Source: Burkholderia sp. MS389 (lineage in GTDB: Bacteria > Pseudomonadota > Gammaproteobacteria > Burkholderiales > Burkholderiaceae). Taken from it: a stretch of 64,000 bases of DNA. The first letter of the stretch is position 1. Every line of letters starts with the position of its first letter. Shown here in pieces: positions 1 through 64,000 of this stretch. The position numbers and the translations under genes are program-made. The notes below the pieces were generated by a model, which saw nothing but the letters and a program-made list of their open reading frames with translations, had not been told where the DNA came from and searched no databases. The stretch is taken from contig NZ_CP045994.1 of assembly GCF_016899425.1 (NCBI RefSeq), positions 744,001 to 808,000 of the forward strand, given 5' to 3'.

Positions 1-197
1 CCGATACGAACAGCGGGCTGCGTCCGAGCTTCACGCCCGCCGCGCCGCCCGACGAAGGCGCGCGGCTGTTCGACTATTTCGTCGCGGCCGCGCGGGCGCG
101 CCATCCCGTCGTCGAGACGGGCGAGTTCGGCGCCGACATGCAGGTGTCGCTGGTCAACGACGGCCCCGTGACGTTCTGGCTGCAAGTGCGGCCCTGA
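1..197 (+). CDS. dtd: D-aminoacyl-tRNA deacylase, C-terminal part (cut by window edge)
   Basis: This is the last 64 codons of an open frame that enters from the left edge and stops with TGA at 195-197. It ends in the Dtd signature [12 protein letters not shown] followed by NDGPVTFWL, which forms part of the active site of the cross-subunit dimer. Dtd hydrolyses D-aminoacyl-tRNAs and mischarged glycyl-tRNA(Ala) in the cytoplasm, recycling tRNA. The N-terminal half, including the SQFTL motif, lies outside the window. The next gene starts 23 bp downstream on the same strand, so the two are probably co-transcribed. Confidence 0.95.
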
Positions 198-220
198 TTC
201 TTCCCCGGAGGCGCGCCGCG

Positions 221-886
221 ATGGCCACCACGCAGATTCTTTTCATCCGCCATGGCGAGACGGCCTGGAACCGCATCAAGCGCATCCAGGGGCACATCGA
301 CATCCCGTTGGCCGATACGGGGCTCGCGCAGGCGCAGCGGCTGGCGGCGCGGCTCGGGCGCGACGCGCGCGACGGCGCGCGGATCGACGCGGTGTATTCG
401 AGCGACCTGATGCGCGCGCAACAGACCGCCCAACCGTTTGCCGATGTGCTCGGGCTGCCGCTGCTGCTGCGCGAAGGGTTGCGCGAACGCTCGTACGGCG
501 CATTCCAGGGGCACGACAGCACCGAGATCGAGGCGCTGTTTCCGGATGCATATGCGGCGTGGCAGACGCGCGATCCCGGCTTCGCGCCGGAGGGCGGCGA
601 GTCGCAGCGCGAGTTTTATCACCGCGTGCTGCATGCGCTCGAACCGATCGTCGCCGCGCATCCGGGCGGCCGGATCGCGTGCGTCGCGCACGGCGGCGTG
701 CTCGATTGCGTGTATCGCTTCGCGAACGGGATCGAGCTGTCGGCGCCGCGCAACTATCAGTTGCTCAATACCAGCATCAACGTCGTCGATTACGTGGATG
801 GCCGCGCGCAGGTCGTGCAGTGGGCCGACGTGTCGCATCTCGAAGCCGCGAGCGACGATGACGACGGGTACCGCAAGGTGCTTTGA
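221..886 (+). CDS. Histidine phosphatase family protein (GpmB-like)
   Basis: This is a 221-residue cytoplasmic protein of the phosphoglycerate mutase-like histidine phosphatase superfamily. The RHGET box at residues 10-14 carries the nucleophilic His11. A second catalytic histidine sits in the VAHGG motif (His157), and a conserved acidic residue lies in the LRERSYGAFQG segment near residue 90. The length and the box match cofactor-independent GpmB/CobC-type phosphatases. The substrate cannot be read from sequence: candidates are a sugar phosphate, alpha-ribazole phosphate or a general phosphomonoester. A ribosome binding site (CCGGAG, 205-210) precedes the ATG, and the gene follows dtd closely. 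Confidence 0.9.
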   Translation: MATTQILFIRHGETAWNRIKRIQGHIDIPLADTGLAQAQRLAARLGRDARDGARIDAVYSSDLMRAQQTAQPFADVLGLPLLLREGLRERSYGAFQGHDSTEIEALFPDAYAAWQTRDPGFAPEGGESQREFYHRVLHALEPIVAAHPGGRIACVAHGGVLDCVYRFANGIELSAPRNYQLLNTSINVVDYVDGRAQVVQWADVSHLEAASDDDDGYRKVL

Positions 887-959
887 GCACGCGGGGCCCG
901 TCCGGCATGGCATGGCATGGCCGGGCCGGGCCGGGGCTCCCTTCCTTCCGGCGTGACGC

Positions 960-2096
960 TTACTGCGGCAGCCCGTGGCGCGTCTTGTAGTCGAGCGCGT
1001 ACGCGATCTTGCCGGGCTTGTCGGCCGTGATCGGCTGGCGCAGCTTGTCGAATTCCCCCTTGCTGTATTTCTTCCCGCCGTTGATCGCATCGGCGCGCCC
1101 GAGGTCGGCGCCCGTCTTGCCGTCGATCACGGGGTCCGTGGCCGCGACCATCCGCGTCGACGCATTCCAGACCGCATTCAGATAGCCCGTGTCGGCCTTT
1201 GCCGGATCGGGATCGGTTGCGCCGGGCCGCGTCAGGTCGTAGCCGGCCAGCGCGAACGTGTCCGGCTGCGCGCGCAGCCAGTCGGCCCAGTAGAACTCGA
1301 GGTAGTCGGTCGCTTGTGCGGGTTTGCCGTAACCGATGTCGCGCGTGAAATAGACGAGTGATCGATAGCGGTCGTTCGTCATCCCGAGTGTCAGGCCGAG
1401 GCCGGTCGGCAGTTGCGCGGTCGTGATCGGCTTGCCTTCGCCGTTCTTCAGGCGCAGATAGCCGCGGCTTTGCATCTGCTGCCAGAACACGTCGCCCGAG
1501 TAGTCGCTGAGGTTGTCCTTGACGACGACGTGCACGTGCAGCGCCGGGCCGCCGTCGGGCGTCTCGTAGTAAGTCGACAGGCCGTGGTGGCCGTCCGTCA
1601 GGTACAGCGCATCGCCGTTCGGGCCGATCACGACGGGGTTCAGCACCGAGCGGTCTCGAGCGTTCGCGTCGGTCGTCGCGCACCTGTAGCTGGCCGGCTC
1701 GCGCAGCGACGATCGGGCCGTGTAGCCGCTCGATGCGACGCCGCCGAGGCCTTCGTCCGCGCAGAAGTCGTTGAACTTCTTGTCGGGCTGCCGTTCGTAG
1801 CGGCCGAGCTTGTAGTAGATCTGGTCGTAGCCGATCGCTCCCTGCGTCGGATGGAGATCGCCGAGCGTCACGTCGATCAGGTCGCCGGCGCGGGCGGCTT
1901 TCCACCTGCCCGGTTGCGGCCGGGTGGTCGCGGGCGGCGTGGGGGCCGGTGCGGTCGTCGTGCCGCCGGACGGCGGTTGTGCGTCCATGCGCGCGACGGC
2001 GGCGACATCGTCGCCTCCGCACGCGGCGAGGGCGAAGACGGTGGACAGGCTGGCGGCAACGGCGAAACGGATCGGCAGGCGTGGCATCGCGGGCAT
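960..2096 (-). CDS. ParB/Srx-fold domain lipoprotein
   Basis: This is a 378-residue predicted lipoprotein. The N-terminus has basic residues, a hydrophobic stretch and a lipobox LAAC with Cys26, then a Pro/Thr/Ala-rich linker to about residue 62. The rest resembles the putative ParB/sulfiredoxin-like nuclease family found as exported proteins in Burkholderia and relatives. It has a VTLGDLHPTQGAIGY segment (residues 77-90), like the ParB N-terminal beta strand and loop, and a TDGHH motif (167-171) as in ParB/Srx phosphate-binding pockets. A cell-envelope location for a ParB-like fold is unusual, so chromosome partitioning is unlikely. The actual reaction is unknown. The gene stands alone, convergent with the upstream phosphatase gene. 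Confidence 0.8.
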   Translation of the reverse strand: MPAMPRLPIRFAVAASLSTVFALAACGGDDVAAVARMDAQPPSGGTTTAPAPTPPATTRPQPGRWKAARAGDLIDVTLGDLHPTQGAIGYDQIYYKLGRYERQPDKKFNDFCADEGLGGVASSGYTARSSLREPASYRCATTDANARDRSVLNPVVIGPNGDALYLTDGHHGLSTYYETPDGGPALHVHVVVKDNLSDYSGDVFWQQMQSRGYLRLKNGEGKPITTAQLPTGLGLTLGMTNDRYRSLVYFTRDIGYGKPAQATDYLEFYWADWLRAQPDTFALAGYDLTRPGATDPDPAKADTGYLNAVWNASTRMVAATDPVIDGKTGADLGRADAINGGKKYSKGEFDKLRQPITADKPGKIAYALDYKTRHGLPQ

Positions 2097-2243
2097 CGGG
2101 CGTCGGTCGGGTGGGCGGGCGGGACTTCGCGCGGGTCAGTGGGCGTCGGCGACGAGCAGACGTGCGACCGTGCGCGGGTGCAAGCCCGTCAGCTTGCCAC
2201 AGCTATTTGACAGTCAATTGAAATGATCGGAACAAGCGGACCG

Positions 2244-3194
2244 TCAGACAGACGGGGTGCCGTCGGACGGGGAGGCCGTCGCGCGGCGGCGCGCACGCTT
2301 CGACGCGCCGTTCACGAGCGCCCAGCGCAGCACGGGCGCAACCGCGCGTATGCCGGGCCGGACCAGCGCACTGCGCAACGGCGCGAACGTCGACACGCCG
2401 AGCATGCGCTGCGCCCACGGCGGCAGCAGGTCGATCCCGGCATGCATCACCAGCGACGCGGCAGGCCGCAGCGCGGGCTTCGCGACCGGCACGTTCAGCA
2501 GGATGGACATCACGTCGAACGTACGCGGCCCTGCTTCGAGTTCGGGCAGCATGCGCGCGAGATAGGCGGCGACCTCGGCGCGCGAACGCGGCACCTCGCG
2601 GGCGCCGAGCAACTCGGCGATCAGCGCCGTCTCCGCGTAATAGCGGTCCTGCAGTTCGCCCGACAGCGCCGGATTCACGTAACGCAGATGCGCGGCGAGG
2701 AAGCTCGACACTTCCGCGACATGCACCCAGGTCAGCAACGAGGGATCGTCGGCGCGGTACGGCCGGCCGTCCGGTGCGCTGCCCGAGACGCGCGCATGGA
2801 TCGTTTTCACACGCTCGATCAGCGCGAGCGCGTCCGCGCGGCTGCCGAACGTCGTCCCCGTGATGAACGTGGCGGTGCGCCGCAAGCGGCCGAAGATGTC
2901 GGTGCGGAACGACGAATGATCCCAGACGCCCGCGAGTGCGAGCGGGTGGAGCGCCTGCAGCAGCAGCGCGGCGATGCCGCCCGTCATCATCGACGTGAAA
3001 TCGGCATGCACGCGCCAGCACACGGCGTCGGGGCCGAACAGCCCGGGGTCGCCCGGCGGCGAAGAGAGATCGATCGACGGACCGCCGCCGCCGGCCGTCA
3101 GGTGCGTGATGCCGGCCACGAGCCGCTTGCGGATCGGCTCCGCCCAGCGCGGGCCCGGCACGGTGGTGGGGTGGCGGCTGGGCGGCGTCGTCAT
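2244..3194 (-). CDS. Oxygenase MpaB family protein (DUF2236)
   Basis: This is a 316-residue protein with the features of the DUF2236/MpaB family, putative haem-dependent oxygenases related to latex-clearing proteins. Recognisable stretches are the central helix ending LLLQALHPLALAGVWDHS (about residues 77-94) with a conserved histidine, a GRLRRTATFI segment, and a VHAEVSSFL-like motif (WVHVAEVSSFL) in which histidine is a likely haem ligand. No substrate can be assigned. The gene lies 24 bp downstream of ruvB on the same strand and may be read through from it. The start at MTTPPSRH is chosen because the protein aligns from there. A longer frame starting at 3243 is in a different reading frame and is not this gene. 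Confidence 0.85.
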   Translation of the reverse strand: MTTPPSRHPTTVPGPRWAEPIRKRLVAGITHLTAGGGGPSIDLSSPPGDPGLFGPDAVCWRVHADFTSMMTGGIAALLLQALHPLALAGVWDHSSFRTDIFGRLRRTATFITGTTFGSRADALALIERVKTIHARVSGSAPDGRPYRADDPSLLTWVHVAEVSSFLAAHLRYVNPALSGELQDRYYAETALIAELLGAREVPRSRAEVAAYLARMLPELEAGPRTFDVMSILLNVPVAKPALRPAASLVMHAGIDLLPPWAQRMLGVSTFAPLRSALVRPGIRAVAPVLRWALVNGASKRARRRATASPSDGTPSV

Positions 3195-3218
3195 GGCGGG
3201 TGCGGCTCGGGCGACGGA

Positions 3219-4289
3219 TTACTTCCCGTCCGGGGTATCCCACTCGTCGCGTTCGGTGCGGCGGGCATCGGGCACCGACAGCCCGAAGTGGCGATACGTG
3301 AGCAGCGTCGCGACGCGCCCGCGTGGCGTGCGCTGCAGGAAGCCCTGCTGGATCAGGTACGGTTCGAGCACGTCCTCGATCGTGTCGCGCTCCTCGCCGA
3401 TCGCCGCCGCGAGGTTGTCGATGCCGACCGGGCCGCCGTCGAACTTGTACAGGATCGCTTCGAGCAGCTTGCGGTCCATCAGGTCGAAGCCGACCGGATC
3501 GACGTCGAGCATCGCGAGCGCGGCATCGGCAACGGCCGCGGTGATCTGGCCGTCGGCCTTCACTTCCGCGAAGTCGCGCACGCGGCGCAGCAGCCGGTTC
3601 GCGATCCGCGGCGTGCCGCGCGCGCGCTTCGCGATTTCCAGCGCGCCGTTCGGATCGATCTGCGCATTCAGCAGCGACGCCGAGCGCCGCACGATGCGCG
3701 ACAGTTGATCGGCGTCGTAGAACTCGAGGCGCGCGACGATCCCGAAACGGTCGCGCAGCGGGTTGGTGAGCATCCCGGCACGGGTGGTCGCGCCGACCAG
3801 CGTGAACGGCTGCAGGTCGAGCTTCACGCTGCGCGCGGCCGGGCCTTCGCCGATCATGATGTCGATCTGGTAATCCTCGAGCGCCGGATACAGGATTTCC
3901 TCGACGACCGGCGACAGCCGGTGGATTTCGTCGATGAACAGCACGTCGTTCGCTTCGAGGTTCGTCAGCAGCGCGGCGAGATCACCCGCGCGCTCGAGCA
4001 CGGGGCCCGACGTCTGGCGCAGGTTCACGCCCATCTCGCGCGCGATGATGTGGGCGAGCGTTGTCTTGCCGAGACCCGGCGGCCCGAACAGCAGCACGTG
4101 GTCGAGCGGCTCGGCGCGGCGCTTCGCGGCTTCGATGAAGATCTCGAGCTGGCCGCGCACCTTTTCCTGGCCGACGTAGTCGTCGAGCTGGCGCGGCCGC
4201 AACGCACGTTCGAACACCTCCTCGTGCGACGAGGTGGGCGTGGCGGCGATGATCCGCTGCTCGGTGGCGAGTTTGTCGGTTTCAATCAT
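3219..4289 (-). CDS. ruvB: Holliday junction branch migration ATPase RuvB
   Basis: This 356-residue AAA+ motor drives branch migration of Holliday junctions together with RuvA. Visible are the Walker [10 protein letters not shown] (about residues 69-77), Walker B DEIH, sensor 1 GATTRAG, and the C-terminal winged-helix part ending [10 protein letters not shown]. The length is typical (330-356), with an extra N-terminal tail of about 20 residues as in other beta-proteobacteria. It is the third gene of ruvC-ruvA-ruvB, all on the minus strand, 108 bp after ruvA. That spacer contains a GTCGCGC/GCGCGAC hairpin. I see no LexA-type CTGT-N8-ACAG box in front of ruvC. Confidence 0.99.
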
Positions 4290-4397
4290 GCGGCCATTGT
4301 ACCGCGCGACGAAGCACGGGCCACCTGGCCGAACGGCCGACTGGCGAGCGTCGCGCGGCGGCGCGACACTGGCTTCGACGGCCGGATCGAACGCGCG

Positions 4398-4979
4398 TTA
4401 TGCCTTCGACAATGCCTTCAGCGCGAGCTTGATGCCTTCGGACACGCCGGTGCCGGCCGGCACGTTCTTGATCGCGGCAAGGCCCTCCTTCTCGGAGTAG
4501 CCGAGCGCGAGCAGCGCGTTGAGGATGTCGGTCGCGTGGTCGGACGGCGACGCGGCGCCGGCGAGCGCGCCGAGGTCGGCGCCGAGCTTGCCCTTCAGTT
4601 CGAGCAGCAGGCGCTCGGCCGTCTTCTTGCCGATGCCGGGCAGCCGCGTGAGGCGGGCGGCGTCCTGCATCGTCACGGCCTGCGCGAGCTCCTGCACGCT
4701 CATGCCGGACAGCACGGCGAGCGCCATGCGCGCGCCGATGCCGGTGATCTTCAGCAGCTCGCGGAAGGTCGTGCGCTCCTGCGGCGTCAGGAAGCCGTAC
4801 AGCAGGTGCGCGTCTTCGCGGACGATCTGCTGCGTGAGCAGCACGATGCGCTCGCCCGTTTGCGGCAGGTTGTAGAAGGTGCTCATCGGCACGTCGATTT
4901 CGTAGCCGACGCCGTTGCAGTCGACGAGCAGATGAGGCGGGTTCTTTTCGAGCAGGATGCCGGCGATGCGACCGATCAT
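4398..4979 (-). CDS. ruvA: Holliday junction DNA-binding protein RuvA
   Basis: This 193-residue protein begins with the diagnostic RuvA OB-fold sequence [12 protein letters not shown]. Helix-hairpin-helix motifs follow ([15 protein letters not shown] and [16 protein letters not shown]) and then a C-terminal domain III ([11 protein letters not shown]) that contacts RuvB. It binds the four-way junction as a tetramer and loads RuvB hexamers. It sits between ruvC (202 bp upstream) and ruvB. The spacer to ruvC carries a short tandem repeat. Confidence 0.99.
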
Positions 4980-5109
4980 GGAGGACGGGATGCGAGGAAG
5001 AAAGCGCGAGTGTAGCGCACGCGCGGCGCAATGCCGATGGGCGCGGCCGTCAGGCCGAAGCGGCGCGTGTCGCGGGTGTGTCGGGCGTGGGTAAAACGGT
5101 GAAGGTGGT

Positions 5110-5144
5110 CAACGCAGCCAACGCAGCCAACGCAGCCAACGCAG
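5110..5144. repeat. 9-bp tandem repeat CAACGCAGC, about 3.9 copies
   Basis: Almost four perfect head-to-tail copies of CAACGCAGC lie in the ruvC-ruvA spacer, just downstream of the ruvC stop. The unit is a multiple of three but no gene covers it. It looks like a slippage-prone microsatellite. No function is evident. Confidence 0.9.
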
Positions 5145-5180
5145 TCGAGCCGACGTACGTGCCGCGGCGCACGACCGGCG

Positions 5181-5723
5181 TCAGCCGACCAGCCGGCCGC
5201 GCCGCACGCGCAGCCCTTTCTGCGCGAGCGCCGGCGCGAGGCCGCCCAGCGTGCTGAGCGTGTCGCCGCCGTGCGCGTGGCAGATCGCCATGCCGAGCGC
5301 GTCGGCGGCGTCGGAGCCCGGCTGGCCGGACAGGTTGAGCAGCCGCGTGACCATTTCCTGCATCTGCGTCTTGGTCGCGCGGCCGTAGCCGACCACCGCC
5401 TGCTTGAGCTGCAGCGCCGTGTATTCGGCGACCGGCAGCCCGCCCGCGACGAGCCCGCAGATCGCGGCGCCGCGCGCCTGGCCGAGCAGCAGCGTCGACT
5501 GCGGGTTCACGTTGACGAACACCTTTTCGATCGCGGCCTGGTCGGGCGCGTGTTCGCGCACGATCGTCGAGACGCCCTGGAAGATCGTGCCGAGCCGGGT
5601 GGCCAGGTCGGCCGTCGGCGTGCGGATCACGCCGCTCGTGACATAGGCGAGCCGGTGGCCGCTGACGTCGATGACGCCGAAGCCGGTGACGCGCAGGCCG
5701 GGGTCGATGCCGAGAATTCGCAT
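5181..5723 (-). CDS. ruvC: Holliday junction resolvase RuvC
   Basis: This is a 180-residue RNase H-fold endonuclease that cuts Holliday junctions symmetrically. The catalytic acidic residues are seen in GIDPG (Asp7), in AAIEKVFVN (Glu near residue 67) and in the C-terminal [12 protein letters not shown] (two Asp). The length is normal. The start MRILGIDPG is fixed by the family even though no good ribosome binding site precedes it. It is the first gene of the ruvCAB set and lies downstream of the purH terminator, so it should have its own promoter in 5724-5810, where I cannot pick a convincing -35/-10 pair. Confidence 0.99.
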
Positions 5724-5810
5724 GAGTGAGGAGAGTGGCGTGATGCAGCGATACTACAACGAATGGTGCGGCAAGCCGATCGCCCGGTCGTGCGCGACGG
5801 CGCCGCGCAA

Positions 5811-5843
5811 TAAAAAACCCGGCGGGAGTGATGCCGCCGGGTT
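5811..5843 (-). terminator. Intrinsic terminator after purH
   Basis: A perfect 10-bp stem (5816-5825 with 5834-5843) has an 8-nt loop and, read on the minus strand, is followed by a run of six T ending at 5812. It separates purH from ruvC. Confidence 0.9.
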
Positions 5844-5877
5844 CCCGTGCAGCGGCCGCGCGGGCCGCATGCGGCGA

Positions 5878-7443
5878 TCAGTGACGGAAGTGGCGCACGC
5901 CCGTCAGGACCATCGCGATGCCGTGCTCGTCGGCCGCCGCGATCACTTCGTCGTCGCGCATCGAGCCGCCCGGCTGGATCACGCAGGTCGCGCCGGCCGC
6001 CACGACGACGTCGAGGCCGTCACGGAACGGGAAGAACGCATCCGACGCGACGGCCGAACCGGCGAGCGTGAGGCCCGCGTTCTGCGCCTTGATGCTCGCG
6101 ATGCGCGCGGAGTCGACGCGGCTCATCTGACCGGCGCCGACGCCGAGCGTCATGCCGTTGCCGCAGAACACGATCGCGTTCGACTTCACGTACTTCGCGA
6201 CGCGCCAGGCGAACAGCAGGTCGTCCATTTCCTTCGCGGTCGGCTGGCGCTTCGTGACGACGCGCAACTCGCTCGGCTGCACGTTGCGCGAATCGAGCGA
6301 CTGCACGAGCAGGCCGCCGCCCACGCGCTTCAGGTCGAATGCGTTATGGCCGTCGCCCAGTGCGATCTCGAGCAGGCGCACGTTCTGCTTCGCGGCGAAC
6401 ACCTGCTTCGCGGCGTCCGTGAACGACGGCGCGATCAGCACTTCGACGAACTGCTTCGCCACCGCTTGCGCGGCCGCTTCGTCGACTTCGCGGTTGAACG
6501 CGATGATGCCGCCGAACGCGGAGGTCGGATCGGTCTGGAACGCCTTCGCATACGCGTCGGCAGAGTCGTTGCCGACCGCGACGCCGCACGGGTTCGCATG
6601 CTTGATGATCACGCAGGCCGGCGCGTCGAACGTCTTCACGCATTCCCACGCCGCGTCCGAATCCGCGATGTTGTTGTACGACAGTTCCTTGCCCTGCAGC
6701 TGGCGGTAATTCGCCAGCGCACCGGCCGGCGTCGCGAGGTCGCGGTAGAACGCCGCGCTCTGGTGCGGGTTCTCGCCGTAGCGCAGGTCCTGCACCTTGT
6801 CGAACGCCATGTTGAGCGTGGCCGGATACGCGCTGCGCGATGCGTGCTGCAGCTCGTCGGTCAGGCTCGTCAGGTAGTTCGTGATCGCGCCGTCGTATTG
6901 CGCGGTGTGCGCGAACACCTTCGTCGCGAGACGGAAGTTGGTCGGGTAGCCGATGGTGTTGCCGTTCGCCTTCATTTCATCGAGCACGACCGCGTAGTCG
7001 GCCGGGTCGACGACGACCGTGACGTCGCGGTGGTTCTTCGCGGCCGAGCGCAGCATCGTCGGGCCGCCGATGTCGATGTTCTCGATCGCGTCGGCGAGCG
7101 TGCAGTCGTCCTTCGCGATCGTCGCGACGAACGGATACAGGTTCACGACCAGCAGGTCGATCGTCGGGATGCCGTGCTGTTCCAGCGCCTGCATGTGCTC
7201 GGGCAGGTCGCGGCGGGCGAGGATGCCGCCGTGCACCTTCGGGTGCAGCGTCTTCACGCGCCCATCGAGCATTTCCGGGAAGCCGGTGTAATCGGCCACT
7301 TCGGTCACGGGCAGGCCGGCGTCGGCGAGGAGTTTCGCGGTGCCGCCCGTCGACAGCAGCTTGACGCCGAGGTCGGACAGCGACTTCGCGAAGTCGACGA
7401 TGCCGGTCTTGTCGGAAACGGAAATGAGCGCTTGCTTGATCAT
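5878..7443 (-). CDS. purH: Bifunctional IMP cyclohydrolase / AICAR formyltransferase PurH
   Basis: This 521-residue enzyme catalyses the last two steps of de novo purine synthesis, AICAR to FAICAR to IMP. The N-terminal methylglyoxal-synthase-like cyclohydrolase domain begins [15 protein letters not shown] and contains [11 protein letters not shown]. The C-terminal AICAR transformylase domain carries the catalytic KHANPCG motif and [11 protein letters not shown]. The length is typical. It lies 44 bp downstream of fis and ends in a clear terminator, so dusB-fis-purH is probably one operon. Confidence 0.99.
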
Positions 7444-7487
7444 GATGGAACCACCAATAGCCAGGGAAACGGGGACGGGACGGCCGC

Positions 7488-7721
7488 CTACAGCAGGCCG
7501 TGCTGCTGCAGCTTCTTGCGCAGCGTATTGCGATTGATGCCGAGGTACTCGGCGGCGAGCGACTGGTTGCCGCCGGCCTGGTCGAGCACGACCTCGAGCA
7601 TCGGCTTTTCGACGCAGGACATCACCATTTCATAGACGTCGTGCGGATTGGAGCCGTCTAGATCCCGGAAATACACGTCCAGGCTCTCGCGGACACATTG
7701 TTCGATGTTGTGCTTGCTCAT
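7488..7721 (-). CDS. fis: Fis family nucleoid-associated regulator
   Basis: This 77-residue protein ends in the Fis helix-turn-helix ([20 protein letters not shown], about residues 51-70) and has the four-helix dimer core before it. Fis bends DNA at AT-rich sites near rRNA promoters, inversion sites and the origin. Beta-proteobacterial Fis is shorter than the 98-residue E. coli protein because the mobile N-terminal beta arm is missing, and that is the case here. Its start overlaps the dusB stop by 4 bp, the conserved dusB-fis coupling. Confidence 0.95.
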
Positions 7722-8785
7722 GCTGCTAACTGGTTATGGTCGTCCGACTCGCCCTGGCTGTTTTCCGCATCGTCATCGACGTAGACGAGGTGGTCCGACA
7801 GCGCCTTTTGCGCCTCGAAGAATGCATTGACGGCGGCGAGCTGCTCGCGGGTGGAATCGAGCGTGTTCATTCGGTGCCGGAACCCGTTGGCACCGGAAAG
7901 GCCGCGAGTGTACCAGCCGATGTGCTTGCGCGCAGTACGGACCCCGGTGAATTCGCCATAGAAAGCGTAGTGGTCTTCCAGGTGTTCGTTCATCACGTGC
8001 TGGATCTCGTCGATCCGCGGCGGGGGCAGCAGCTCGCCGGTTTGCAGGAAATGATCGATTTCGCGGAACAGCCACGGCCGGCCTTGCGCGGCGCGACCGA
8101 TCATCAGCGCGTCGACGCCGGTTGCATCGAGCACGGCCTTCGCCTTGGCGGGCGACGTGATATCGCCGTTCGCGACGACCGGAATGCGTACGGCCGCCTT
8201 CACGGCCGCGATGGTGTCGTATTCGGCGTCGCCGCGGTACAGGTCGGCGCGCGTGCGGCCGTGCACGGTGAGCATCGAGATGCCGGCCGCCTCGGCCAGG
8301 CGCGCGACCGTGATCGCGTTCTTGTGCTCGCGGTCCCAACCGGTGCGGATCTTCAGCGTCACGGGCACCGCGTCGGCCCCGGTGCCGACCGCCGCGACGA
8401 CGGCCTCGACGATCCGCTGCACGAGCGGCTCGTTCTGCAGCAGCGCGGAGCCGGCCGCGACGTTGCAGACCTTCTTCGCCGGGCAGCCCATGTTGATGTC
8501 GATGATCTGTGCGCCGTTGTCGACGTTGTAGCGGGCCGCTTCGGCCATCATCGCCGGATCGGCGCCGGCGATCTGCACCGCGATCGGCTCGACTTCGCCT
8601 TCGTGGTTCGCGCGCCGCATCGTCTTCGCGCTTTTCCACAGCTGCGCGTTGGACGCGACCATCTCGGACACGGCGTAACCGGCCCCCAGCCGTTTGCACA
8701 GCTGGCGGAACGGACGATCCGTCACCCCGGCCATCGGGGCGACGAACAGGTTGTTACGCAATACGTGAGGGCCGATAACGGGCAT
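7718..8785 (-). CDS. dusB: tRNA-dihydrouridine synthase DusB
   Basis: This 355-residue FMN enzyme reduces uridine to dihydrouridine in tRNA. The TIM-barrel opens with the FMN-binding PMAGVTDRPFR (about residues 17-27). The catalytic cysteine is in NMGCPAKKV (about residue 98), and the phosphate-binding GRAAQGRPWLF follows near 225. The C-terminal helical domain is present. It has an extra acidic tail compared with E. coli DusB (321 residues). It is the first gene of dusB-fis-purH. A TAAAAT hexamer on the minus strand at 8843-8848 could be the -10 of its promoter, but the -35 is poor. Confidence 0.97.
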   Translation of the reverse strand: MPVIGPHVLRNNLFVAPMAGVTDRPFRQLCKRLGAGYAVSEMVASNAQLWKSAKTMRRANHEGEVEPIAVQIAGADPAMMAEAARYNVDNGAQIIDINMGCPAKKVCNVAAGSALLQNEPLVQRIVEAVVAAVGTGADAVPVTLKIRTGWDREHKNAITVARLAEAAGISMLTVHGRTRADLYRGDAEYDTIAAVKAAVRIPVVANGDITSPAKAKAVLDATGVDALMIGRAAQGRPWLFREIDHFLQTGELLPPPRIDEIQHVMNEHLEDHYAFYGEFTGVRTARKHIGWYTRGLSGANGFRHRMNTLDSTREQLAAVNAFFEAQKALSDHLVYVDDDAENSQGESDDHNQLAA

Positions 8786-8922
8786 CGCAATGGCGCCGCC
8801 CGCGACACGCGCGGGCAGGGGAAGGGAAGACGGAAAACGGGCATTTTACCGTATTCCCATGCCCCGCCGATTTGACCCGGTTTGCCTGGATTGCCCGGAG
8901 AGGCTGCGCGGCGCGCCGCGCG

Positions 8923-10110
8923 TCAGTTGCGCTGGCCGAACATCATCTGGCGCGCGATCGCCTTCTTGAGCGGCGGCACGAATTCGAGCGCGGTGAGCGC
9001 CGCGCCGCGCAGCAGCGGAAGCGGGCCCGAGTCGATCGTAAACAGCCGCGCCAGCGTGTCGGTCGCGCCGATCGTGAAGCGCCGGTCGAGCGCGCGGCGC
9101 GCGTTGAAGGCCGCGAGCGCGGTCGCTTCGAAGCCTTGCGCGGACAGCGTGTCGACGAGCGTGTGCGCATCGCGCAGCCCGAGGTTGAGCCCCTGGCCCG
9201 CCACCGGGTGCAGCGTCTGCGCGGCATTGCCGACGACCGCGACGCGGCCGCTGACGAGCGTCTGCGCGGCGTTCAGGCCGAGCGGGAACGACGCGCGCCC
9301 GGCGATTGCGACGAATTCGCCCATGCGTTCGCCGAACACGCTGCCGAGCTCGTGCAGGAAAGCGTCGTCGGGCAGCGCGGCACGTCGCGCGGCTTCGTCG
9401 GGCGTGCAGCACCACACGAGCGAATACTCGGCCTGGCGCGGCCCGCCGAGCGGCAGCAGCGCGAGCGGGCCTTCGTGCGTGAAGCGTTCCCACGCGACGT
9501 TCGGGCGCGGCGCCGAGACCGTGACCGTGCCGACGAGCGCGGTCTGTCCGTAGTCGCGGCGATGCTTGCCTGCGTCGGCCTGCTGTTCGTGGAACAGCCC
9601 GCCTTCGGCATTGATGACGAGGCGCGCGCGCAGCGAGCGCTGGCCTTGCGGGCCGTCGAGCGTCAGCGTGACGCCGTCGGCGTCCTGCTGCGGCGCGCGT
9701 GCGGTGGTCGACGTGAGCCAGTCGACGCGCGTGCCGCGCACGGCGCCCGCGAGCGCCTGCACGATCGAGCCGTAGCGCACGACGTAGCCGAGCGCGGCGA
9801 GCGCGTGTTCGTCGCGGTCGATCAGCGTGCGGCCGAAATGGCCGCGCTGCGATACGTGGATATGTTCGATCGGCGTGGCGTCGGCCGGCCACGCGAGCGT
9901 GTCGAGCAGCACGCGGCTGCCGTGCGACACGGCGATCGCGCGCGGGTCGTTTGCGCTCGCGGCCGGTTCGCGCGCATCGATCAGCGCGATCGATGCATGC
10001 TGCGTCGCGCTGCGGCGCGCGAGCCAGCCGGCGAGCGCGAGCCCGACGGGGCCCGCGCCGACGATGGCGAGGTCGTAATCCGGCGTGGCCGGCGAGGAAG
10101 CGGTCGTCAT
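8923..10110 (-). CDS. ubiH: 2-octaprenyl-6-methoxyphenol hydroxylase UbiH
   Basis: This 395-residue FAD-dependent monooxygenase belongs to the UbiH/UbiF/COQ6 family of ubiquinone biosynthesis. The dinucleotide-binding motif AIVGAGPVGLALAG lies at residues 15-28. The second FAD motif reads VGNAAQTLHPVAGQGLNLG. The GNAAQ variant, instead of GDAAH, is the hallmark of UbiH itself, which supports this assignment over UbiI or UbiF. It lies 37 bp downstream of pepP on the same strand, as in the enterobacterial pepP-ubiH-ubiI cluster. The ubiI partner is not in this window. Confidence 0.93.
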   Translation of the reverse strand: MTTASSPATPDYDLAIVGAGPVGLALAGWLARRSATQHASIALIDAREPAASANDPRAIAVSHGSRVLLDTLAWPADATPIEHIHVSQRGHFGRTLIDRDEHALAALGYVVRYGSIVQALAGAVRGTRVDWLTSTTARAPQQDADGVTLTLDGPQGQRSLRARLVINAEGGLFHEQQADAGKHRRDYGQTALVGTVTVSAPRPNVAWERFTHEGPLALLPLGGPRQAEYSLVWCCTPDEAARRAALPDDAFLHELGSVFGERMGEFVAIAGRASFPLGLNAAQTLVSGRVAVVGNAAQTLHPVAGQGLNLGLRDAHTLVDTLSAQGFEATALAAFNARRALDRRFTIGATDTLARLFTIDSGPLPLLRGAALTALEFVPPLKKAIARQMMFGQRN

Positions 10111-10147
10111 CTTGATTCGTGAAACGGAGGGAACGGTCGGCGGCCGG

Positions 10148-11533
<1,386 letters not shown>

Positions 11534-11720
11534 CGTTGGATTGTAGCGCCGCCGGGCGCCGCGCGTCAGGGCCGCGGCTGCAAGGCCCGCCCGGCGGGGC
11601 TCGGCGGCGGCTGTTGCAAACCTTCCACAGGCCGGACCGGCGATTTTCTGCCCGGCCGCGCGAGCCGGTTATGATCGACGACAACGTATACTCTCGGCGG
11701 TTCCCTTAAAAAGGCAGATG

Positions 11721-12332
11721 ATGAAATTAATCGGTTCGCTCAGCAGCCCGTACGTCCGAAAGGCGCGGATCGTGCTTGCTGAAAAGAAGATCGACTACAA
11801 GCTGGAGCTCGAGAACGTGTGGGCGCCGGACACGAACATCCATGCATCGAACCCGCTCGGCAAGGTCCCGTGCCTGGTGATGGAGGATGGCGCCGCGGTG
11901 TTCGATTCCCGTGTGATCTGCGAATACGTCGATACGCTGTCGCCGGTCGGCAAGCTGATTCCGCCGTCGGGCCGCGAGCGCGTCGAAGTGCGCTGCTGGG
12001 AAGCGCTGGGCGACGGCGTGCTCGACGCAGCCGTCGCGATCCGTCTCGAACACACGATGCGCGACGAAGCGCAGCGCAGCGCGAGCTGGATCGCGCGCCA
12101 GCAACGCAAGATCGACGACGCGCTCGTCGCGATGTCGCAGGGTCTCGGCGGCAAGACGTGGTGCGTCGGCAATCATTACACGCTCGCCGACATCGCGCTC
12201 GGCTGCGCGCTCGGCTATCTCGACTTCCGGATGCCCGAGCTCAACTGGCGCGATCGCCACCCGAACCTCGACAAGCACTTCGTGAAGCTGCAGCAGCGAC
12301 AGTCGTTCGCCGATACGCTGCCGCAGAGCTGA
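11721..12332 (+). CDS. Glutathione S-transferase family protein (YibF-like)
   Basis: This is a 203-residue GST-fold protein. The N-terminal thioredoxin-like domain starts MKLIGSLSSPYVRK and includes NPLGKVPCLVMEDG (cis-Pro loop) and VFDSRVICEYVD (glutathione gamma-glutamyl binding). The C-terminal helical domain has the N-capping box YTLADIALG (about residues 155-163). It resembles E. coli YibF more than stringent-starvation SspA. The substrate is unknown. Of two adjacent ATGs (11718, 11721) the second is better spaced from AAGG at 11711-11714. A TATACT hexamer at 11687-11692 is a plausible -10. Confidence 0.9.
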   Translation: MKLIGSLSSPYVRKARIVLAEKKIDYKLELENVWAPDTNIHASNPLGKVPCLVMEDGAAVFDSRVICEYVDTLSPVGKLIPPSGRERVEVRCWEALGDGVLDAAVAIRLEHTMRDEAQRSASWIARQQRKIDDALVAMSQGLGGKTWCVGNHYTLADIALGCALGYLDFRMPELNWRDRHPNLDKHFVKLQQRQSFADTLPQS

Positions 12333-12368
12333 GCCGCGGCCCGGTCTTCACGCATTCGGCAGACGAAA

Positions 12369-12397
12369 GAAAAGCGCCCCGCGGGGCGCTTTTCTTT
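12369..12397. terminator. Bidirectional terminator between GST and glutamate-synthase-like gene
   Basis: A perfect palindromic stem, GCGCCCC with GGGGCGC (12374-12389), is extended by A4/T4 and followed by more T on the plus strand. The A-rich left side gives a U tract on the minus strand as well. It serves the two convergent genes. Confidence 0.88.
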
Positions 12398-12442
12398 TTG
12401 CGGCGCAGGCCGCCCGCCGCCGGAGCGGGCTGGCCGCTTGCG

Positions 12443-14062
12443 TCACTCGATCGACGCGTACACGGCTTCGCCGAGCGTGAACGAATCGCTGCGCGCGATC
12501 GGCCACCACTTGTCGTACAGCGAGAAGCCGCAGGTGTGGCCGTCGAGCAGCGCACCGGGTTTCAGGTACTTCAGCAGTTGCGACATCAGCCGCACCTCGT
12601 GCGGCGCGACCCGCTGCACGATGTGGTGCGCGCGCAGTTCGGACGGATGCGCGAGGCCGGCCGCCTGCACGAGTTCCTGCAGCGCATGCAGCGTATTGCG
12701 GTGGAAGTTGTACACGCGCTCGGCCTTGTCGGGCACGACGAGCGCGCGCTGGCGCACCGGGTCCTGCGTCGCGACGCCGGTCGGGCAGCGGTCGGTGTGG
12801 CAGTGCTGCGCCTGGATGCAGCCGACCGCGAACATGAAGCCGCGGGCCGAGTTCACCCAGTCCGCGCCGATCGCGAGCGTGCGCGCGATGTCGAACGCGG
12901 TGATGATCTTGCCGCTCGCGCCGAGCTTCACGCGGTCGCGCACGCCGATTCCGACGAGCGTGTTGTGCACGAGCAGCAGCCCTTCCTGCAGCGGCACGCC
13001 GACGTGGTCGGTGAATTCGAGCGGCGCCGCGCCCGTGCCGCCTTCCGCGCCGTCGACGACGATGAAGTCGGGCACGATGCCGGTCTCGAGCATCGCTTTC
13101 GCGATCCCGAAGAATTCCCACGGATGGCCGATGCACAGCTTGAAGCCGGTCGGCTTGCCGCCGGACAGCGTGCGCAGCCGCTCGACGAATTCGAGCAGCC
13201 CGCGCGGCGTCGAGAATTCCGAGTGCGTCGCGGGCGAGATGCAGTCCTTGCCCATCGGCACGCCGCGCGTCTCGGCGATTTCCGGCGTGATCTTCGCGGC
13301 CGGCAGCACGCCGCCGTGGCCCGGCTTCGCGCCCTGCGACAGCTTCACCTCGATCATCCTGACCTGCGGATCGGCGGCCTGCTTCGCGAACTTGTCGGGG
13401 TTGAACGTGCCGTCGTCGTTGCGGCAGCCGAAGTAGCCGGACGCGATTTCCCAGATGATGTCGCCGCCGTGCTCGCGGTGGTACTTCGACAGCGAGCCTT
13501 CGCCGGTGTCGTGCGCGAAGCCGCCTTTCTTCGCGCCGAGGTTCAGCGAGCGGATCGCGTTCGCGGACAGCGAGCCGAAGCTCATCGCCGAGATGTTGAA
13601 GATCGAAATGTCGTACGGTTGCGCGCGATTCGCGCCGACGCGGATGCGGAAATCGTGGTTCGGCAGCTTCGTCGGCGCGAGCGAATGGCTGATCCATTCG
13701 TGCGCGACGGCCTTCACGTTCAGCTCGGTGCCGTACGGACGGTTGTCGGCGACGTTCTTCGCGCGCTGGTAGACGAGGCTGCGCTGCGCGCGCGAGAACG
13801 GTTTTTCGTCGGTGTCGTCCTCGACGAAGTACTGGCGGATTTCAGGTCGGATGAACTCGAACAGGAAGCGGAAGTGGCCCCAGAGCGGGTAGTTCCGCAG
13901 GATCGCGTGGCGGTCCTGGTTCAGGTCGTACAGGCCGAGCGCGACGAGGGCGATGGGGATGGCGATCCACAGCCAGGAGAGTGCGTGGACCGACGCGAGG
14001 ACGGCCGCCGCGACGAGCAGCAGCACGGCACACCACATCGCGAGGTAGCGTCTTGAAAGCAT
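12443..14062 (-). CDS. FMN-binding glutamate synthase family protein, membrane-anchored
   Basis: This 539-residue protein resembles the FMN/Fe-S domain of the glutamate synthase large subunit (GltB) without the glutaminase domain. Two hydrophobic segments at residues 7-22 and 31-46 suggest membrane attachment. Signature stretches are FNISAMSFGSLSANAI, SQGAKPGHGGVLPA and VDGAEGGTGAAP. Cysteines in GCIQAQHCHTDRCPTG match the 3Fe-4S ligands of GltB. Proteins of this type are often linked to one-carbon or methylated-amine metabolism, but the role here is unknown. The start at 14062 is chosen over 14095 because GGAG lies 5 bp upstream of it. Confidence 0.88.
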   Translation of the reverse strand: MLSRRYLAMWCAVLLLVAAAVLASVHALSWLWIAIPIALVALGLYDLNQDRHAILRNYPLWGHFRFLFEFIRPEIRQYFVEDDTDEKPFSRAQRSLVYQRAKNVADNRPYGTELNVKAVAHEWISHSLAPTKLPNHDFRIRVGANRAQPYDISIFNISAMSFGSLSANAIRSLNLGAKKGGFAHDTGEGSLSKYHREHGGDIIWEIASGYFGCRNDDGTFNPDKFAKQAADPQVRMIEVKLSQGAKPGHGGVLPAAKITPEIAETRGVPMGKDCISPATHSEFSTPRGLLEFVERLRTLSGGKPTGFKLCIGHPWEFFGIAKAMLETGIVPDFIVVDGAEGGTGAAPLEFTDHVGVPLQEGLLLVHNTLVGIGVRDRVKLGASGKIITAFDIARTLAIGADWVNSARGFMFAVGCIQAQHCHTDRCPTGVATQDPVRQRALVVPDKAERVYNFHRNTLHALQELVQAAGLAHPSELRAHHIVQRVAPHEVRLMSQLLKYLKPGALLDGHTCGFSLYDKWWPIARSDSFTLGEAVYASIE

Positions 14063-14181
14063 GGGGACTCCGTAAGAATTCTGGAATGCCGCCATGCGTA
14101 CGCTGCGAAGGCGGCGCGCCGGCCGCGGCGGAATCGTGTTCCGCCGGGCGCGGCGTGCCGCAAGTCTAAACCGAATGGGTG

Positions 14182-15342
14182 TCAGCGTGCATCGGCGAGC
14201 GCCGGGGCCTGGCCGCCCGCCGCAGCCTGACCGGGCTGGCCGGTGCCCGCGGATTCGATGATGCCGCCGCCGAGGCAGATCTCGCCGTCATACAGCACGG
14301 CCGACTGGCCGGGCGTGACCGCCCACTGCGCGTCGTCGAACGCGAGCGAGAAGCGCGCTTCGCCTGCCGGGCCGGCGGCCGCAGTGCCGAATGCGCACGC
14401 CGCATCGGCCTGCCGGTAGCGCGTCTTCGCGCCGCACGAAAAGCCGTCGGCCGGCGGCTCGCCGGCGACCCAGCTCACGTTGCCTGCGACCAGTTCGCGC
14501 GACAGCAGCCACGGATGGTCGTGGCCCTGCACGACGTACAGCGCGTTCGACGCGATGTCCTTCGCGGCGACGAACCACGGCTCGCCGTTGCCGCTCTTGC
14601 TGCCGCCGAGGCCGATGCCCTTGCGCTGGCCGAACGTGTAGAACGCGAGGCCGATGTGCTCGCCGACCACCTTGCCGTCGGGCGTCTTCATCGGGCCGGG
14701 TTTCGTCGGCAGATAGCGGTTCAGGAAATCGCGGAACGGCCGCTCGCCGATGAAGCAGATGCCGGTCGAATCCTTCTTCTTCGCGTTTGGCAGCCCGATC
14801 TGCGCGGCGATCTCGCGCACCTTCGTCTTCGGGATCTCGCCGAGCGGGAACATCGTCTTCGACAGTTGCGCCTGGTTCAGCCGGTGCAGGAAGTACGACT
14901 GGTCCTTCGTATGATCGAATGCCTTCAGCAGTTCGAAACGCCCGTCGCGCTCGCGCACGCGCGCGTAGTGACCGGTCGCGATCATTTCCGCATCGAGCGA
15001 CATCGCGTGGTCGAGGAACGCCTTGAACTTGATCTCGGCGTTACACAGCACGTCGGGGTTCGGCGTGCGGCCGGCCGAGTATTCGCGCAGGAACTCCGCG
15101 AACACGCGGTCCTTGTATTCCGCGGCGAAGTTGACGGCTTCCACGTCGATGCCGATCAGGTCGGCCACCGACACGACGTCGATCCAGTCCTGGCGCGTCG
15201 AGCAGTATTCGCCGTCGTCGTCGTCTTCCCAGTTCTTCATGAACAGGCCGACCACGTCGTAGCCCTGTTCCTTCAGCAGCCACGCGGTCACCGACGAGTC
15301 GACGCCGCCCGACATGCCCACCACTACACGACGCTTGCTCAT
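14182..15342 (-). CDS. mnmA: tRNA-specific 2-thiouridylase MnmA
   Basis: This 386-residue enzyme installs the 2-thio group at U34 of tRNA(Lys,Glu,Gln), using ATP and sulfur relayed from IscS/TusE. The PP-loop [13 protein letters not shown] is at residues 6-18. The catalytic cysteines are in VLCNAEIKF (about residue 100) and [12 protein letters not shown] (about 200). The C-terminal beta barrel is followed by an Ala/Gly-rich tail. The ATG at 15342 overlaps the stop of the Nudix gene (ATGA), and the frame's further upstream extension is not coding. nudJ-mnmA is a conserved pair in proteobacteria. Confidence 0.97.
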
Positions 15343-15848
15343 TTGCTGACCGCCTGACGTTCGAATGCCTCGGGGCGCGGCGCGACCGAATGCGTGTGCA
15401 CGAAATCGAGCGGAATGCGTCGCCCGGCGAGATAGTCGTCGACGCAGCGCATCACCGCGGGCGAACGATGGCGCTCGCTGCAGGCGCGCAGTTCGTCGGA
15501 CGTCATCCACAGCGTGCGGACGATGCCGTCGTCGAGCGCATGGCCCGCGACCGGTTCGCCGGCCGTGCCGCAGAACGTGAAGCGCAGGTAGGTCGCGCCG
15601 GCGCTGCCGGGGCGATCGTAGTGCGCGAGATAGACGCCGACGAGCGCGTCGGGCGTGAACGGGTGCGCGGTTTCCTCGAGCGTTTCGCGGATCACGGCGT
15701 CGGCCAGCGTCTCGCCGGCTTCGAGGTGACCGGCCGGCTGGTTGATGCGCAGGCCCGTCGAGGTTTCTTCCTCGATCACGAGAAAGCGGCCGGCGCGCTC
15801 GACCAGCGCGGCGACCGTCACATGCGGGGTCCAGATTTCGGGTTTCAT
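15339..15848 (-). CDS. nudJ: Nudix hydrolase NudJ
   Basis: This 169-residue Nudix protein carries the catalytic box [20 protein letters not shown] (about residues 41-60, GX5EX7REUXEE pattern). E. coli NudJ, which also precedes mnmA, hydrolyses thiamine pyrophosphate precursors and nucleoside diphosphates and triphosphates. The same activity is inferred from family and position. The gene is translationally coupled to mnmA through a 4-bp overlap. Confidence 0.9.
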
Positions 15849-16153
15849 GGTTCGGCATTTTACCGGTTGCGCCCGAACGCTGCCGGCCGTTTCCGGCCGG
15901 GCCGCCCGCGGCCGGTCGCGCGTTAGACGATCCGACCCCGCGGATCATCCCTCCCGGCGATGCATGACGGCAGCGGCCAGACTCATGTCGCATTCGAGCA
16001 CGGTCGTGCGCAAAGTGCTGGCGGGGCCATCGCTTTCGGTTAAAGTGCAGCGTGAACGCCGTTGCTCGTGAGCCGGTAAGTCAGCCTGTCCGGCTCGTTG
16101 TGCAGTAAAGATCGCAAGAAAAGAAATACTGACAATGACTGGAGGAACTGACG
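15849..16153. other. Intergenic region between nudJ (minus) and pntAA (plus)
   Basis: This 305-bp divergent spacer must hold promoters for both directions. A TAAAGT hexamer at 16041-16046 is a possible pnt -10 without a convincing -35. I see no coding potential, repeat or strong palindrome. The pntAA ribosome binding site GGAGGA is at its right end (16141-16146). Confidence 0.5.
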
Positions 16154-17293
16154 ATGCATATTGGAGTGCCTGCTGAAACGCGGGCCAACGAGGCGCGCGT
16201 GGCCGCGACGCCGGAAACCGTGAAGAAATACGCGGCGGCCGGCCATCGGGTCAGTATCGCGAAAGGGGCCGGCAGCGCCGCCAGCTATCCCGACGAAGCC
16301 TATGTGGCCGCCGGCGCCGAATTGACCGACCAGTCGGCCGCTTTTGCCGCCGATCTCGTGCTGAAGGTCCAGGCGCCGACCGACACCGAGCTGCCGTTGC
16401 TCAAGCGCGGCGCCGTGCTGGTCGGGATGCTCGATCCGTTCAACGGCGAGCAGGCGGCGCAGCTCGCCGCGGCCGGCGTGACCGGTTTCGCGCTCGAGGC
16501 CGCACCGCGCACGACGCGCGCGCAGAGTCTCGACGTGCTGTCGTCGCAGGCGAACATCGCCGGCTACAAGGCCGTGCTGGTGGCCGCGTCGCTGTATCCG
16601 CGCTTCATGCCGATGCTGATGACGGCCGCGGGCACCGTGAAAGCGGCGCGCGTGCTGATTCTCGGCGCGGGCGTCGCGGGCCTGCAGGCGATCGCGACCG
16701 CGAAGCGGCTGGGCGCGGTGATCGAGGCGTCCGACGTGCGGCCGGCCGTGAAGGAGCAGATCGAGTCGCTCGGCGCGAAATTCCTCGACGTCCCGTTCGA
16801 AACCGACGAAGAGCGCGAAGCCGCGCAGGGTGTCGGCGGCTATGCGCGCCCGATGCCGCCGTCGTGGCTCGCCCGCCAGGCCGCGCTCGTGCACGAGCGC
16901 GCGAAGCAGGCCGACATCGTGATCACGACCGCGCTGATTCCCGGCCGCCCGGCGCCGACGCTGATCTCGGTCGAAACGGCGCAATCGATGAAGCCCGGCT
17001 CGGTGCTCGTCGATCTCGCGGCCGGCCGCGGTCCGGACATCGACGGCCGTAAGGGCGGCAACTGCCCGCTGACCGTCGCCGACCAGGTGATCGTGCACCA
17101 CGGCGTGACGATCGCCGGCTACACGAACCTCGCGTCGATGGTCGCGTCGGACGCATCGGCGCTGTACGCGCGCAACCTGCTCGACTTCATGAAGCTGATC
17201 GTCACGAAGGAAGGCACGCTGAACATCGACCTGACCGACGACATCGTCGCCGCGATGCTGCTGTGCCGCGACGGCGAAGTCACCCGCAAATAA
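16154..17293 (+). CDS. pntAA: NAD(P) transhydrogenase subunit alpha, part 1
   Basis: This 379-residue soluble, NAD(H)-binding domain I of the proton-translocating transhydrogenase begins [20 protein letters not shown]. It has the alanine-dehydrogenase/PntA N-terminal fold, then the Rossmann motif [21 protein letters not shown] (residues 169-190, shown to 20) and the mobile loop [11 protein letters not shown] (about 228-238) that closes over NAD. The complex couples the proton-motive force to NADPH formation at the cytoplasmic membrane. As in many alpha- and beta-proteobacteria the alpha chain is split into two genes. It is the first gene of pntAA-pntAB-pntB. Confidence 0.97.
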
Positions 17294-17304
17294 CGGAGGA
17301 GACC

Positions 17305-17631
17305 ATGGAAGTCATCAATCACACGGTGATCAACGTGATCATCTTCGTGCTGGCGGTGTATGTCGGCTATCACGTCGTCTGGAACGTCACGCCGGCGCTG
17401 CATACGCCGCTGATGGCCGTGACCAACGCGATCTCGGCGATCGTGATCGTCGGCGCGATGCTCGCGGCGGCGCTCACCGTCGGCGCGACCGGCAAGTTCT
17501 TCGGCACGCTCGCGGTCGCGCTCGCGGCCGTCAACGTGTTCGGCGGCTTCCTCGTGACGAGGCGCATGCTCGAGATGTTCCGCAAGAAGGAGCCCAAGCG
17601 TGTCGAGGGCGGCAAGGAGGGCGCGCGATGA
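17305..17631 (+). CDS. pntAB: NAD(P) transhydrogenase subunit alpha, part 2 (membrane)
   Basis: This 108-residue integral membrane protein corresponds to the C-terminal membrane part of E. coli PntA. Three hydrophobic helices are visible (about residues 8-25, 35-57 and 60-80). It forms part of the proton channel domain II with PntB. A strong ribosome binding site GGAGGA (17295-17300) sets the ATG at 17305, and the in-frame ATG at 17263 lies inside pntAA. Its stop overlaps the pntB start by 4 bp. Confidence 0.95.
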
Positions 17632-19082
17632 GCATGAACGTCGTTACGCTGCTGTACCTCGTCGCGTCGGTGTGCTTCATCCAGGCGCTGAAGGGGCTGT
17701 CGAACCCGAAGAGCGCGCGGCGCGGCAACCTGTTCGGGATGGTCGGGATGGCCATCGCGATCCTCACGACGATCGCGCTGATCGTCAAGCAGGCCGCGTG
17801 GCTCGGCGCGAACCTGCCGCTCGGCCTCGCGCTCGTGCTCGGCGCGCTGATCGTCGGCGGGGGCGTCGGCGCATTCGTCGCCGCGCGCGTCGAGATGACG
17901 AAGATGCCGGAACTCGTCGCGGCGATGCACTCGCTGATCGGTCTCGCGGCCGTGTGCATCGCGTATGCGGTGGTGTCGGAGCCGGAAGCGTTCGGGCTCG
18001 TGCCGCAGGACGCGGTGTCGTCGAGCTTCATCCCGTACGGCAACCGCGTCGAGCTGTTCATCGGCACGTTCGTCGGCGCGATCACGTTCTCCGGTTCGGT
18101 GATCGCGTTCGGCAAGCTGTCGGGCAAGTACAAGTTCCGGCTGTTCCAGGGCGCGCCGGTCGTGTACGCGGGCCAGCACCTGATCAACCTGATGCTCGCG
18201 ATCGCGATGCTCGGCTTCGGCATCCTGTTCTTCATCACGCAGGCGTGGCTGCCGTTCATCATCATGACGGCGATCGCGTTCGTGCTCGGCGTGCTGATCA
18301 TCATCCCGATCGGCGGCGCGGACATGCCGGTGGTCGTGTCGATGCTGAACTCGTACTCGGGCTGGGCCGCGGCCGGCATCGGCTTCTCGCTGAACAACGC
18401 GATGCTGATCATCGCCGGTTCGCTGGTCGGCTCGTCGGGCGCGATCCTGTCGTACATCATGTGCCACGCGATGAACCGCTCGTTCTTCAACGTGATCCTC
18501 GGCGGGTTCGGCGGCGAAGCGGCGGCCGGCGGCGCGGCGGGCGCGCAGGAGCAGCGGCCGGTGAAGTCGGGTTCGGCCGACGATGCGTCGTTCATGCTCG
18601 GCAACGCGGAAACGGTCGTGATCGTGCCGGGCTACGGGCTCGCCGTCGCCCGCGCGCAGCACGCGCTGAAGGAGCTGACCGACAAGCTGATCGAGAAGGG
18701 GATCGACGTGAAGTACGCGATCCACCCGGTCGCCGGGCGAATGCCGGGCCACATGAACGTGCTGCTCGCGGAAGCGGAAGTGCCGTACGAGATCGTGCAC
18801 GAGATGGAGGACATCAACGGCGAATTCGGCCAGGTGGACGTGGTGCTCGTGCTCGGCGCGAACGACGTCGTGAACCCGGCCGCGAAGACCGATCCGAAAT
18901 CGCCGATCGCGGGGATGCCGATCATCGAGGCGTACAAGGCGCGCACGGTGATCGTCAACAAGCGCTCGATGGCGGCCGGCTACGCGGGCCTCGACAACGA
19001 CCTGTTCTACATGGACAAGACGATGATGGTGTTCGGCGATGCGAAGAAGGTCATCGAGGACATGGTGAAGGCCGTCGAGTAA
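17628..19082 (+). CDS. pntB: NAD(P) transhydrogenase subunit beta
   Basis: This is a 484-residue protein. About residues 1-280 are membrane helices (start [27 protein letters not shown], first helix to about residue 22) containing proton-channel segments. The C-terminal soluble domain III binds NADP(H), with the variant Rossmann motif [13 protein letters not shown] and the [11 protein letters not shown] segment. It completes the transhydrogenase with PntAA and PntAB. It is translationally coupled to pntAB (ATGA overlap) and followed by a strong terminator, so the operon ends here. Confidence 0.98.
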
Positions 19083-19138
19083 CGCTCGCCCCGACACGCG
19101 TCGCCTGCTTCGATGCGCGGGCGCCGCGCAGCGGACAG

Positions 19139-19170
19139 GCCCGGCCGGCGCACGCCGGCCGGGCTTTTTT
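19139..19170 (+). terminator. Intrinsic terminator after pntB
   Basis: A perfect 11-bp GC-only stem (19139-19149 with 19154-19164), a GCAC tetraloop and six T. The T run touches the stop codon of the convergent LysR gene. Confidence 0.95.
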
Positions 19171-20090
19171 CATGGTGCGACCAGACGTGCGACGCAGGCG
19201 GCGATCGCGTCGCGCACGCGCACGATCGCCGGGTCGCGCTGCGTGCTCGTGCGCCAGCCGATCTCGACCGGATAGCGCGGCAGGTCGACCGGGCACGCGA
19301 GCGCACGCAGCGACGTCGCTTGCGCGATCGCATGCGCCGCATGCGCGGGGATCGTCGCGACCGCGTCGGAGCCGGCGAGCAGGTACGGCAGCGCGGCGAA
19401 ATGCGTGGTCGACGCCGCGACGCGCCGCTTGTGACCGAGCGCGGCCAGCACCTCGTCGACGATCCCGATCACGCCGCCCGACGACACGAGCAGGTGGTCG
19501 CGCCGCAGGAACTCGGCGAGCGTCAGTGTGCGCGGCGCCCGCGCGCGGCCGGCCGGATCGATCAGGCACGCATAGCCGCCGGTGGCGACCGCGCGCCGGC
19601 TGAGCCCGTTCGCCGAGAATCCGCCCGACGCGATCGCGACGTCGACGCCGTGCCGCAGCAACGCGTCGCCGGCGATGCCGCTGTGTGTCTGCCGGAAGAT
19701 CAGCCGGATGCCGGCCGCTTCGCGCGCGACCGCATCGATCAGCGCGCGCCCGAGCGCGATCTCGAAATCGTCGGACAGACCGACCGAGATCGTGCGGCCG
19801 ACGCGGTCGCCGCCGTCGGCCGCGATCGCGAGGCTTTCGCGGCAGCGGTCGAGCGCATCGGACAGGATCGGCTTCAGTTCATCCGCGCGCGGCGTCGGCG
19901 CGAGCCCGCGGCCGGTGCGCACGAACAGCGGATCGGCATAGATCACGCGCAGCCGGCCAAGCGCCGCGCTGACCGCCGACTGCGTGAGATCGAGCCGCAG
20001 CGCCGCGCGGCTCGCGCCGCCTTCCTCGTACAGCGCCTCGAACACCTTCAGCAGGTTCAGGTCGAGGTCGGCGATATCATCTGCATTCAT
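19170..20090 (-). CDS. LysR family transcriptional regulator
   Basis: This 306-residue LysR-type regulator has an N-terminal winged helix-turn-helix at about residues 10-66 (LDLNLLKVFEALYEEGGASRA region and QSAVSAALGRLR), followed by a type 2 periplasmic-binding-like effector domain. The opening resembles NodD/SyrM-like members that begin LDLNLLKVF. It is transcribed divergently from the nitrilase gene with an 80-bp gap rich in ATCGAT motifs, the usual arrangement for a LysR regulator and its target. It may sense a nitrile, an acid or an aromatic compound. The inducer is unknown. Confidence 0.92.
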   Translation of the reverse strand: MNADDIADLDLNLLKVFEALYEEGGASRAALRLDLTQSAVSAALGRLRVIYADPLFVRTGRGLAPTPRADELKPILSDALDRCRESLAIAADGGDRVGRTISVGLSDDFEIALGRALIDAVAREAAGIRLIFRQTHSGIAGDALLRHGVDVAIASGGFSANGLSRRAVATGGYACLIDPAGRARAPRTLTLAEFLRRDHLLVSSGGVIGIVDEVLAALGHKRRVAASTTHFAALPYLLAGSDAVATIPAHAAHAIAQATSLRALACPVDLPRYPVEIGWRTSTQRDPAIVRVRDAIAACVARLVAP

Positions 20091-20105
20091 GACACATATC
20101 GTTCT

Positions 20106-20141
20106 ATCGATTTGATCGATGACATCTTATCGATAAAGATG
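20106..20141. promoter_or_regulatory. Candidate LysR operator: three ATCGAT boxes
   Basis: In the LysR/nitrilase spacer ATCGAT occurs at 20106-20111, 20115-20120 and 20129-20134. The last is the centre of a larger inverted repeat CATCTT-N7-AAGATG (20123-20141). The region is AT-rich in an otherwise GC-rich window. The symmetry and position fit a LysR recognition and activation site. Binding is inferred. Confidence 0.55.
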
Positions 20142-20170
20142 GCGCCATCCCACTCATCGGAGACGCCTAT

Positions 20171-21094
20171 ATGTCCACCTCAGTCATCGCCGCGCTGCAG
20201 ATCGGCGCATCGCCCGCCGGCACGCGCGCCACGCTCGACACGATTCTCGGCTACGAAAGCGCGATCCGCGACAGCGGCGCGTCGCTGGTCGTGCTGCCCG
20301 AGGCCGTGCTCGGCGGCTATCCGAAAGGCGAGATCTTCGGCACGCGGCTCGGCTACCGGCTGCCCGAAGGGCGCGACGCGTATGCGCGCTACGCCGCGCA
20401 GGCGATCGACGTGCCGGGACCGGAAACCGACGAGCTGGCCGCGCTGTCGCAGCGCACGGGCGCGAGCCTCGTGGTCGGCGTGATCGAGCGCGGCGGGAGC
20501 ACGCTGTACTGCACGGCGCTGTTCTTCGATCCGCGCGACGGGCTCGTCGCGAAGCACCGCAAGCTGATGCCGACCGGCACCGAGCGGCTGATCTGGGGGC
20601 AGGGCGACGGCTCGACGCTGCCGGTCGTCGACACCGCCGCCGGCCGCGCGGGCGCCGCGATCTGCTGGGAGAACCACATGCCGCTGCTGCGCTGCGCGAT
20701 GTACGCGAAAGGCGTGCAGATCTGGTGCGCGCCGACCGTCGACGAGCGCGACGTATGGCAGAGCTCGATGCGGCACATCGCGCACGAGGGGCGCTGCTTC
20801 GTCGTGAGCGCGTGCCAGGTACAGCCGTCGCCGCGCGCGCTCGGCATCGACGTGCCGGGCTGGGACCCGGAGCGGCCGCTGATCCGCGGCGGCAGCGTGA
20901 TCGTCGGGCCGCTTGGGGACCTGCTGACCGAGCCGCTGATCGGCGAGGCTGGGCTCGTGACCGCGCACGTCGACACCGACGAGCTCGTGAAGGCGCGCTA
21001 CGACTTCGACGTCGTCGGCCACTACGCGCGTGCGGACGTGTTTTCGCTGCACGTCGACGAGCGGCCGAAGCGGCCGGTGGTGTTCGGCGGGTAA
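20171..21094 (+). CDS. Nitrilase (carbon-nitrogen hydrolase family, branch 1 type)
   Basis: This 307-residue protein has the complete Glu-Lys-Cys triad of nitrilases: Glu44 in [12 protein letters not shown], Lys131 in KHRKLMPT and Cys165 in [12 protein letters not shown]. The CWENHMP context is characteristic of true aliphatic/aromatic nitrilases, which convert R-CN to a carboxylic acid and ammonia, rather than amidases. This includes cyanide- and arylacetonitrile-active groups. Such enzymes normally form spirals. The natural substrate is not readable from sequence. It is divergent from a LysR regulator. No transporter or downstream pathway gene is adjacent. Confidence 0.9.
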
Positions 21095-21163
21095 CGCAAG
21101 CGGGGCCGGGCGCCGCCCGGCGCCCGGGACGTGAAGGCCGAGCACGCCCGCCGCCTTGCCGCG

Positions 21164-21850
21164 TCAGCGCATCGGTGCTTCCGCGATCCGCATGTAGTCG
21201 GCGATCCGCCGGCCTTCCATGTCCGGAAACTGCTCGTGCACGGTGATGTCGCCCATCCGCGCGATGTCGAAGGTGCGGAAATCGTCGCGCAGCTCGCACC
21301 ACGCGCCGATCGTCCAGCGCCCGCCCCAGTAGACGAGCCCGAGCGGCCACACGCGGCGCTGCGAATGCGCACCGAGCCGGTCGCGATAGTCGAAGCTGAC
21401 GATGTGGCGCGTGTCGATCGCCTGGTGGATCGCGTCGACCTTCGCGCAAAACGTCTCGTCGATATGGAACGACGGCGCGAATACGGGCAGGCGGTCGAGC
21501 GCGGTGCGCTTGTCGGCCGGCATCGCCGACGCGATCTTCGCGAGCGCCGAGCGCGCGCCGCTCGCGAAGCGTGCACCGCCCCAGGTCTCGAGCATGCGCG
21601 CGCCGGTGGCGAGCGCCGCCAGCTCCTCGGCCGTGAACGTGAGCGGCGGCAGGCTCGCGTTGCGGTTCAGCCGGTAGCCAATGCCGGCTTCCCCTTCGAT
21701 CGGCACCCCTGACAGTTGCAGGTCGCGCACGTCGCGATAGACCGTGCGCGGCGACACCGACAGCCAGTCGGCCAGTTGCTGCGCGGTCGTGAGACGACGC
21801 CCGCGCAACAGCTCGGCGATCTGGAACAGGCGGTCGGCACGGCGGGTCAT
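21164..21850 (-). CDS. YafY-family HTH/WYL transcriptional regulator
   Basis: This 228-residue regulator has an N-terminal DeoR-like helix-turn-helix (RRADRLFQIAELL to SVSPRTVYRDVRDL, about residues 3-43) and a C-terminal WYL domain (VSFDYRDRLGAHSQRRVWPLG region, about 150-215). WYL proteins sense nucleic-acid or nucleotide ligands in several DNA-damage and defence contexts. This compact YafY subtype is commonly paired with a VOC protein gene. Here it follows the VOC gene by 73 bp on the same strand, so both probably come from one promoter upstream of 22328, next to a palindromic operator. Confidence 0.88.
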   Translation of the reverse strand: MTRRADRLFQIAELLRGRRLTTAQQLADWLSVSPRTVYRDVRDLQLSGVPIEGEAGIGYRLNRNASLPPLTFTAEELAALATGARMLETWGGARFASGARSALAKIASAMPADKRTALDRLPVFAPSFHIDETFCAKVDAIHQAIDTRHIVSFDYRDRLGAHSQRRVWPLGLVYWGGRWTIGAWCELRDDFRTFDIARMGDITVHEQFPDMEGRRIADYMRIAEAPMR

Positions 21851-21923
21851 GACAGCACCTCGATTCCTCGGGCGACGGGGACTTCGCGATGATAGCGCCG
21901 CGCCGGCCCGCTGACCGCTGCGC

Positions 21924-22328
21924 TCAGTGGCATTTCGGCGCGTGCAGGCCGACGCGGTTGCCTTCCGTGTCGATCAGATAGCCGACGTAGCCGTAGTTGT
22001 TCGGCAGCTCGACGACGGAGCCCTGCACGACGCCGCCCGCGCGCTTCGCGCGTTCGAGCGCCGCGACGACCGATTCGCCGGCGTTCAGGTAGACGAGCAC
22101 GCCGTTCGCGCTCGGCTTGATCTGCTGCGGATCGAACACGATGCTGCCGCCGGTGCTCGACGCGTCGCGATCGAACGTCGCCATCGGCACGCCGCCGATG
22201 ACCGCGCGCTGCAACGTGGTTTGCAGCACGGTTTCGTAGAAGCGGATCGCGCGATCGAAATCGAGGGACGGAATGTCGAACCACGCGATCGCGCGTTCCG
22301 GGGTGGCAGTGGCAGTTGCAGACGTCAT
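21924..22328 (-). CDS. VOC family (glyoxalase/bleomycin-resistance fold) protein
   Basis: This 134-residue vicinal-oxygen-chelate protein has two beta-alpha-beta-beta-beta modules: IAWFDIPSLDFDRAIRFYE at about residues 14-32 and GVLVYLNAG...YVGYLIDTEGNRVGLHA towards the end. It is of the PhnB/YaeR-like type. Metal ligands are not evident at all canonical positions, so it may be a binding protein rather than an enzyme. AAGGAG precedes the ATG. It is probably the target and operon partner of the YafY regulator. Confidence 0.85.
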   Translation of the reverse strand: MTSATATATPERAIAWFDIPSLDFDRAIRFYETVLQTTLQRAVIGGVPMATFDRDASSTGGSIVFDPQQIKPSANGVLVYLNAGESVVAALERAKRAGGVVQGSVVELPNNYGYVGYLIDTEGNRVGLHAPKCH

Positions 22329-22404
22329 GACGAGCTCCTTGTTGTTCGGGTTCTTGATGGAAACCAGCCTTGCATTGCGCCGGGATTGCAGTGTGGCGGG
22401 GGGC

Positions 22405-22444
22405 TGCTGACAGCGTGCTGTCAGTAGTCATGGCGGTGCTGACA
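22405..22444. promoter_or_regulatory. Candidate operator of the YafY/VOC pair
   Basis: A perfect 18-bp palindrome CTGACAGC-GT-GCTGTCAG occupies 22407-22424. The octamer TGCTGACA, whose half forms that palindrome, recurs as a direct copy at 22437-22444. The site is about 80 bp upstream of the VOC start. Binding by the YafY-family regulator is inferred from position and symmetry. Confidence 0.55.
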
Positions 22445-22522
22445 AAAGGCGGCGGTGGCGTCCGGTCGTGCGGGAGCGCCCGCGCGGATGGGAGGCGGCA
22501 GGGACGTGCAGGACGGCGGCGT

Positions 22523-22552
22523 AAAGAAAAACGCCCGGCGGGTGCCGGGCGT
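22523..22552 (-). terminator. Intrinsic terminator after the RlmL-like gene
   Basis: A perfect 9-bp stem ACGCCCGGC/GCCGGGCGT (22531-22539 with 22544-22552) has loop GGGT. On the minus strand it is followed by TTTTTCTTT. Confidence 0.9.
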
Positions 22553-22594
22553 CGTCTGGGTGTCAGCAGGCGGCCGCAGCGGCCGGTTCGCGTG

Positions 22595-23896
22595 TCAGGC
22601 GTCGCCTTCCGGCGCGGCCGGGCGTGCCTTCACGCTGCCGGCGATCAGGTCGAAGCGGAACAGTCGGCATTCGAGCGCGCCGTTGAACAGCGGCGTCTTC
22701 GCCGATTCGCGCAGCCGCAACTGGCCCGGCAGCGAACGGTCGGACGTCAGCAGGAACGCCTGCCAGCCGGTGAAGCGCTGCTTCAGCGCATCGCCGAGCG
22801 CGTTGAAGAACTCGCTGTCCGGCGCGTCGGTGTGCGTGCGCCGGAATGCGTCGTCGTTGCCGCGGTTGCGGCCGGTTTCGCGCACCTCGCCGCGCGCACT
22901 GCGGCCGCGCACTTCGATCCGCTCGCCGTACGGCGGGTTCGCGAGGAGGATGCCCGGCCCGTCGCACGGCGGCGTCATCCCGCGCGCGTCGACCTGCTTG
23001 AGCCACACCGACGGCACGCCGGCGCGCTCGAGGTTCGCGCGCGCCTTCTCGAGCATGTCGCCGGAAATGTCGCTGCCGTACACGCCGAGCGCGTCGCCGC
23101 GCTTGGCCCGTGCCGCGCGCTTCGCGTCGAGCGCCGGAACCTTCAGCCCCTGCCACGCGGTGATGTCGTACTGCTTGAGCTTTTCGAAGCCGAACCGGCG
23201 TTCGACGCCGGGCGCCACGCCGAGCGCGATCTGCGCGGCTTCCGCGAGGAACGTGCCGCTGCCGCACATCGGGTCGTACAGCGCGGTGCCGGGCGTCCAG
23301 CCCGTCAGGCGCAGGATGCCGGCCGCGAGGTTCTCGCGCAGCGGCGCCGCACCCTTGTCGAGACGCCAGCCGCGCTTGAACAGCGGCTCGCCCGACGTGT
23401 CGAGGTACAGCGTGCATTCGTTGACGGTCAGGAACGCGAACACGCGCACGTCCGGCGCCCCGGTGTCGATGCTCGGGCGCGAACCGGTTTTCTCGCGCAT
23501 CCGGTCGCAGATCGCATCCTTCACGCGCAGCGTCGTGAATTCGAGGCTTTTCAGCGGCGACTTGATCGCGGTGATGTCGATGCGCAGCGTCTGCGTCGAC
23601 GCGAACCAGCGTTCCCACGGCTGCTCGAGCGCGAGCGCGTAGACGTCCTGCTCGTTGCGGTACGGGCCGTGCGCGATCTTCAGCAGGATCCGGCTCGCGA
23701 TCCGCGAATGGAGGTTCGCGGCCATGCCGGCGGCCCAGCCGCCGCTGAAATGGACGCCGCCCGGCACCTGCGCGCCCGCGGTGAACGGCGCGCCGTTCAG
23801 GTGGCGGCCGGCGATTTCGGCCAGCTCGGCGGCAAGCGCCGCTTCGAGGCCGCGCGGGCAGGGGGCGAAGAATTCGAACAGGGTGGGCGAGGACAT
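22595..23896 (-). CDS. RlmL-like THUMP-domain RNA methyltransferase
   Basis: This 433-residue protein has an N-terminal THUMP/ferredoxin-like region (about residues 1-150) and a Rossmann N2-guanine methyltransferase domain. The SAM motif is DPMCGSGTFLAEAA (about 210) and the catalytic motif is ANPPYGERIEV (about 310). E. coli RlmL methylates G2445 of 23S rRNA and is fused to a second methyltransferase, RlmK. This protein has only the RlmL half, as in YpsC-type homologues. The ATG at 23896 (MSSPTLFEFF) is preferred over an in-frame TTG at 23917. Neither has a good ribosome binding site. Confidence 0.9.
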   Translation of the reverse strand: MSSPTLFEFFAPCPRGLEAALAAELAEIAGRHLNGAPFTAGAQVPGGVHFSGGWAAGMAANLHSRIASRILLKIAHGPYRNEQDVYALALEQPWERWFASTQTLRIDITAIKSPLKSLEFTTLRVKDAICDRMREKTGSRPSIDTGAPDVRVFAFLTVNECTLYLDTSGEPLFKRGWRLDKGAAPLRENLAAGILRLTGWTPGTALYDPMCGSGTFLAEAAQIALGVAPGVERRFGFEKLKQYDITAWQGLKVPALDAKRAARAKRGDALGVYGSDISGDMLEKARANLERAGVPSVWLKQVDARGMTPPCDGPGILLANPPYGERIEVRGRSARGEVRETGRNRGNDDAFRRTHTDAPDSEFFNALGDALKQRFTGWQAFLLTSDRSLPGQLRLRESAKTPLFNGALECRLFRFDLIAGSVKARPAAPEGDA

Positions 23897-24059
23897 AAGG
23901 CGGGTGAGGACGTGCAAAAGTCGACTATTGTACGCGGCGCGGGCGACCGGGGCCGGCGTTTCGGCGCGGCGGCGCCGGCGCGGCCGCCGCTCGCGCGTGC
24001 CGGGCGGGCCGGGAAGGCGGCGAGGGGCGGCCGGGCACGCGCCGCCGCGCCGCCGCAGC

Positions 24060-26189
24060 TCAGTGCGCGCCCGGCTGGCCGGCGCGCGCGGCGGGGTGGG
24101 CCGCCGGCCAGAGCAGCGCGAGCGGATTCGACAGCACCGTGCGGACGATCGCGGCGACGAGCGCGCGCACCTTGGTCGGGCGCAGGCTGCGCGAGCGCAC
24201 GGCCATCGTGAACGCGAGCGCGAAGCTTACGAGCACGTTGAGGATCGCCATGCTCAGCACGCCCGCGCCGGCCCACCACAGCTCGGGCGTGCCGAGCGCA
24301 CCCTTGCCCAGCACGCCGAGCGCGACCCCGATCGAGCCGGCCGACAGCGTCACGTGCCGCACCTCGAACGGGAACATGAACACGGTGACGATCGCCGGGA
24401 CGAGGCCGAGCATCAGGCCGAGGCCGACGTTCGCGACCACGCCCGCGACGTTCGACCGGCAGAAGTGCGCGAGCTTCGCGGCGCCGGCCGCGCCGAGTGT
24501 CAGGCGCAGCCGGCGGTTGTACGTGAGCGCGTCGCCGACCCGATGCAGCACGAACCAGTTGTCGGCCCAGCCCGCGAGCAGGCTCGACGCCCACAGCAGC
24601 ACGCCGGTGAGCGCCGCATAGAACGGCGTCGGGCCCAGCAGCGAGAACGAGTGCAGCGTCGCGTGCGCCTTCTCCGGCGAGATCAGGTTCGCGTGCAGCA
24701 CGTTGCTTGCGAACAGCTGCACGAGCAGGCACACCGGCAGCACGACGAGCACGTTGCCGGAAATCGCGGCCGCCTGCGTGCGGATCAGCGCGATCACCGA
24801 CCCGACGAACGCCTTCACGCCTTCGTCGTGGCCGGTGTCGTCGAGCTCGCGCGCGAGCGTCGGCGCGGTCATCGCGGGCTGCTTGGTCGCGAGCGTGAAG
24901 TGCAGGAAGTGCATCAGCATGAAGCTGGCCGCGTAGTTGACGCCCGCGAGCAGCCCTTCGAGCATCGACTGCAGGTGCGCGCCCGTGATCGCGAACTTCA
25001 CGCACACGGTCGCGACGGTGACGAGGCCGCCGCCCGCGGCCATCCGCAGCATCTTCAGGTACTCGGCGCGGCCGCGCGAAATGTAGTGCTCGCCGGTGTC
25101 CGCGTTGGTCTCGACGAGCTTGCGCGCGAACAGCGAGAAGTTGCTGCGCACCAGATGCGCGACGCTCTGGCTGCTCTGGTTCGCGTCGACGAGTTCGGCG
25201 GTCAGGTGCGCCATCCCGCGCAGGTCGTCGCGCGCCATCCACGCGTTGAGCAGCATTTCCGCGCGCAGGATGCGCATGCGCATCCGCTCGACCTGGAACA
25301 CGATGTCGACCGACACGCCGTTGCGGTACAGGTGCGCGAACACGTCGTCGACGGCGATCCGGCATTCGTCGAGCAGCACGCGCAGGTAGTTCACCTCGTG
25401 CAGCAGCTTGCTCGGGTCGCCGCCGTCCTCGACGGCCGCGTGCGCGGTCTCGACCGCGAGCATCGCCCGCGTGAGGCGGTAGAACGGCTGCGATTCGAGC
25501 GGCTGGCGTTCCAGCGGCTTGCGCGCGTCGTCGTCGGATAGCCGGCTGCGCACCGTCTGCGACAGGCCGGTCGAGCTGATCTGGCAGGTCAGGTTGTGCA
25601 GCGCGGCCAGCAGGTCGCGCGAGAACGAGCCGGGCTCGTGGCGCTCTTCGTCGGTGACGTCGAACGAGATCAGCTCGGCGATGCGCGCGAGCAGGTCGTC
25701 GGGCAGCGCGTCGATCCATTTCGCGTCCTCGGGCGTCGGGAACATCAGCGTGAACAGCGCCGACAGCTCGCGGCGGTTCGGCGCGGGCGGGATCAGCGAC
25801 GAGTCGATCCGCTCGAACAGCGCGCCGAAGAAGCCCGAATGCACGGGCATGCCGGCATCGCACAGCAGCGAGATGCCGTCGCACTCGCGCAGGATGCCGC
25901 GCAGGATGCGCGCCGCGTGGGCTTTCCACGCGGGGTTGCGATCGAGTACGTGGAACAGGTAGCGCAGCCGCGCATGGGCCGGATACGCGCGGGTGTCGGC
26001 GTCGCGCTCGGCCGGCGCGTCCTGCACGGTGCCGTTGCGGCGCAGCCAGTGCGCGAGCTCGATCAGCCATTCGCTGCGCTCGGCGTACGACGCGTCGGCA
26101 TCGGCATTGGCGAGCAGCGCATCGAGCTGGTGACCGGCATTGCGCGACGCGCGCCACTTCTTGATCAGGGTCGTCAGGGAACGAAACAT
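24060..26189 (-). CDS. gcr: Gcr family protein annotated as site-specific recombinase (membrane protein)
   Basis: This 709-residue protein belongs to the family named after Neisseria Gcr. The N-terminal ~370 residues are soluble, helical and charged. From about residue 390 there are about six to eight hydrophobic segments, including VTVATVCVKFAITGAHL, VLVVLPVCLLVQLFA, VVANVGLGLMLGLVPAIV and AGVLSMAILNVLVSFALAF. No tyrosine- or serine-recombinase catalytic motif is visible, so the family name is doubtful and a membrane role is more likely. The start MFRSLTTLIKKW (26189) is chosen. The frame extends 106 codons further upstream, but that part is low-complexity and Arg/Pro/Ala-rich. Confidence 0.82.
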   Translation of the reverse strand: MFRSLTTLIKKWRASRNAGHQLDALLANADADASYAERSEWLIELAHWLRRNGTVQDAPAERDADTRAYPAHARLRYLFHVLDRNPAWKAHAARILRGILRECDGISLLCDAGMPVHSGFFGALFERIDSSLIPPAPNRRELSALFTLMFPTPEDAKWIDALPDDLLARIAELISFDVTDEERHEPGSFSRDLLAALHNLTCQISSTGLSQTVRSRLSDDDARKPLERQPLESQPFYRLTRAMLAVETAHAAVEDGGDPSKLLHEVNYLRVLLDECRIAVDDVFAHLYRNGVSVDIVFQVERMRMRILRAEMLLNAWMARDDLRGMAHLTAELVDANQSSQSVAHLVRSNFSLFARKLVETNADTGEHYISRGRAEYLKMLRMAAGGGLVTVATVCVKFAITGAHLQSMLEGLLAGVNYAASFMLMHFLHFTLATKQPAMTAPTLARELDDTGHDEGVKAFVGSVIALIRTQAAAISGNVLVVLPVCLLVQLFASNVLHANLISPEKAHATLHSFSLLGPTPFYAALTGVLLWASSLLAGWADNWFVLHRVGDALTYNRRLRLTLGAAGAAKLAHFCRSNVAGVVANVGLGLMLGLVPAIVTVFMFPFEVRHVTLSAGSIGVALGVLGKGALGTPELWWAGAGVLSMAILNVLVSFALAFTMAVRSRSLRPTKVRALVAAIVRTVLSNPLALLWPAAHPAARAGQPGAH

Positions 26190-26672
26190 AAACGGAATAG
26201 CGAAAGCCCGGGACGGGCGGGTTCGGGATGCCGGCCGGGGAAACGGCGCGGCGCCGGTGAGAACGGGTAAGACGGGGCCGGTGGCCGGACGATGCGCGGC
26301 AACCCGCGATGCGGCTGCCCCGCCGCGGTGCACGCGGTTCGCGTGCGGGCGCCGGGAGGCACGGCGGTCGGGTCGAACGCGGCCCGGCGCCGCTGACTGG
26401 CGCGCACGACGAGCGGCGCGAGCCTGAAAGTGCGTAGGATCGTCAATCGGGCCGGAAAACGCAAGCCGACCGCATTGCATGGCGCGGGTTCCGGCGGCTT
26501 TTGACAAAGAATGTCATGGCCGTCCGGCCGATGCGCGCGGTGCGCGAGGCCGGCTGCGGCGGCGTGCTGCCCGCGTTCGGCTTTCCGCGTGTGCGACTGG
26601 ATGCGCCGCGCGATTCGACACCGCGCACGCGAACGCCGTGTCGAACGTCCGCCTGCGCGCCGTCGCGTTCGC
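26190..26672. other. 483-bp spacer between gcr and pqiC
   Basis: Both flanking genes are on the minus strand. The only feature of note is a perfect inverted repeat TGACA-AAGAA-TGTCA at 26502-26516. No reading frame here has a start, a ribosome binding site and plausible protein composition together. I find no clear terminator for the pqi operon. Confidence 0.4.
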
Positions 26673-27386
26673 TTATGCGCCGGACTTGCCCGTCGCGCCG
26701 GCGTCGCCGCCGGCCGTCGGGTTGGTCGGGCACGGCACGACCGGCGCGGCGGCCGTCTTGCCGCCGGGCGCGGCCGCCGCGCCGCGGCGGGCGGCCATCG
26801 CGCGCACGGCGTCCGCGGCCTGCGCGGCAATCACGTCGAGCGCGCGCCGGTGGCCGGCGACGAGCGCGTCGTAGCCGTCCGCGACCGGTTCCGCGACGCT
26901 CGTGCGGCAGGTCATCACGGCCTGCGAGGCCAGCGAGCGCACGCTCCAGACGGCGTCGATCGCCGCGCGCTTGCCCGGCCACGACTCGAAGCGCTGCACG
27001 TTCACGCTGATGCGGTACACGGGCACGCCGGCCGGATACGCGGAATTCGCGACGTCGATCGTGCCCAGCTGCGCGGCCAGATCGTCCGACAGCGCGCGGC
27101 GGATCTCGTCGGCGGGCGGCGACGCCCAGCGTTCCTGCTCGAGCACGTCGACCTGCGCGGCGTTCTTCTGCACGACCAGCTGGCTCTTCGCGACCTGCTC
27201 GGGCACGCCGACCGACGGCACCTCGATCAGGAACGCCGGGTTGGCCGGTGCGGTGCGCAGCGGCGCCGCGGCGTCGGCCGGGCTGAGCGTGTAGAACCGC
27301 GCGGGCGGCGAGCTGCACGCGGCGAGCGCGAGTGCGGCGAAGACTGCCGCCGCGCCGCTCGCGAAACCGTTCACGCGTGTCGTCAT
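26673..27386 (-). CDS. pqiC: PqiC-type ABC-transport auxiliary lipoprotein
   Basis: This 237-residue lipoprotein has a lipobox LAAC (Cys near residue 24) and the family start SSPPARFYTLSP. In E. coli PqiC is an outer-membrane-anchored partner that receives the PqiB tube, bridging the periplasm for lipid movement. The C-terminus is Ala/Gly/Pro-rich and probably disordered. Its start overlaps the pqiB stop by 4 bp, and it is the last gene of pqiA-pqiA-pqiB-pqiC. Confidence 0.9.
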   Translation of the reverse strand: MTTRVNGFASGAAAVFAALALAACSSPPARFYTLSPADAAAPLRTAPANPAFLIEVPSVGVPEQVAKSQLVVQKNAAQVDVLEQERWASPPADEIRRALSDDLAAQLGTIDVANSAYPAGVPVYRISVNVQRFESWPGKRAAIDAVWSVRSLASQAVMTCRTSVAEPVADGYDALVAGHRRALDVIAAQAADAVRAMAARRGAAAAPGGKTAAAPVVPCPTNPTAGGDAGATGKSGA

Positions 27387-29002
27387 TGTTTATCTCCTGG
27401 CTTGCCCTTGAGCAGCGATTCGGGGTGGCGCTCCAGATAATCGGCGAGCGCGTTCAGCGATTGCAGCGTGCGCGTGAGCTCCTTCAGCGCGCCGCGCACG
27501 TCGGACTGCAGCGGCGAATCCTGCTGCAGCGTCGCTTCGGCGGTCGAGAAGGTCTGCTTCGCGGCCGACAGCGTGTCGCGCGCTTCCGGCGCGACCTGCG
27601 TGTCGAGCTGCTTGAACAGCTTGTCGGCGTTCGACAGCGCGCTGTTCAGGTTCGCGCCGATCTGGTCGAACGGCACCTTGTCGAGCTTCTTCGCGATGTC
27701 GGCGACCTGCAGCTGCAACTCGTCGAGCGTGTTCGGCACGGTCGGCAGCTCGAGCGGCTGGCGGGCCGTGTCGATCTTCACGGCCGGCGCCTTCGGGAAG
27801 AAGTCGAGTGCGACGTACAGCTGGCTCGTCAGCAGGTTGCCGGTGCGCAGCTGGCCGCGCAGCCCGTGCTGGACGAGCCGCTCGACGATCTCGCGCCGCG
27901 CCGGTTCGCCCTTGCTCTCGATCGTCTCGCGGAAGCGACGGCCGAGGCGTTCCGGATACACGTTGATCGTCACCGGCATCAGGAAGTTCTTCGTCTTCGG
28001 ATCGAAGTCGATGCCGATGTTCGTCACTTCGCCGAGCACGATGCCGCGGAAATCGACCGGCGCGCCGACGGCGAGCCCGCGCAGCGACTGGTTGAAGTTC
28101 ATCACGACCTGCAGCGGCTGGCCGTCCGGGTCGCGCATCGCGTCGCCCTCGTCGGAGCCGAGACGGAACGTCGTGTTGTTCGGCGCGGTCGTGCCGGTGC
28201 CCTGGTTCGGCGGCGTCTGGAACGCGATGCCGCCGAGGATCACGGTCGCGAGCGACTGCGTGTTCAGCTTCAGGCCGCTCGAATCGAGCCGCAGATCGAC
28301 GCCGCTCGCCTGCCACCAGCGCGTGTTCAGCCCGACGTACTGGTCGTACGGCGCATTGACGAACACGTTGAACGTCACGCCGGTGCCGTCCTTGTCGAGC
28401 GAGAAGCCGACCACCTGGCCGACCTGCACGCGGCGGTAGTAGACCGGCGAGCCGATGTCGACCGAGCCGAGCGAATCGCCGCGCAGCACGTACTGCGTGC
28501 CTTTCTGGTCGCCCGTGACGGCGGGGGGCGTCTCGAGGCCGGTGAAGTCGGTCAGCGTGTCCTGGCCGTGACCCGCGTCGACGCCGATGTACGCGCCGGA
28601 CAGCAGCGTGCCGAGCCCCGACACGCCGGTCGCACCGACGCGCGGCCGCACGATCCAGAAGCGCGAGCCCTTGACCGCGAAATCCTCGGCCTCCTTCTTG
28701 AGCTGCACCTGGACCAGCACGCGCGACAGGTCTTTCGACAGCTTGATCGTCTTGACCGTGCCGATCTCGACGTCCTTGTACTTGACCTGGGTCTTGCCCG
28801 GCTCGAGCCCTTCGGCGCTATGGAAGCTGATCGTGATTTCCGGGCCGCGCTCGCGCACGGACTTGATCACGAGGCCGATGCCGATCAGCGCGGCGATCAG
28901 CGGCACGAGCCAGACGAGCGACGGCAGCCAGCCGCTTTTCGTCGAGATCGTCGGATCGGGCGGCCGGGGCGCGTCGTGCTGCGGGCCTTGTGGACTATTC
29001 AT
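27383..29002 (-). CDS. pqiB: PqiB intermembrane transport protein (multi-MCE domain)
   Basis: This is a 539-residue protein. One N-terminal membrane helix (PSLVWLVPLIAALIGIGLVI, about residues 27-46) is followed by three MCE/MlaD domains (starting near ITISFHSAEGLEPGKTQVKYK residue 55, then LGSVDIGSPVYYRRVQVGQV and GLAVGAPVDFRGIVLGEV). The C-terminal helical region forms the needle in E. coli PqiB. It transports phospholipids between inner and outer membranes. It overlaps the preceding pqiA-like gene by 8 bp and pqiC by 4 bp, so the operon is tightly coupled. Confidence 0.96.
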   Translation of the reverse strand: MNSPQGPQHDAPRPPDPTISTKSGWLPSLVWLVPLIAALIGIGLVIKSVRERGPEITISFHSAEGLEPGKTQVKYKDVEIGTVKTIKLSKDLSRVLVQVQLKKEAEDFAVKGSRFWIVRPRVGATGVSGLGTLLSGAYIGVDAGHGQDTLTDFTGLETPPAVTGDQKGTQYVLRGDSLGSVDIGSPVYYRRVQVGQVVGFSLDKDGTGVTFNVFVNAPYDQYVGLNTRWWQASGVDLRLDSSGLKLNTQSLATVILGGIAFQTPPNQGTGTTAPNNTTFRLGSDEGDAMRDPDGQPLQVVMNFNQSLRGLAVGAPVDFRGIVLGEVTNIGIDFDPKTKNFLMPVTINVYPERLGRRFRETIESKGEPARREIVERLVQHGLRGQLRTGNLLTSQLYVALDFFPKAPAVKIDTARQPLELPTVPNTLDELQLQVADIAKKLDKVPFDQIGANLNSALSNADKLFKQLDTQVAPEARDTLSAAKQTFSTAEATLQQDSPLQSDVRGALKELTRTLQSLNALADYLERHPESLLKGKPGDKQ

Positions 29003-29630
29003 TGTGATTCCCTGAGGTTTCGACTGGATCCCAGATCAGGCGGGGATCGAACTGCATCGACGCGAGCATCGTCAGGATCACGACCGAGCCGAACGCGAGC
29101 GCGCCGGGGCCGGCCGTGATGACGGCGAGCGAACGGAAATGGACGAGCGCGACGGTCAGCGTCACGACGAAGATGTCGAGCATCGACCAGCGGCCGATGC
29201 GCTCGACGATCCGGTAGAGGCGCGTGCGCTGCAGCGGCCGCCACGCGGCGCGGCGCTGCGCGCTGGTGACGAGGATCGTCAGCACACCGAGCTTGAGCAT
29301 CGGCACGAGGATGCTGGCGACGAACACGACGACGGCGAGCGGCCAGTCCCCGGACGTCCAGAAATAGATGACGCCGCTCATGATCGTGTCCTGCTGCGAC
29401 CCGACGATCGACGACGTGCGCATGATCGGCAGCAGGTTCGCCGGAATGTAGAGGATCGCGGCTGCGAGCAGCAGCGCCCACGTGCGCATGATGCTGTTCG
29501 GTGTGCGCACGTGCAGCGCGCTGCCGCAGCGCGCGCAATGCGCGTGCGGCTGGTCGATCGTCTGCACGAGCCCGCACGCGTGGCAGCTGGCATAGCCCTC
29601 GCGGGCGGCGGTCGGCGTGGGGCGCGTCAT
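28995..29630 (-). CDS. pqiA: PqiA-like membrane protein, second half
   Basis: This 211-residue protein has an N-terminal zinc-ribbon-like pair CHACGLV...CARCGSAL (about residues 17-37) and four hydrophobic helices (about 50-70, 96-118, 150-170 and 175-195). E. coli PqiA is one 417-residue chain with two such modules. Here each module is a separate gene, and this one corresponds to the C-terminal module. The ATG at 29630 overlaps the stop of the first pqiA gene (ATGA). PqiA is the inner-membrane partner of PqiB. Confidence 0.92.
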   Translation of the reverse strand: MTRPTPTAAREGYASCHACGLVQTIDQPHAHCARCGSALHVRTPNSIMRTWALLLAAAILYIPANLLPIMRTSSIVGSQQDTIMSGVIYFWTSGDWPLAVVVFVASILVPMLKLGVLTILVTSAQRRAAWRPLQRTRLYRIVERIGRWSMLDIFVVTLTVALVHFRSLAVITAGPGALAFGSVVILTMLASMQFDPRLIWDPVETSGNHNE

Positions 29631-30292
29631 CGGCGGGGCGCGTCCGGCAGCGGCGCGGCGGGGTCGGGCCGCCCGGGCGTGCGGCCGGCGCGCAGGTCGT
29701 CGGCGATGTCCCACACCGTGCGCGGGTCGAACATCAGCACGACGGCGGTCATCAGCGTGAGCGCGCCGAACGCGAACAGCGCCGCGTCGGGCACGACGCG
29801 CGCGAGGCTCACCATCTTCACGATCGTGACCACGATGCCGAGCATGAACACCTCGATCATCCCCCACGGCCGCACGAACTGGATCGTGCGCAGCACGAGG
29901 TTGAGGCCGGGCGGCACGACGCCGCGGCGGAGCGGCAGCAGCACGTAAAGCAGCGCGGCCATCTCGACGAGCGGGAACAGCACGGTCGAGCAGAACACCA
30001 TCACGCCGACGATCGCCATGTCCTGATGCCACAGCGTGTCGATCGCGCCGATCAGCGTCGTCTGTACGCGCGTGCCGTTCAGGTCCATTTCGAGGATCGG
30101 GAACGTCTGCGCGATGATGAACGTGACGAGCGCCGCGACCGCCAGCGCGGTGATGCGCTCGATCTGCGTGGTGCTGTTGCGATAGAGCAGCGCGTCGCAG
30201 CGCGGACAGCGCGCGATCTCGCGGCCGGCGAGGCGCGGTTTATGCAACAGTGCGTCGCATTCGTGGCAGGCAATCAGGTCGTATCGTTGCAT
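29627..30292 (-). CDS. pqiA: PqiA-like membrane protein, first half
   Basis: This 221-residue inner-membrane protein has a Cys4 motif CHECDALLHKPRL...CPRCDALL (about residues 9-37), then four hydrophobic helices (ITALAVAALVTFIIAQTF and others) of the PqiA module. It corresponds to the N-terminal half of E. coli PqiA. The start MQRYDLIACHE at 30292 is taken because the domain begins there, and a 23-codon extension to 30361 is Arg/Pro-rich. It heads the four-gene pqi operon and diverges from the cytochrome b561 gene. Confidence 0.92.
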   Translation of the reverse strand: MQRYDLIACHECDALLHKPRLAGREIARCPRCDALLYRNSTTQIERITALAVAALVTFIIAQTFPILEMDLNGTRVQTTLIGAIDTLWHQDMAIVGVMVFCSTVLFPLVEMAALLYVLLPLRRGVVPPGLNLVLRTIQFVRPWGMIEVFMLGIVVTIVKMVSLARVVPDAALFAFGALTLMTAVVLMFDPRTVWDIADDLRAGRTPGRPDPAAPLPDAPRR

Positions 30293-30551
30293 GGAAAAGG
30301 CGGTGTCGCGACGGCCGGGGGAACGCGTCGACGGGGCCGGAACCCGCGCCAATCTTACCAAAAGGGCTTTTTCGGTGGGTCAAGGATCGTGAGTTGCGTG
30401 ACCGGTCGTTAACATGGCGGGAAGCCGTCAGCCGGCTGGCGCGCCTGTCCTCAGAGTCCGCGCGCGTCAAAAGGTTGCGGTAGCATGGCGCCCTTGACGT
30501 GCGTCGGACGAATTGACCGGCGCAGCCGTTCGCTGAACTGAGGAACCCAAG

Positions 30552-31112
30552 ATGGCATCGAAATCGCCGCCGGCCGTGCCGGCACGCTACGCGCACACCG
30601 CGATCGCACTGCACTGGCTGATCGCGCTGCTGATCGTCTGCGGCTTCGCGCTCGGCTGGGTGATGACGGACATCCCCGGCTTCACGCCGACCAAGCTGAA
30701 GTATTTCTCGTGGCACAAGTGGATCGGCGTGACGGTGTTCGCGCTGGCCGTCGTGCGCATGCTGTGGCGGGCGACCCACGTGCCGCCGCCGCTGCCGGGC
30801 AACACGCCGGCGTGGCAGCGCGCGGCGTCGCACGGCGTGCACATGCTGTTGTACGTGCTGATGATCGCGATCCCGGCGACGGGCTACCTGTATAGCTCGG
30901 CGTCGAACATCCCGGTCGTCTATCTCGGCATCGTGCCGCTGCCGCGCCTGATCGACCCCGATCCGGTGCTCAAGGAAACCTTCAAGACGCTGCACGTCTC
31001 TTTGAATTACATTCTGCTTGCGCTCGTCGCGATGCACGTGCTCGCGGCGCTCAAGCACCAGCTGTTGGACCGCGACGGCCTGTTGTCGCGCATGCTTCCC
31101 TTTGCCAAATGA
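30552..31112 (+). CDS. Cytochrome b561 family protein
   Basis: This is a 186-residue four-helix inner-membrane cytochrome b. Histidines at helix ends fit di-haem ligation: [10 protein letters not shown] near residue 15-24, [10 protein letters not shown] near 55, [10 protein letters not shown] near 95, and the last helix [12 protein letters not shown] near 160. It resembles YceJ/CybB and may pass electrons to or from ubiquinone. It is immediately upstream of two YceI genes (yceJ-yceI arrangement as in E. coli). AGGAACCC before the ATG contains the ribosome binding site (AGG at 30541-30543). Confidence 0.93.
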
Positions 31113-31120
31113 AGGATCCC

Positions 31121-31681
31121 ATGAAAGTGTCTTTCTCCCGCTCCATGCTGACCGCGTTCGCCGCGGCGGCGTTTGTCGCGTCGGGCGCGGCGCATGCCGA
31201 CGTCGATCTCGCGAAGAGCAAGGTGTCCGCCGTGTCGAAGCAGATGAACGTGCCGACCGAAGGCGCGTTCAAGAAGTTTTCCGCGCAGGTGAAGTTCGAC
31301 CCGGCGAAAGCGGCGCAGGGCAGCGCGCAAATGACGATCGACGTCGCGAGCTTCGACCTCGGCGACAAGATGTACAACGACCAGGTCGCCGGCAAGGACT
31401 GGTTCGACGCGAAGACCTATCCGCAGGCGACCTTCGTGTCGTCGGCGATCGCGCCGGCCGGCGGCAACAAGTACAACGTGACCGGCAAGCTGACGATCAA
31501 GGGCAAGGCCGAGACCGTCACGGTGCCCGTCACGGTCGCGCAGAACGGCGCGACGCAGACGTTCGACGGCGTACTGCCGATCAAGCGTTCGGCCTTCAAC
31601 GTCGGCACCGGCGAGTGGAAGGACACGTCGATCGTCGCGGACGAAGTGCAGATCAAGTTCCATCTCGTTGCCACGAAGTAA
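31121..31681 (+). CDS. YceI family periplasmic protein (first copy)
   Basis: This 186-residue protein has a signal peptide ending SGAAHA-DVD (cleavage after about residue 26) and then the YceI lipocalin-like barrel ([45 protein letters not shown]). YceI barrels bind isoprenoid chains such as ubiquinone-8-like molecules in the periplasm. The start at 31121 is supported by AAGGA at 31112-31116, and the in-frame ATG at 31109 overlaps the cytochrome gene. It is the middle gene of a cytochrome b561-yceI-yceI operon. Confidence 0.92.
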
Positions 31682-31746
31682 GCGGCGGGTTGCCGCGTCA
31701 ACTGAATGCCGCGCGAGGGCGCGGCGCCGTTCCCAGGAGAAAAAGT

Positions 31747-32328
31747 TTGAAAAAGCATCTGATCATCGCCGCCGGCGCGCTGGCCGCTTCGCTGTCGTTC
31801 TCGGCCTTCGCCGAAAGCGCGACCTACCAGTTCGACCCGAGCCACACGTACCCGAGCTTCGAGGCTGACCACTTCGGCGGCCTGTCGGTCTGGCGCGGCA
31901 AGTTCGACAAGTCGAGCGGCACCGTGACGCTCGATCGCGCGGCGAAGACCGGCACGGTCGACGTGACGACCGACATCGCGTCGATCCACACGGGCAGCGC
32001 GAAGCTCGACGAGCACCTGCAGACGGCCGAATTCTTCGATGCGGCGAAGTTCCCGCAGGCGAACTACAAGGGCACGATCAAGTTCGACGGCGACAAGCCG
32101 GTGTCGGTGGTCGGCAACCTGACGCTGCATGGCGTCACGAAGCCGCTGACGCTGAAGATCGATTCGTTCAAGTGCATGCCGCACCCGATGCTCAAGCGTG
32201 AAGTGTGCGGCGTCGACGCGGTCGGCGAATTCAGCCGCGACGATTTCGGCCTCGACTACGGCAAGCAGTACGGCTTCAAGATGAAGACGAAGCTGCTGAT
32301 CACGGCCGAAGCGGTCAAGCAGCAGTAA
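31747..32328 (+). CDS. YceI family periplasmic protein (second copy), TTG start
   Basis: This is a 193-residue YceI protein. The signal peptide ([21 protein letters not shown]) ends near residue 22. Typical YceI sequence follows: [37 protein letters not shown] and a conserved cysteine pair [13 protein letters not shown]. No ATG fits. TTG at 31747 is preceded by AGGAG (31735-31739) and followed directly by the signal peptide. It is about 35% similar to the first copy by eye, so an old duplication. A strong terminator follows at 32372. Confidence 0.92.
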
Positions 32329-32371
32329 GATTTGCCGGCGAGGCCGGCCGTCGCGCCGGCCGCCGCGGGCC

Positions 32372-32412
32372 AACCGCCGCGCTCCCGTTACCGGGGCGCG
32401 GCGGTTTTTTTT
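32372..32412 (+). terminator. Intrinsic terminator after the second yceI
   Basis: The stem AACCGCCGCGC/GCGCGGCGGTT (32372-32382 with 32396-32406) has a partly paired loop, followed by eight T in total (32405-32412). Confidence 0.93.
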
Positions 32413-32419
32413 GCGCGCC

Positions 32420-32425
32420 TATAAT
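32420..32425 (+). promoter_or_regulatory. Consensus -10 hexamer TATAAT before the MFS gene
   Basis: A perfect TATAAT lies 8 bp after the T run of the preceding terminator and about 105 bp before the MFS start. No good -35 is present at 16-18 bp. A promoter call rests on the -10 alone. Confidence 0.4.
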
Positions 32426-32530
32426 CGCCCGAGCGCCGCATGTGGCCAAGCGGATCGCGCAGCGCCGGGCAGGCCGACGGCGCGACGGCGGCCGCCCCGA
32501 ACAGAACGTACAACGACAAGGAGATCGCCG

Positions 32531-33808
32531 ATGCATGCCGTCACGCAGTCCAGCTCCATTGCCTCGTCGCCGCGCGTGTGGCGCGCGGTGGTCGCCGCAT
32601 CGATCGGCAACGCGCTCGAGTGGTTCGATCTCGTCGTCTACGGCTTTTTCGCGGTGACGATCTCGAAGCTGTTCTTCCCGGCCGGCAGCGACACCGTGTC
32701 GCTGCTGCTCACGCTCGGCACGTTCGGCGTGTCGTTCTTCATGCGGCCGCTCGGCGCGATCGTGCTGGGCGCATACGCCGATCGCGCGGGTCGCAAGGCC
32801 GCGCTCACGCTGTCGATCCTGCTGATGATGGCCGGTACGCTCGTGATCGCGGTGCTGCCGACTTACCAGACGATCGGCGTCGCGGCGCCGCTGATCCTCG
32901 TCGCCGCGCGGCTGATGCAGGGCTTCTCGGCGGGCGGCGAGTTCGGCAGCGCGACCGCGTTCCTCGCCGAGCATGTGCCGGGCCGGCGCGGTTTCTTCGC
33001 GAGCTGGCAGGTCGCGAGCCAGGGGCTCACGACGCTGCTCGCCGCGGGCTTTGGCACCGTGCTGAACGCGCAACTCACGGCCGACCAGATGGCGTCGTGG
33101 GGCTGGCGCGTGCCGTTCTTCTTCGGTCTGTTGCTCGGGCCGGTCGCGTACTACATCCGCACCAAGGTCGACGAGACGCCCGAATTCCTCGCGGCCGAAG
33201 GCACCGCGAACCCGCTGCGCGATACGTTCGCGACGCACAAGGCGCGTCTCGTGGCCGCGATGGGCGTGGTCGTGCTCGGCACCGTCGCGACCTATCTCGT
33301 GCTGTTCATGCCGACCTACGGCGTGAAGCAGCTCGGCCTCGCGCCGTCCGCCGCATTTGCGGCGATTCTCGTCGTCGGCGTGATCCAGATGGCGTTCGCG
33401 CCGCTCGTCGGCCACTGGTCGGATCGTTACGGCCGCGTGCGCGTGATGATCGCGCCGGCCGTCGGCATTCTCATGCTGATCTACCCGGCGTTCGCGTATC
33501 TCGTCGCGCATCCGGGCTTCGGCACGCTGATCGCGCTGCAGGTGCTGCTCGCGTTCCTGATGACCGGCTACTTCGCGGCGCTGCCGGGGCTGTTGTCCGA
33601 AGTGTTCCCGGTGCAGACGCGCACGACCGGGATGTCGCTCGCGTACAACGTCGCGGTGACGATCTTCGGCGGCTTCGGGCCGTTCATCATCGCGTGGCTG
33701 ATCCGCGAGACGGGGATGAAGACCGCGCCGAGCTTCTACCTGATGTTCGCGGCCGTGCTGAGCCTCGCGGCGCTGGTCGTGCTGCGGCGGCGGTTCGGGT
33801 TTCGGTGA
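32531..33808 (+). CDS. MFS transporter, metabolite:H+ symporter (MHS) type
   Basis: This 425-residue protein has twelve predicted membrane helices. The MHS-family opening is visible (ASIGNALEWFDLVVYGFFAV, about residues 24-43), as are the loop AYADRAGRKAALTLS (motif A) and FSAGGEFGSATAFLAEH. It resembles KgtP, ProP, ShiA and citrate/alpha-ketoglutarate transporters, which import carboxylates or osmolytes with protons. The exact substrate is unknown. The ATG at 32531 has AAGGAG at 32518-32523. It is monocistronic and convergent with the S41 protease gene, only 18 bp apart. Confidence 0.92.
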   Translation: MHAVTQSSSIASSPRVWRAVVAASIGNALEWFDLVVYGFFAVTISKLFFPAGSDTVSLLLTLGTFGVSFFMRPLGAIVLGAYADRAGRKAALTLSILLMMAGTLVIAVLPTYQTIGVAAPLILVAARLMQGFSAGGEFGSATAFLAEHVPGRRGFFASWQVASQGLTTLLAAGFGTVLNAQLTADQMASWGWRVPFFFGLLLGPVAYYIRTKVDETPEFLAAEGTANPLRDTFATHKARLVAAMGVVVLGTVATYLVLFMPTYGVKQLGLAPSAAFAAILVVGVIQMAFAPLVGHWSDRYGRVRVMIAPAVGILMLIYPAFAYLVAHPGFGTLIALQVLLAFLMTGYFAALPGLLSEVFPVQTRTTGMSLAYNVAVTIFGGFGPFIIAWLIRETGMKTAPSFYLMFAAVLSLAALVVLRRRFGFR

Positions 33809-33826
33809 AACGGGGCGGGCGGCGCG

Positions 33827-35383
33827 TCAGTTGTCGCCGCGCTCGCATACCGGCTGCGCCGGCATCAATTGCGCGGGCGCGGCGATGGTCCGCACCGGGC
33901 GGCCGGCGAGCGCATTGAGCGCCTGCCGGAGCTGCCAGTCGGCGGCCGTGCCGAAGGCGCGCTGCGGCAGCGCCGCGCTCCTTGCCGTATCGACCTTCGC
34001 GCGCACGCGCTCGTCGCGCCGCCTCTGCCGCGCCTTGCGCACCTGCGCGAACGGATCGGGCGCTTGCCGGTCCGCGTACGGCGCGCGCGAGAGATCGACT
34101 TCGCGATACCACAGCAACACGCCGTCGACGTCCGCATCTTGGCGCGGCGGCACGAGCCAGTTCGGTACGACGCCGTAACCATCCATCGGGCAGCCGTTCG
34201 GCCGCAGGTTGCGCGCGAACGTGAAATTCAGGCGCGTGCCGTCGATCAGGTCGACGCCCGTCTGCGCGAGCCCTTTCCCGTAGGTCGGCATGCCGAGCAG
34301 TTGCGCGCGGCCGAGATCCTTCAGCGCCGCCGCGGTTGCTTCGGCGGCCGACGCGCTCTGCCCGTCGACGAGCACGACGAGCGGCACGGTGCGCCACCAG
34401 TCGTCGGCCTGCAGCGGCGCGAGCGGATCCTGCCCGCGCATGACGGGCAGTTCGTAGTCGGGCCAGTTGGTCGTGTAGCGGCGGCGGTGCGTGCCGTCGC
34501 GCTCGACCGTCACCATCGCGGTGCGGTCGCGTCCCGCGAACAGCGCGGTGATGCCGATCGCCGCATTGAGCGCGCCGCCGCCGTTGATGCGCAGGTCGAG
34601 GATCAGCTGTTTCACCGGCGGGCCCGCGCGGCGCGCGGCCTGCACCGCGTCGATATAGTCGCCGACCGCCGGCTCCGGGAAGCTCGACAGCCGCGTGTAC
34701 AGGACGTCGCCGTCGAGCCGCTTCGCGGTCGCCGGATGCGGTTTGACGATCGCGCGCACGGGCGCGAAGCTCAGCACCGCATGCGTCGGGCCGCGCTGCA
34801 CCGTGAGCTTCAGCGGCACGCCCGCGTCGCCCTTCGTGAGCTTCGGCAGCGCGCTGCCGTCGAGGCCGACGACGCTCTTGTCGTTCATCGCGACGACGAG
34901 ATCGTCGGGCCGCACGCCGGCCTTTTCGGCCGGCGCATCGGGAATCACGTCGATGATGTGCAGCCCGTCGGGCCGCGTCTCGAACACGATCCCGATGCCC
35001 GGCGTGCCGTCGCGCGCGCGCCGCTCGTCGTCGCGCCGTTCCTGCTCTTCCTTCGCGTTGAAGAAGCGCGCGTACGGCAGCGTCTTGATGCCTTCGTGGG
35101 TGGCGGCGTCGAGTAGCGCGCCGATGTCGACGTCGGTCAGGTGTTGCCGCTTCAGCACTTCGACGGCCGCCTTCAGTTCGCAGAGTTGCCGCTCCCAGTC
35201 GGGCGGGCAGGGCGACGGCGGTTGGGTGGCGGGCACCGAAGCGGCGGCGGGTGAAGCGGCAGGCAGCGAAGCGGCGGGCGGCGCGGATGCCGGTTGCGCA
35301 CCGACGAGCGGCGCATACGGGAACGTGGCCGCGGCGGCTGCGCAGACGATGAGGCGACGAACGACAGGCATGGGAAGCATCAT
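33827..35383 (-). CDS. S41 family C-terminal-processing peptidase
   Basis: This 518-residue exported protease has a signal peptide (VVRRLIVCAAAAATFPYAPLVGA, about residues 7-29), then an Ala/Pro/Ser-rich linker to about 60. A PDZ domain follows (GIGIVFETRPDGLHIIDVIPDAPAEKAGV region, about 130-200), then the S41 catalytic domain with nucleophile Ser in VDGQSASAAEATAAAL (about 350) and the general base Lys in YGKGLAQTG (about 380). It resembles CtpA/Prc. The C-terminal ~110 residues after the protease fold are not recognised. Two adjacent ATGs (35383, 35380) begin the protein. Confidence 0.9.
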   Translation of the reverse strand: MMLPMPVVRRLIVCAAAAATFPYAPLVGAQPASAPPAASLPAASPAAASVPATQPPSPCPPDWERQLCELKAAVEVLKRQHLTDVDIGALLDAATHEGIKTLPYARFFNAKEEQERRDDERRARDGTPGIGIVFETRPDGLHIIDVIPDAPAEKAGVRPDDLVVAMNDKSVVGLDGSALPKLTKGDAGVPLKLTVQRGPTHAVLSFAPVRAIVKPHPATAKRLDGDVLYTRLSSFPEPAVGDYIDAVQAARRAGPPVKQLILDLRINGGGALNAAIGITALFAGRDRTAMVTVERDGTHRRRYTTNWPDYELPVMRGQDPLAPLQADDWWRTVPLVVLVDGQSASAAEATAAALKDLGRAQLLGMPTYGKGLAQTGVDLIDGTRLNFTFARNLRPNGCPMDGYGVVPNWLVPPRQDADVDGVLLWYREVDLSRAPYADRQAPDPFAQVRKARQRRRDERVRAKVDTARSAALPQRAFGTAADWQLRQALNALAGRPVRTIAAPAQLMPAQPVCERGDN

Positions 35384-35534
35384 CGGAACCGCACGTTCGG
35401 ACGGGTGACGAGGGGGCTTGCCCGGTTCACGCGCGCGGCCGGCATGCGGCGGGGCAGGGCGGTGACGATTGTAGCCGACGCTCGCGACGGCGCCGATCGA
35501 GCCGTTTGCGTGCCGCATGGCGGCGGCCCGCCCA

Positions 35535-35564
35535 TAAAAAAACCGGCCCAAACGGGCCGGTTTT
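35535..35564 (-). terminator. Intrinsic terminator after secF
   Basis: The stem AAAACCGGCCC/GGGCCGGTTTT (35539-35549 with 35554-35564) has loop AAAC. On the minus strand it is followed by a T-rich run of seven. Confidence 0.93.
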
Positions 35565-35590
35565 GCTTCGATGCCGAAACGGCGTGGCGC

Positions 35591-36541
35591 TCAAACCTGC
35601 GCGCCCGCGTTCGGATCGTCCGGATCGTGCGCGGTCTTCTTGTCCTTGATCAGGTCTTCGCGCTTGATGCCGAGCCACATCGCGAGCGAGCCCGCGACGA
35701 ACACCGACGAGTAGATGCCGAACATGATGCCGACCGTCAGCGCGAGCGCGAAGTAGTGCAGCGTCGGGCCGCCGAAGAAGAACATCGACAGCACCATCAT
35801 TTCCGTCGACGTGTGCGTGATGATCGTGCGCGACATCGTGGTCGTGATCGCGTGGTTGATCACTTCCTGCACGCTCATCTTGCGTTCGCGGCGGAACGTT
35901 TCCCGGATCCGGTCGAAGATGACGACCGACTCGTTGACCGAGTAGCCGAGCACCGCGAGGATCGCCGCGAGCACCGCCAGCGAGAACTCCCACTGGAAGA
36001 ACGCGAAGAAGCCGAGAATGATCACGACGTCGTGCAGGTTGGCGATGATGCCCGCCACCGCGTACTTCCATTCGAAGCGGAACGACAGGTAGATCACGAT
36101 GCCGATCACGACGCACGCGAGCGCGAGCAGCCCGTCGGTCGCGAGCTCGCGGCCGACCTGCGGGCCGACGAACTCGACGCGCTGCAGCGTGACGTCCGGG
36201 CTCTGCGCCTTCAGCGCGCCCATCACCTGGTCGCTCTGCTGCGCGGACGTGAGGCCTTCCTTCAGCTGCAGGCGGATCAGCACGTTGCGCGACGTGCCGA
36301 AGTTCTGCACCTGCGCGTCGGCGTAGCCGAGCTTGCCGAGCGTCGCGCGCACGGGCTCGAGCTCCGCGGCCTGCTGGTACTGCACCTCGATCACCGTCCC
36401 GCCGGTGAATTCGACGGACAGGTGCAGCCCGCGGTGGAACAGGAAGAACACGGCGGCGAGGAACGTGACCAGCGAGATCACGTTGAACACCAGCGCGTGC
36501 CGCATGAACGGAATGTCTTTACGGATGCGGAAAAATTCCAT
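35591..36541 (-). CDS. secF: Protein translocase subunit SecF
   Basis: This 316-residue inner-membrane protein has six helices of the RND-like SecD/SecF fold. Visible are the first helix (ISLVTFLAAVFFLFHRGL), a periplasmic P1-like part with VEFTGGTVIEVQY, and the membrane motif GYSVNESVVIFDRIRE (about residues 198-213). SecDF uses the proton gradient to pull secreted proteins into the periplasm. It follows secD by 18 bp and is closed by a terminator, ending the yajC-secD-secF operon. Confidence 0.98.
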   Translation of the reverse strand: MEFFRIRKDIPFMRHALVFNVISLVTFLAAVFFLFHRGLHLSVEFTGGTVIEVQYQQAAELEPVRATLGKLGYADAQVQNFGTSRNVLIRLQLKEGLTSAQQSDQVMGALKAQSPDVTLQRVEFVGPQVGRELATDGLLALACVVIGIVIYLSFRFEWKYAVAGIIANLHDVVIILGFFAFFQWEFSLAVLAAILAVLGYSVNESVVIFDRIRETFRRERKMSVQEVINHAITTTMSRTIITHTSTEMMVLSMFFFGGPTLHYFALALTVGIMFGIYSSVFVAGSLAMWLGIKREDLIKDKKTAHDPDDPNAGAQV

Positions 36542-36559
36542 GGCTTCGTCTCCGGGGCC

Positions 36560-38581
36560 TTATTGGGTCGAGCCCGGTTTCTTCGGCGACACGCGTTGCT
36601 GCGCGCGGTTGCGCAACTGCGGCTTGCCGGCGCGCGGCACGTTGCCCTTCGCCGGGGCGGCGAGCTTCGCGGCGCGCGCGGTGTCGGTCGATTCGTCCGC
36701 GTCGGTGAACGACGCGGCGGCCGCCGCGCCTTCCGGCTTCCACACCTGGCCGATCGCGAGCGACTTCAGTTTCTTGCGGCCGCCGTACCAGAGGTTGACG
36801 ATCCCGCGCGAGAAGAACACCGCGGAGAACATCGACGTCAGGATGCCGAGGCAGTGCACGATCGCGAACGCGCGAACCGGGCCCGAGCCGAACGCGAGCA
36901 GCGCGAGGCCGGCGATCAGCGTCGTGACGTTCGAGTCGAGAATCGTCGCCCATGCATGCGCGTAGCCGGCCTGGATCGCGAGCTGCGGCGGCTGGCCGGC
37001 GCGCAGTTCTTCACGCACGCGCTCGTTGATCAGCACGTTCGAGTCGATCGCCATACCGAGCGCGAGCGCGATGGCCGCGATACCGGGCAGCGTCAGCGTC
37101 GCCTGCATCAGCGACAGCACGGCGACGAGCAGCAGCAGGTTCACCGACAGGCCGATCACCGACACCACGCCGAACAGCATGTAGTACGCGATCATGAACA
37201 CGGCGATCGCGCAGAAGCCCCAGATCACCGAGTGGATGCCCATCTTGATGTTGTCCGCGCCGAGGCTCGGGCCGATCGTGCGTTCCTCGATGATGTCCAT
37301 CGGCGCGGCGAGCGAACCGGCGCGCAGTAGCAGCGCGAGGTCGGCCGCGGCCTGCGGCGTCGGTTGGCCCGTGATCTGGAAGCGGTCGCCGAGTTCGGAC
37401 TGGATCGTCGCGACCGTCAACACTTCGCCCTTGCCCTTCTCGAACAGCACCATCGCCATCGGCTTGCCGATGTTCTCGCGCGACACCGTGCGCACCGCGC
37501 GGCCACCCGCGGAATCGAGGCGGATGTTGACCGACGGACGCTGGTGTTCGTCGAAGCCGGCCGATGCGTCGATGATGCGGTCGCCGGTGAAGATCACGTC
37601 CTTCTTCAGCAGCACGGGCGCCTGGTTGCCTTGCGTGAACAGCTCCTCGCCCGGCGGCACGGGGTCGTTCGGGTTCGGGTGCGTGTTGATCGGGTCGGCG
37701 AGGCGCGCCTCGAGCGTCGCGGTGCGGCCGATGATGTCCTTCGCCTTCGCGGTGTCCTGCACGCCCGGCAGTTCGACGACGATGCGGTCGCTGCCTTGCT
37801 GCTGCAGGATCGGCTCGGACACGCCGAGCTCGTTCACGCGGTTGTGGAGCGTCGTCAGGTTCTGCTTGAGCGCGGCGTCCTCGACGGCCTTCTGCACGGC
37901 CGGCGTGAACGTGCCGACGACTTGCGTGCCGCCGCCGCCGGGCTGGGTCGCCCATTGCAGCTCGGTGATCGACGCGGCGAGCGCCTTGCGGGCGTCTTCC
38001 GCCGTCTGCGCGTCGCTGAAGTTGACGACCACGGACTGCTCGACGCGGCTCACGCCGCCGTCGCGGATGTTCTTGTCGCGCAGCAGCGTGCGCGCGTCGG
38101 ACGCGTCGGAGTCGAGCTTCTTCGTGAGCGCGCCCGTCATGTCGACCTGGAGCAGGAAGTGCACACCGCCGCGCAGGTCGAGGCCGAGATACATCGGCAG
38201 CGCGTGCAGCGCGGTCAGCCAGCGCGGCGACGCGCTCTGCAGGTTCAGTGCGACGACGTACTGCGGATCGTTCGGGTCGGTGTTCAGCGATTTCTGCAGC
38301 AGGTCCTTGACGCGCAGCTGCGTATCGGTGTCCTTCAGGCGCACGCGGATGTTCGCGCCGGTCGCCGTGTTCTCGAAGGTGATGTCGTCCGGCTTGATCT
38401 GCGCGGACGCGAGCGCCGATTCGACCTGGGTCAGCGTGGTCGAGTCGAGCTTGACCGTGGCCTTGCCGCTCGACACCTGCACCGCCGGCGCTTCGCCGAA
38501 GAAGTTGGGCAATGTGTACAGAAGGCCGATGGCGAGCGCCACGACCATCACGACATATTTCCAGAGTGGGTAACGATTCAT
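36560..38581 (-). CDS. secD: Protein translocase subunit SecD
   Basis: This 673-residue inner-membrane protein has an N-terminal helix (YVVMVVALAIGLLYTLPNFFG), a large periplasmic P1 domain containing LGLDLRGGVHFLLQVD (about 132-147), and a C-terminal block of five helices with the LALGMAIDSNVLINER motif (about 525-540) bearing the functional Asp. It is longer than E. coli SecD (615) because of an Ala/Lys-rich C-terminal tail. It lies 106 bp downstream of yajC. Confidence 0.98.
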   Translation of the reverse strand: MNRYPLWKYVVMVVALAIGLLYTLPNFFGEAPAVQVSSGKATVKLDSTTLTQVESALASAQIKPDDITFENTATGANIRVRLKDTDTQLRVKDLLQKSLNTDPNDPQYVVALNLQSASPRWLTALHALPMYLGLDLRGGVHFLLQVDMTGALTKKLDSDASDARTLLRDKNIRDGGVSRVEQSVVVNFSDAQTAEDARKALAASITELQWATQPGGGGTQVVGTFTPAVQKAVEDAALKQNLTTLHNRVNELGVSEPILQQQGSDRIVVELPGVQDTAKAKDIIGRTATLEARLADPINTHPNPNDPVPPGEELFTQGNQAPVLLKKDVIFTGDRIIDASAGFDEHQRPSVNIRLDSAGGRAVRTVSRENIGKPMAMVLFEKGKGEVLTVATIQSELGDRFQITGQPTPQAAADLALLLRAGSLAAPMDIIEERTIGPSLGADNIKMGIHSVIWGFCAIAVFMIAYYMLFGVVSVIGLSVNLLLLVAVLSLMQATLTLPGIAAIALALGMAIDSNVLINERVREELRAGQPPQLAIQAGYAHAWATILDSNVTTLIAGLALLAFGSGPVRAFAIVHCLGILTSMFSAVFFSRGIVNLWYGGRKKLKSLAIGQVWKPEGAAAAASFTDADESTDTARAAKLAAPAKGNVPRAGKPQLRNRAQQRVSPKKPGSTQ

Positions 38582-38687
38582 GAGGGGGCCGAACGGGTGG
38601 TTGGCGTGAAAGCGTCGCGTCCGGCGCCGCGGCGGCCCGCTCTCTCAGGCGGGCACGTCGCGGGGAGCCGGACGCTCGGTGTAAGCC

Positions 38688-39011
38688 TTACAGCGACTTG
38701 ATCGTGCCCTTCGGCAGAATGGTCGTGACGGCAGCCTTCTGCACGGTGATTTCGGTGCCTTCGGCGATTTCGACGCCGATGTAGCCTTCGGTGACCTTCG
38801 TCACCTTGCCGACGAGGCCGCCGCTCGTGACGACTTCGTCGCCCTTCGCCATGGCCGCGAGCATGTTGCGGTGTTCCTTCTGGCGCTTCATCTGCGGACG
38901 AATCATGATGAAGTACAGCACCGCGAACATCAGGATGAGCGGCAGGAAGCTCATCAGGCTCGATTCGGCGCCACCGGCACCTTGCGCGAAGGCATTGGAA
39001 ATGAACGGCAC
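38688..39011 (-). CDS. yajC: Preprotein translocase accessory protein YajC
   Basis: This 107-residue protein has one membrane helix (LPLILMFAVLYFIMIRPQMKR, about residues 24-44). The family motif IRPQMKRQKEH follows and then a small cytoplasmic beta domain (VTSGGLVGKVTKV). It co-purifies with SecDF in E. coli. It is the first gene of yajC-secD-secF. The 245-bp gap to tgt (39012-39256) contains AT-rich sequence suitable for a promoter, but I cannot fix one. Confidence 0.97.
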   Translation of the reverse strand: MPFISNAFAQGAGGAESSLMSFLPLILMFAVLYFIMIRPQMKRQKEHRNMLAAMAKGDEVVTSGGLVGKVTKVTEGYIGVEIAEGTEITVQKAAVTTILPKGTIKSL

Positions 39012-39256
39012 GTTGGTCTCTCCGTAGGGGAAGATCGAAAAATAAGCCGGTTATTCTACCACCGGCCCCATGCGCAAACGGCGCAGCAAATGCGCTTGCG
39101 GATCAAGCTGTTAAAGCATGATCCGATACCGTTGCGACTTGTCTGGAAAGGCAATTGTAATGTTTGGCGGCCCCGTCCGGCGGTTGGATCGGGTTTTTTG
39201 GTGCGTGTCCCATTGGATATGGCTTTCTTTTAGGTCGTGTCCTATGGGGCGGCCCG

Positions 39257-41869
<2,613 letters not shown>

Positions 41870-41906
41870 CTATTGTACTTGCCTTGCGAAGCACCCAGAC
41901 GATCCG

Positions 41907-44219
41907 ATGCCTGTGTCACCACGCCGTTCCCCCGCTGCCGTTGCCGATTCCGCCGATCCGTTCGACGCGGACGATGCCGCCACGCCCGCGCCGGCCGCAT
42001 CGGGCCCCGGCGCGCGCCGCACCGGCCCGAAGCGCGGCGCCGACGGCCGGCTCGCGCAGCCCGCGGCCGCCGCGCCCGACGCCGACGGCGCCGCCGCGAG
42101 CGACGAAGCCGGCGCGGCCGGTGCGAAGCGCAAGAAAAAGGCAGTCGCCGACAAGCCCGTGAAAACCGCCGACAAGCTCGCGAAGCTCGGCCTCACGCGT
42201 TCGATCGATCTCGTGCTGCACCTGCCGATGCGCTACGAGGACGAGACCACGCTCACGCCGATCGGCGAGTTGCTGCCGGGCGGCATCGCGCAGACCGAAG
42301 GCGTCGTGTTCGACAACGAGGTCACATTCCGGCCGCGCCGCCAGCTCGTCGTGAAGATCCAGGACGACGACGGCGAGCAGCTCGTGCTGCGCTTCCTGAA
42401 TTTCTACGGGTCGCAGGTCAAGCAGATGGCCGTCGGCCAGCGGCTGCGCGTGCGCGGCGACGTGCGCGGCGGCTTCTTCGGGATGGAAATGGTGCATCCG
42501 GCCGTGCGCGTCGTCGAAGCCGACGCACCGCTGCCGCAGGTGCTGACGCCCGTCTATCCGAGTACGGCCGGCGTGTCGCAGGCGTATCTGCGCAAGGCGA
42601 TCGAGAACGCGGTCGAACGCACGCCGCTGCCCGAACTGCTGCCGCCCGAGATCCAGCGCGATTATCTGAAGCCGCTCGACGTGCCGTCGCTCGAGCAGGC
42701 CGTGCGCATCCTGCACCACCCGCGCGTCGATTCGGACGAAGCCGCGCTGATGGACGGCTCGCATCCTGCGTGGACGCGCATCAAGTTCGAGGAGCTGCTC
42801 GCGCAGCAGCTGTCGCTGAAGCGGGCGCACGAGGAGCGCCGCACGCGCGCCGCGCCCGCGATGCCGCGCCGCACCGCGACCGATGCCGACGCACTGACCA
42901 CGCGCTTTTACGCGGCGCTGCCGTTCACGCTGACGGGCGCGCAGGCGCGCGTCGTCGACGAGATCGCGCACGACCTCACGCTCGCGCACCCGATGCAGCG
43001 GCTGCTGCAGGGCGACGTCGGCAGCGGCAAGACGGTCGTCGCGGCGCTGGCCGCCACGCAGGCGATCGACGCCGGCTACCAGGCCGCGCTGATGGCCCCG
43101 ACCGAAATCCTCGCGGAACAGCACGCGCGCAAGCTGCGCGCATGGCTCGAGCCGCTCGGCGTCACGGTGGCGTGGCTCGCGGGCAGCCTGAAAGCGAAGG
43201 AGAAACGCGCGGCGATCGAGGCGGCCGCGCTCGGCACCGCGCAGCTCGTGATCGGCACGCACGCGATCATCCAGGACACGGTCGAATTCGCGCGGCTCGG
43301 CCTCGTGATCGTCGACGAGCAGCACCGCTTCGGCGTCGAGCAGCGTCTCGCGCTGCGCGCGAAGGCCGCGAATGCGGCCAACGGCGCGCGCGACTTCCAG
43401 CCGCACCAGCTGATGATGTCGGCCACGCCGATTCCGCGCACGCTCGCGATGACGTACTACGCGGATCTCGAGGTGTCGACGATCGACGAGCTGCCGCCGG
43501 GTCGCACGCCGGTGCTGACGCGGCTGGTGGGCGACGCGCGGCGCGACGAGGTGATCGCCCGCGTGCGCGAGGCCGCGCTGACCGGGCGCCAGGTGTACTG
43601 GGTGTGCCCGCTGATCGAGGAGAGCGAGACGCTGCAACTGCAGACGGCCGTCGAAACCTACGAGACGCTGGCCGCGGCGCTGCCCGAGTTGAAGGTCGGC
43701 CTCGTGCATGGCCGGCTGTCGCCGGCCGACAAGGCGGCCGTGATGGACGCGTTCACGCGCAACGAAGTGCAGCTGCTGGTCGCGACGACCGTGATCGAGG
43801 TCGGCGTCGACGTGCCGAACGCGTCGCTGATGGTCATCGAGCACGCCGAGCGTTTCGGCCTCGCGCAGCTGCACCAGTTGCGCGGCCGCGTCGGGCGCGG
43901 CACCGCGGCGTCGGTGTGCGTGCTGCTGTACACCGGGCCGCTGTCGATCGCGGGCCGCGAGCGGTTGAAGACGATGCGCGAGACGACCGACGGCTTCGAG
44001 ATCGCGCGGCGCGACCTCGAAATCCGCGGCCCCGGCGAATTCCTCGGCGCGCGCCAGTCGGGCGCGGCGATGCTGCGCTTCGCGAACCTCGAGACCGACG
44101 GCTGGCTGATCGATCCGGCCCGCGAGGCCGCCGCGCGGCTGATTGCCGCGTATCCGGAGGTCGTCACCCAGCATCTCGCGCGCTGGCTCGGCGCGCGCGA
44201 GCAGTACCTGAAAGCCTGA
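41907..44219 (+). CDS. recG: ATP-dependent DNA helicase RecG
   Basis: This 770-residue helicase reverses stalled forks and processes D-loops and R-loops. The first ~75 residues are an Asp/Ala/Lys-rich, probably disordered extension. The wedge (OB) domain follows (about 100-200). The superfamily 2 helicase core holds Walker [14 protein letters not shown] (about 370), the DEQH box IVDEQHRFG and motif [17 protein letters not shown]. The C-terminal TRG motif region is present. The E. coli protein is 693 residues, and the difference is the N-terminal tail. It is followed by oxyR with its own promoter. Confidence 0.97.
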
Positions 44220-44291
44220 TCGACCGGCCCTGGGGCCGGATCGAAAGCCGCCACGAAAGCCGCCACTCGACGCATCGCGATGCAGAGAAAC

Positions 44292-44321
44292 TTGGCGAAC
44301 CGGTGCCAACCGGTGTATAAA
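44292..44321 (+). promoter_or_regulatory. Predicted oxyR promoter
   Basis: A -35 TTGGCG (44292-44297) and a -10 TATAAA (44316-44321) are separated by 18 bp, 38 bp before the oxyR ATG. The -10 overlaps the start of the OxyR-type site. Confidence 0.6.
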
Positions 44322-44353
44322 TTAAACCTATCGCCTGTATATCCCTGATTGAC
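44317..44353 (+). promoter_or_regulatory. OxyR-type site in the oxyR promoter
   Basis: The first half at 44317-44331 reads ATAA-A-T-TAA-A-C-CTAT, matching the ATAG-N-T-NNN-A-N-CTAT consensus at all but one position. After a 7-bp spacer, the second half 44339-44353 is a weaker copy. It covers the -10 and transcription start, the position expected for autorepression. Binding is inferred. Confidence 0.6.
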
Positions 44354-44358
44354 CCACA

Positions 44359-45318
44359 ATGACCCTGACTGAATTGAAGTACATCGTCGCGGTCGCGCGC
44401 GAGCGGCATTTCGGTCGCGCGGCCGAAGCGTGCTTCGTGAGCCAGCCGACGCTGTCGGTGGCGATCAAGAAGCTCGAAGACGAGCTCAACGTGCAGATTT
44501 TCGAGCGCGGCGCGAGCGAAGTGAGCGTGACGCCGATCGGCGACCAGATCGTCACCCAGGCGCAGCGCGTGCTCGAGCAGACCTTCGCGATCAAGGAGAT
44601 CGCGAAGCAGGGCAAGGACCCGCTCGTCGGCCCGTTCCGCCTCGGCGTGATCTACACGATCGGGCCGTACCTGCTGCCGACGCTCGTCAAGCAGATGATC
44701 CAGCGTGTTCCGCAGATGCCGCTGATGCTGCAGGAGAACTACACGCTGAAGCTGCTCGAACTGCTGAAGCAGGGCGAGATCGACGCCGCGATCATGGCGC
44801 TGCCGTTCCCCGAAACCGGCCTGATGGTGCGGCCGTTGTACGACGAGCCGTTCGTCGTCGCGCTGCCGGCCGGCCATCCGTGGGAGAAGCGCGACGAAAT
44901 CGACGCCGAGGACCTGAAGCAGGAAACCATGCTGCTGCTCGGCAACGGCCACTGCTTCCGCGATCACGTGCTCGGCGTGTGCCCGGAACTGATGCGCTTC
45001 TCGCAGACGGCCGACGGCATCCAGAAGACCTTCGAGGGCTCGTCGCTCGAAACCATTCGCCACATGGTCGCGAGCGGCGTCGGCATCACCGTGCTGCCGC
45101 GGATGTCGGTCGCCGAGGTCGGCCCGCGCGCGAACGGGCCCGACGCCGAGCTGTTGTCGTACGTGCCGTTCAACGAACCGGTGCCCGACCGCCGCGTGGT
45201 GCTCGTGTGGCGCAAGAGCTTCACACGGATGCCCGCGATCGACGCGATCAGCGACGCGATCGCCGCGTGCGAGTTGCCGGGTGTCGCGAAGCTCGACATG
45301 CCGGCCACGATGAACTGA
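44359..45318 (+). CDS. oxyR: Peroxide-sensing LysR regulator OxyR
   Basis: This 319-residue LysR-type regulator has the winged helix-turn-helix at residues 1-60 (FGRAAEACFVSQPTLSVAIK region). The redox centre is complete: Cys199 in GNGHCFRDH and Cys208 in LGVCPEL, the same numbers as the E. coli disulfide pair. It activates katG and dps in response to hydrogen peroxide, and the reduced form can repress in Burkholderia. It is followed by its own terminator and then katG on the same strand. Confidence 0.98.
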   Translation: MTLTELKYIVAVARERHFGRAAEACFVSQPTLSVAIKKLEDELNVQIFERGASEVSVTPIGDQIVTQAQRVLEQTFAIKEIAKQGKDPLVGPFRLGVIYTIGPYLLPTLVKQMIQRVPQMPLMLQENYTLKLLELLKQGEIDAAIMALPFPETGLMVRPLYDEPFVVALPAGHPWEKRDEIDAEDLKQETMLLLGNGHCFRDHVLGVCPELMRFSQTADGIQKTFEGSSLETIRHMVASGVGITVLPRMSVAEVGPRANGPDAELLSYVPFNEPVPDRRVVLVWRKSFTRMPAIDAISDAIAACELPGVAKLDMPATMN

Positions 45319-45351
45319 CGCGCTGGCGCAGGCGTGTGTGGCAGCGTGATG

Positions 45352-45380
45352 AACGGGGTCGTGCGACCCCGTTTATTTTT
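45352..45380 (+). terminator. Intrinsic terminator after oxyR
   Basis: The stem AACGGGGTC/GACCCCGTT (45352-45360 with 45365-45373) has a GTGC loop and is followed by TATTTTT. It isolates oxyR from the katG promoter 10 bp further on. Confidence 0.93.
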
Positions 45381-45389
45381 CCCTATCAC

Positions 45390-45426
45390 ATAGATGAAAT
45401 TTATCAAATTCAAATAATTGATAGAT
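45390..45426 (+). promoter_or_regulatory. OxyR-type activation site upstream of katG
   Basis: The half-site 45390-45404 reads ATAG-A-T-GAA-A-T-TTAT, one mismatch from the ATAG-N-T-NNN-A-N-CTAT consensus. After a 7-bp spacer the second half 45412-45426 is degenerate. The 37-bp span equals the four-tetranucleotide OxyR footprint and overlaps the predicted -35, as at OxyR-activated promoters. Confidence 0.7.
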
Positions 45427-45437
45427 ATAGATAGAAT
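45409..45437 (+). promoter_or_regulatory. Predicted katG promoter
   Basis: TTCAAA (45409-45414) and TAGAAT (45432-45437) are 17 bp apart in an AT-rich island. The weak -35 lies inside the OxyR site, consistent with activator dependence. Confidence 0.55.
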
Positions 45438-48127
<2,690 letters not shown>

Positions 48128-48172
48128 ACCCGGCCGCGTGCTGATGCAGTCACGCAGTCATGCAGCAACGTG

Positions 48173-48206
48173 AAACGGCCGGTCCAGCGACCGGCCGTTT
48201 CTTCTC
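48173..48206 (+). terminator. Terminator-like hairpin after katG
   Basis: A perfect 12-bp stem AAACGGCCGGTC/GACCGGCCGTTT (48173-48184 with 48189-48200) has a CAGC loop and is followed by a pyrimidine run CTTCTCT rather than pure T. It is probably a partial terminator that lets some katG transcripts reach dps. Confidence 0.7.
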
Positions 48207-48237
48207 TGAACGATGTCTTGTCAAAGGAGTGACGACC

Positions 48238-48384
48238 ATGACGCAAATGATGCTCAACGTGCGCGCGGCCGCGTCGCCCATTCTGCGCTCGCCGGCGGAG
48301 CTGGCGCGCTACGGGGTCGGCTTCGCGATCGTCGTCGGCGGGGCGGCGGAGCTGGCCGCGCAGGCGCTGCATGCGCTCGCGTAG
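48238..48384 (+). CDS. Small hydrophobic protein of 48 residues between katG and dps
   Basis: The ATG at 48238 follows AAAGGAG (48223-48229) with ideal 8-bp spacing. The product begins MTQMMLNVRAAASPILRSP. Its second half is one hydrophobic helix (YGVGFAIVVGGAAELAAQAL, about residues 25-44), so a single-span membrane protein is likely. I recognise no named family. Its place between katG and dps suggests expression under peroxide stress, but no function is shown. Confidence 0.65.
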   Translation: MTQMMLNVRAAASPILRSPAELARYGVGFAIVVGGAAELAAQALHALA

Positions 48385-48396
48385 TGCGACGCCCGA

Positions 48397-48449
48397 TTCG
48401 CGACGCTAGAATGGCGAGTCGCGAACGCATGCCGCGCGACACGGCATGC
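48397..48449. repeat. Two perfect inverted repeats upstream of dps
   Basis: TTCGCGAC (48397-48404) pairs with GTCGCGAA (48418-48425), and GCATGCCG (48427-48434) with CGGCATGC (48442-48449). A TAGAAT hexamer (48408-48413 region) sits in the first loop and could be a dps -10. They could be operators or mRNA hairpins. I cannot tell which. Confidence 0.5.
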
Positions 48450-48503
48450 GGATTGCTCGACGCATTTTCGCCGGTTCAACATGTCGAATGAGGAGTCCCG
48501 AAG

Positions 48504-48992
48504 ATGGCCAAGAAAGGCAACGCCACGCAGATCAACATCGGTATCAGCGACAAGGACCGCAAGAACATCGCGGACGGCCTGTCGCGCCTGCTCGCCGATA
48601 CGTTTTCGCTGTACCTGAAGACCCACAATTTCCACTGGAACGTGACCGGACCGATGTTCAACACGCTGCACCTGATGTTCGAGGAGCAGTACAACGAACT
48701 GTGGCTCGCGGTCGATTCCGTCGCCGAGCGCATTCGCACGCTGGGCGTCGTCGCGCCCGGCACGTTCGGCGAATTCGCGAAACTGTCGTCGGTGCCGGAA
48801 GCGAAGGGCGTGCCGGCCGCCGAGGACATGATTCGCCAGCTCGTCGAAGGGCACGAGGCGGTCGTGCGCACCGCGCGCGACATCTTCCCGATCGCCGACG
48901 CGGCGAGCGACGAGCCGACCGCCGATCTGCTGACCCAGCGCCTGCAGACGCATGAAAAGACCGCATGGATGCTGCGGTCGCTGCTTGCATAA
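48504..48992 (+). CDS. dps: Dps family DNA-binding ferritin-like protein (DpsA)
   Basis: This 162-residue Dps has the inter-subunit ferroxidase ligands in [15 protein letters not shown] (His near residues 40 and 43) and in [20 protein letters not shown] (Asp and Glu near 69-73). Dps dodecamers oxidise iron with hydrogen peroxide, store it and coat DNA. The Lys-containing N-terminus (MAKKGN) may contribute to DNA binding. GAGGAG precedes the ATG. In Burkholderia dpsA is expressed both with katG and from its own promoter, and the leaky hairpin after katG fits that. Confidence 0.97.
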
Positions 48993-49141
48993 GCCCGGCG
49001 CGGCCGGGGGCGGCAGGCTGGCCCAATCCGGGGCGGCCTGGAATCTGGCCCCTGAATGATGCGCACAGCGGCACGGCCGCGCGCAGCGGGCCGCGGCGGC
49101 CAGCCGGCCCGCCACGACCGCCGGCCGCGGGCCGCGCCGAC

Positions 49142-49171
49142 ATGACGCGGAGCACCGGTCGGCTCTAAAAT
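49142..49171 (+). promoter_or_regulatory. Possible ubiA promoter
   Basis: ATGACG (49142-49147) and TAAAAT (49166-49171) are 18 bp apart. Transcription would start near 49178, downstream of the ATG at 49170. That argues that translation uses the ATG at 49200. Confidence 0.4.
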
Positions 49172-49199
49172 GCCGGGATTCTCTTCCCGGTGCTTCGCC

Positions 49200-50063
49200 A
49201 TGCTTGCCCGCTTTCCCCTGTATCTGCGGCTCGTCCGGATGGACAAGCCGATCGGCAGCCTGCTGCTGCTGTGGCCGACGCTCAACGCGCTGTGGATCGC
49301 GTCGGACGGCCACCCGCGCTGGCCGCTGCTCGTGATCTTCACGCTCGGCACGCTGCTGATGCGCTCGGCCGGCTGCGCGATGAACGACTACGCCGACCGC
49401 GATTTCGACCGCCACGTGAAGCGCACGGCCGACCGGCCGCTGACGTCGGGGAAGATCCGCGCATGGGAAGCCGTCGCGATCGCGGTCGGGCTGTCGTTCA
49501 TCGCGTTCCTGCTGATCCTGCCGCTCAATACGCTGACGAAGGAATTGTCGGTCGTCGCGCTGTTCGTCGCCGGCTCCTATCCGTTCATGAAGCGCTTCTT
49601 CGCGATTCCGCAGGCGTATCTCGGCATCGCGTTCGGCTTCGGCATCCCGATGGCGTTCGCGGCCGTGCAGGACACGGTGCCGATGCTGGCGTGGGTGATG
49701 CTGGTCGCGAACATCTTCTGGTCGGTCGCGTACGACACTGAATATGCGATGGTCGATCGCGACGACGACATCAAGATCGGCATCCGCACGTCCGCGCTGA
49801 CGTTCGGCCGTTTCGACGTCGCGGCCGTGATGGCGTGCTACGCGGCGACGCTCGGCATCTACGTGTGGATCGGCGTGACGCTCGGCTTCGGCCTCGCGTA
49901 CTGGGCGGGCTGGGCGGCGGCGGTCGGTTGCGCGCTGTATCACTACACGCTGATCAAGGATCGCGAACGGATGCCGTGCTTCGCGGCGTTCCGCCACAAC
50001 AACTGGCTCGGCGGTGTGCTGTTCGCCGGCATCGCCGTGCATTACCTGCTGGCCGGCAACTGA
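49200..50063 (+). CDS. ubiA: 4-hydroxybenzoate octaprenyltransferase UbiA
   Basis: This is a 287-residue inner-membrane prenyltransferase with about eight to nine helices that attaches the polyprenyl chain to 4-hydroxybenzoate in ubiquinone synthesis. The two Asp-rich motifs that bind Mg-diphosphate are [15 protein letters not shown] (about residues 62-76) and [16 protein letters not shown] (about 181-196). The start [17 protein letters not shown] (49200) gives the usual length. The ATG at 49170 would lie in the promoter -10. A CCGGGA/TCCCGG hairpin lies just before the start. Confidence 0.95.
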
Positions 50064-50099
50064 CCGACACTGCGCGCGTCTTTTCGCGCGGTGCCAACG

Positions 50100-50127
50100 A
50101 AAAAGCGACCCGACGGTCGCTTTTTTT
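50100..50127. terminator. Bidirectional terminator between ubiA and proC
   Basis: The stem AAAAAGCGACC/GGTCGCTTTTT (50100-50110 with 50115-50125) has a CGAC loop. The T run on the plus side and A run on the left serve both convergent genes. Confidence 0.93.
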
Positions 50128-50164
50128 ACGTCCGGCGCCGGCCAAACCGGCGCCGCTGTCGCGC

Positions 50165-50977
50165 TTACGCGCGGCCGAGCTCGTCGCCCATTTCCTTCGC
50201 CCGCGCTTCGGCCGCGAGCGCGCCGCGCACGATCGCTTCCTTCACGGCCTGCGCGTCGAACGCCGCGAGCGCGGCGGCGGTCGTGCCGCCCTTCGACGTC
50301 ACGCGTTCGCGCAGCACGCTCGCCGGTTCGCCCGATTGCGCGGCGAGCTGCGCGGCGCCCGTGAACGTCGCGACCGCGAGCGCGCGGCCCTGCTCGTCGT
50401 TCATGCCGAGACGGCGCGCGGCTTCCTGCAGCGCTTCGATGAAATAGAACACGTACGCGGGGCCGCTGCCCGAAATCGCGGTGACCGCGTCGAGCCGCGC
50501 TTCGTCGTCGAACCACACGATCTCGCCGACCGCGCCGAGCACGTCCGACGCGAGTTCGCGGCCGGCCGCGTCGACGCCCGGCAGCGCGGCGAGGCCCGTC
50601 ACGCCCATGCCGACCAGCGCGGGCGTGTTCGGCATCGTGCGCACGACGCGCGCGTAGCCGCCGAGCCAGCGGGCGAGATCCGTGCCGCGGATGCCGGCCG
50701 CGATGCTGATCACGAGCTGCGACTTCAGGTGCGGTGCGAGCGCCTGCGCGACGTCGTGCAGCACCTGCGGCTTCACCGCGAGCACGATCGCGTCGTAGTC
50801 GGCGAGCGTCGCGTCGACGGCCGCGCCGGTACGGATGCCGAACTGCTGCGCGGCGCGCGCGCGGACGTCCTCGTTGACGTCGATGGCGTACAGGCCGTCC
50901 GCGGCGACGCCGCGCTTGATCAGGCCGCCGATCAGGGCCGCGGCCATGTTGCCGCCGCCGATGAATGCGATTTTCAT
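50165..50977 (-). CDS. proC: Pyrroline-5-carboxylate reductase ProC
   Basis: This 270-residue enzyme makes proline from pyrroline-5-carboxylate with NAD(P)H. The Rossmann motif IAFIGGGNMAAALIGGL is at residues 3-19, VRTMPNTPALVGMGVT follows near 118, and the C-terminal signature SGSGPAYVFYFIEAL...SKGGTTAAAL is complete. The ATG at 50977 starts MKIAFIGGGNM, and the frame's extension to 51499 is antisense to yggS. It lies 53 bp downstream of yggS, a widely conserved yggS-proC pair. Confidence 0.97.
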   Translation of the reverse strand: MKIAFIGGGNMAAALIGGLIKRGVAADGLYAIDVNEDVRARAAQQFGIRTGAAVDATLADYDAIVLAVKPQVLHDVAQALAPHLKSQLVISIAAGIRGTDLARWLGGYARVVRTMPNTPALVGMGVTGLAALPGVDAAGRELASDVLGAVGEIVWFDDEARLDAVTAISGSGPAYVFYFIEALQEAARRLGMNDEQGRALAVATFTGAAQLAAQSGEPASVLRERVTSKGGTTAAALAAFDAQAVKEAIVRGALAAEARAKEMGDELGRA

Positions 50978-51030
50978 GATGTCGGGAATGAGCGAGTGAG
51001 TGGACGGAAAGGCGGAAAAGAGCGCGGCGC

Positions 51031-51729
51031 TCAGTGCGCGTAATCGCGCGCGCCGAAGATCGCGGTGCCGACGCGCACGATCGTCGCGCCTTCGAGCACC
51101 GCAGCGTCGAGATCGGCGGACATGCCCATCGACAGCGTGTCGAGCGGCAGGCCGTCGGCGCGCAACGCGTCGAACAACGCGCGCAGCGCGCGATGCGGCG
51201 CGCGTTGCGCGTCGGTGTCGCCGGCCGGTTCGGGAATCGCCATCAGGCCGCGCAGCCGCAGCGACGGCAGCGCGGCGACCGCACGTGCGACCTCGGCCAC
51301 GTCGGCCGGCGCGACGCCGCTCTTCGACGCCTCGCCGCTGATGTTCACCTGCACGCACACGTTCAGCGGCGGCAGATGCGCGGGGCGCTGTTCCGACAGG
51401 CGCTGCGCGATCTTCAGCCGGTCGACCGAATGGACCCAGTCGAAGCGCTCGGCGACGGCGCGCGTCTTGTTCGATTGCAGCGGCCCGATGAAATGCCATT
51501 CGAGGCTCGCGCGCAAGTCGGCGAGCGCGTCGATCTTGTCGATCGATTCCTGCACGTAGTTTTCGCCGAACGCACGCTGCCCGGCCGCATGCGCGGCGCG
51601 CACGTCGTCGGCCGGAAACGTCTTCGACACGGCGAGCAGCGAGACGGTGGCGGGATCGCGGCCGGCCGCGCGGGCGGCGTCGGCGATGCGGCGGTGAACG
51701 GAGTCGAGGCGGGCGGCGAGATCGGACAT
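51031..51729 (-). CDS. yggS: YggS family pyridoxal phosphate homeostasis protein
   Basis: This 232-residue alanine-racemase-fold PLP-binding protein controls free PLP and amino-acid balance. The PLP lysine is in [13 protein letters not shown] (about residue 36). Further signatures are [20 protein letters not shown] and [13 protein letters not shown] near the C-terminus. The start is uncertain: ATG at 51729 ([11 protein letters not shown]) fits the family, and in-frame ATGs at 51762 and further upstream lack ribosome binding sites too. It pairs with proC. Confidence 0.94.
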
Positions 51730-51848
51730 GGCGAGCACGAAAGCAGGCACGGAAGCGGACATGAAGCCGATGCGCGGCGACACGCGGCGCATCGATCCGC
51801 TCATTATACGGACGCCGCGCGCCCGCCCGTTATCGGCGTGAACAGCCT

Positions 51849-53075
51849 CTAGCCGTACAGCAAATGCTCGACGAGCTGGACCCAATGAGCGACCGGCACC
51901 TGCGTGCCGCTCTGCAGATGCGCGATGCAGCCGATGTTGCCGGACACGATCATCTGCGGTTCGAGCGCCTGCAGCTTCAGCAGCTTCTGCTTGCGCAACC
52001 GGTACGACAGCGACGGCTGCGTCAGCGAGTAGGTGCCGGCCGAGCCGCAGCACAGGTGGCTGTCGGCCGGCAGCCGCACGTCGATGCCGAGCGTCTCCAG
52101 CAGGCGCTCGACCTTGCCGCGCGACTGCTGGCCGTGCTGCAGCGTGCACGGCGGGTGGTACGCGACCGTATGGATCGCGCGGCGCCGCGCGATCGTCGCG
52201 AGTTCGGCCTCGAACGCGAGCAGCACGTCGGAGATGTCGCGCGTCAGCGACACGATGCGCTGCGCCTTTTCCGCGTAGGCCGGATCGTCGCGCAGCAGGT
52301 GCGCGTATTCGAGCACCGTCGCGCCGCAGCCCGACGCGTTCATCACGATCGTCTCGACGCCCTGTTCGACGTGCGGCCACCACGCGTCGATGTTGCGGCG
52401 TGCGTCGTCGAGCGCTTCGTCGTGATAGTTCAGGTGCAGGCGGATCGCGCCGCAGCAGCCCGCGTCGGGCGCGACGACCGTCTCGATGCCGAGCGCGTCG
52501 AGCACGCGCGCGGTCGCGATGTTGATGTTCGGCAGCATCGACGGCTGCACGCAGCCGCCGAGCATCAGCATCTTGCGCGTATGCGTGCGATGCGGCCATT
52601 CGAGCAGCCGCGTGCGCGGCGGCACCTTGTCGCGCAGCCGCTTCGGCAGCAGCGGCCGCACGTGCTGGCCGAGCCGCATCACCGGCGAGAACAGCGCGGC
52701 GTTCGGCACGACGCTCGCGAGTACGCGGCGCATCAGCCGCTGCTGCGCCGGGCGCTCCACCTGCGCCTCGACGTGCTTGCGGCCGATCTCGACGAGCCGG
52801 CCGTACTGGACGCCGGACGGGCAGGTCGTCTCGCAGCTGCGGCACGTGAGGCAGCGGTCGAGGTGCTGTTGCGTGCTGCGCGTGACGGCCGCGCCTTCGA
52901 CCATCTGCTTGATCAGGTAGATGCGGCCGCGCGGGCCGTCGAGTTCGTCGCCGAGCAGTTGATAGGTCGGGCAGGTCGCGGTGCAGAACCCGCAGTGCAC
53001 GCACTTGCGCAGGATCGCGTCGGCCTCGTCGCCGTCGGGCGTGTTGCGGATGAAATCGGCGAGATTCGTTTGCAT
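51849..53075 (-). CDS. glcF: Glycolate oxidase iron-sulfur subunit GlcF
   Basis: This is a 408-residue protein. Two 4Fe-4S ferredoxin motifs are visible: CVHCGFCTATCP (about residues 25-36) and CLTCRSCETTCP (about 75-86). Two CCG domains follow, with DAGCCGAIRLHL plus SGCG and SHLCCGSAGTYSL. It passes electrons from the FAD subunits to the quinone pool when glycolate is oxidised to glyoxylate. It lies 7 bp downstream of glcE. Confidence 0.97.
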   Translation of the reverse strand: MQTNLADFIRNTPDGDEADAILRKCVHCGFCTATCPTYQLLGDELDGPRGRIYLIKQMVEGAAVTRSTQQHLDRCLTCRSCETTCPSGVQYGRLVEIGRKHVEAQVERPAQQRLMRRVLASVVPNAALFSPVMRLGQHVRPLLPKRLRDKVPPRTRLLEWPHRTHTRKMLMLGGCVQPSMLPNINIATARVLDALGIETVVAPDAGCCGAIRLHLNYHDEALDDARRNIDAWWPHVEQGVETIVMNASGCGATVLEYAHLLRDDPAYAEKAQRIVSLTRDISDVLLAFEAELATIARRRAIHTVAYHPPCTLQHGQQSRGKVERLLETLGIDVRLPADSHLCCGSAGTYSLTQPSLSYRLRKQKLLKLQALEPQMIVSGNIGCIAHLQSGTQVPVAHWVQLVEHLLYG

Positions 53076-53082
53076 CGATCCC

Positions 53083-54171
53083 TCAGAGATCAGGGTACAG
53101 CCGGCCGCGATTGAAGATGCGCGCGGGATCGAATGCGCTTTTCAGCCCGCGGTGGATCTTCATCATCGGCGCGGGCAGCGGCGTGAACACGCCCGCGCTG
53201 CGGTCGTAGGTATCGCCCGCGCGGAACAGCGTCGCATGGCCGCCGGCCTGCTTCGCGCTCATGCGCACGGTCTGCGCGTCGGCGTCGGTGATCCACCAGC
53301 GCTGCGCGCCGCCCCATTCCATCAACTGGGTGCCGGGCAGGTGCATCGGTTCGGTGATCGACGGCAGCGACAGGCGCCACAGCGCGTAGCCGGGCGGGAT
53401 GCCGTTGAAGAACGGGTCGGTGTGCTCGCGCAGGCCGGCCCAGAAGCGCTCGGCCTCGACCGCGTCGACGACTTCGCCGCCGAGCAGCGTTTTCGCGGAT
53501 TTGACGGCGGCTTCCGCGCCCGACAGGCGCAGCACGAGCGTGCCGTTGCGCCACGCGCTCGCGCTGACCGGCAACGGATGACCGCCCCATTCGTTGAGCT
53601 TGCGCACCGCGTCGGTCGCGGTCATCTCGAACTTCAGCGTGACCTCGGCGACAGGCATCGGCAGTACCTTGATCGACAGGTCGAGCATCAGCCCGAGCGT
53701 GCCGAGCGCGCCGGCCATCAGCCGCGACACGTCGTAGCCGGCGACGTTCTTCACGACTTGCCCGCCGAAGCGCAGCATGTCGCCGCGGCCGTTCATCAGC
53801 GTGACGCCGAGCACGAAATCGCGTGGTGCGCCGCAGGTGGCGCGGCGCGGGCCCGCGAGGCCGGCCGCGACGCAGCCGCCGACGGTGGCCGCGCGGCCGA
53901 AATGCGGCGGCTCGAACGGCAGCATCTGGCCGCACTCGGCGAGGACGGTTTCAAGCTGCGCGAGCGGCGTGCCCGCGCGGACCGTGACGACGAGCTCGGC
54001 CGGGTCGTACGACACGATGCCCTGAAACGCGCGCGTGTCGAGTATTTCGCCGTCGAGCGCCTGGCCGTACCAGTCCTTGGTGCCGCCGCCGCGAATCCGC
54101 AGCGGCCGGCCGTCGGCACTGGCCGCGCGAACGCGCTCGGCCCATCCGGCGACGATGTCGTCCTCTTCCAT
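53083..54171 (-). CDS. glcE: Glycolate oxidase FAD-binding subunit GlcE
   Basis: This 362-residue protein has a shortened FAD_binding_4 (VAO-type) domain: RPLRIRGGGTKDWYG near residue 20, GCVAAGLAGPRRATCGA near 113 and GGQVVKNVAGYDVSRLMAG near 138. The C-terminal part is brief compared with GlcD. It forms glycolate oxidase with GlcD and GlcF. A 184-bp gap separates it from glcD. That gap is GC-rich and I see no gene or terminator in it. Confidence 0.96.
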   Translation of the reverse strand: MEEDDIVAGWAERVRAASADGRPLRIRGGGTKDWYGQALDGEILDTRAFQGIVSYDPAELVVTVRAGTPLAQLETVLAECGQMLPFEPPHFGRAATVGGCVAAGLAGPRRATCGAPRDFVLGVTLMNGRGDMLRFGGQVVKNVAGYDVSRLMAGALGTLGLMLDLSIKVLPMPVAEVTLKFEMTATDAVRKLNEWGGHPLPVSASAWRNGTLVLRLSGAEAAVKSAKTLLGGEVVDAVEAERFWAGLREHTDPFFNGIPPGYALWRLSLPSITEPMHLPGTQLMEWGGAQRWWITDADAQTVRMSAKQAGGHATLFRAGDTYDRSAGVFTPLPAPMMKIHRGLKSAFDPARIFNRGRLYPDL

Positions 54172-54355
54172 GTTCTGTTGCTGCCTCGACTTGTTGTTCG
54201 GTCGATTGTACCGGGGTGGCGCGATTCCACATCGCGACTATCCCTAAGCCCCGTCTCGCGTGCGGCATGCCGGCGCCGGCGCGCGACCGCGCCGCGCGGG
54301 CGCGGCAGAGCCCCGCACCGCGGCCGCCGGTGCGGAGCCGCGACCCGTGCGCCGT

Positions 54356-55849
54356 TCAGAAACGCGGCAGGTCGGGGTGCGGCAGCAGCCCGCCGCGCAC
54401 GTGCTGGCGACCGTATTCGGCGCAGCGCGCGCGGGTCGGGATGCCCTTGTCCGGGTTCAGCAGCCCGGCCGGATCGAATGCGCGCTTGACCGCGAAGAAC
54501 GCATCGCGCTCCTGCGGCGAGAACTGCACGCACATCGAATTGAGTTTTTCGATGCCGACGCCGTGCTCGCCCGTCACGCTGCCGCCGAATTCCACGCAGC
54601 ATTCGAGGATTTCCGCGCCGAACTGCTCGGCGCGGTGCAGCTCGTCCGGATCGTTCGCGTTGTACAGGATCAGCGGATGCATGTTGCCGTCGCCCGCATG
54701 GAACACGTTGATGCAACGCAGCCCGTAGCGCGTTTCGAGTTGCTCGATGCGCGCGAGCAGCGGGCCGATCGCGCGGCGCGGCACGGTGCCGTCCATGCAG
54801 TAATAGTCGGCGGAAATGCGGCCGGCGGCCGGGAACGCGTTCTTGCGGCCCGACCAGTAGCGCAGCCGCTCGTGTTCGTTGCGCGACACCTGGATGCGCG
54901 TCGCGCCGTGTTCGCGCAGCACGGCGGTCATCCGCACGATCTCCTCGGCGACTTCTTCCGGCGTGCCGTCCGATTCGCACAGCAGGATCGCCTTCGCGTC
55001 GAGGTCGTAGCCCGCGTGCGTGAACGCCTCGACGGCTTGCGTGGCCGGCTTGTCCATCATCTCGAGCCCGGCCGGGATGATGCCCGACGCGATGATCGCC
55101 GCTACCGCCTCGCCGCCCTTGACGACGTCGTCGAAGCTCGCCATCACGAGCTGCGCGGTCTGCGGCTTCGGGATCAGCCGCACCGTGACCTCGGTGACGA
55201 TCGCGAACATCCCTTCGCTGCCGATCATCACCGCGAGCAGGTCGAGGCCTGGCATGTCGAGCGCGAGCGAGCCGAATTCGACGACCTCGCCGTCGATCGT
55301 CACCGCGCGCACGCGCATCACGTTGTGCACGGTCAGCCCGTATTTCAGGCAGTGGACGCCGCCCGAGTTTTCCGCGACGTTGCCGCCGATCGTGCACGCG
55401 ATCTGCGACGACGGATCGGGCGCGTAATACAGGCCGTACGGCGCGGCCGCCTCCGAGATCGCGAGGTTGCGCACGCCGGGCTGCACGGTCGCGGTGCGGG
55501 CGTACGGGTCGACTTCGACGATGCGCGTGAAGCGCGCGAGCGACAGCACGACGCCGAGCGCGATCGGCAGCGCGCCGCCCGACAGGCTCGTACCGGCGCC
55601 GCGCGGCACGATCGGCACTTCCATGCGGCGGCAGATCTGCACGATCCGCTGCACCTGCGATTCCGTCTCGGGCAACGCGACCGCGAGCGGCAGCCGGCGG
55701 TAGGCGGACAGGCCGTCGCATTCGTACGGCGCCGTGTCCTCGTCGCGGTACAGCAGGCAGTGCGTCGGCAGCACGGCCATCAGCGCCTGCACGACTTCGC
55801 GCTGGCGCTGCGCGCGTGCGGCGCTCGACAGTTCGACGGGAGCGTTCAT
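54356..55849 (-). CDS. glcD: Glycolate oxidase subunit GlcD
   Basis: This 497-residue FAD-linked oxidase has the PCMH FAD-binding domain (VPIVPRGAGTSLSGGALP near residue 80, CTIGGNVAENSGGVHCLKYG near 150) and the FAD-oxidase C domain (INVFHAGDGNMHPL near 370 and GEHGVGIEK near 425). It carries the flavin that oxidises glycolate. GGAG lies 6 bp upstream of the ATG at 55849. It is followed by glcE and glcF on the same strand. No glcC regulator or glcG is in the window. Confidence 0.97.
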   Translation of the reverse strand: MNAPVELSSAARAQRQREVVQALMAVLPTHCLLYRDEDTAPYECDGLSAYRRLPLAVALPETESQVQRIVQICRRMEVPIVPRGAGTSLSGGALPIALGVVLSLARFTRIVEVDPYARTATVQPGVRNLAISEAAAPYGLYYAPDPSSQIACTIGGNVAENSGGVHCLKYGLTVHNVMRVRAVTIDGEVVEFGSLALDMPGLDLLAVMIGSEGMFAIVTEVTVRLIPKPQTAQLVMASFDDVVKGGEAVAAIIASGIIPAGLEMMDKPATQAVEAFTHAGYDLDAKAILLCESDGTPEEVAEEIVRMTAVLREHGATRIQVSRNEHERLRYWSGRKNAFPAAGRISADYYCMDGTVPRRAIGPLLARIEQLETRYGLRCINVFHAGDGNMHPLILYNANDPDELHRAEQFGAEILECCVEFGGSVTGEHGVGIEKLNSMCVQFSPQERDAFFAVKRAFDPAGLLNPDKGIPTRARCAEYGRQHVRGGLLPHPDLPRF

Positions 55850-55887
55850 GAGGTCTCCAGCGTGGGGCGCGATGTCGCGCCGCCGGG

Positions 55888-57297
55888 TCAGCACGTGAAA
55901 ATCTTGCCCGGATTCATCAGGTTGCGCGGATCGAGCGCGAGCTTGATCGCGCGCATCGTGTCGATCGCGTTGTCGCCGTGCTCCTGCGGCAGGAAGCGCA
56001 TCTTGTGCAGCCCGACGCCGTGCTCGCCCGTGCAGGTGCCGCCCAGCCGCAGCGCGCGCTCGACGATCCGGTCGTTGATGCGTTCGGCTTCGGCGAGCTC
56101 CTCGGGCTTGTCGGGATCGATCAGGATCGCGACGTGGAAATTGCCGTCGCCGACGTGGCCGACGATCGGGCAGGGCAGCGACGACGCGCGCAGGTCGACC
56201 TCGGTTTCCTCGACGCACGCGGCGAGCTGCGAGATCGGCACGCACACGTCGGTCGTTACCGCACGGCAGCCGGGTTTCAACTGCAGCATCGCGAAGTACG
56301 CGTTGTGGCGCGCGGACCAGAGCCGCGTGCGATCCTCGGGGCGCGTCGCCCATTCGAAGCCCTGGCCGGCGTTCTGGCCGGCGAGCGCCTGCACGAGTTC
56401 GGCCTGTTCCTTCACGCCGGCGTCGGTGCCGTGGAATTCGAAGAACAGCGTCGGCGCTTCGGCCAGCGTCAGGTTCGAGTGACGGTTGATCGAGCGCACG
56501 GCCAGCGCGTCGACGAATTCGACGCGCGCGATCGGCACGCCGATCTGGATCGTCTCGATCACGGTGCGCACCGCGTCGCCCATCGTCGGGAACGTGCAGA
56601 TCGCGGCCGATACGGCTTCGGGCAGCGGGTGCAGGCGCAGCGTGATCTCGGTGATCACGCCGAGCGTGCCTTCGGACCCGACGAACAGGCGCGTGAGGTC
56701 GTAGCCGGCCGACGACTTGCGGGCGCGCGAACCGGTTTTGACCACGCGGCCGTCCGCGAGCACCGCGGTGAGGCCGAGCACGTTCTCGCGCATCGTGCCG
56801 TAGCGCACGGCATTGGTGCCGGATGCGCGGGTCGCGGTCATCCCGCCGATGCTGGCGTCGGCGCCCGGGTCGATCGGGAAGAACAGGCCGGTGTCGCGCA
56901 GCGCTTCGTTGAGCGCCTTGCGCGTGATGCCCGGCTCGACCGTCACGGTCAGGTCTTCGGCGTTGATCGACAGCACGCGGTTCATTTCCGACAGGTCGAG
57001 CGACACGCCGCCGCGCACCGCGAGCAGGTGGCCTTCGAGCGACGAGCCGGCGCCGTACGGGATCAGCGGCACGCTGTAGAGCGAGCACAGCGACACGACT
57101 TCGCGCACGTCGTCGGTGCTGCGCGCGAACACGACGGCGTCGGGCAGTTGCGGATCGAACGGGGATTCGTCGCGGCCGTGATGGGCGCGGACTGCGTCGG
57201 CGGTCGACACGCGCTCGCCGAAGGCGGCGCGCAGCGCATCGAGCATGGCGGGGGGCAGCGGGCGGCGCGTGGCGGCCGGCGGGGCAGGGTGGTTCAC
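55888..57297 (-). CDS. FAD-linked oxidase, D-lactate dehydrogenase/GlcD-like
   Basis: This is a 469-residue paralogue of GlcD with the same two domains: PLIPYGAGSSLEGHLLA near residue 70, GGMTATRASGTNAVRYG near 135, and the C-terminal VGHVGDGNFHVAI (about 370) and GEHGVGLHKM (about 415). It is most like cytochrome-dependent D-lactate dehydrogenases, but D-2-hydroxyacid specificity cannot be read. The GTG at 57297 is chosen: GGAG lies 6 bp upstream, while the in-frame ATG at 57321 has no ribosome binding site and lies near a TAGAAT -10. It is 38 bp upstream of glcD. Confidence 0.9.
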   Translation of the reverse strand: MNHPAPPAATRRPLPPAMLDALRAAFGERVSTADAVRAHHGRDESPFDPQLPDAVVFARSTDDVREVVSLCSLYSVPLIPYGAGSSLEGHLLAVRGGVSLDLSEMNRVLSINAEDLTVTVEPGITRKALNEALRDTGLFFPIDPGADASIGGMTATRASGTNAVRYGTMRENVLGLTAVLADGRVVKTGSRARKSSAGYDLTRLFVGSEGTLGVITEITLRLHPLPEAVSAAICTFPTMGDAVRTVIETIQIGVPIARVEFVDALAVRSINRHSNLTLAEAPTLFFEFHGTDAGVKEQAELVQALAGQNAGQGFEWATRPEDRTRLWSARHNAYFAMLQLKPGCRAVTTDVCVPISQLAACVEETEVDLRASSLPCPIVGHVGDGNFHVAILIDPDKPEELAEAERINDRIVERALRLGGTCTGEHGVGLHKMRFLPQEHGDNAIDTMRAIKLALDPRNLMNPGKIFTC

Positions 57298-57433
57298 GAA
57301 TGTCTCCTGACTGCTTGTCATACTGTCGGCCCATTCTACGCTGTAACGCCTGCTGCGCCTCCCGCCGCGGGCTGCGATAATCGCGTTCCAGCCAACCGGG
57401 CCGCGTCGCGGCCGCGCACGAGAGGACATTCGC

Positions 57434-57985
57434 ATGGGCAACCGCTTGAGCAAGATCGCGACGCGCACGGGCGACGACGGCACCACCGGCCTCGGCGACG
57501 GACGGCGCATCGGCAAGGACGACGCGCGGATCGCCGCGATCGGCGACGTCGACGAACTGAACTCGAATCTCGGCGTGCTGCTGGCCGAGCCGCTGCCGGA
57601 CGACGTGCGCACCGCGCTCGTCACGATCCAGCACGACCTGTTCGATCTCGGCGGCGAGCTGTGCATCCCCGGCCACGCGGTGCTCGACGACACGCATCTC
57701 GCGCGCCTCGACCAGTGGCTCGCCGATTACAACGCGACGCTGCCGCCGCTGAAGGAATTCATCCTGCCGGCCGGCTCGCGCGCGGCGTCGCTCGCACACG
57801 TGTGCCGAACCGTGTGCCGACGCGCGGAGCGCTCGATCGTCGCGCTCGGCCGCACCGATACGCTGAATGATGCGCCGCGGCGTTACGTGAACCGGCTGTC
57901 CGACCTGCTGTTCGTACTGGCGCGCGTGCTGAACCGCGCCGGCGGCGGCGCCGACGTGCTGTGGGAGCGCGAGCGCGTCCGCTAA
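57434..57985 (+). CDS. PduO-type cob(I)yrinic acid a,c-diamide adenosyltransferase
   Basis: This 183-residue ATP:corrinoid adenosyltransferase belongs to the PduO/MMAB family. The N-terminal ATP-binding segment TRTGDDGTTGLGDG (residues 10-23) is followed by GDVDELNSNLGVLL (about 38-51). The C-terminal active-site segment is VCRTVCRRAERSIVAL (about 122-137). It converts cobalamin to adenosylcobalamin. It diverges from the FAD oxidase and precedes hmp by 95 bp. No other cobalamin gene is near. Confidence 0.95.
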   Translation: MGNRLSKIATRTGDDGTTGLGDGRRIGKDDARIAAIGDVDELNSNLGVLLAEPLPDDVRTALVTIQHDLFDLGGELCIPGHAVLDDTHLARLDQWLADYNATLPPLKEFILPAGSRAASLAHVCRTVCRRAERSIVALGRTDTLNDAPRRYVNRLSDLLFVLARVLNRAGGGADVLWERERVR

Positions 57986-58042
57986 CGCGCCATCCCGCTT
58001 TTTGCGCACTGCGACAATTTGCCCGAGGGGCGCCTGTTTTTA

Positions 58043-58065
58043 AACATGTATCGTATGTGCATGTT
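58043..58065 (+). promoter_or_regulatory. NsrR-type nitric oxide operator upstream of hmp
   Basis: This is a 23-bp imperfect inverted repeat with outer arms AACATG (58043-58048) and CATGTT (58060-58065), laid out as 11-1-11 like NsrR sites. It lies 16-38 bp before the hmp ATG, where an iron-sulfur NO sensor would repress. NsrR itself is not in the window, and binding is inferred. Confidence 0.65.
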
Positions 58066-58080
58066 TAACGGAGAACGAAC

Positions 58081-59289
58081 ATGACCCACATCACCGCTGA
58101 CCAGATGGCCCGTGTGAAGGCCACCGCCCCCGTCCTCGCCGAGCACGGCGCGACGATCACGAAGCATTTCTATCAGCGCATGTTCGCGCGTCATCCGGAA
58201 CTGAAGAACCTGTTCAACCAGACGCACCAGAAGACCGGCAGCCAGCCGGAGACGCTCGCGAAGGCCGTCTATGCGTATGCGGCGAACATCGACAACCTCG
58301 GCGCGCTGGGCGGCGCGGTGTCGCGCATCTCGCACAAGCACGCGAGCCTGAACATCCGCCCCGAGCATTACCCGATCGTCGGCGAGAACCTGCTCGCGTC
58401 CATCGTCGAGGTGCTCGGCGATGCAGTCGATGCGGATACGCTCGAAGCGTGGCGCGTCGCGTACGGCCAGCTCGCGCAGATCCTGATCGGCGCCGAGGCC
58501 GATCTTTACGCAGGCGCCGCATGGAGCGGCTTCCGCCCGTTCCAGGTCGCGCGCAAGGTGCGTGAAAGCGACGAAATCACGTCGTTCTACCTGACGCCCG
58601 CCGATGGCGGCGGCGCGCCGACCTTCGAGCCCGGCCAGTACATCACGGTGAAGCGCTTCGTCGGCGATCTCGGCGTCGACCAGCCGCGCCAGTACAGCCT
58701 GTCCGACGCGCCGCACGGCAAATGGCTGCGCATCTCGGTGAAGCGCGAGGCCGGCAAGGCCGACGCGATCCCGGCCGGCAAGGTGTCGACGCTGATGCAT
58801 GATGGCGTGGAGGAGGGCGCGATCGTCGAGGTGACCGCGCCGATGGGCGACTTCTCGCTGAAGCGCGACGTGGATACGCCGGTCGTGCTGATCTCGGGCG
58901 GCGTCGGCATCACGCCGATGATGTCGATGGCGTCGACACTGATCGCCGAAGGCAGCCCGCGCGACGTGCGGTTCGTCCATGCATGCCGTTCGGGCGCGGT
59001 GCACGCGTTCCGCGACTGGCTGAACGACACGGCGCGCGAGCACGCGAACGTGAAGCGTACGGTGCTGTATGAGCTGGTCGGCCCGAACGATCGTGCCGGC
59101 ATCGATCACGACCTCGAAGGGCGCCTCACGCCGGAGCGTGTGCAGCAGTACGCGCTGGTGCCGGACGCGGACTACTACATCTGCGGGCCGATCGCGTTCA
59201 TGAAGGCGCAGCGCGATGCGCTCGTCGCGCTCGGCGTCGCGCCGGAACGCGTGAACACCGAGATCTTCGGGTCGGGCGCGCTCGAGTGA
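58081..59289 (+). CDS. hmp: Flavohemoglobin, nitric oxide dioxygenase
   Basis: This 402-residue protein detoxifies NO to nitrate using oxygen and NADH. The globin domain (about residues 1-138) has the proximal haem His in ISHKHASL (about 85) and distal Tyr/Gln region FYQRMF (about 29). The FAD domain has RQYSLSDAP (about 206-214), and the NAD domain has ISGGVGITPMMSM (about 269-281). CGGAG precedes the ATG. A terminator follows at 59332, so it is monocistronic. Confidence 0.98.
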   Translation: MTHITADQMARVKATAPVLAEHGATITKHFYQRMFARHPELKNLFNQTHQKTGSQPETLAKAVYAYAANIDNLGALGGAVSRISHKHASLNIRPEHYPIVGENLLASIVEVLGDAVDADTLEAWRVAYGQLAQILIGAEADLYAGAAWSGFRPFQVARKVRESDEITSFYLTPADGGGAPTFEPGQYITVKRFVGDLGVDQPRQYSLSDAPHGKWLRISVKREAGKADAIPAGKVSTLMHDGVEEGAIVEVTAPMGDFSLKRDVDTPVVLISGGVGITPMMSMASTLIAEGSPRDVRFVHACRSGAVHAFRDWLNDTAREHANVKRTVLYELVGPNDRAGIDHDLEGRLTPERVQQYALVPDADYYICGPIAFMKAQRDALVALGVAPERVNTEIFGSGALE

Positions 59290-59331
59290 GGATCTGACGG
59301 CCGGTTGCGGCCGAGGCAACGACGAAATGAC

Positions 59332-59357
59332 AAAGCCCGGCGCGAGCCGGGCTTTTT
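59332..59357 (+). terminator. Intrinsic terminator after hmp
   Basis: The stem AAAGCCCGGC/GCCGGGCTTT (59332-59341 with 59346-59355) has a GCGA loop, with the T run continuing to 59357. On the minus strand it lies just past the point where the VapC remnant loses similarity. Confidence 0.93.
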
Positions 59358-59392
59358 ACTTGCGGCGCCGTACGAAATTGCGGCGCGCCTTC

Positions 59393-59434
59393 AGCCGCCC
59401 AGCGCGCGACGTGCGTATCGAGCGGCACGTTCAC
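59393..59434 (-). pseudogene. Truncated VapC (PIN-domain) toxin remnant
   Basis: Overlapping the antitoxin stop by 4 bp (ATGA), a frame begins MNVPLDTHVARWA, matching the LLDTH-(x)n-W opening of PIN-domain VapC toxins, including the first catalytic Asp. After about 13 residues the sequence is unlike any PIN domain. It becomes Arg/Ala-rich and runs into the hmp terminator on the other strand. The remaining ~115 codons and three acidic active-site residues are missing, so the toxin is inactivated by deletion. Confidence 0.6.
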
Positions 59435-59700
59435 GGCGCGAGCCCTTGGTCCGGGCTGGCATCGAAGTCCGCGGCGATCGATTCATCGCCGGTATTGAAT
59501 GCGTCGACGCTTGTCGGGATGTTCAATCCGGCAAGCAACTGACGGGCTGCACCGATCCGCTTCGGCGCGGTGTACGGAACGATCCGGGCGACCGGATGAC
59601 GATTGCGGGCGATCACGACTTCGGCTTCGCGCCCCGATTCAAGCGCCTCCACGAGGCTGGAAAGCCGCGACTTCGCATCGCGCAGGTTGACGGTCGACAT
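59431..59700 (-). CDS. Phd/YefM family antitoxin (orphan)
   Basis: This 89-residue antitoxin has a complete N-terminal Phd/YefM fold (MSTVNLRDAKSRLSSLVEAL, then VVIARNRHPVARIVP), which dimerises on DNA. The longer acidic C-terminal tail would bind a VapC toxin. AGAGGA lies before the ATG, and a GCTAG direct repeat upstream is a likely auto-operator. Its cognate toxin survives only as an N-terminal stub, so this is an orphan antitoxin. Codon use is less GC-biased than the neighbours, which suggests acquisition by transfer. Confidence 0.88.
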   Translation of the reverse strand: MSTVNLRDAKSRLSSLVEALESGREAEVVIARNRHPVARIVPYTAPKRIGAARQLLAGLNIPTSVDAFNTGDESIAADFDASPDQGLAP

Positions 59701-59717
59701 GGTCGATCCTCTGGCTG

Positions 59718-59736
59718 GCTAGGTAATGTTAGCTAG
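59718..59736 (-). promoter_or_regulatory. Candidate auto-operator of the antitoxin
   Basis: GCTAG occurs at 59718-59722 and again at 59732-59736 (14-bp period, 9-bp gap), 18-36 bp upstream of the antitoxin ATG. Each copy contains the palindromic, generally rare tetramer CTAG. It fits Phd-type operators. Binding is inferred. Confidence 0.4.
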
Positions 59737-59823
59737 TCTGGCAGAGCAACCCGCCGACCGCACGCTGGCCGCATGGCCAACTCGCCGTCAGGCGGGGCCA
59801 TACGGTCAGCCTGTCGGCGTCCT

Positions 59824-60897
59824 TCAGTTGCCGCTGCCGCGCGCGACGCGCCGCGCCTTCACCGATTCCGCGAGGCCTTCGAGCACCTTCACGCTGTCGT
59901 CCCACGCGATGCACGCATCGGTGATGCTCTGGCCGTAGGTCAGCGCGCAACCTTCCTTCAGGTCCTGGCGACCCTCGACGAGGTGCGACTCGATCATCAC
60001 GCCGACGATGCGCTCGTCGCCGGCCGCGATCTGGCGGCCGATGTCCGCGCACACCGGGATCTGGTTCTCGTGCTTCTTCGAGCTGTTCGCGTGGCTCGCA
60101 TCGATCATCAGGCGCGCGGCGAGGCCGGCCTTGCCGATGTCCGCGCAGGCCGCGTTCACGCTGTCCGCGTCGTAGTTCGGCGTCTTGCCGCCGCGCAGGA
60201 TCACGTGGCAGTCTTCGTTGCCGGCCGTCGACACGATCGCCGAATGGCCGCCCTTCGTCACCGACAGGAAATGGTGCGGCTGCGACGCGGCCTTGATCGC
60301 GTCGACGGCGATCTTCACGTTGCCGTCGGTGCCGTTCTTGAAGCCGACCGGGCACGACAGCCCCGATGCCAGCTCGCGGTGCACCTGCGACTCGGTCGTG
60401 CGCGCGCCGATCGCGCCCCACGAGATCAGGTCGGCGATGTACTGCGGGCTGATCATGTCCAGGTATTCGGTCGCGGCCGGCAGCCCCATTTCGTTGATCT
60501 GCAGCAGCAGCTCGCGCGCGGTGCGCAGCCCTTCGTTGATCTTGAAGCTGTTGTCGAGGTGCGGATCGTTGATGAGCCCCTTCCAGCCGACCGTCGTGCG
60601 CGGCTTCTCGAAGTACACGCGCATCACGATTTCCAGCTCGCCGTTGAAGCGTTCGCGTTCCTTCACGAGCCGGCCCGCGTATTCGATCGCCGCCTTCGTG
60701 TCGTGGATCGAGCACGGCCCGATCACGACGATCAGCCGGTCGTCCATCCCGTGCAGGATGCGGTGCATCGACTGGCGCGAGTGGTAGATCAGCTCGGACG
60801 CGGCTTCGGAGCACGCGAATTCGCGGATCAGGTGGGCGGGCGGCGTCAGTTCCTTGAGTTCGCGAATGCGGACGTCGTCGGTGTTGTGCGGGGGCAT
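59824..60897 (-). CDS. aroG: 3-deoxy-7-phosphoheptulonate synthase (DAHP synthase, class I)
   Basis: This 357-residue enzyme condenses phosphoenolpyruvate and erythrose-4-phosphate, the first step to Phe, Tyr and Trp. Visible motifs are VIGPCSIHDTKAAIEYAGRL (metal Cys, about residues 58-77), EKPRTTVGWKGLINDP, GFKNGTDGN and DASHANSSKKHENQ. The length and sequence fit AroF/G/H type I-alpha enzymes. The allosteric specificity cannot be read with certainty. GAGGAG lies 7 bp before the ATG at 60897. Expression is predicted to be controlled by the attenuator at 61028-61155. Confidence 0.97.
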   Translation of the reverse strand: MPPHNTDDVRIRELKELTPPAHLIREFACSEAASELIYHSRQSMHRILHGMDDRLIVVIGPCSIHDTKAAIEYAGRLVKERERFNGELEIVMRVYFEKPRTTVGWKGLINDPHLDNSFKINEGLRTARELLLQINEMGLPAATEYLDMISPQYIADLISWGAIGARTTESQVHRELASGLSCPVGFKNGTDGNVKIAVDAIKAASQPHHFLSVTKGGHSAIVSTAGNEDCHVILRGGKTPNYDADSVNAACADIGKAGLAARLMIDASHANSSKKHENQIPVCADIGRQIAAGDERIVGVMIESHLVEGRQDLKEGCALTYGQSITDACIAWDDSVKVLEGLAESVKARRVARGSGN

Positions 60898-61027
60898 GCT
60901 GTTTCTCCTCATTTTCCGGGGCGCCGTTCGGTCAGTGCGCGTGCGGCAGATTCATCAATTCGGGCAATTCAGTGGTTCCGGTCGGGGCCGCGGGACCGCT
61001 GCGGCGGCGACCGGCTGACGAAGGGCG

Positions 61028-61060
61028 AAAAAAAACCGCCGGGTTCGCCGGCGGTTTTTT
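61028..61060 (-). terminator. Attenuator terminator in the aroG leader
   Basis: On the minus strand CCGCCGG (61054-61048) pairs with CCGGCGG (61042-61036), extended by A6/U6, and is followed by eight U. It lies between the leader-peptide gene (stop at 61090) and aroG (start 60897). The only use for a terminator here is to stop aroG transcription prematurely. Its 5' arm (61054-61047) can alternatively pair with 61111-61104 in the leader-peptide codons, forming an antiterminator. Confidence 0.85.
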
Positions 61061-61089
61061 CGGGAATTTCGGTTGCGCTTTACGCGCCA

Positions 61090-61155
61090 TCAACCCTCTC
61101 GATCCGCCAGCGGTCTGAGATACCAAAAAAAGTAAAAGTAAAACTTGGCGGACAT
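61090..61155 (-). CDS. aroG leader peptide, 21 residues, eight consecutive aromatic codons
   Basis: The frame encodes MSAKFYFYFFWYLRPLADREG. Residues 5-12 are Phe, Tyr, Phe, Tyr, Phe, Phe, Trp, Tyr, all three end products of the pathway that aroG begins. It starts about 30 nt after the predicted transcription start. The ribosome binding site is weak. RNA segments 61152-61146 and 61109-61103 can pair (7 bp) with the aromatic codons in the loop, and 61111-61104 can pair with the terminator 5' arm. This is the layout of trp/phe-type ribosome-mediated attenuation. Confidence 0.85.
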   Translation of the reverse strand: MSAKFYFYFFWYLRPLADREG

Positions 61156-61192
61156 GACGGAAATTCGGCTCGTCAAAAAAGTTGATTCGGAA

Positions 61193-61221
61193 TTTATACC
61201 CGGTCCCTGCGTGGTTGGCAA
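61193..61221 (-). promoter_or_regulatory. Predicted aroG promoter
   Basis: On the minus strand TTGCCA (61221-61216) and TATAAA (61198-61193) are exactly 17 bp apart, 19 bp downstream of the tldD terminator hairpin. Transcription would start near 61186, about 30 nt before the leader peptide. Confidence 0.7.
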
Positions 61222-61239
61222 CCGGGGTCGTTCAAAAAT

Positions 61240-61283
61240 GCGGACAATCCGCGCGTTTTCGTCAAAATGCGCGGATTGTCTGC
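61240..61283 (-). terminator. Long-stem intrinsic terminator after tldD
   Basis: This is a 44-nt near-perfect hairpin: 20-bp arms 61240-61259 and 61264-61283 with loop CGTC and only G-T wobbles as imperfections. Read on the minus strand it is followed by ATTTTTG. It lies 13 bp past the tldD stop and insulates the aroG leader from upstream transcription. Confidence 0.9.
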
Positions 61284-61295
61284 GCCGCGATGCGG

Positions 61296-62762
61296 TTATG
61301 CCGTACCGCCGACCGTCATCTTGTCGATCCGCAGGGTCGGCTGGCCGACGCCGACCGGCACGCTCTGGCCTTCCTTGCCGCATACGCCGACGCCCGTGTC
61401 GAGCGACATGTCGTTGCCGATCATGCTCACGTACTTCAGCGATTCCGGGCCGCTGCCGATCAGCGTCGCGCCCTTCACCGGGTAGGTGACCTTGCCGTTC
61501 TCGATCATGTACGCCTCGGACGCCGAGAACACGAACTTGCCGTTCGTGATGTCGACCTGGCCGCCGCCGAAGTTCACCGCGTACAGGCCGTTCTTCACCG
61601 ACGCGATGATTTCCTGCGGATCCTTGTCGCCGTTCAGCATGTACGTGTTCGTCATGCGCGGCATCGGCAGCGCCGCGTACGACTCGCGCCGCGCGTTGCC
61701 GGTGACCGGCATCTTCATCAGGCGCGCGTTCAGCGTGTCCTGGATGTAGCCCTTCAGGATGCCGTCTTCGATCAGCGTCGTGCACTGCGTCGGATTGCCT
61801 TCGTCGTCGATGTTCAGCGAGCCGCGGCGGTTCGGCAGCGTGCCGTCGTCGACGACGGTCACGCCCTTCGCGGCGACCTGCTCGCCGATCCGGCCCGCGA
61901 ACGCGGACGAGCCCTTGCGGTTGAAGTCGCCCTCGAGCCCGTGGCCGATCGCCTCGTGCAGCAGCACGCCCGGCCAGCCCGGCCCGAGCACGACCGTCAT
62001 CGCGCCGGCCGGCGCGGGGCGTGCGTCGAGGTTCACGAGCGCCGCGTGCACGGCGTCGTCGACGTAGCGCGACAGGATCTCATCGGTGAAGTAGCCGTAG
62101 TCGAAGCGGCCGCCGCCGCCGCCGGAGCCGATCTCGCGGCGGCCGTTCTGTTCGGCGATCACCGTGACCGATACGCGCACGAGCGGCCGGATGTCGGCCG
62201 CGAGCGCGCCGTCGCTGCGCGCGACCAGCACGACGTCGTATTCGCCGGCGAGGCCCGCCATCACCTGCGTGACGCGCGGGTCGCGGCCGCGCGCCATCTG
62301 CTCGATGCGCTCGAGCAGCTTGACCTTGGCCGTCGCGTCGAGCGACGCGAGCGGATCGGACGGCAGGTACAGGTCGCGGCCCGAGATGCCGGTCAGCGAC
62401 GACGCGGCCTTGATTTTCTGGCGGCCGCCGCCGGCCGCCGCGATCGCCTTGGTCGCGGCGGCGGCTTGCGCGATCGCTTCGGGCGACAGGTCGTCCGAGT
62501 ACGCGAACGCGGTGCGGTCGCCCGCGACCGCGCGCACGCCGACGCCCTGGTCGATGCTGAAGCTGCCCGATTTGACGATGCCTTCCTCGAGGCTCCACGC
62601 TTCGCTGCGGGTCGCCTGGAAGTACAGGTCCGCGTAGTCGACGCGATGCGTGAAGATGTCGGCGATCGTGCGCGTGAGCAGGCTTTCGTCGAGGCCGTAC
62701 GGCGTGAGCAGGATGTCCTTCGCCAGCGCGAGGTTGCGGATGCCGGGTTCGATGATGTTCAT
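61296..62762 (-). CDS. tldD: Metalloprotease TldD
   Basis: This 488-residue protein is a subunit of the TldD/TldE (PmbA) protease, which degrades unfolded peptides and matures microcins or antitoxin CcdA in E. coli. The zinc motif HEAIGH is in GVLLHEAIGHGLEGDF (about residues 262-277), and TGNARRESYAALPMPRMTN (about 370) and the C-terminal YMIENGKVTYPV region fit the family. The ATG at 62762 begins MNIIEPGIRNL. It lies downstream of the amidase and yhdP, as in the enterobacterial yhdP-tldD order. tldE is not in the window. Confidence 0.96.
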   Translation of the reverse strand: MNIIEPGIRNLALAKDILLTPYGLDESLLTRTIADIFTHRVDYADLYFQATRSEAWSLEEGIVKSGSFSIDQGVGVRAVAGDRTAFAYSDDLSPEAIAQAAAATKAIAAAGGGRQKIKAASSLTGISGRDLYLPSDPLASLDATAKVKLLERIEQMARGRDPRVTQVMAGLAGEYDVVLVARSDGALAADIRPLVRVSVTVIAEQNGRREIGSGGGGGRFDYGYFTDEILSRYVDDAVHAALVNLDARPAPAGAMTVVLGPGWPGVLLHEAIGHGLEGDFNRKGSSAFAGRIGEQVAAKGVTVVDDGTLPNRRGSLNIDDEGNPTQCTTLIEDGILKGYIQDTLNARLMKMPVTGNARRESYAALPMPRMTNTYMLNGDKDPQEIIASVKNGLYAVNFGGGQVDITNGKFVFSASEAYMIENGKVTYPVKGATLIGSGPESLKYVSMIGNDMSLDTGVGVCGKEGQSVPVGVGQPTLRIDKMTVGGTA

Positions 62763-62845
62763 GCGGATATCGGGGTTCTCAAAAAGTTGTCGGGTGCTGC
62801 CGGGCAGATGGTGGGCCGCGCGGCGGTTCAAGCGGTGCGGCGGAT

Positions 62846-63673
62846 TCAGCTCAGCACGCGGTGCCGCCACGCGGGCAGGCTCTGGCGTACGTCGGCGATG
62901 CGTTGCGGATCGATCGCGCCGAGCACGACGCTCGCGCCCTCGTCGCGCACCGCGACGATCTCGCCCCACGGGTCGATCAGCATGCTGTGGCCCCACGTGC
63001 GCCGGCCGTTCTCGTGCTTGCCGCCCTGCGCGGCCGCGAGCACGTAGCACTGGTTCTCGACGGCCCGCGCGCGCAGCAGCGTTTCCCAGTGCGCGCGGCC
63101 CGTCGTATACGTAAAAGCCGACGGCACGACCATCAGCGCGCAGTCGCCCATGCGGCGATACAGCTCCGGAAAGCGGAGATCGTAACAGACCGACAGGCCG
63201 ACCTGCCCGAACGGGGCGTCGAACGCGACGACCGTGTCGCCCGCGCGGATCGTGCGCGCCTCGTCGAACGATTCGTCGCCTTTCTCGAAGTTGAACAGGT
63301 GGATCTTGTCGTAGCGCGCGGCCTCGTTGCCGGACGGATCGAACACGAGCGTCGTGTTCAGCACGCGGTCGGGTTCCGGCGCCTTCAGCGGCAGCGTGCC
63401 GCCGATCACCCAGATGCCGTGGCGGCGCGCGGCGTCGGCGAGGAATTGCTGGATCGGGCCGTCCCGGTACGGTTCGGCGAGCGCGAGCTTGTCGGTGTCG
63501 CGGTGGCCCATGAAGCAGAAATATTCGGGCAGCAGCACGAGCTGCGCGCCTTCGCCGGCGGCTTCCGCGATCAGGCGGCGCGCTTCGGCGAGATTGCGGG
63601 TGACGTCCGGCGCGCTCACCATCTGCAGCGCGGCGACCTGGAAGGGCGTGGCGGAACGGGCGTGGTCGGTCAT
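62846..63673 (-). CDS. Carbon-nitrogen hydrolase family protein (Nit1/YbeM-like amidase)
   Basis: This 275-residue nitrilase-superfamily amidase has Glu50 in LLPEYFCFMG, Lys123 in KIHLFNF and Cys163 in SVCYDLRFPELYR. The CYDLRFPE context is typical of Nit-type enzymes, including deaminated-glutathione amidase (Nit1/YbeM), which repairs a transamination by-product of glutathione. This is the most likely role. It lies between yhdP and tldD on the same strand, with 83 bp to tldD and 60 bp to yhdP. Confidence 0.9.
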   Translation of the reverse strand: MTDHARSATPFQVAALQMVSAPDVTRNLAEARRLIAEAAGEGAQLVLLPEYFCFMGHRDTDKLALAEPYRDGPIQQFLADAARRHGIWVIGGTLPLKAPEPDRVLNTTLVFDPSGNEAARYDKIHLFNFEKGDESFDEARTIRAGDTVVAFDAPFGQVGLSVCYDLRFPELYRRMGDCALMVVPSAFTYTTGRAHWETLLRARAVENQCYVLAAAQGGKHENGRRTWGHSMLIDPWGEIVAVRDEGASVVLGAIDPQRIADVRQSLPAWRHRVLS

Positions 63674-63733
63674 CGCGGAATCGGTTGCGTCATAAATGGG
63701 GTGCGGCCCGGGCCCCTGCGGTTCGATGCGCGC

Positions 63734-64000
63734 TCAATGGCTCGATGCATCGGCCGGACCGTGATTCATCTTACCCTGATCGCCCCGCACCCGCTCGATG
63801 TGCGGGTGCGCCCACGAGCCGGTGATCGCGTAGTCGAGCGCGAACGCGTGCGACAGCGTCTCGGACAGCGCGTAGTTCGCGGCCAGCACGCCGATGCCGA
63901 GCAGCGGATTGATGACGGCGGCCCCGATCGCGGCCGCGCCCGCGCTGATCTTCGGCGCGACGTGCGCATGCAGATCCTGCGTCTCGGCGCCGAGATCGAC
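63734..64000 (-). CDS. yhdP: YhdP family AsmA-like protein, C-terminal end (cut by window edge)
   Basis: This is the last 88 codons of a frame entering from the right edge. It ends with an amphipathic/hydrophobic stretch (GAAVINPLLGIGVLAANYAL), then ALDYAITGSWAHPHIERV, typical of the AsmA-type C-terminus of YhdP. YhdP is a very long beta-groove protein that moves phospholipids to the outer membrane. Position next to the amidase and tldD supports the call. Most of the protein (over 1,200 residues in the family) is outside the window. Confidence 0.88.
   Translation of the reverse strand, partial: VDLGAETQDLHAHVAPKISAGAAAIGAAVINPLLGIGVLAANYALSETLSHAFALDYAITGSWAHPHIERVRGDQGKMNHGPADASSH

Follow-up and report, generated by a model that had tools for sequence, protein, structure and literature searches.

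A predicted ribosome-mediated transcription attenuator with mixed aromatic codons upstream of the DAHP synthase gene aroG in Burkholderia and other proteobacteria

Organization of the aroG leader region

The window analysed here is a stretch of 64,000 nt from Burkholderia sp. MS389 (contig NZ_CP045994.1, positions 744,001 to 808,000), whose genome comprises 7.7 Mb in 3 contigs. It carries aroG, for a type I DAHP synthase, and upstream of the aroG promoter a gene on the same strand that Pfam identifies as PmbA/TldD; a leader ORF and an intrinsic terminator separate the promoter from aroG (Table 1). A previous reading of the letters alone (the sequence-only reading) had described a promoter, an ORF of 21 codons with eight aromatic ones, a terminator and then aroG, and this succession was confirmed from the sequence, as were the places of four segments able to form helices 1:2 (7 bp), 2:3 (8 bp, one of them G-U) and 3:4 (7 bp). 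The distance from ORF to terminator, given there as 30 nt, is 35 nt when measured from the stop codon to the stem.

Table 1. Features of the aroG leader region, in order of transcription (positions within the window)
Feature	Position	Strand	Remarks
Terminator-like hairpin of the tldD-type gene	61234..61280	-	Stem 61280-61269 / 61254-61243, then ATTTTT; intrinsic-type; read from sequence
-35 element TTGCCA	61216..61221	-	Read from sequence; recurs in relatives
-10 element TATAAA	61193..61198	-	17-nt spacer to the -35; read from sequence
Leader ORF, 21 codons + TGA, MSAKFYFYFFWYLRPLADREG	61090..61155	-	ATG 61155-61153, TGA 61092-61090
Segment 1 TCCGCCA	61146..61152	-	Mainly a Burkholderiaceae feature
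Aromatic run, codons 5-12, F Y F Y F F W Y	61120..61143	-	From sequence; synonymous changes in codons 6-10
Segment 2 GCTGGCGGA	61103..61111	-	Within the leader ORF; partner is segment 1 or 3
Segment 3 CCGCCGGC	61047..61054	-	Terminator 5' arm; partner is segment 2 or 4
Segment 4 CCGGCGG	61036..61042	-	Terminator 3' arm
Terminator T8 tract	61028..61035	-	From sequence; T tract in 37 same-genus loci
aroG Shine-Dalgarno AGGAG	60905..60909	-	Anti-Shine-Dalgarno duplex -9.4 kcal/mol, as against -2.2 for the leader ORF
aroG, DAHP synthase type I	59824..60897	-	Pfam PF00793, E 1.5e-99

The terminator (61054-61028) consists of CCGCCGG (61054-61048), a CGAAC loop, CCGGCGG (61042-61036) and eight T, and its 5' arm is complementary to segment 2, which sits just past the last aromatic codon. 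Transcription would start at about 61187-61185, and aroG most likely begins at 60897, after the AGGAG and 130 nt beyond the T run. The hairpin at 61280-61234, with its T run, probably ends the tldD-type transcript just ahead of the aroG promoter. An automated scan of the window listed a smaller hairpin overlapping 61234..61280 and listed neither the aroG promoter nor the leader terminator, the former probably because the scan requires T at the last -10 position and the latter probably because it wants T beyond the stem, which here is lengthened by A/T tracts. The promoter consensus and the anti-Shine-Dalgarno letters used throughout are general background, not a product of the analysis.

Distribution of the leader

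At 230 aroG-type loci, we scored the best short ORF upstream of aroG by its number of aromatic residues in 12 codons. A score of at least 6 was reached at 111/230 loci, as against 10/1150 dinucleotide shuffles, and at 4/230 loci on the opposite strand, used as a control. The finder predicted a terminator in 96 of the 111 scored leaders, and six of the remaining 15 aromatic ORFs were taken for chance ORFs; the presumed chance ORFs within the scored set are L059, L069, L108, L137, L176 and L178. Because the 230 loci are skewed to close AroG relatives and a few genomes entered twice by two routes (e.g. L016/L031 and L057/L146), counts of unique peptides are set beside locus counts below.

All 37 same-genus genomes, the own genome counted, contain the leader, with a terminator in each. 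Conservation of the aromatic run across Burkholderiales, which had been proposed as a check, held throughout the genus and became patchy beyond it: among 80 further loci from a search of the order (L131-L210), 23 reached the score, some of them probably with chance ORFs, and 57 were without a leader. The score was reached in 2/20 loci from a search of the class (L211-L230). The leader is not universal. In a midpoint-rooted tree of 80 named AroG proteins, labelled with a looser score of at least 5, it was found in 44/48 proteins on one side, comprising Burkholderiaceae, Oxalobacteraceae, Bordetella, Xanthomonas, Dyella, Devosia and others, and in 8/32 on the other, comprising Enterobacterales, Vibrionaceae, Methylotenera, most Rhodocyclaceae and others, where five of the eight are doubtful. 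With the doubtful labels (L107, L108, L059, L069 and L089) included, the leader label needed 10 changes on this tree, versus 23.3 in shuffles.

The promoter recurs with the leader: the -35 hexamer TTGCCA was present in 28/28 distinct upstream rows from L001-L030, and also in several Oxalobacteraceae, and TATAAA in 27/28 of these rows, the exception being TATAAG in L002. The bare codon pattern is not rare in the own genome, where five consecutive Phe/Tyr codons gave 20 overlapping matches at six places including the leader, and a reversed control gave 16. What marks the leader out is its position, its recurrence across genomes and its spacing, not the codon pattern as such. The three DAHP synthase paralogues of the own genome have no such leader upstream, their best ORFs scoring 2, 3 and 3.

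Several loci showed arrangements of their own. Read in one frame, a (TTCTAC)n tract at G000:C2:1134576-1134626 in the own genome alternates Phe with Tyr codons; a DAHP synthase paralogue lies some 2.5 kb away. Loci L127 and L203 have tandem DAHP synthase genes, with a leader (PYFFWFWYP and PYFFWFWFP, respectively) ahead of the first copy. In Candidatus Burkholderia humilis (L042), the leader frame diverges past FYFYF and the finder detected no terminator, so that the locus looks as if an attenuator were decaying. Finally, an ORF, MFLNKKRSLSSIDRGAWPWRRWSR, lies ahead of trpE in the own genome (G000:C1 579564-580949, minus strand; L234), with a hairpin and a T run between the two; together they make a candidate for a separate Trp attenuator.

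Conservation of the leader peptide

We compared 24 unique Burkholderiaceae ORFs, leaving out the leaders of other length L035 and L037. Codon 6 was TAC in 12 and TAT in 12, and codons 7-10 also drift synonymously. Residue exceptions were few, Phe5 being replaced by Leu once and Trp11 lost twice (L043 and L044), so codon 11 encodes Trp in 22/24; codon 12 encodes His in 15, Tyr in eight and Asp in one. Identity was 0.96 in the ORF, as compared with 0.78 over 33 nt ahead of it and 0.82 over 30 nt past the stop. Since the aromatic codons vary synonymously while the residues stay, and the ORF is more identical than its flanks, selection appears to act at the peptide level. An ATG opens 42/42 aligned leaders, with a finder that favours ATG among equal candidates. 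The aromatic run can accommodate substitutions and insertions (L037), and in L053 and L071 the residues of the peptide tail are changed and the RNA core GGCGG is kept.

The aromatic window of 74 unique peptides contained Phe, Tyr and Trp in 42 cases, Phe and Tyr only in 30, and Phe and Trp in two. The proposal of a leader with all three aromatic amino acids therefore agrees with the sequences of the window's genus and does not extend to the whole family of leaders, because 30/74 unique peptides are without Trp and only 44/74 have it.

Structure of the leader RNA

The best complement of the terminator 5' arm within the leader beat shuffles at p<=0.05 in 66/96 loci, near-identical same-genus rows included, and in 43/59 unique leaders at p<=0.1. 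In these 43, segments 2 and 3 were separated by 39-59 nt, and segment 2 most often started 12 nt from the first base of the last aromatic codon (14/43; range -1 to 30).

Covariation had been suggested as a check on the three helices, and within Burkholderiaceae it was borne out at a single pair. Among 42 Burkholderiaceae leaders, helix 3:4 has one pair changed on both sides, G-C in 29 and A-U in 13, and the 2:3 partner of this variable position stays U-G or U-A. No double-sided covariation was found in 2:3 or 1:2 in the same leaders; helix 1:2 is nearly invariant there, with 98 percent of its cells paired. The arms hardly vary, which leaves little room for covariation. Across families, with shuffles that ignore relatedness, position 6 of 2:3 was paired in 40/56 (p 0.007), L048 and L050 having T-A and L071 having G-C, and position 7 in 39/56 (p 0.12).

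To model the ribosome, we placed it at each codon and folded the RNA downstream of it. A ribosome footprint extends about 15 nt on each side of the P site, and this value was used. With the A site at codons 5-11 of the window leader, all eight 2:3 pairs form in the model before segment 4 is made; codon 12 gives 5.6 expected 2:3 pairs, codon 13 gives 1.5 and codon 14 none, and beyond codon 14 segment 2 is covered or passed. In the model, then, a stall at any of codons 5-12 agrees with the geometry of the leader.

The same calculation was applied to 58 unique leaders, L230 being excluded from the switch and 1:2 counts, though kept in the other leader and structure counts, because its start was evidently called too far upstream. 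The mean probability that the terminator 5' arm is paired upstream was 0.85 with the ribosome at the first aromatic codon, 0.79 at the last and 0.18 at the stop. From the first aromatic codon to the stop, 47/58 leaders switched by at least 0.5 in the model and 11/58 failed to switch, as against 4.3 switching leaders expected by shuffling the region between; from the last aromatic codon to the stop, 42/58 switched. In the full-length RNA at equilibrium, the terminator was favoured at every ribosome position tried, and the switch must therefore be kinetic, with the antiterminator forming first.

The attenuator logic proposed for the window accordingly stands as regards the leader ORF, the terminator and the alternation of 2:3 with 3:4, all of which are conserved. 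It is weaker for helix 1:2, which was significant (0.05) in 13/58 unique leaders, 11 of them from Burkholderiaceae and the other two being L051 and L098; apart from those two, the 58 leaders gave no support for such a helix outside Burkholderiaceae.

Translation start of the leader ORF

No Shine-Dalgarno sequence is evident before the leader ORF, the anti-Shine-Dalgarno duplex having a median of 0.1 kcal/mol and reaching -4 or better in 2/59 leaders. Most rows for Burkholderiaceae and Oxalobacteraceae place the best promoter-like site 22-51 nt ahead of the ATG. By comparison, 28/42 leaders of other lineages have a -10-like hexamer with a -35 (7 or more of 12 matches) that ends 5-9 nt upstream of the ATG; the range was picked after inspecting the promoter positions, and the sample includes hand-picked leaders with a score below 6 or without a terminator. 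Such a placement occurred in 6.8 percent of shuffles, 0/15 Burkholderiaceae and 1/17 Oxalobacteraceae. From the position of the hexamer, the leader mRNA is therefore predicted to be leaderless outside Burkholderiaceae and Oxalobacteraceae; leaderless-looking loci include L051, L088, L096, L099, L102, L103, L140 and others.

Proposed mechanism and alternative explanations

The aroG leader is very probably a ribosome-mediated transcription attenuator of the trp/phe/ilv type, set by the supply of charged aromatic tRNA. The elements of this type were found by sequence or prediction: an ORF with codons for the end products, a terminator, and an antiterminator that depends on ribosome position. From these parts, their conservation and the predicted switch, we infer translation of the ORF, termination and read-through. 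RNA polymerase would start near 61186 and a ribosome would enter the leader ORF. With ample charged tRNA, the ribosome would pass codon 13 and mask segment 2, leaving segments 3 and 4 to pair, and transcription would stop near 61028. A stall at any of codons 5-12 would instead leave segment 2 free to pair with segment 3 before segment 4 exists, and the polymerase would read into aroG.

An ordinary terminator next to a chance ORF, for instance the terminator of the upstream tldD, is scarcely credible as an explanation. The terminator does lie downstream of tldD and on the same strand, but a terminator-like hairpin of its own follows the tldD-type gene ahead of the promoter, which rules out the leader terminator as that of the upstream gene; a chance ORF is ruled out by the shuffles and the reverse strand, and it is also contradicted by the switch counts and by the recurrence of ORF, spacing and promoter across genomes. 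It is very improbable, too, that a TnaC-like arrest peptide senses free aromatic amino acid instead of uncharged tRNA. Such a peptide would agree with a short conserved ORF preceding an aromatic gene, but the aromatic run accepts substitution and insertion, the peptide tail differs in L053 and L071 while the RNA core persists, and the codon positions fit stalling within the run in the model. Somewhat less remote, though unlikely, is that the leader RNA left by termination, or the peptide, has a trans function on top of the cis switch, like rnTrpL/peTrpL of Sinorhizobium meliloti. The anatomy predicts a short transcript, about 155-160 nt long and ending in T8, and trans-acting attenuator products are documented in the available part of PMC7298713; the cis switch, however, already accounts for the conservation.

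Within the attenuator reading, it is less clear which amino acids matter. Most likely, the leader senses Phe and Tyr in every lineage that has it, and Trp in those whose run includes a Trp codon. Since a ribosome halted at any point of the run does not quite reach segment 2, running short of a single one of the charged forms of tRNA-Phe, tRNA-Tyr and tRNA-Trp would suffice to open aroG, making the leader in lineages with a Trp codon a three-input OR gate, widespread in proteobacteria and with a sensor ORF that in many lineages would be leaderless and lack a Shine-Dalgarno sequence. We put forward this fuller picture tentatively, and as a whole it is rather doubtful. A real possibility, if somewhat short of an even chance, is that the leader senses only Phe and Tyr, or only Phe, the Trp codon being a passenger and the three-input reading wrong. 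The 30/74 unique peptides without Trp and the loss of Trp in 2/24 Burkholderiaceae ORFs point that way; against it, Trp occupies codon 11 in the other 22, and a stall at codon 11 still frees segment 2 in the model. A codon in the run is no proof of a response to that amino acid: aroR of Corynebacterium glutamicum, which precedes aroF and carries Phe-Tyr-Phe, responds to Phe but shows no response to Tyr (PMC11802643, available part).

If the aroG leader works as a ribosome-mediated attenuator, an RNA switch would control the opening step of aromatic synthesis in Burkholderiaceae, Oxalobacteraceae, Bordetella, Xanthomonas, Devosia and others. This contrasts with E. coli, whose DAHP synthases are controlled by the repressors TyrR and TrpR according to the available parts of PMC5343134 and PMC11802643, although similar repressors may also act on aroG here. 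The leader offers a simple testable prediction, one regulator tracking three end products, and a natural series of variants differing in Trp codons and 5' UTR.

Comparison with known systems

No Rfam family reached its gathering score anywhere in the window, and membership of Phe_leader (RF01859) was rejected at 18.8 bits versus a gathering score of 55 (E 1.1). NCBIfam and Pfam gave no match for the window leader, and NCBIfam gave none for three relatives. Among the matches listed from the open-licence literature, no description of an aroG leader was found for these bacteria. The word aroG is absent from the main text of PMC2965389, and aroG, DAHP, heptonate and heptulosonate are absent from that of PMC5688073, on 82 short 5' UTRs of B. 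cenocepacia; the available parts of PMC5343134, PMC1262725 and PMC7377471 contain no description of a leader of this kind. The available part of PMC1173090 draws on a web database to list putative attenuators ahead of operons with tyrA, one Bordetella operon included, and Burkholderia aroG is absent from its available table parts. The aroG leader is real, widespread and apparently undescribed, and DAHP synthase attenuators as a kind are already known.

In the enterobacterial pheA and trp leaders, a leader ORF is combined with mutually exclusive antiterminator and terminator helices. The aroG leader has the same ORF and exclusive-helix layout, before a different gene and with mixed aromatic codons. 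The sequence-only reading had given known attenuators as using codons for one or two amino acids, which is mistaken, since the ilvGMEDA attenuator uses Ile, Val and Leu. Neshat et al. in 2014 reportedly dealt with the aroR-aroF attenuator of C. glutamicum.

Attenuation of a DAHP synthase gene is described for this aroR-aroF system in the available parts of PMC11802643 and PMC4046766. As is proposed for the window, a peptide with aromatic codons precedes the gene and the ribosome stalls, a response to Phe limitation being reported for C. glutamicum; the likeness is one of description and not of sequence; aroR-aroF differs in its Phe-Tyr-Phe codons, with no Trp mentioned in these parts, and in belonging to Actinobacteria. 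For Acholeplasma, the available part of PMC8632094 proposes, from computation, an attenuator-like motif before aroF, uORFC-13-1, which shares with the window leader a uORF with Phe codon(s), an apparent intrinsic terminator and a DAHP synthase gene, but for which at least one Phe is stated, with 24 representatives from Acholeplasma and environmental sequences. The aroF 5'-UTR of Shewanella carries a predicted attenuator sensing tRNA-Tyr, for which an E. coli study is cited (PMC2659441, available part); like the window leader, it is a predicted regulatory RNA before a DAHP synthase gene, and no mixed aromatic run is described in that part. Finally, according to the available part of PMC7298713, the trpL ORF of S. 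meliloti starts at the 5' end of its RNA, as is predicted for the Xanthomonas, Bordetella and Devosia leaders; it differs from them in having Trp codons only and in preceding trpE(G), and the window leader differs in turn by its inferred 5' UTR of about 30 nt.
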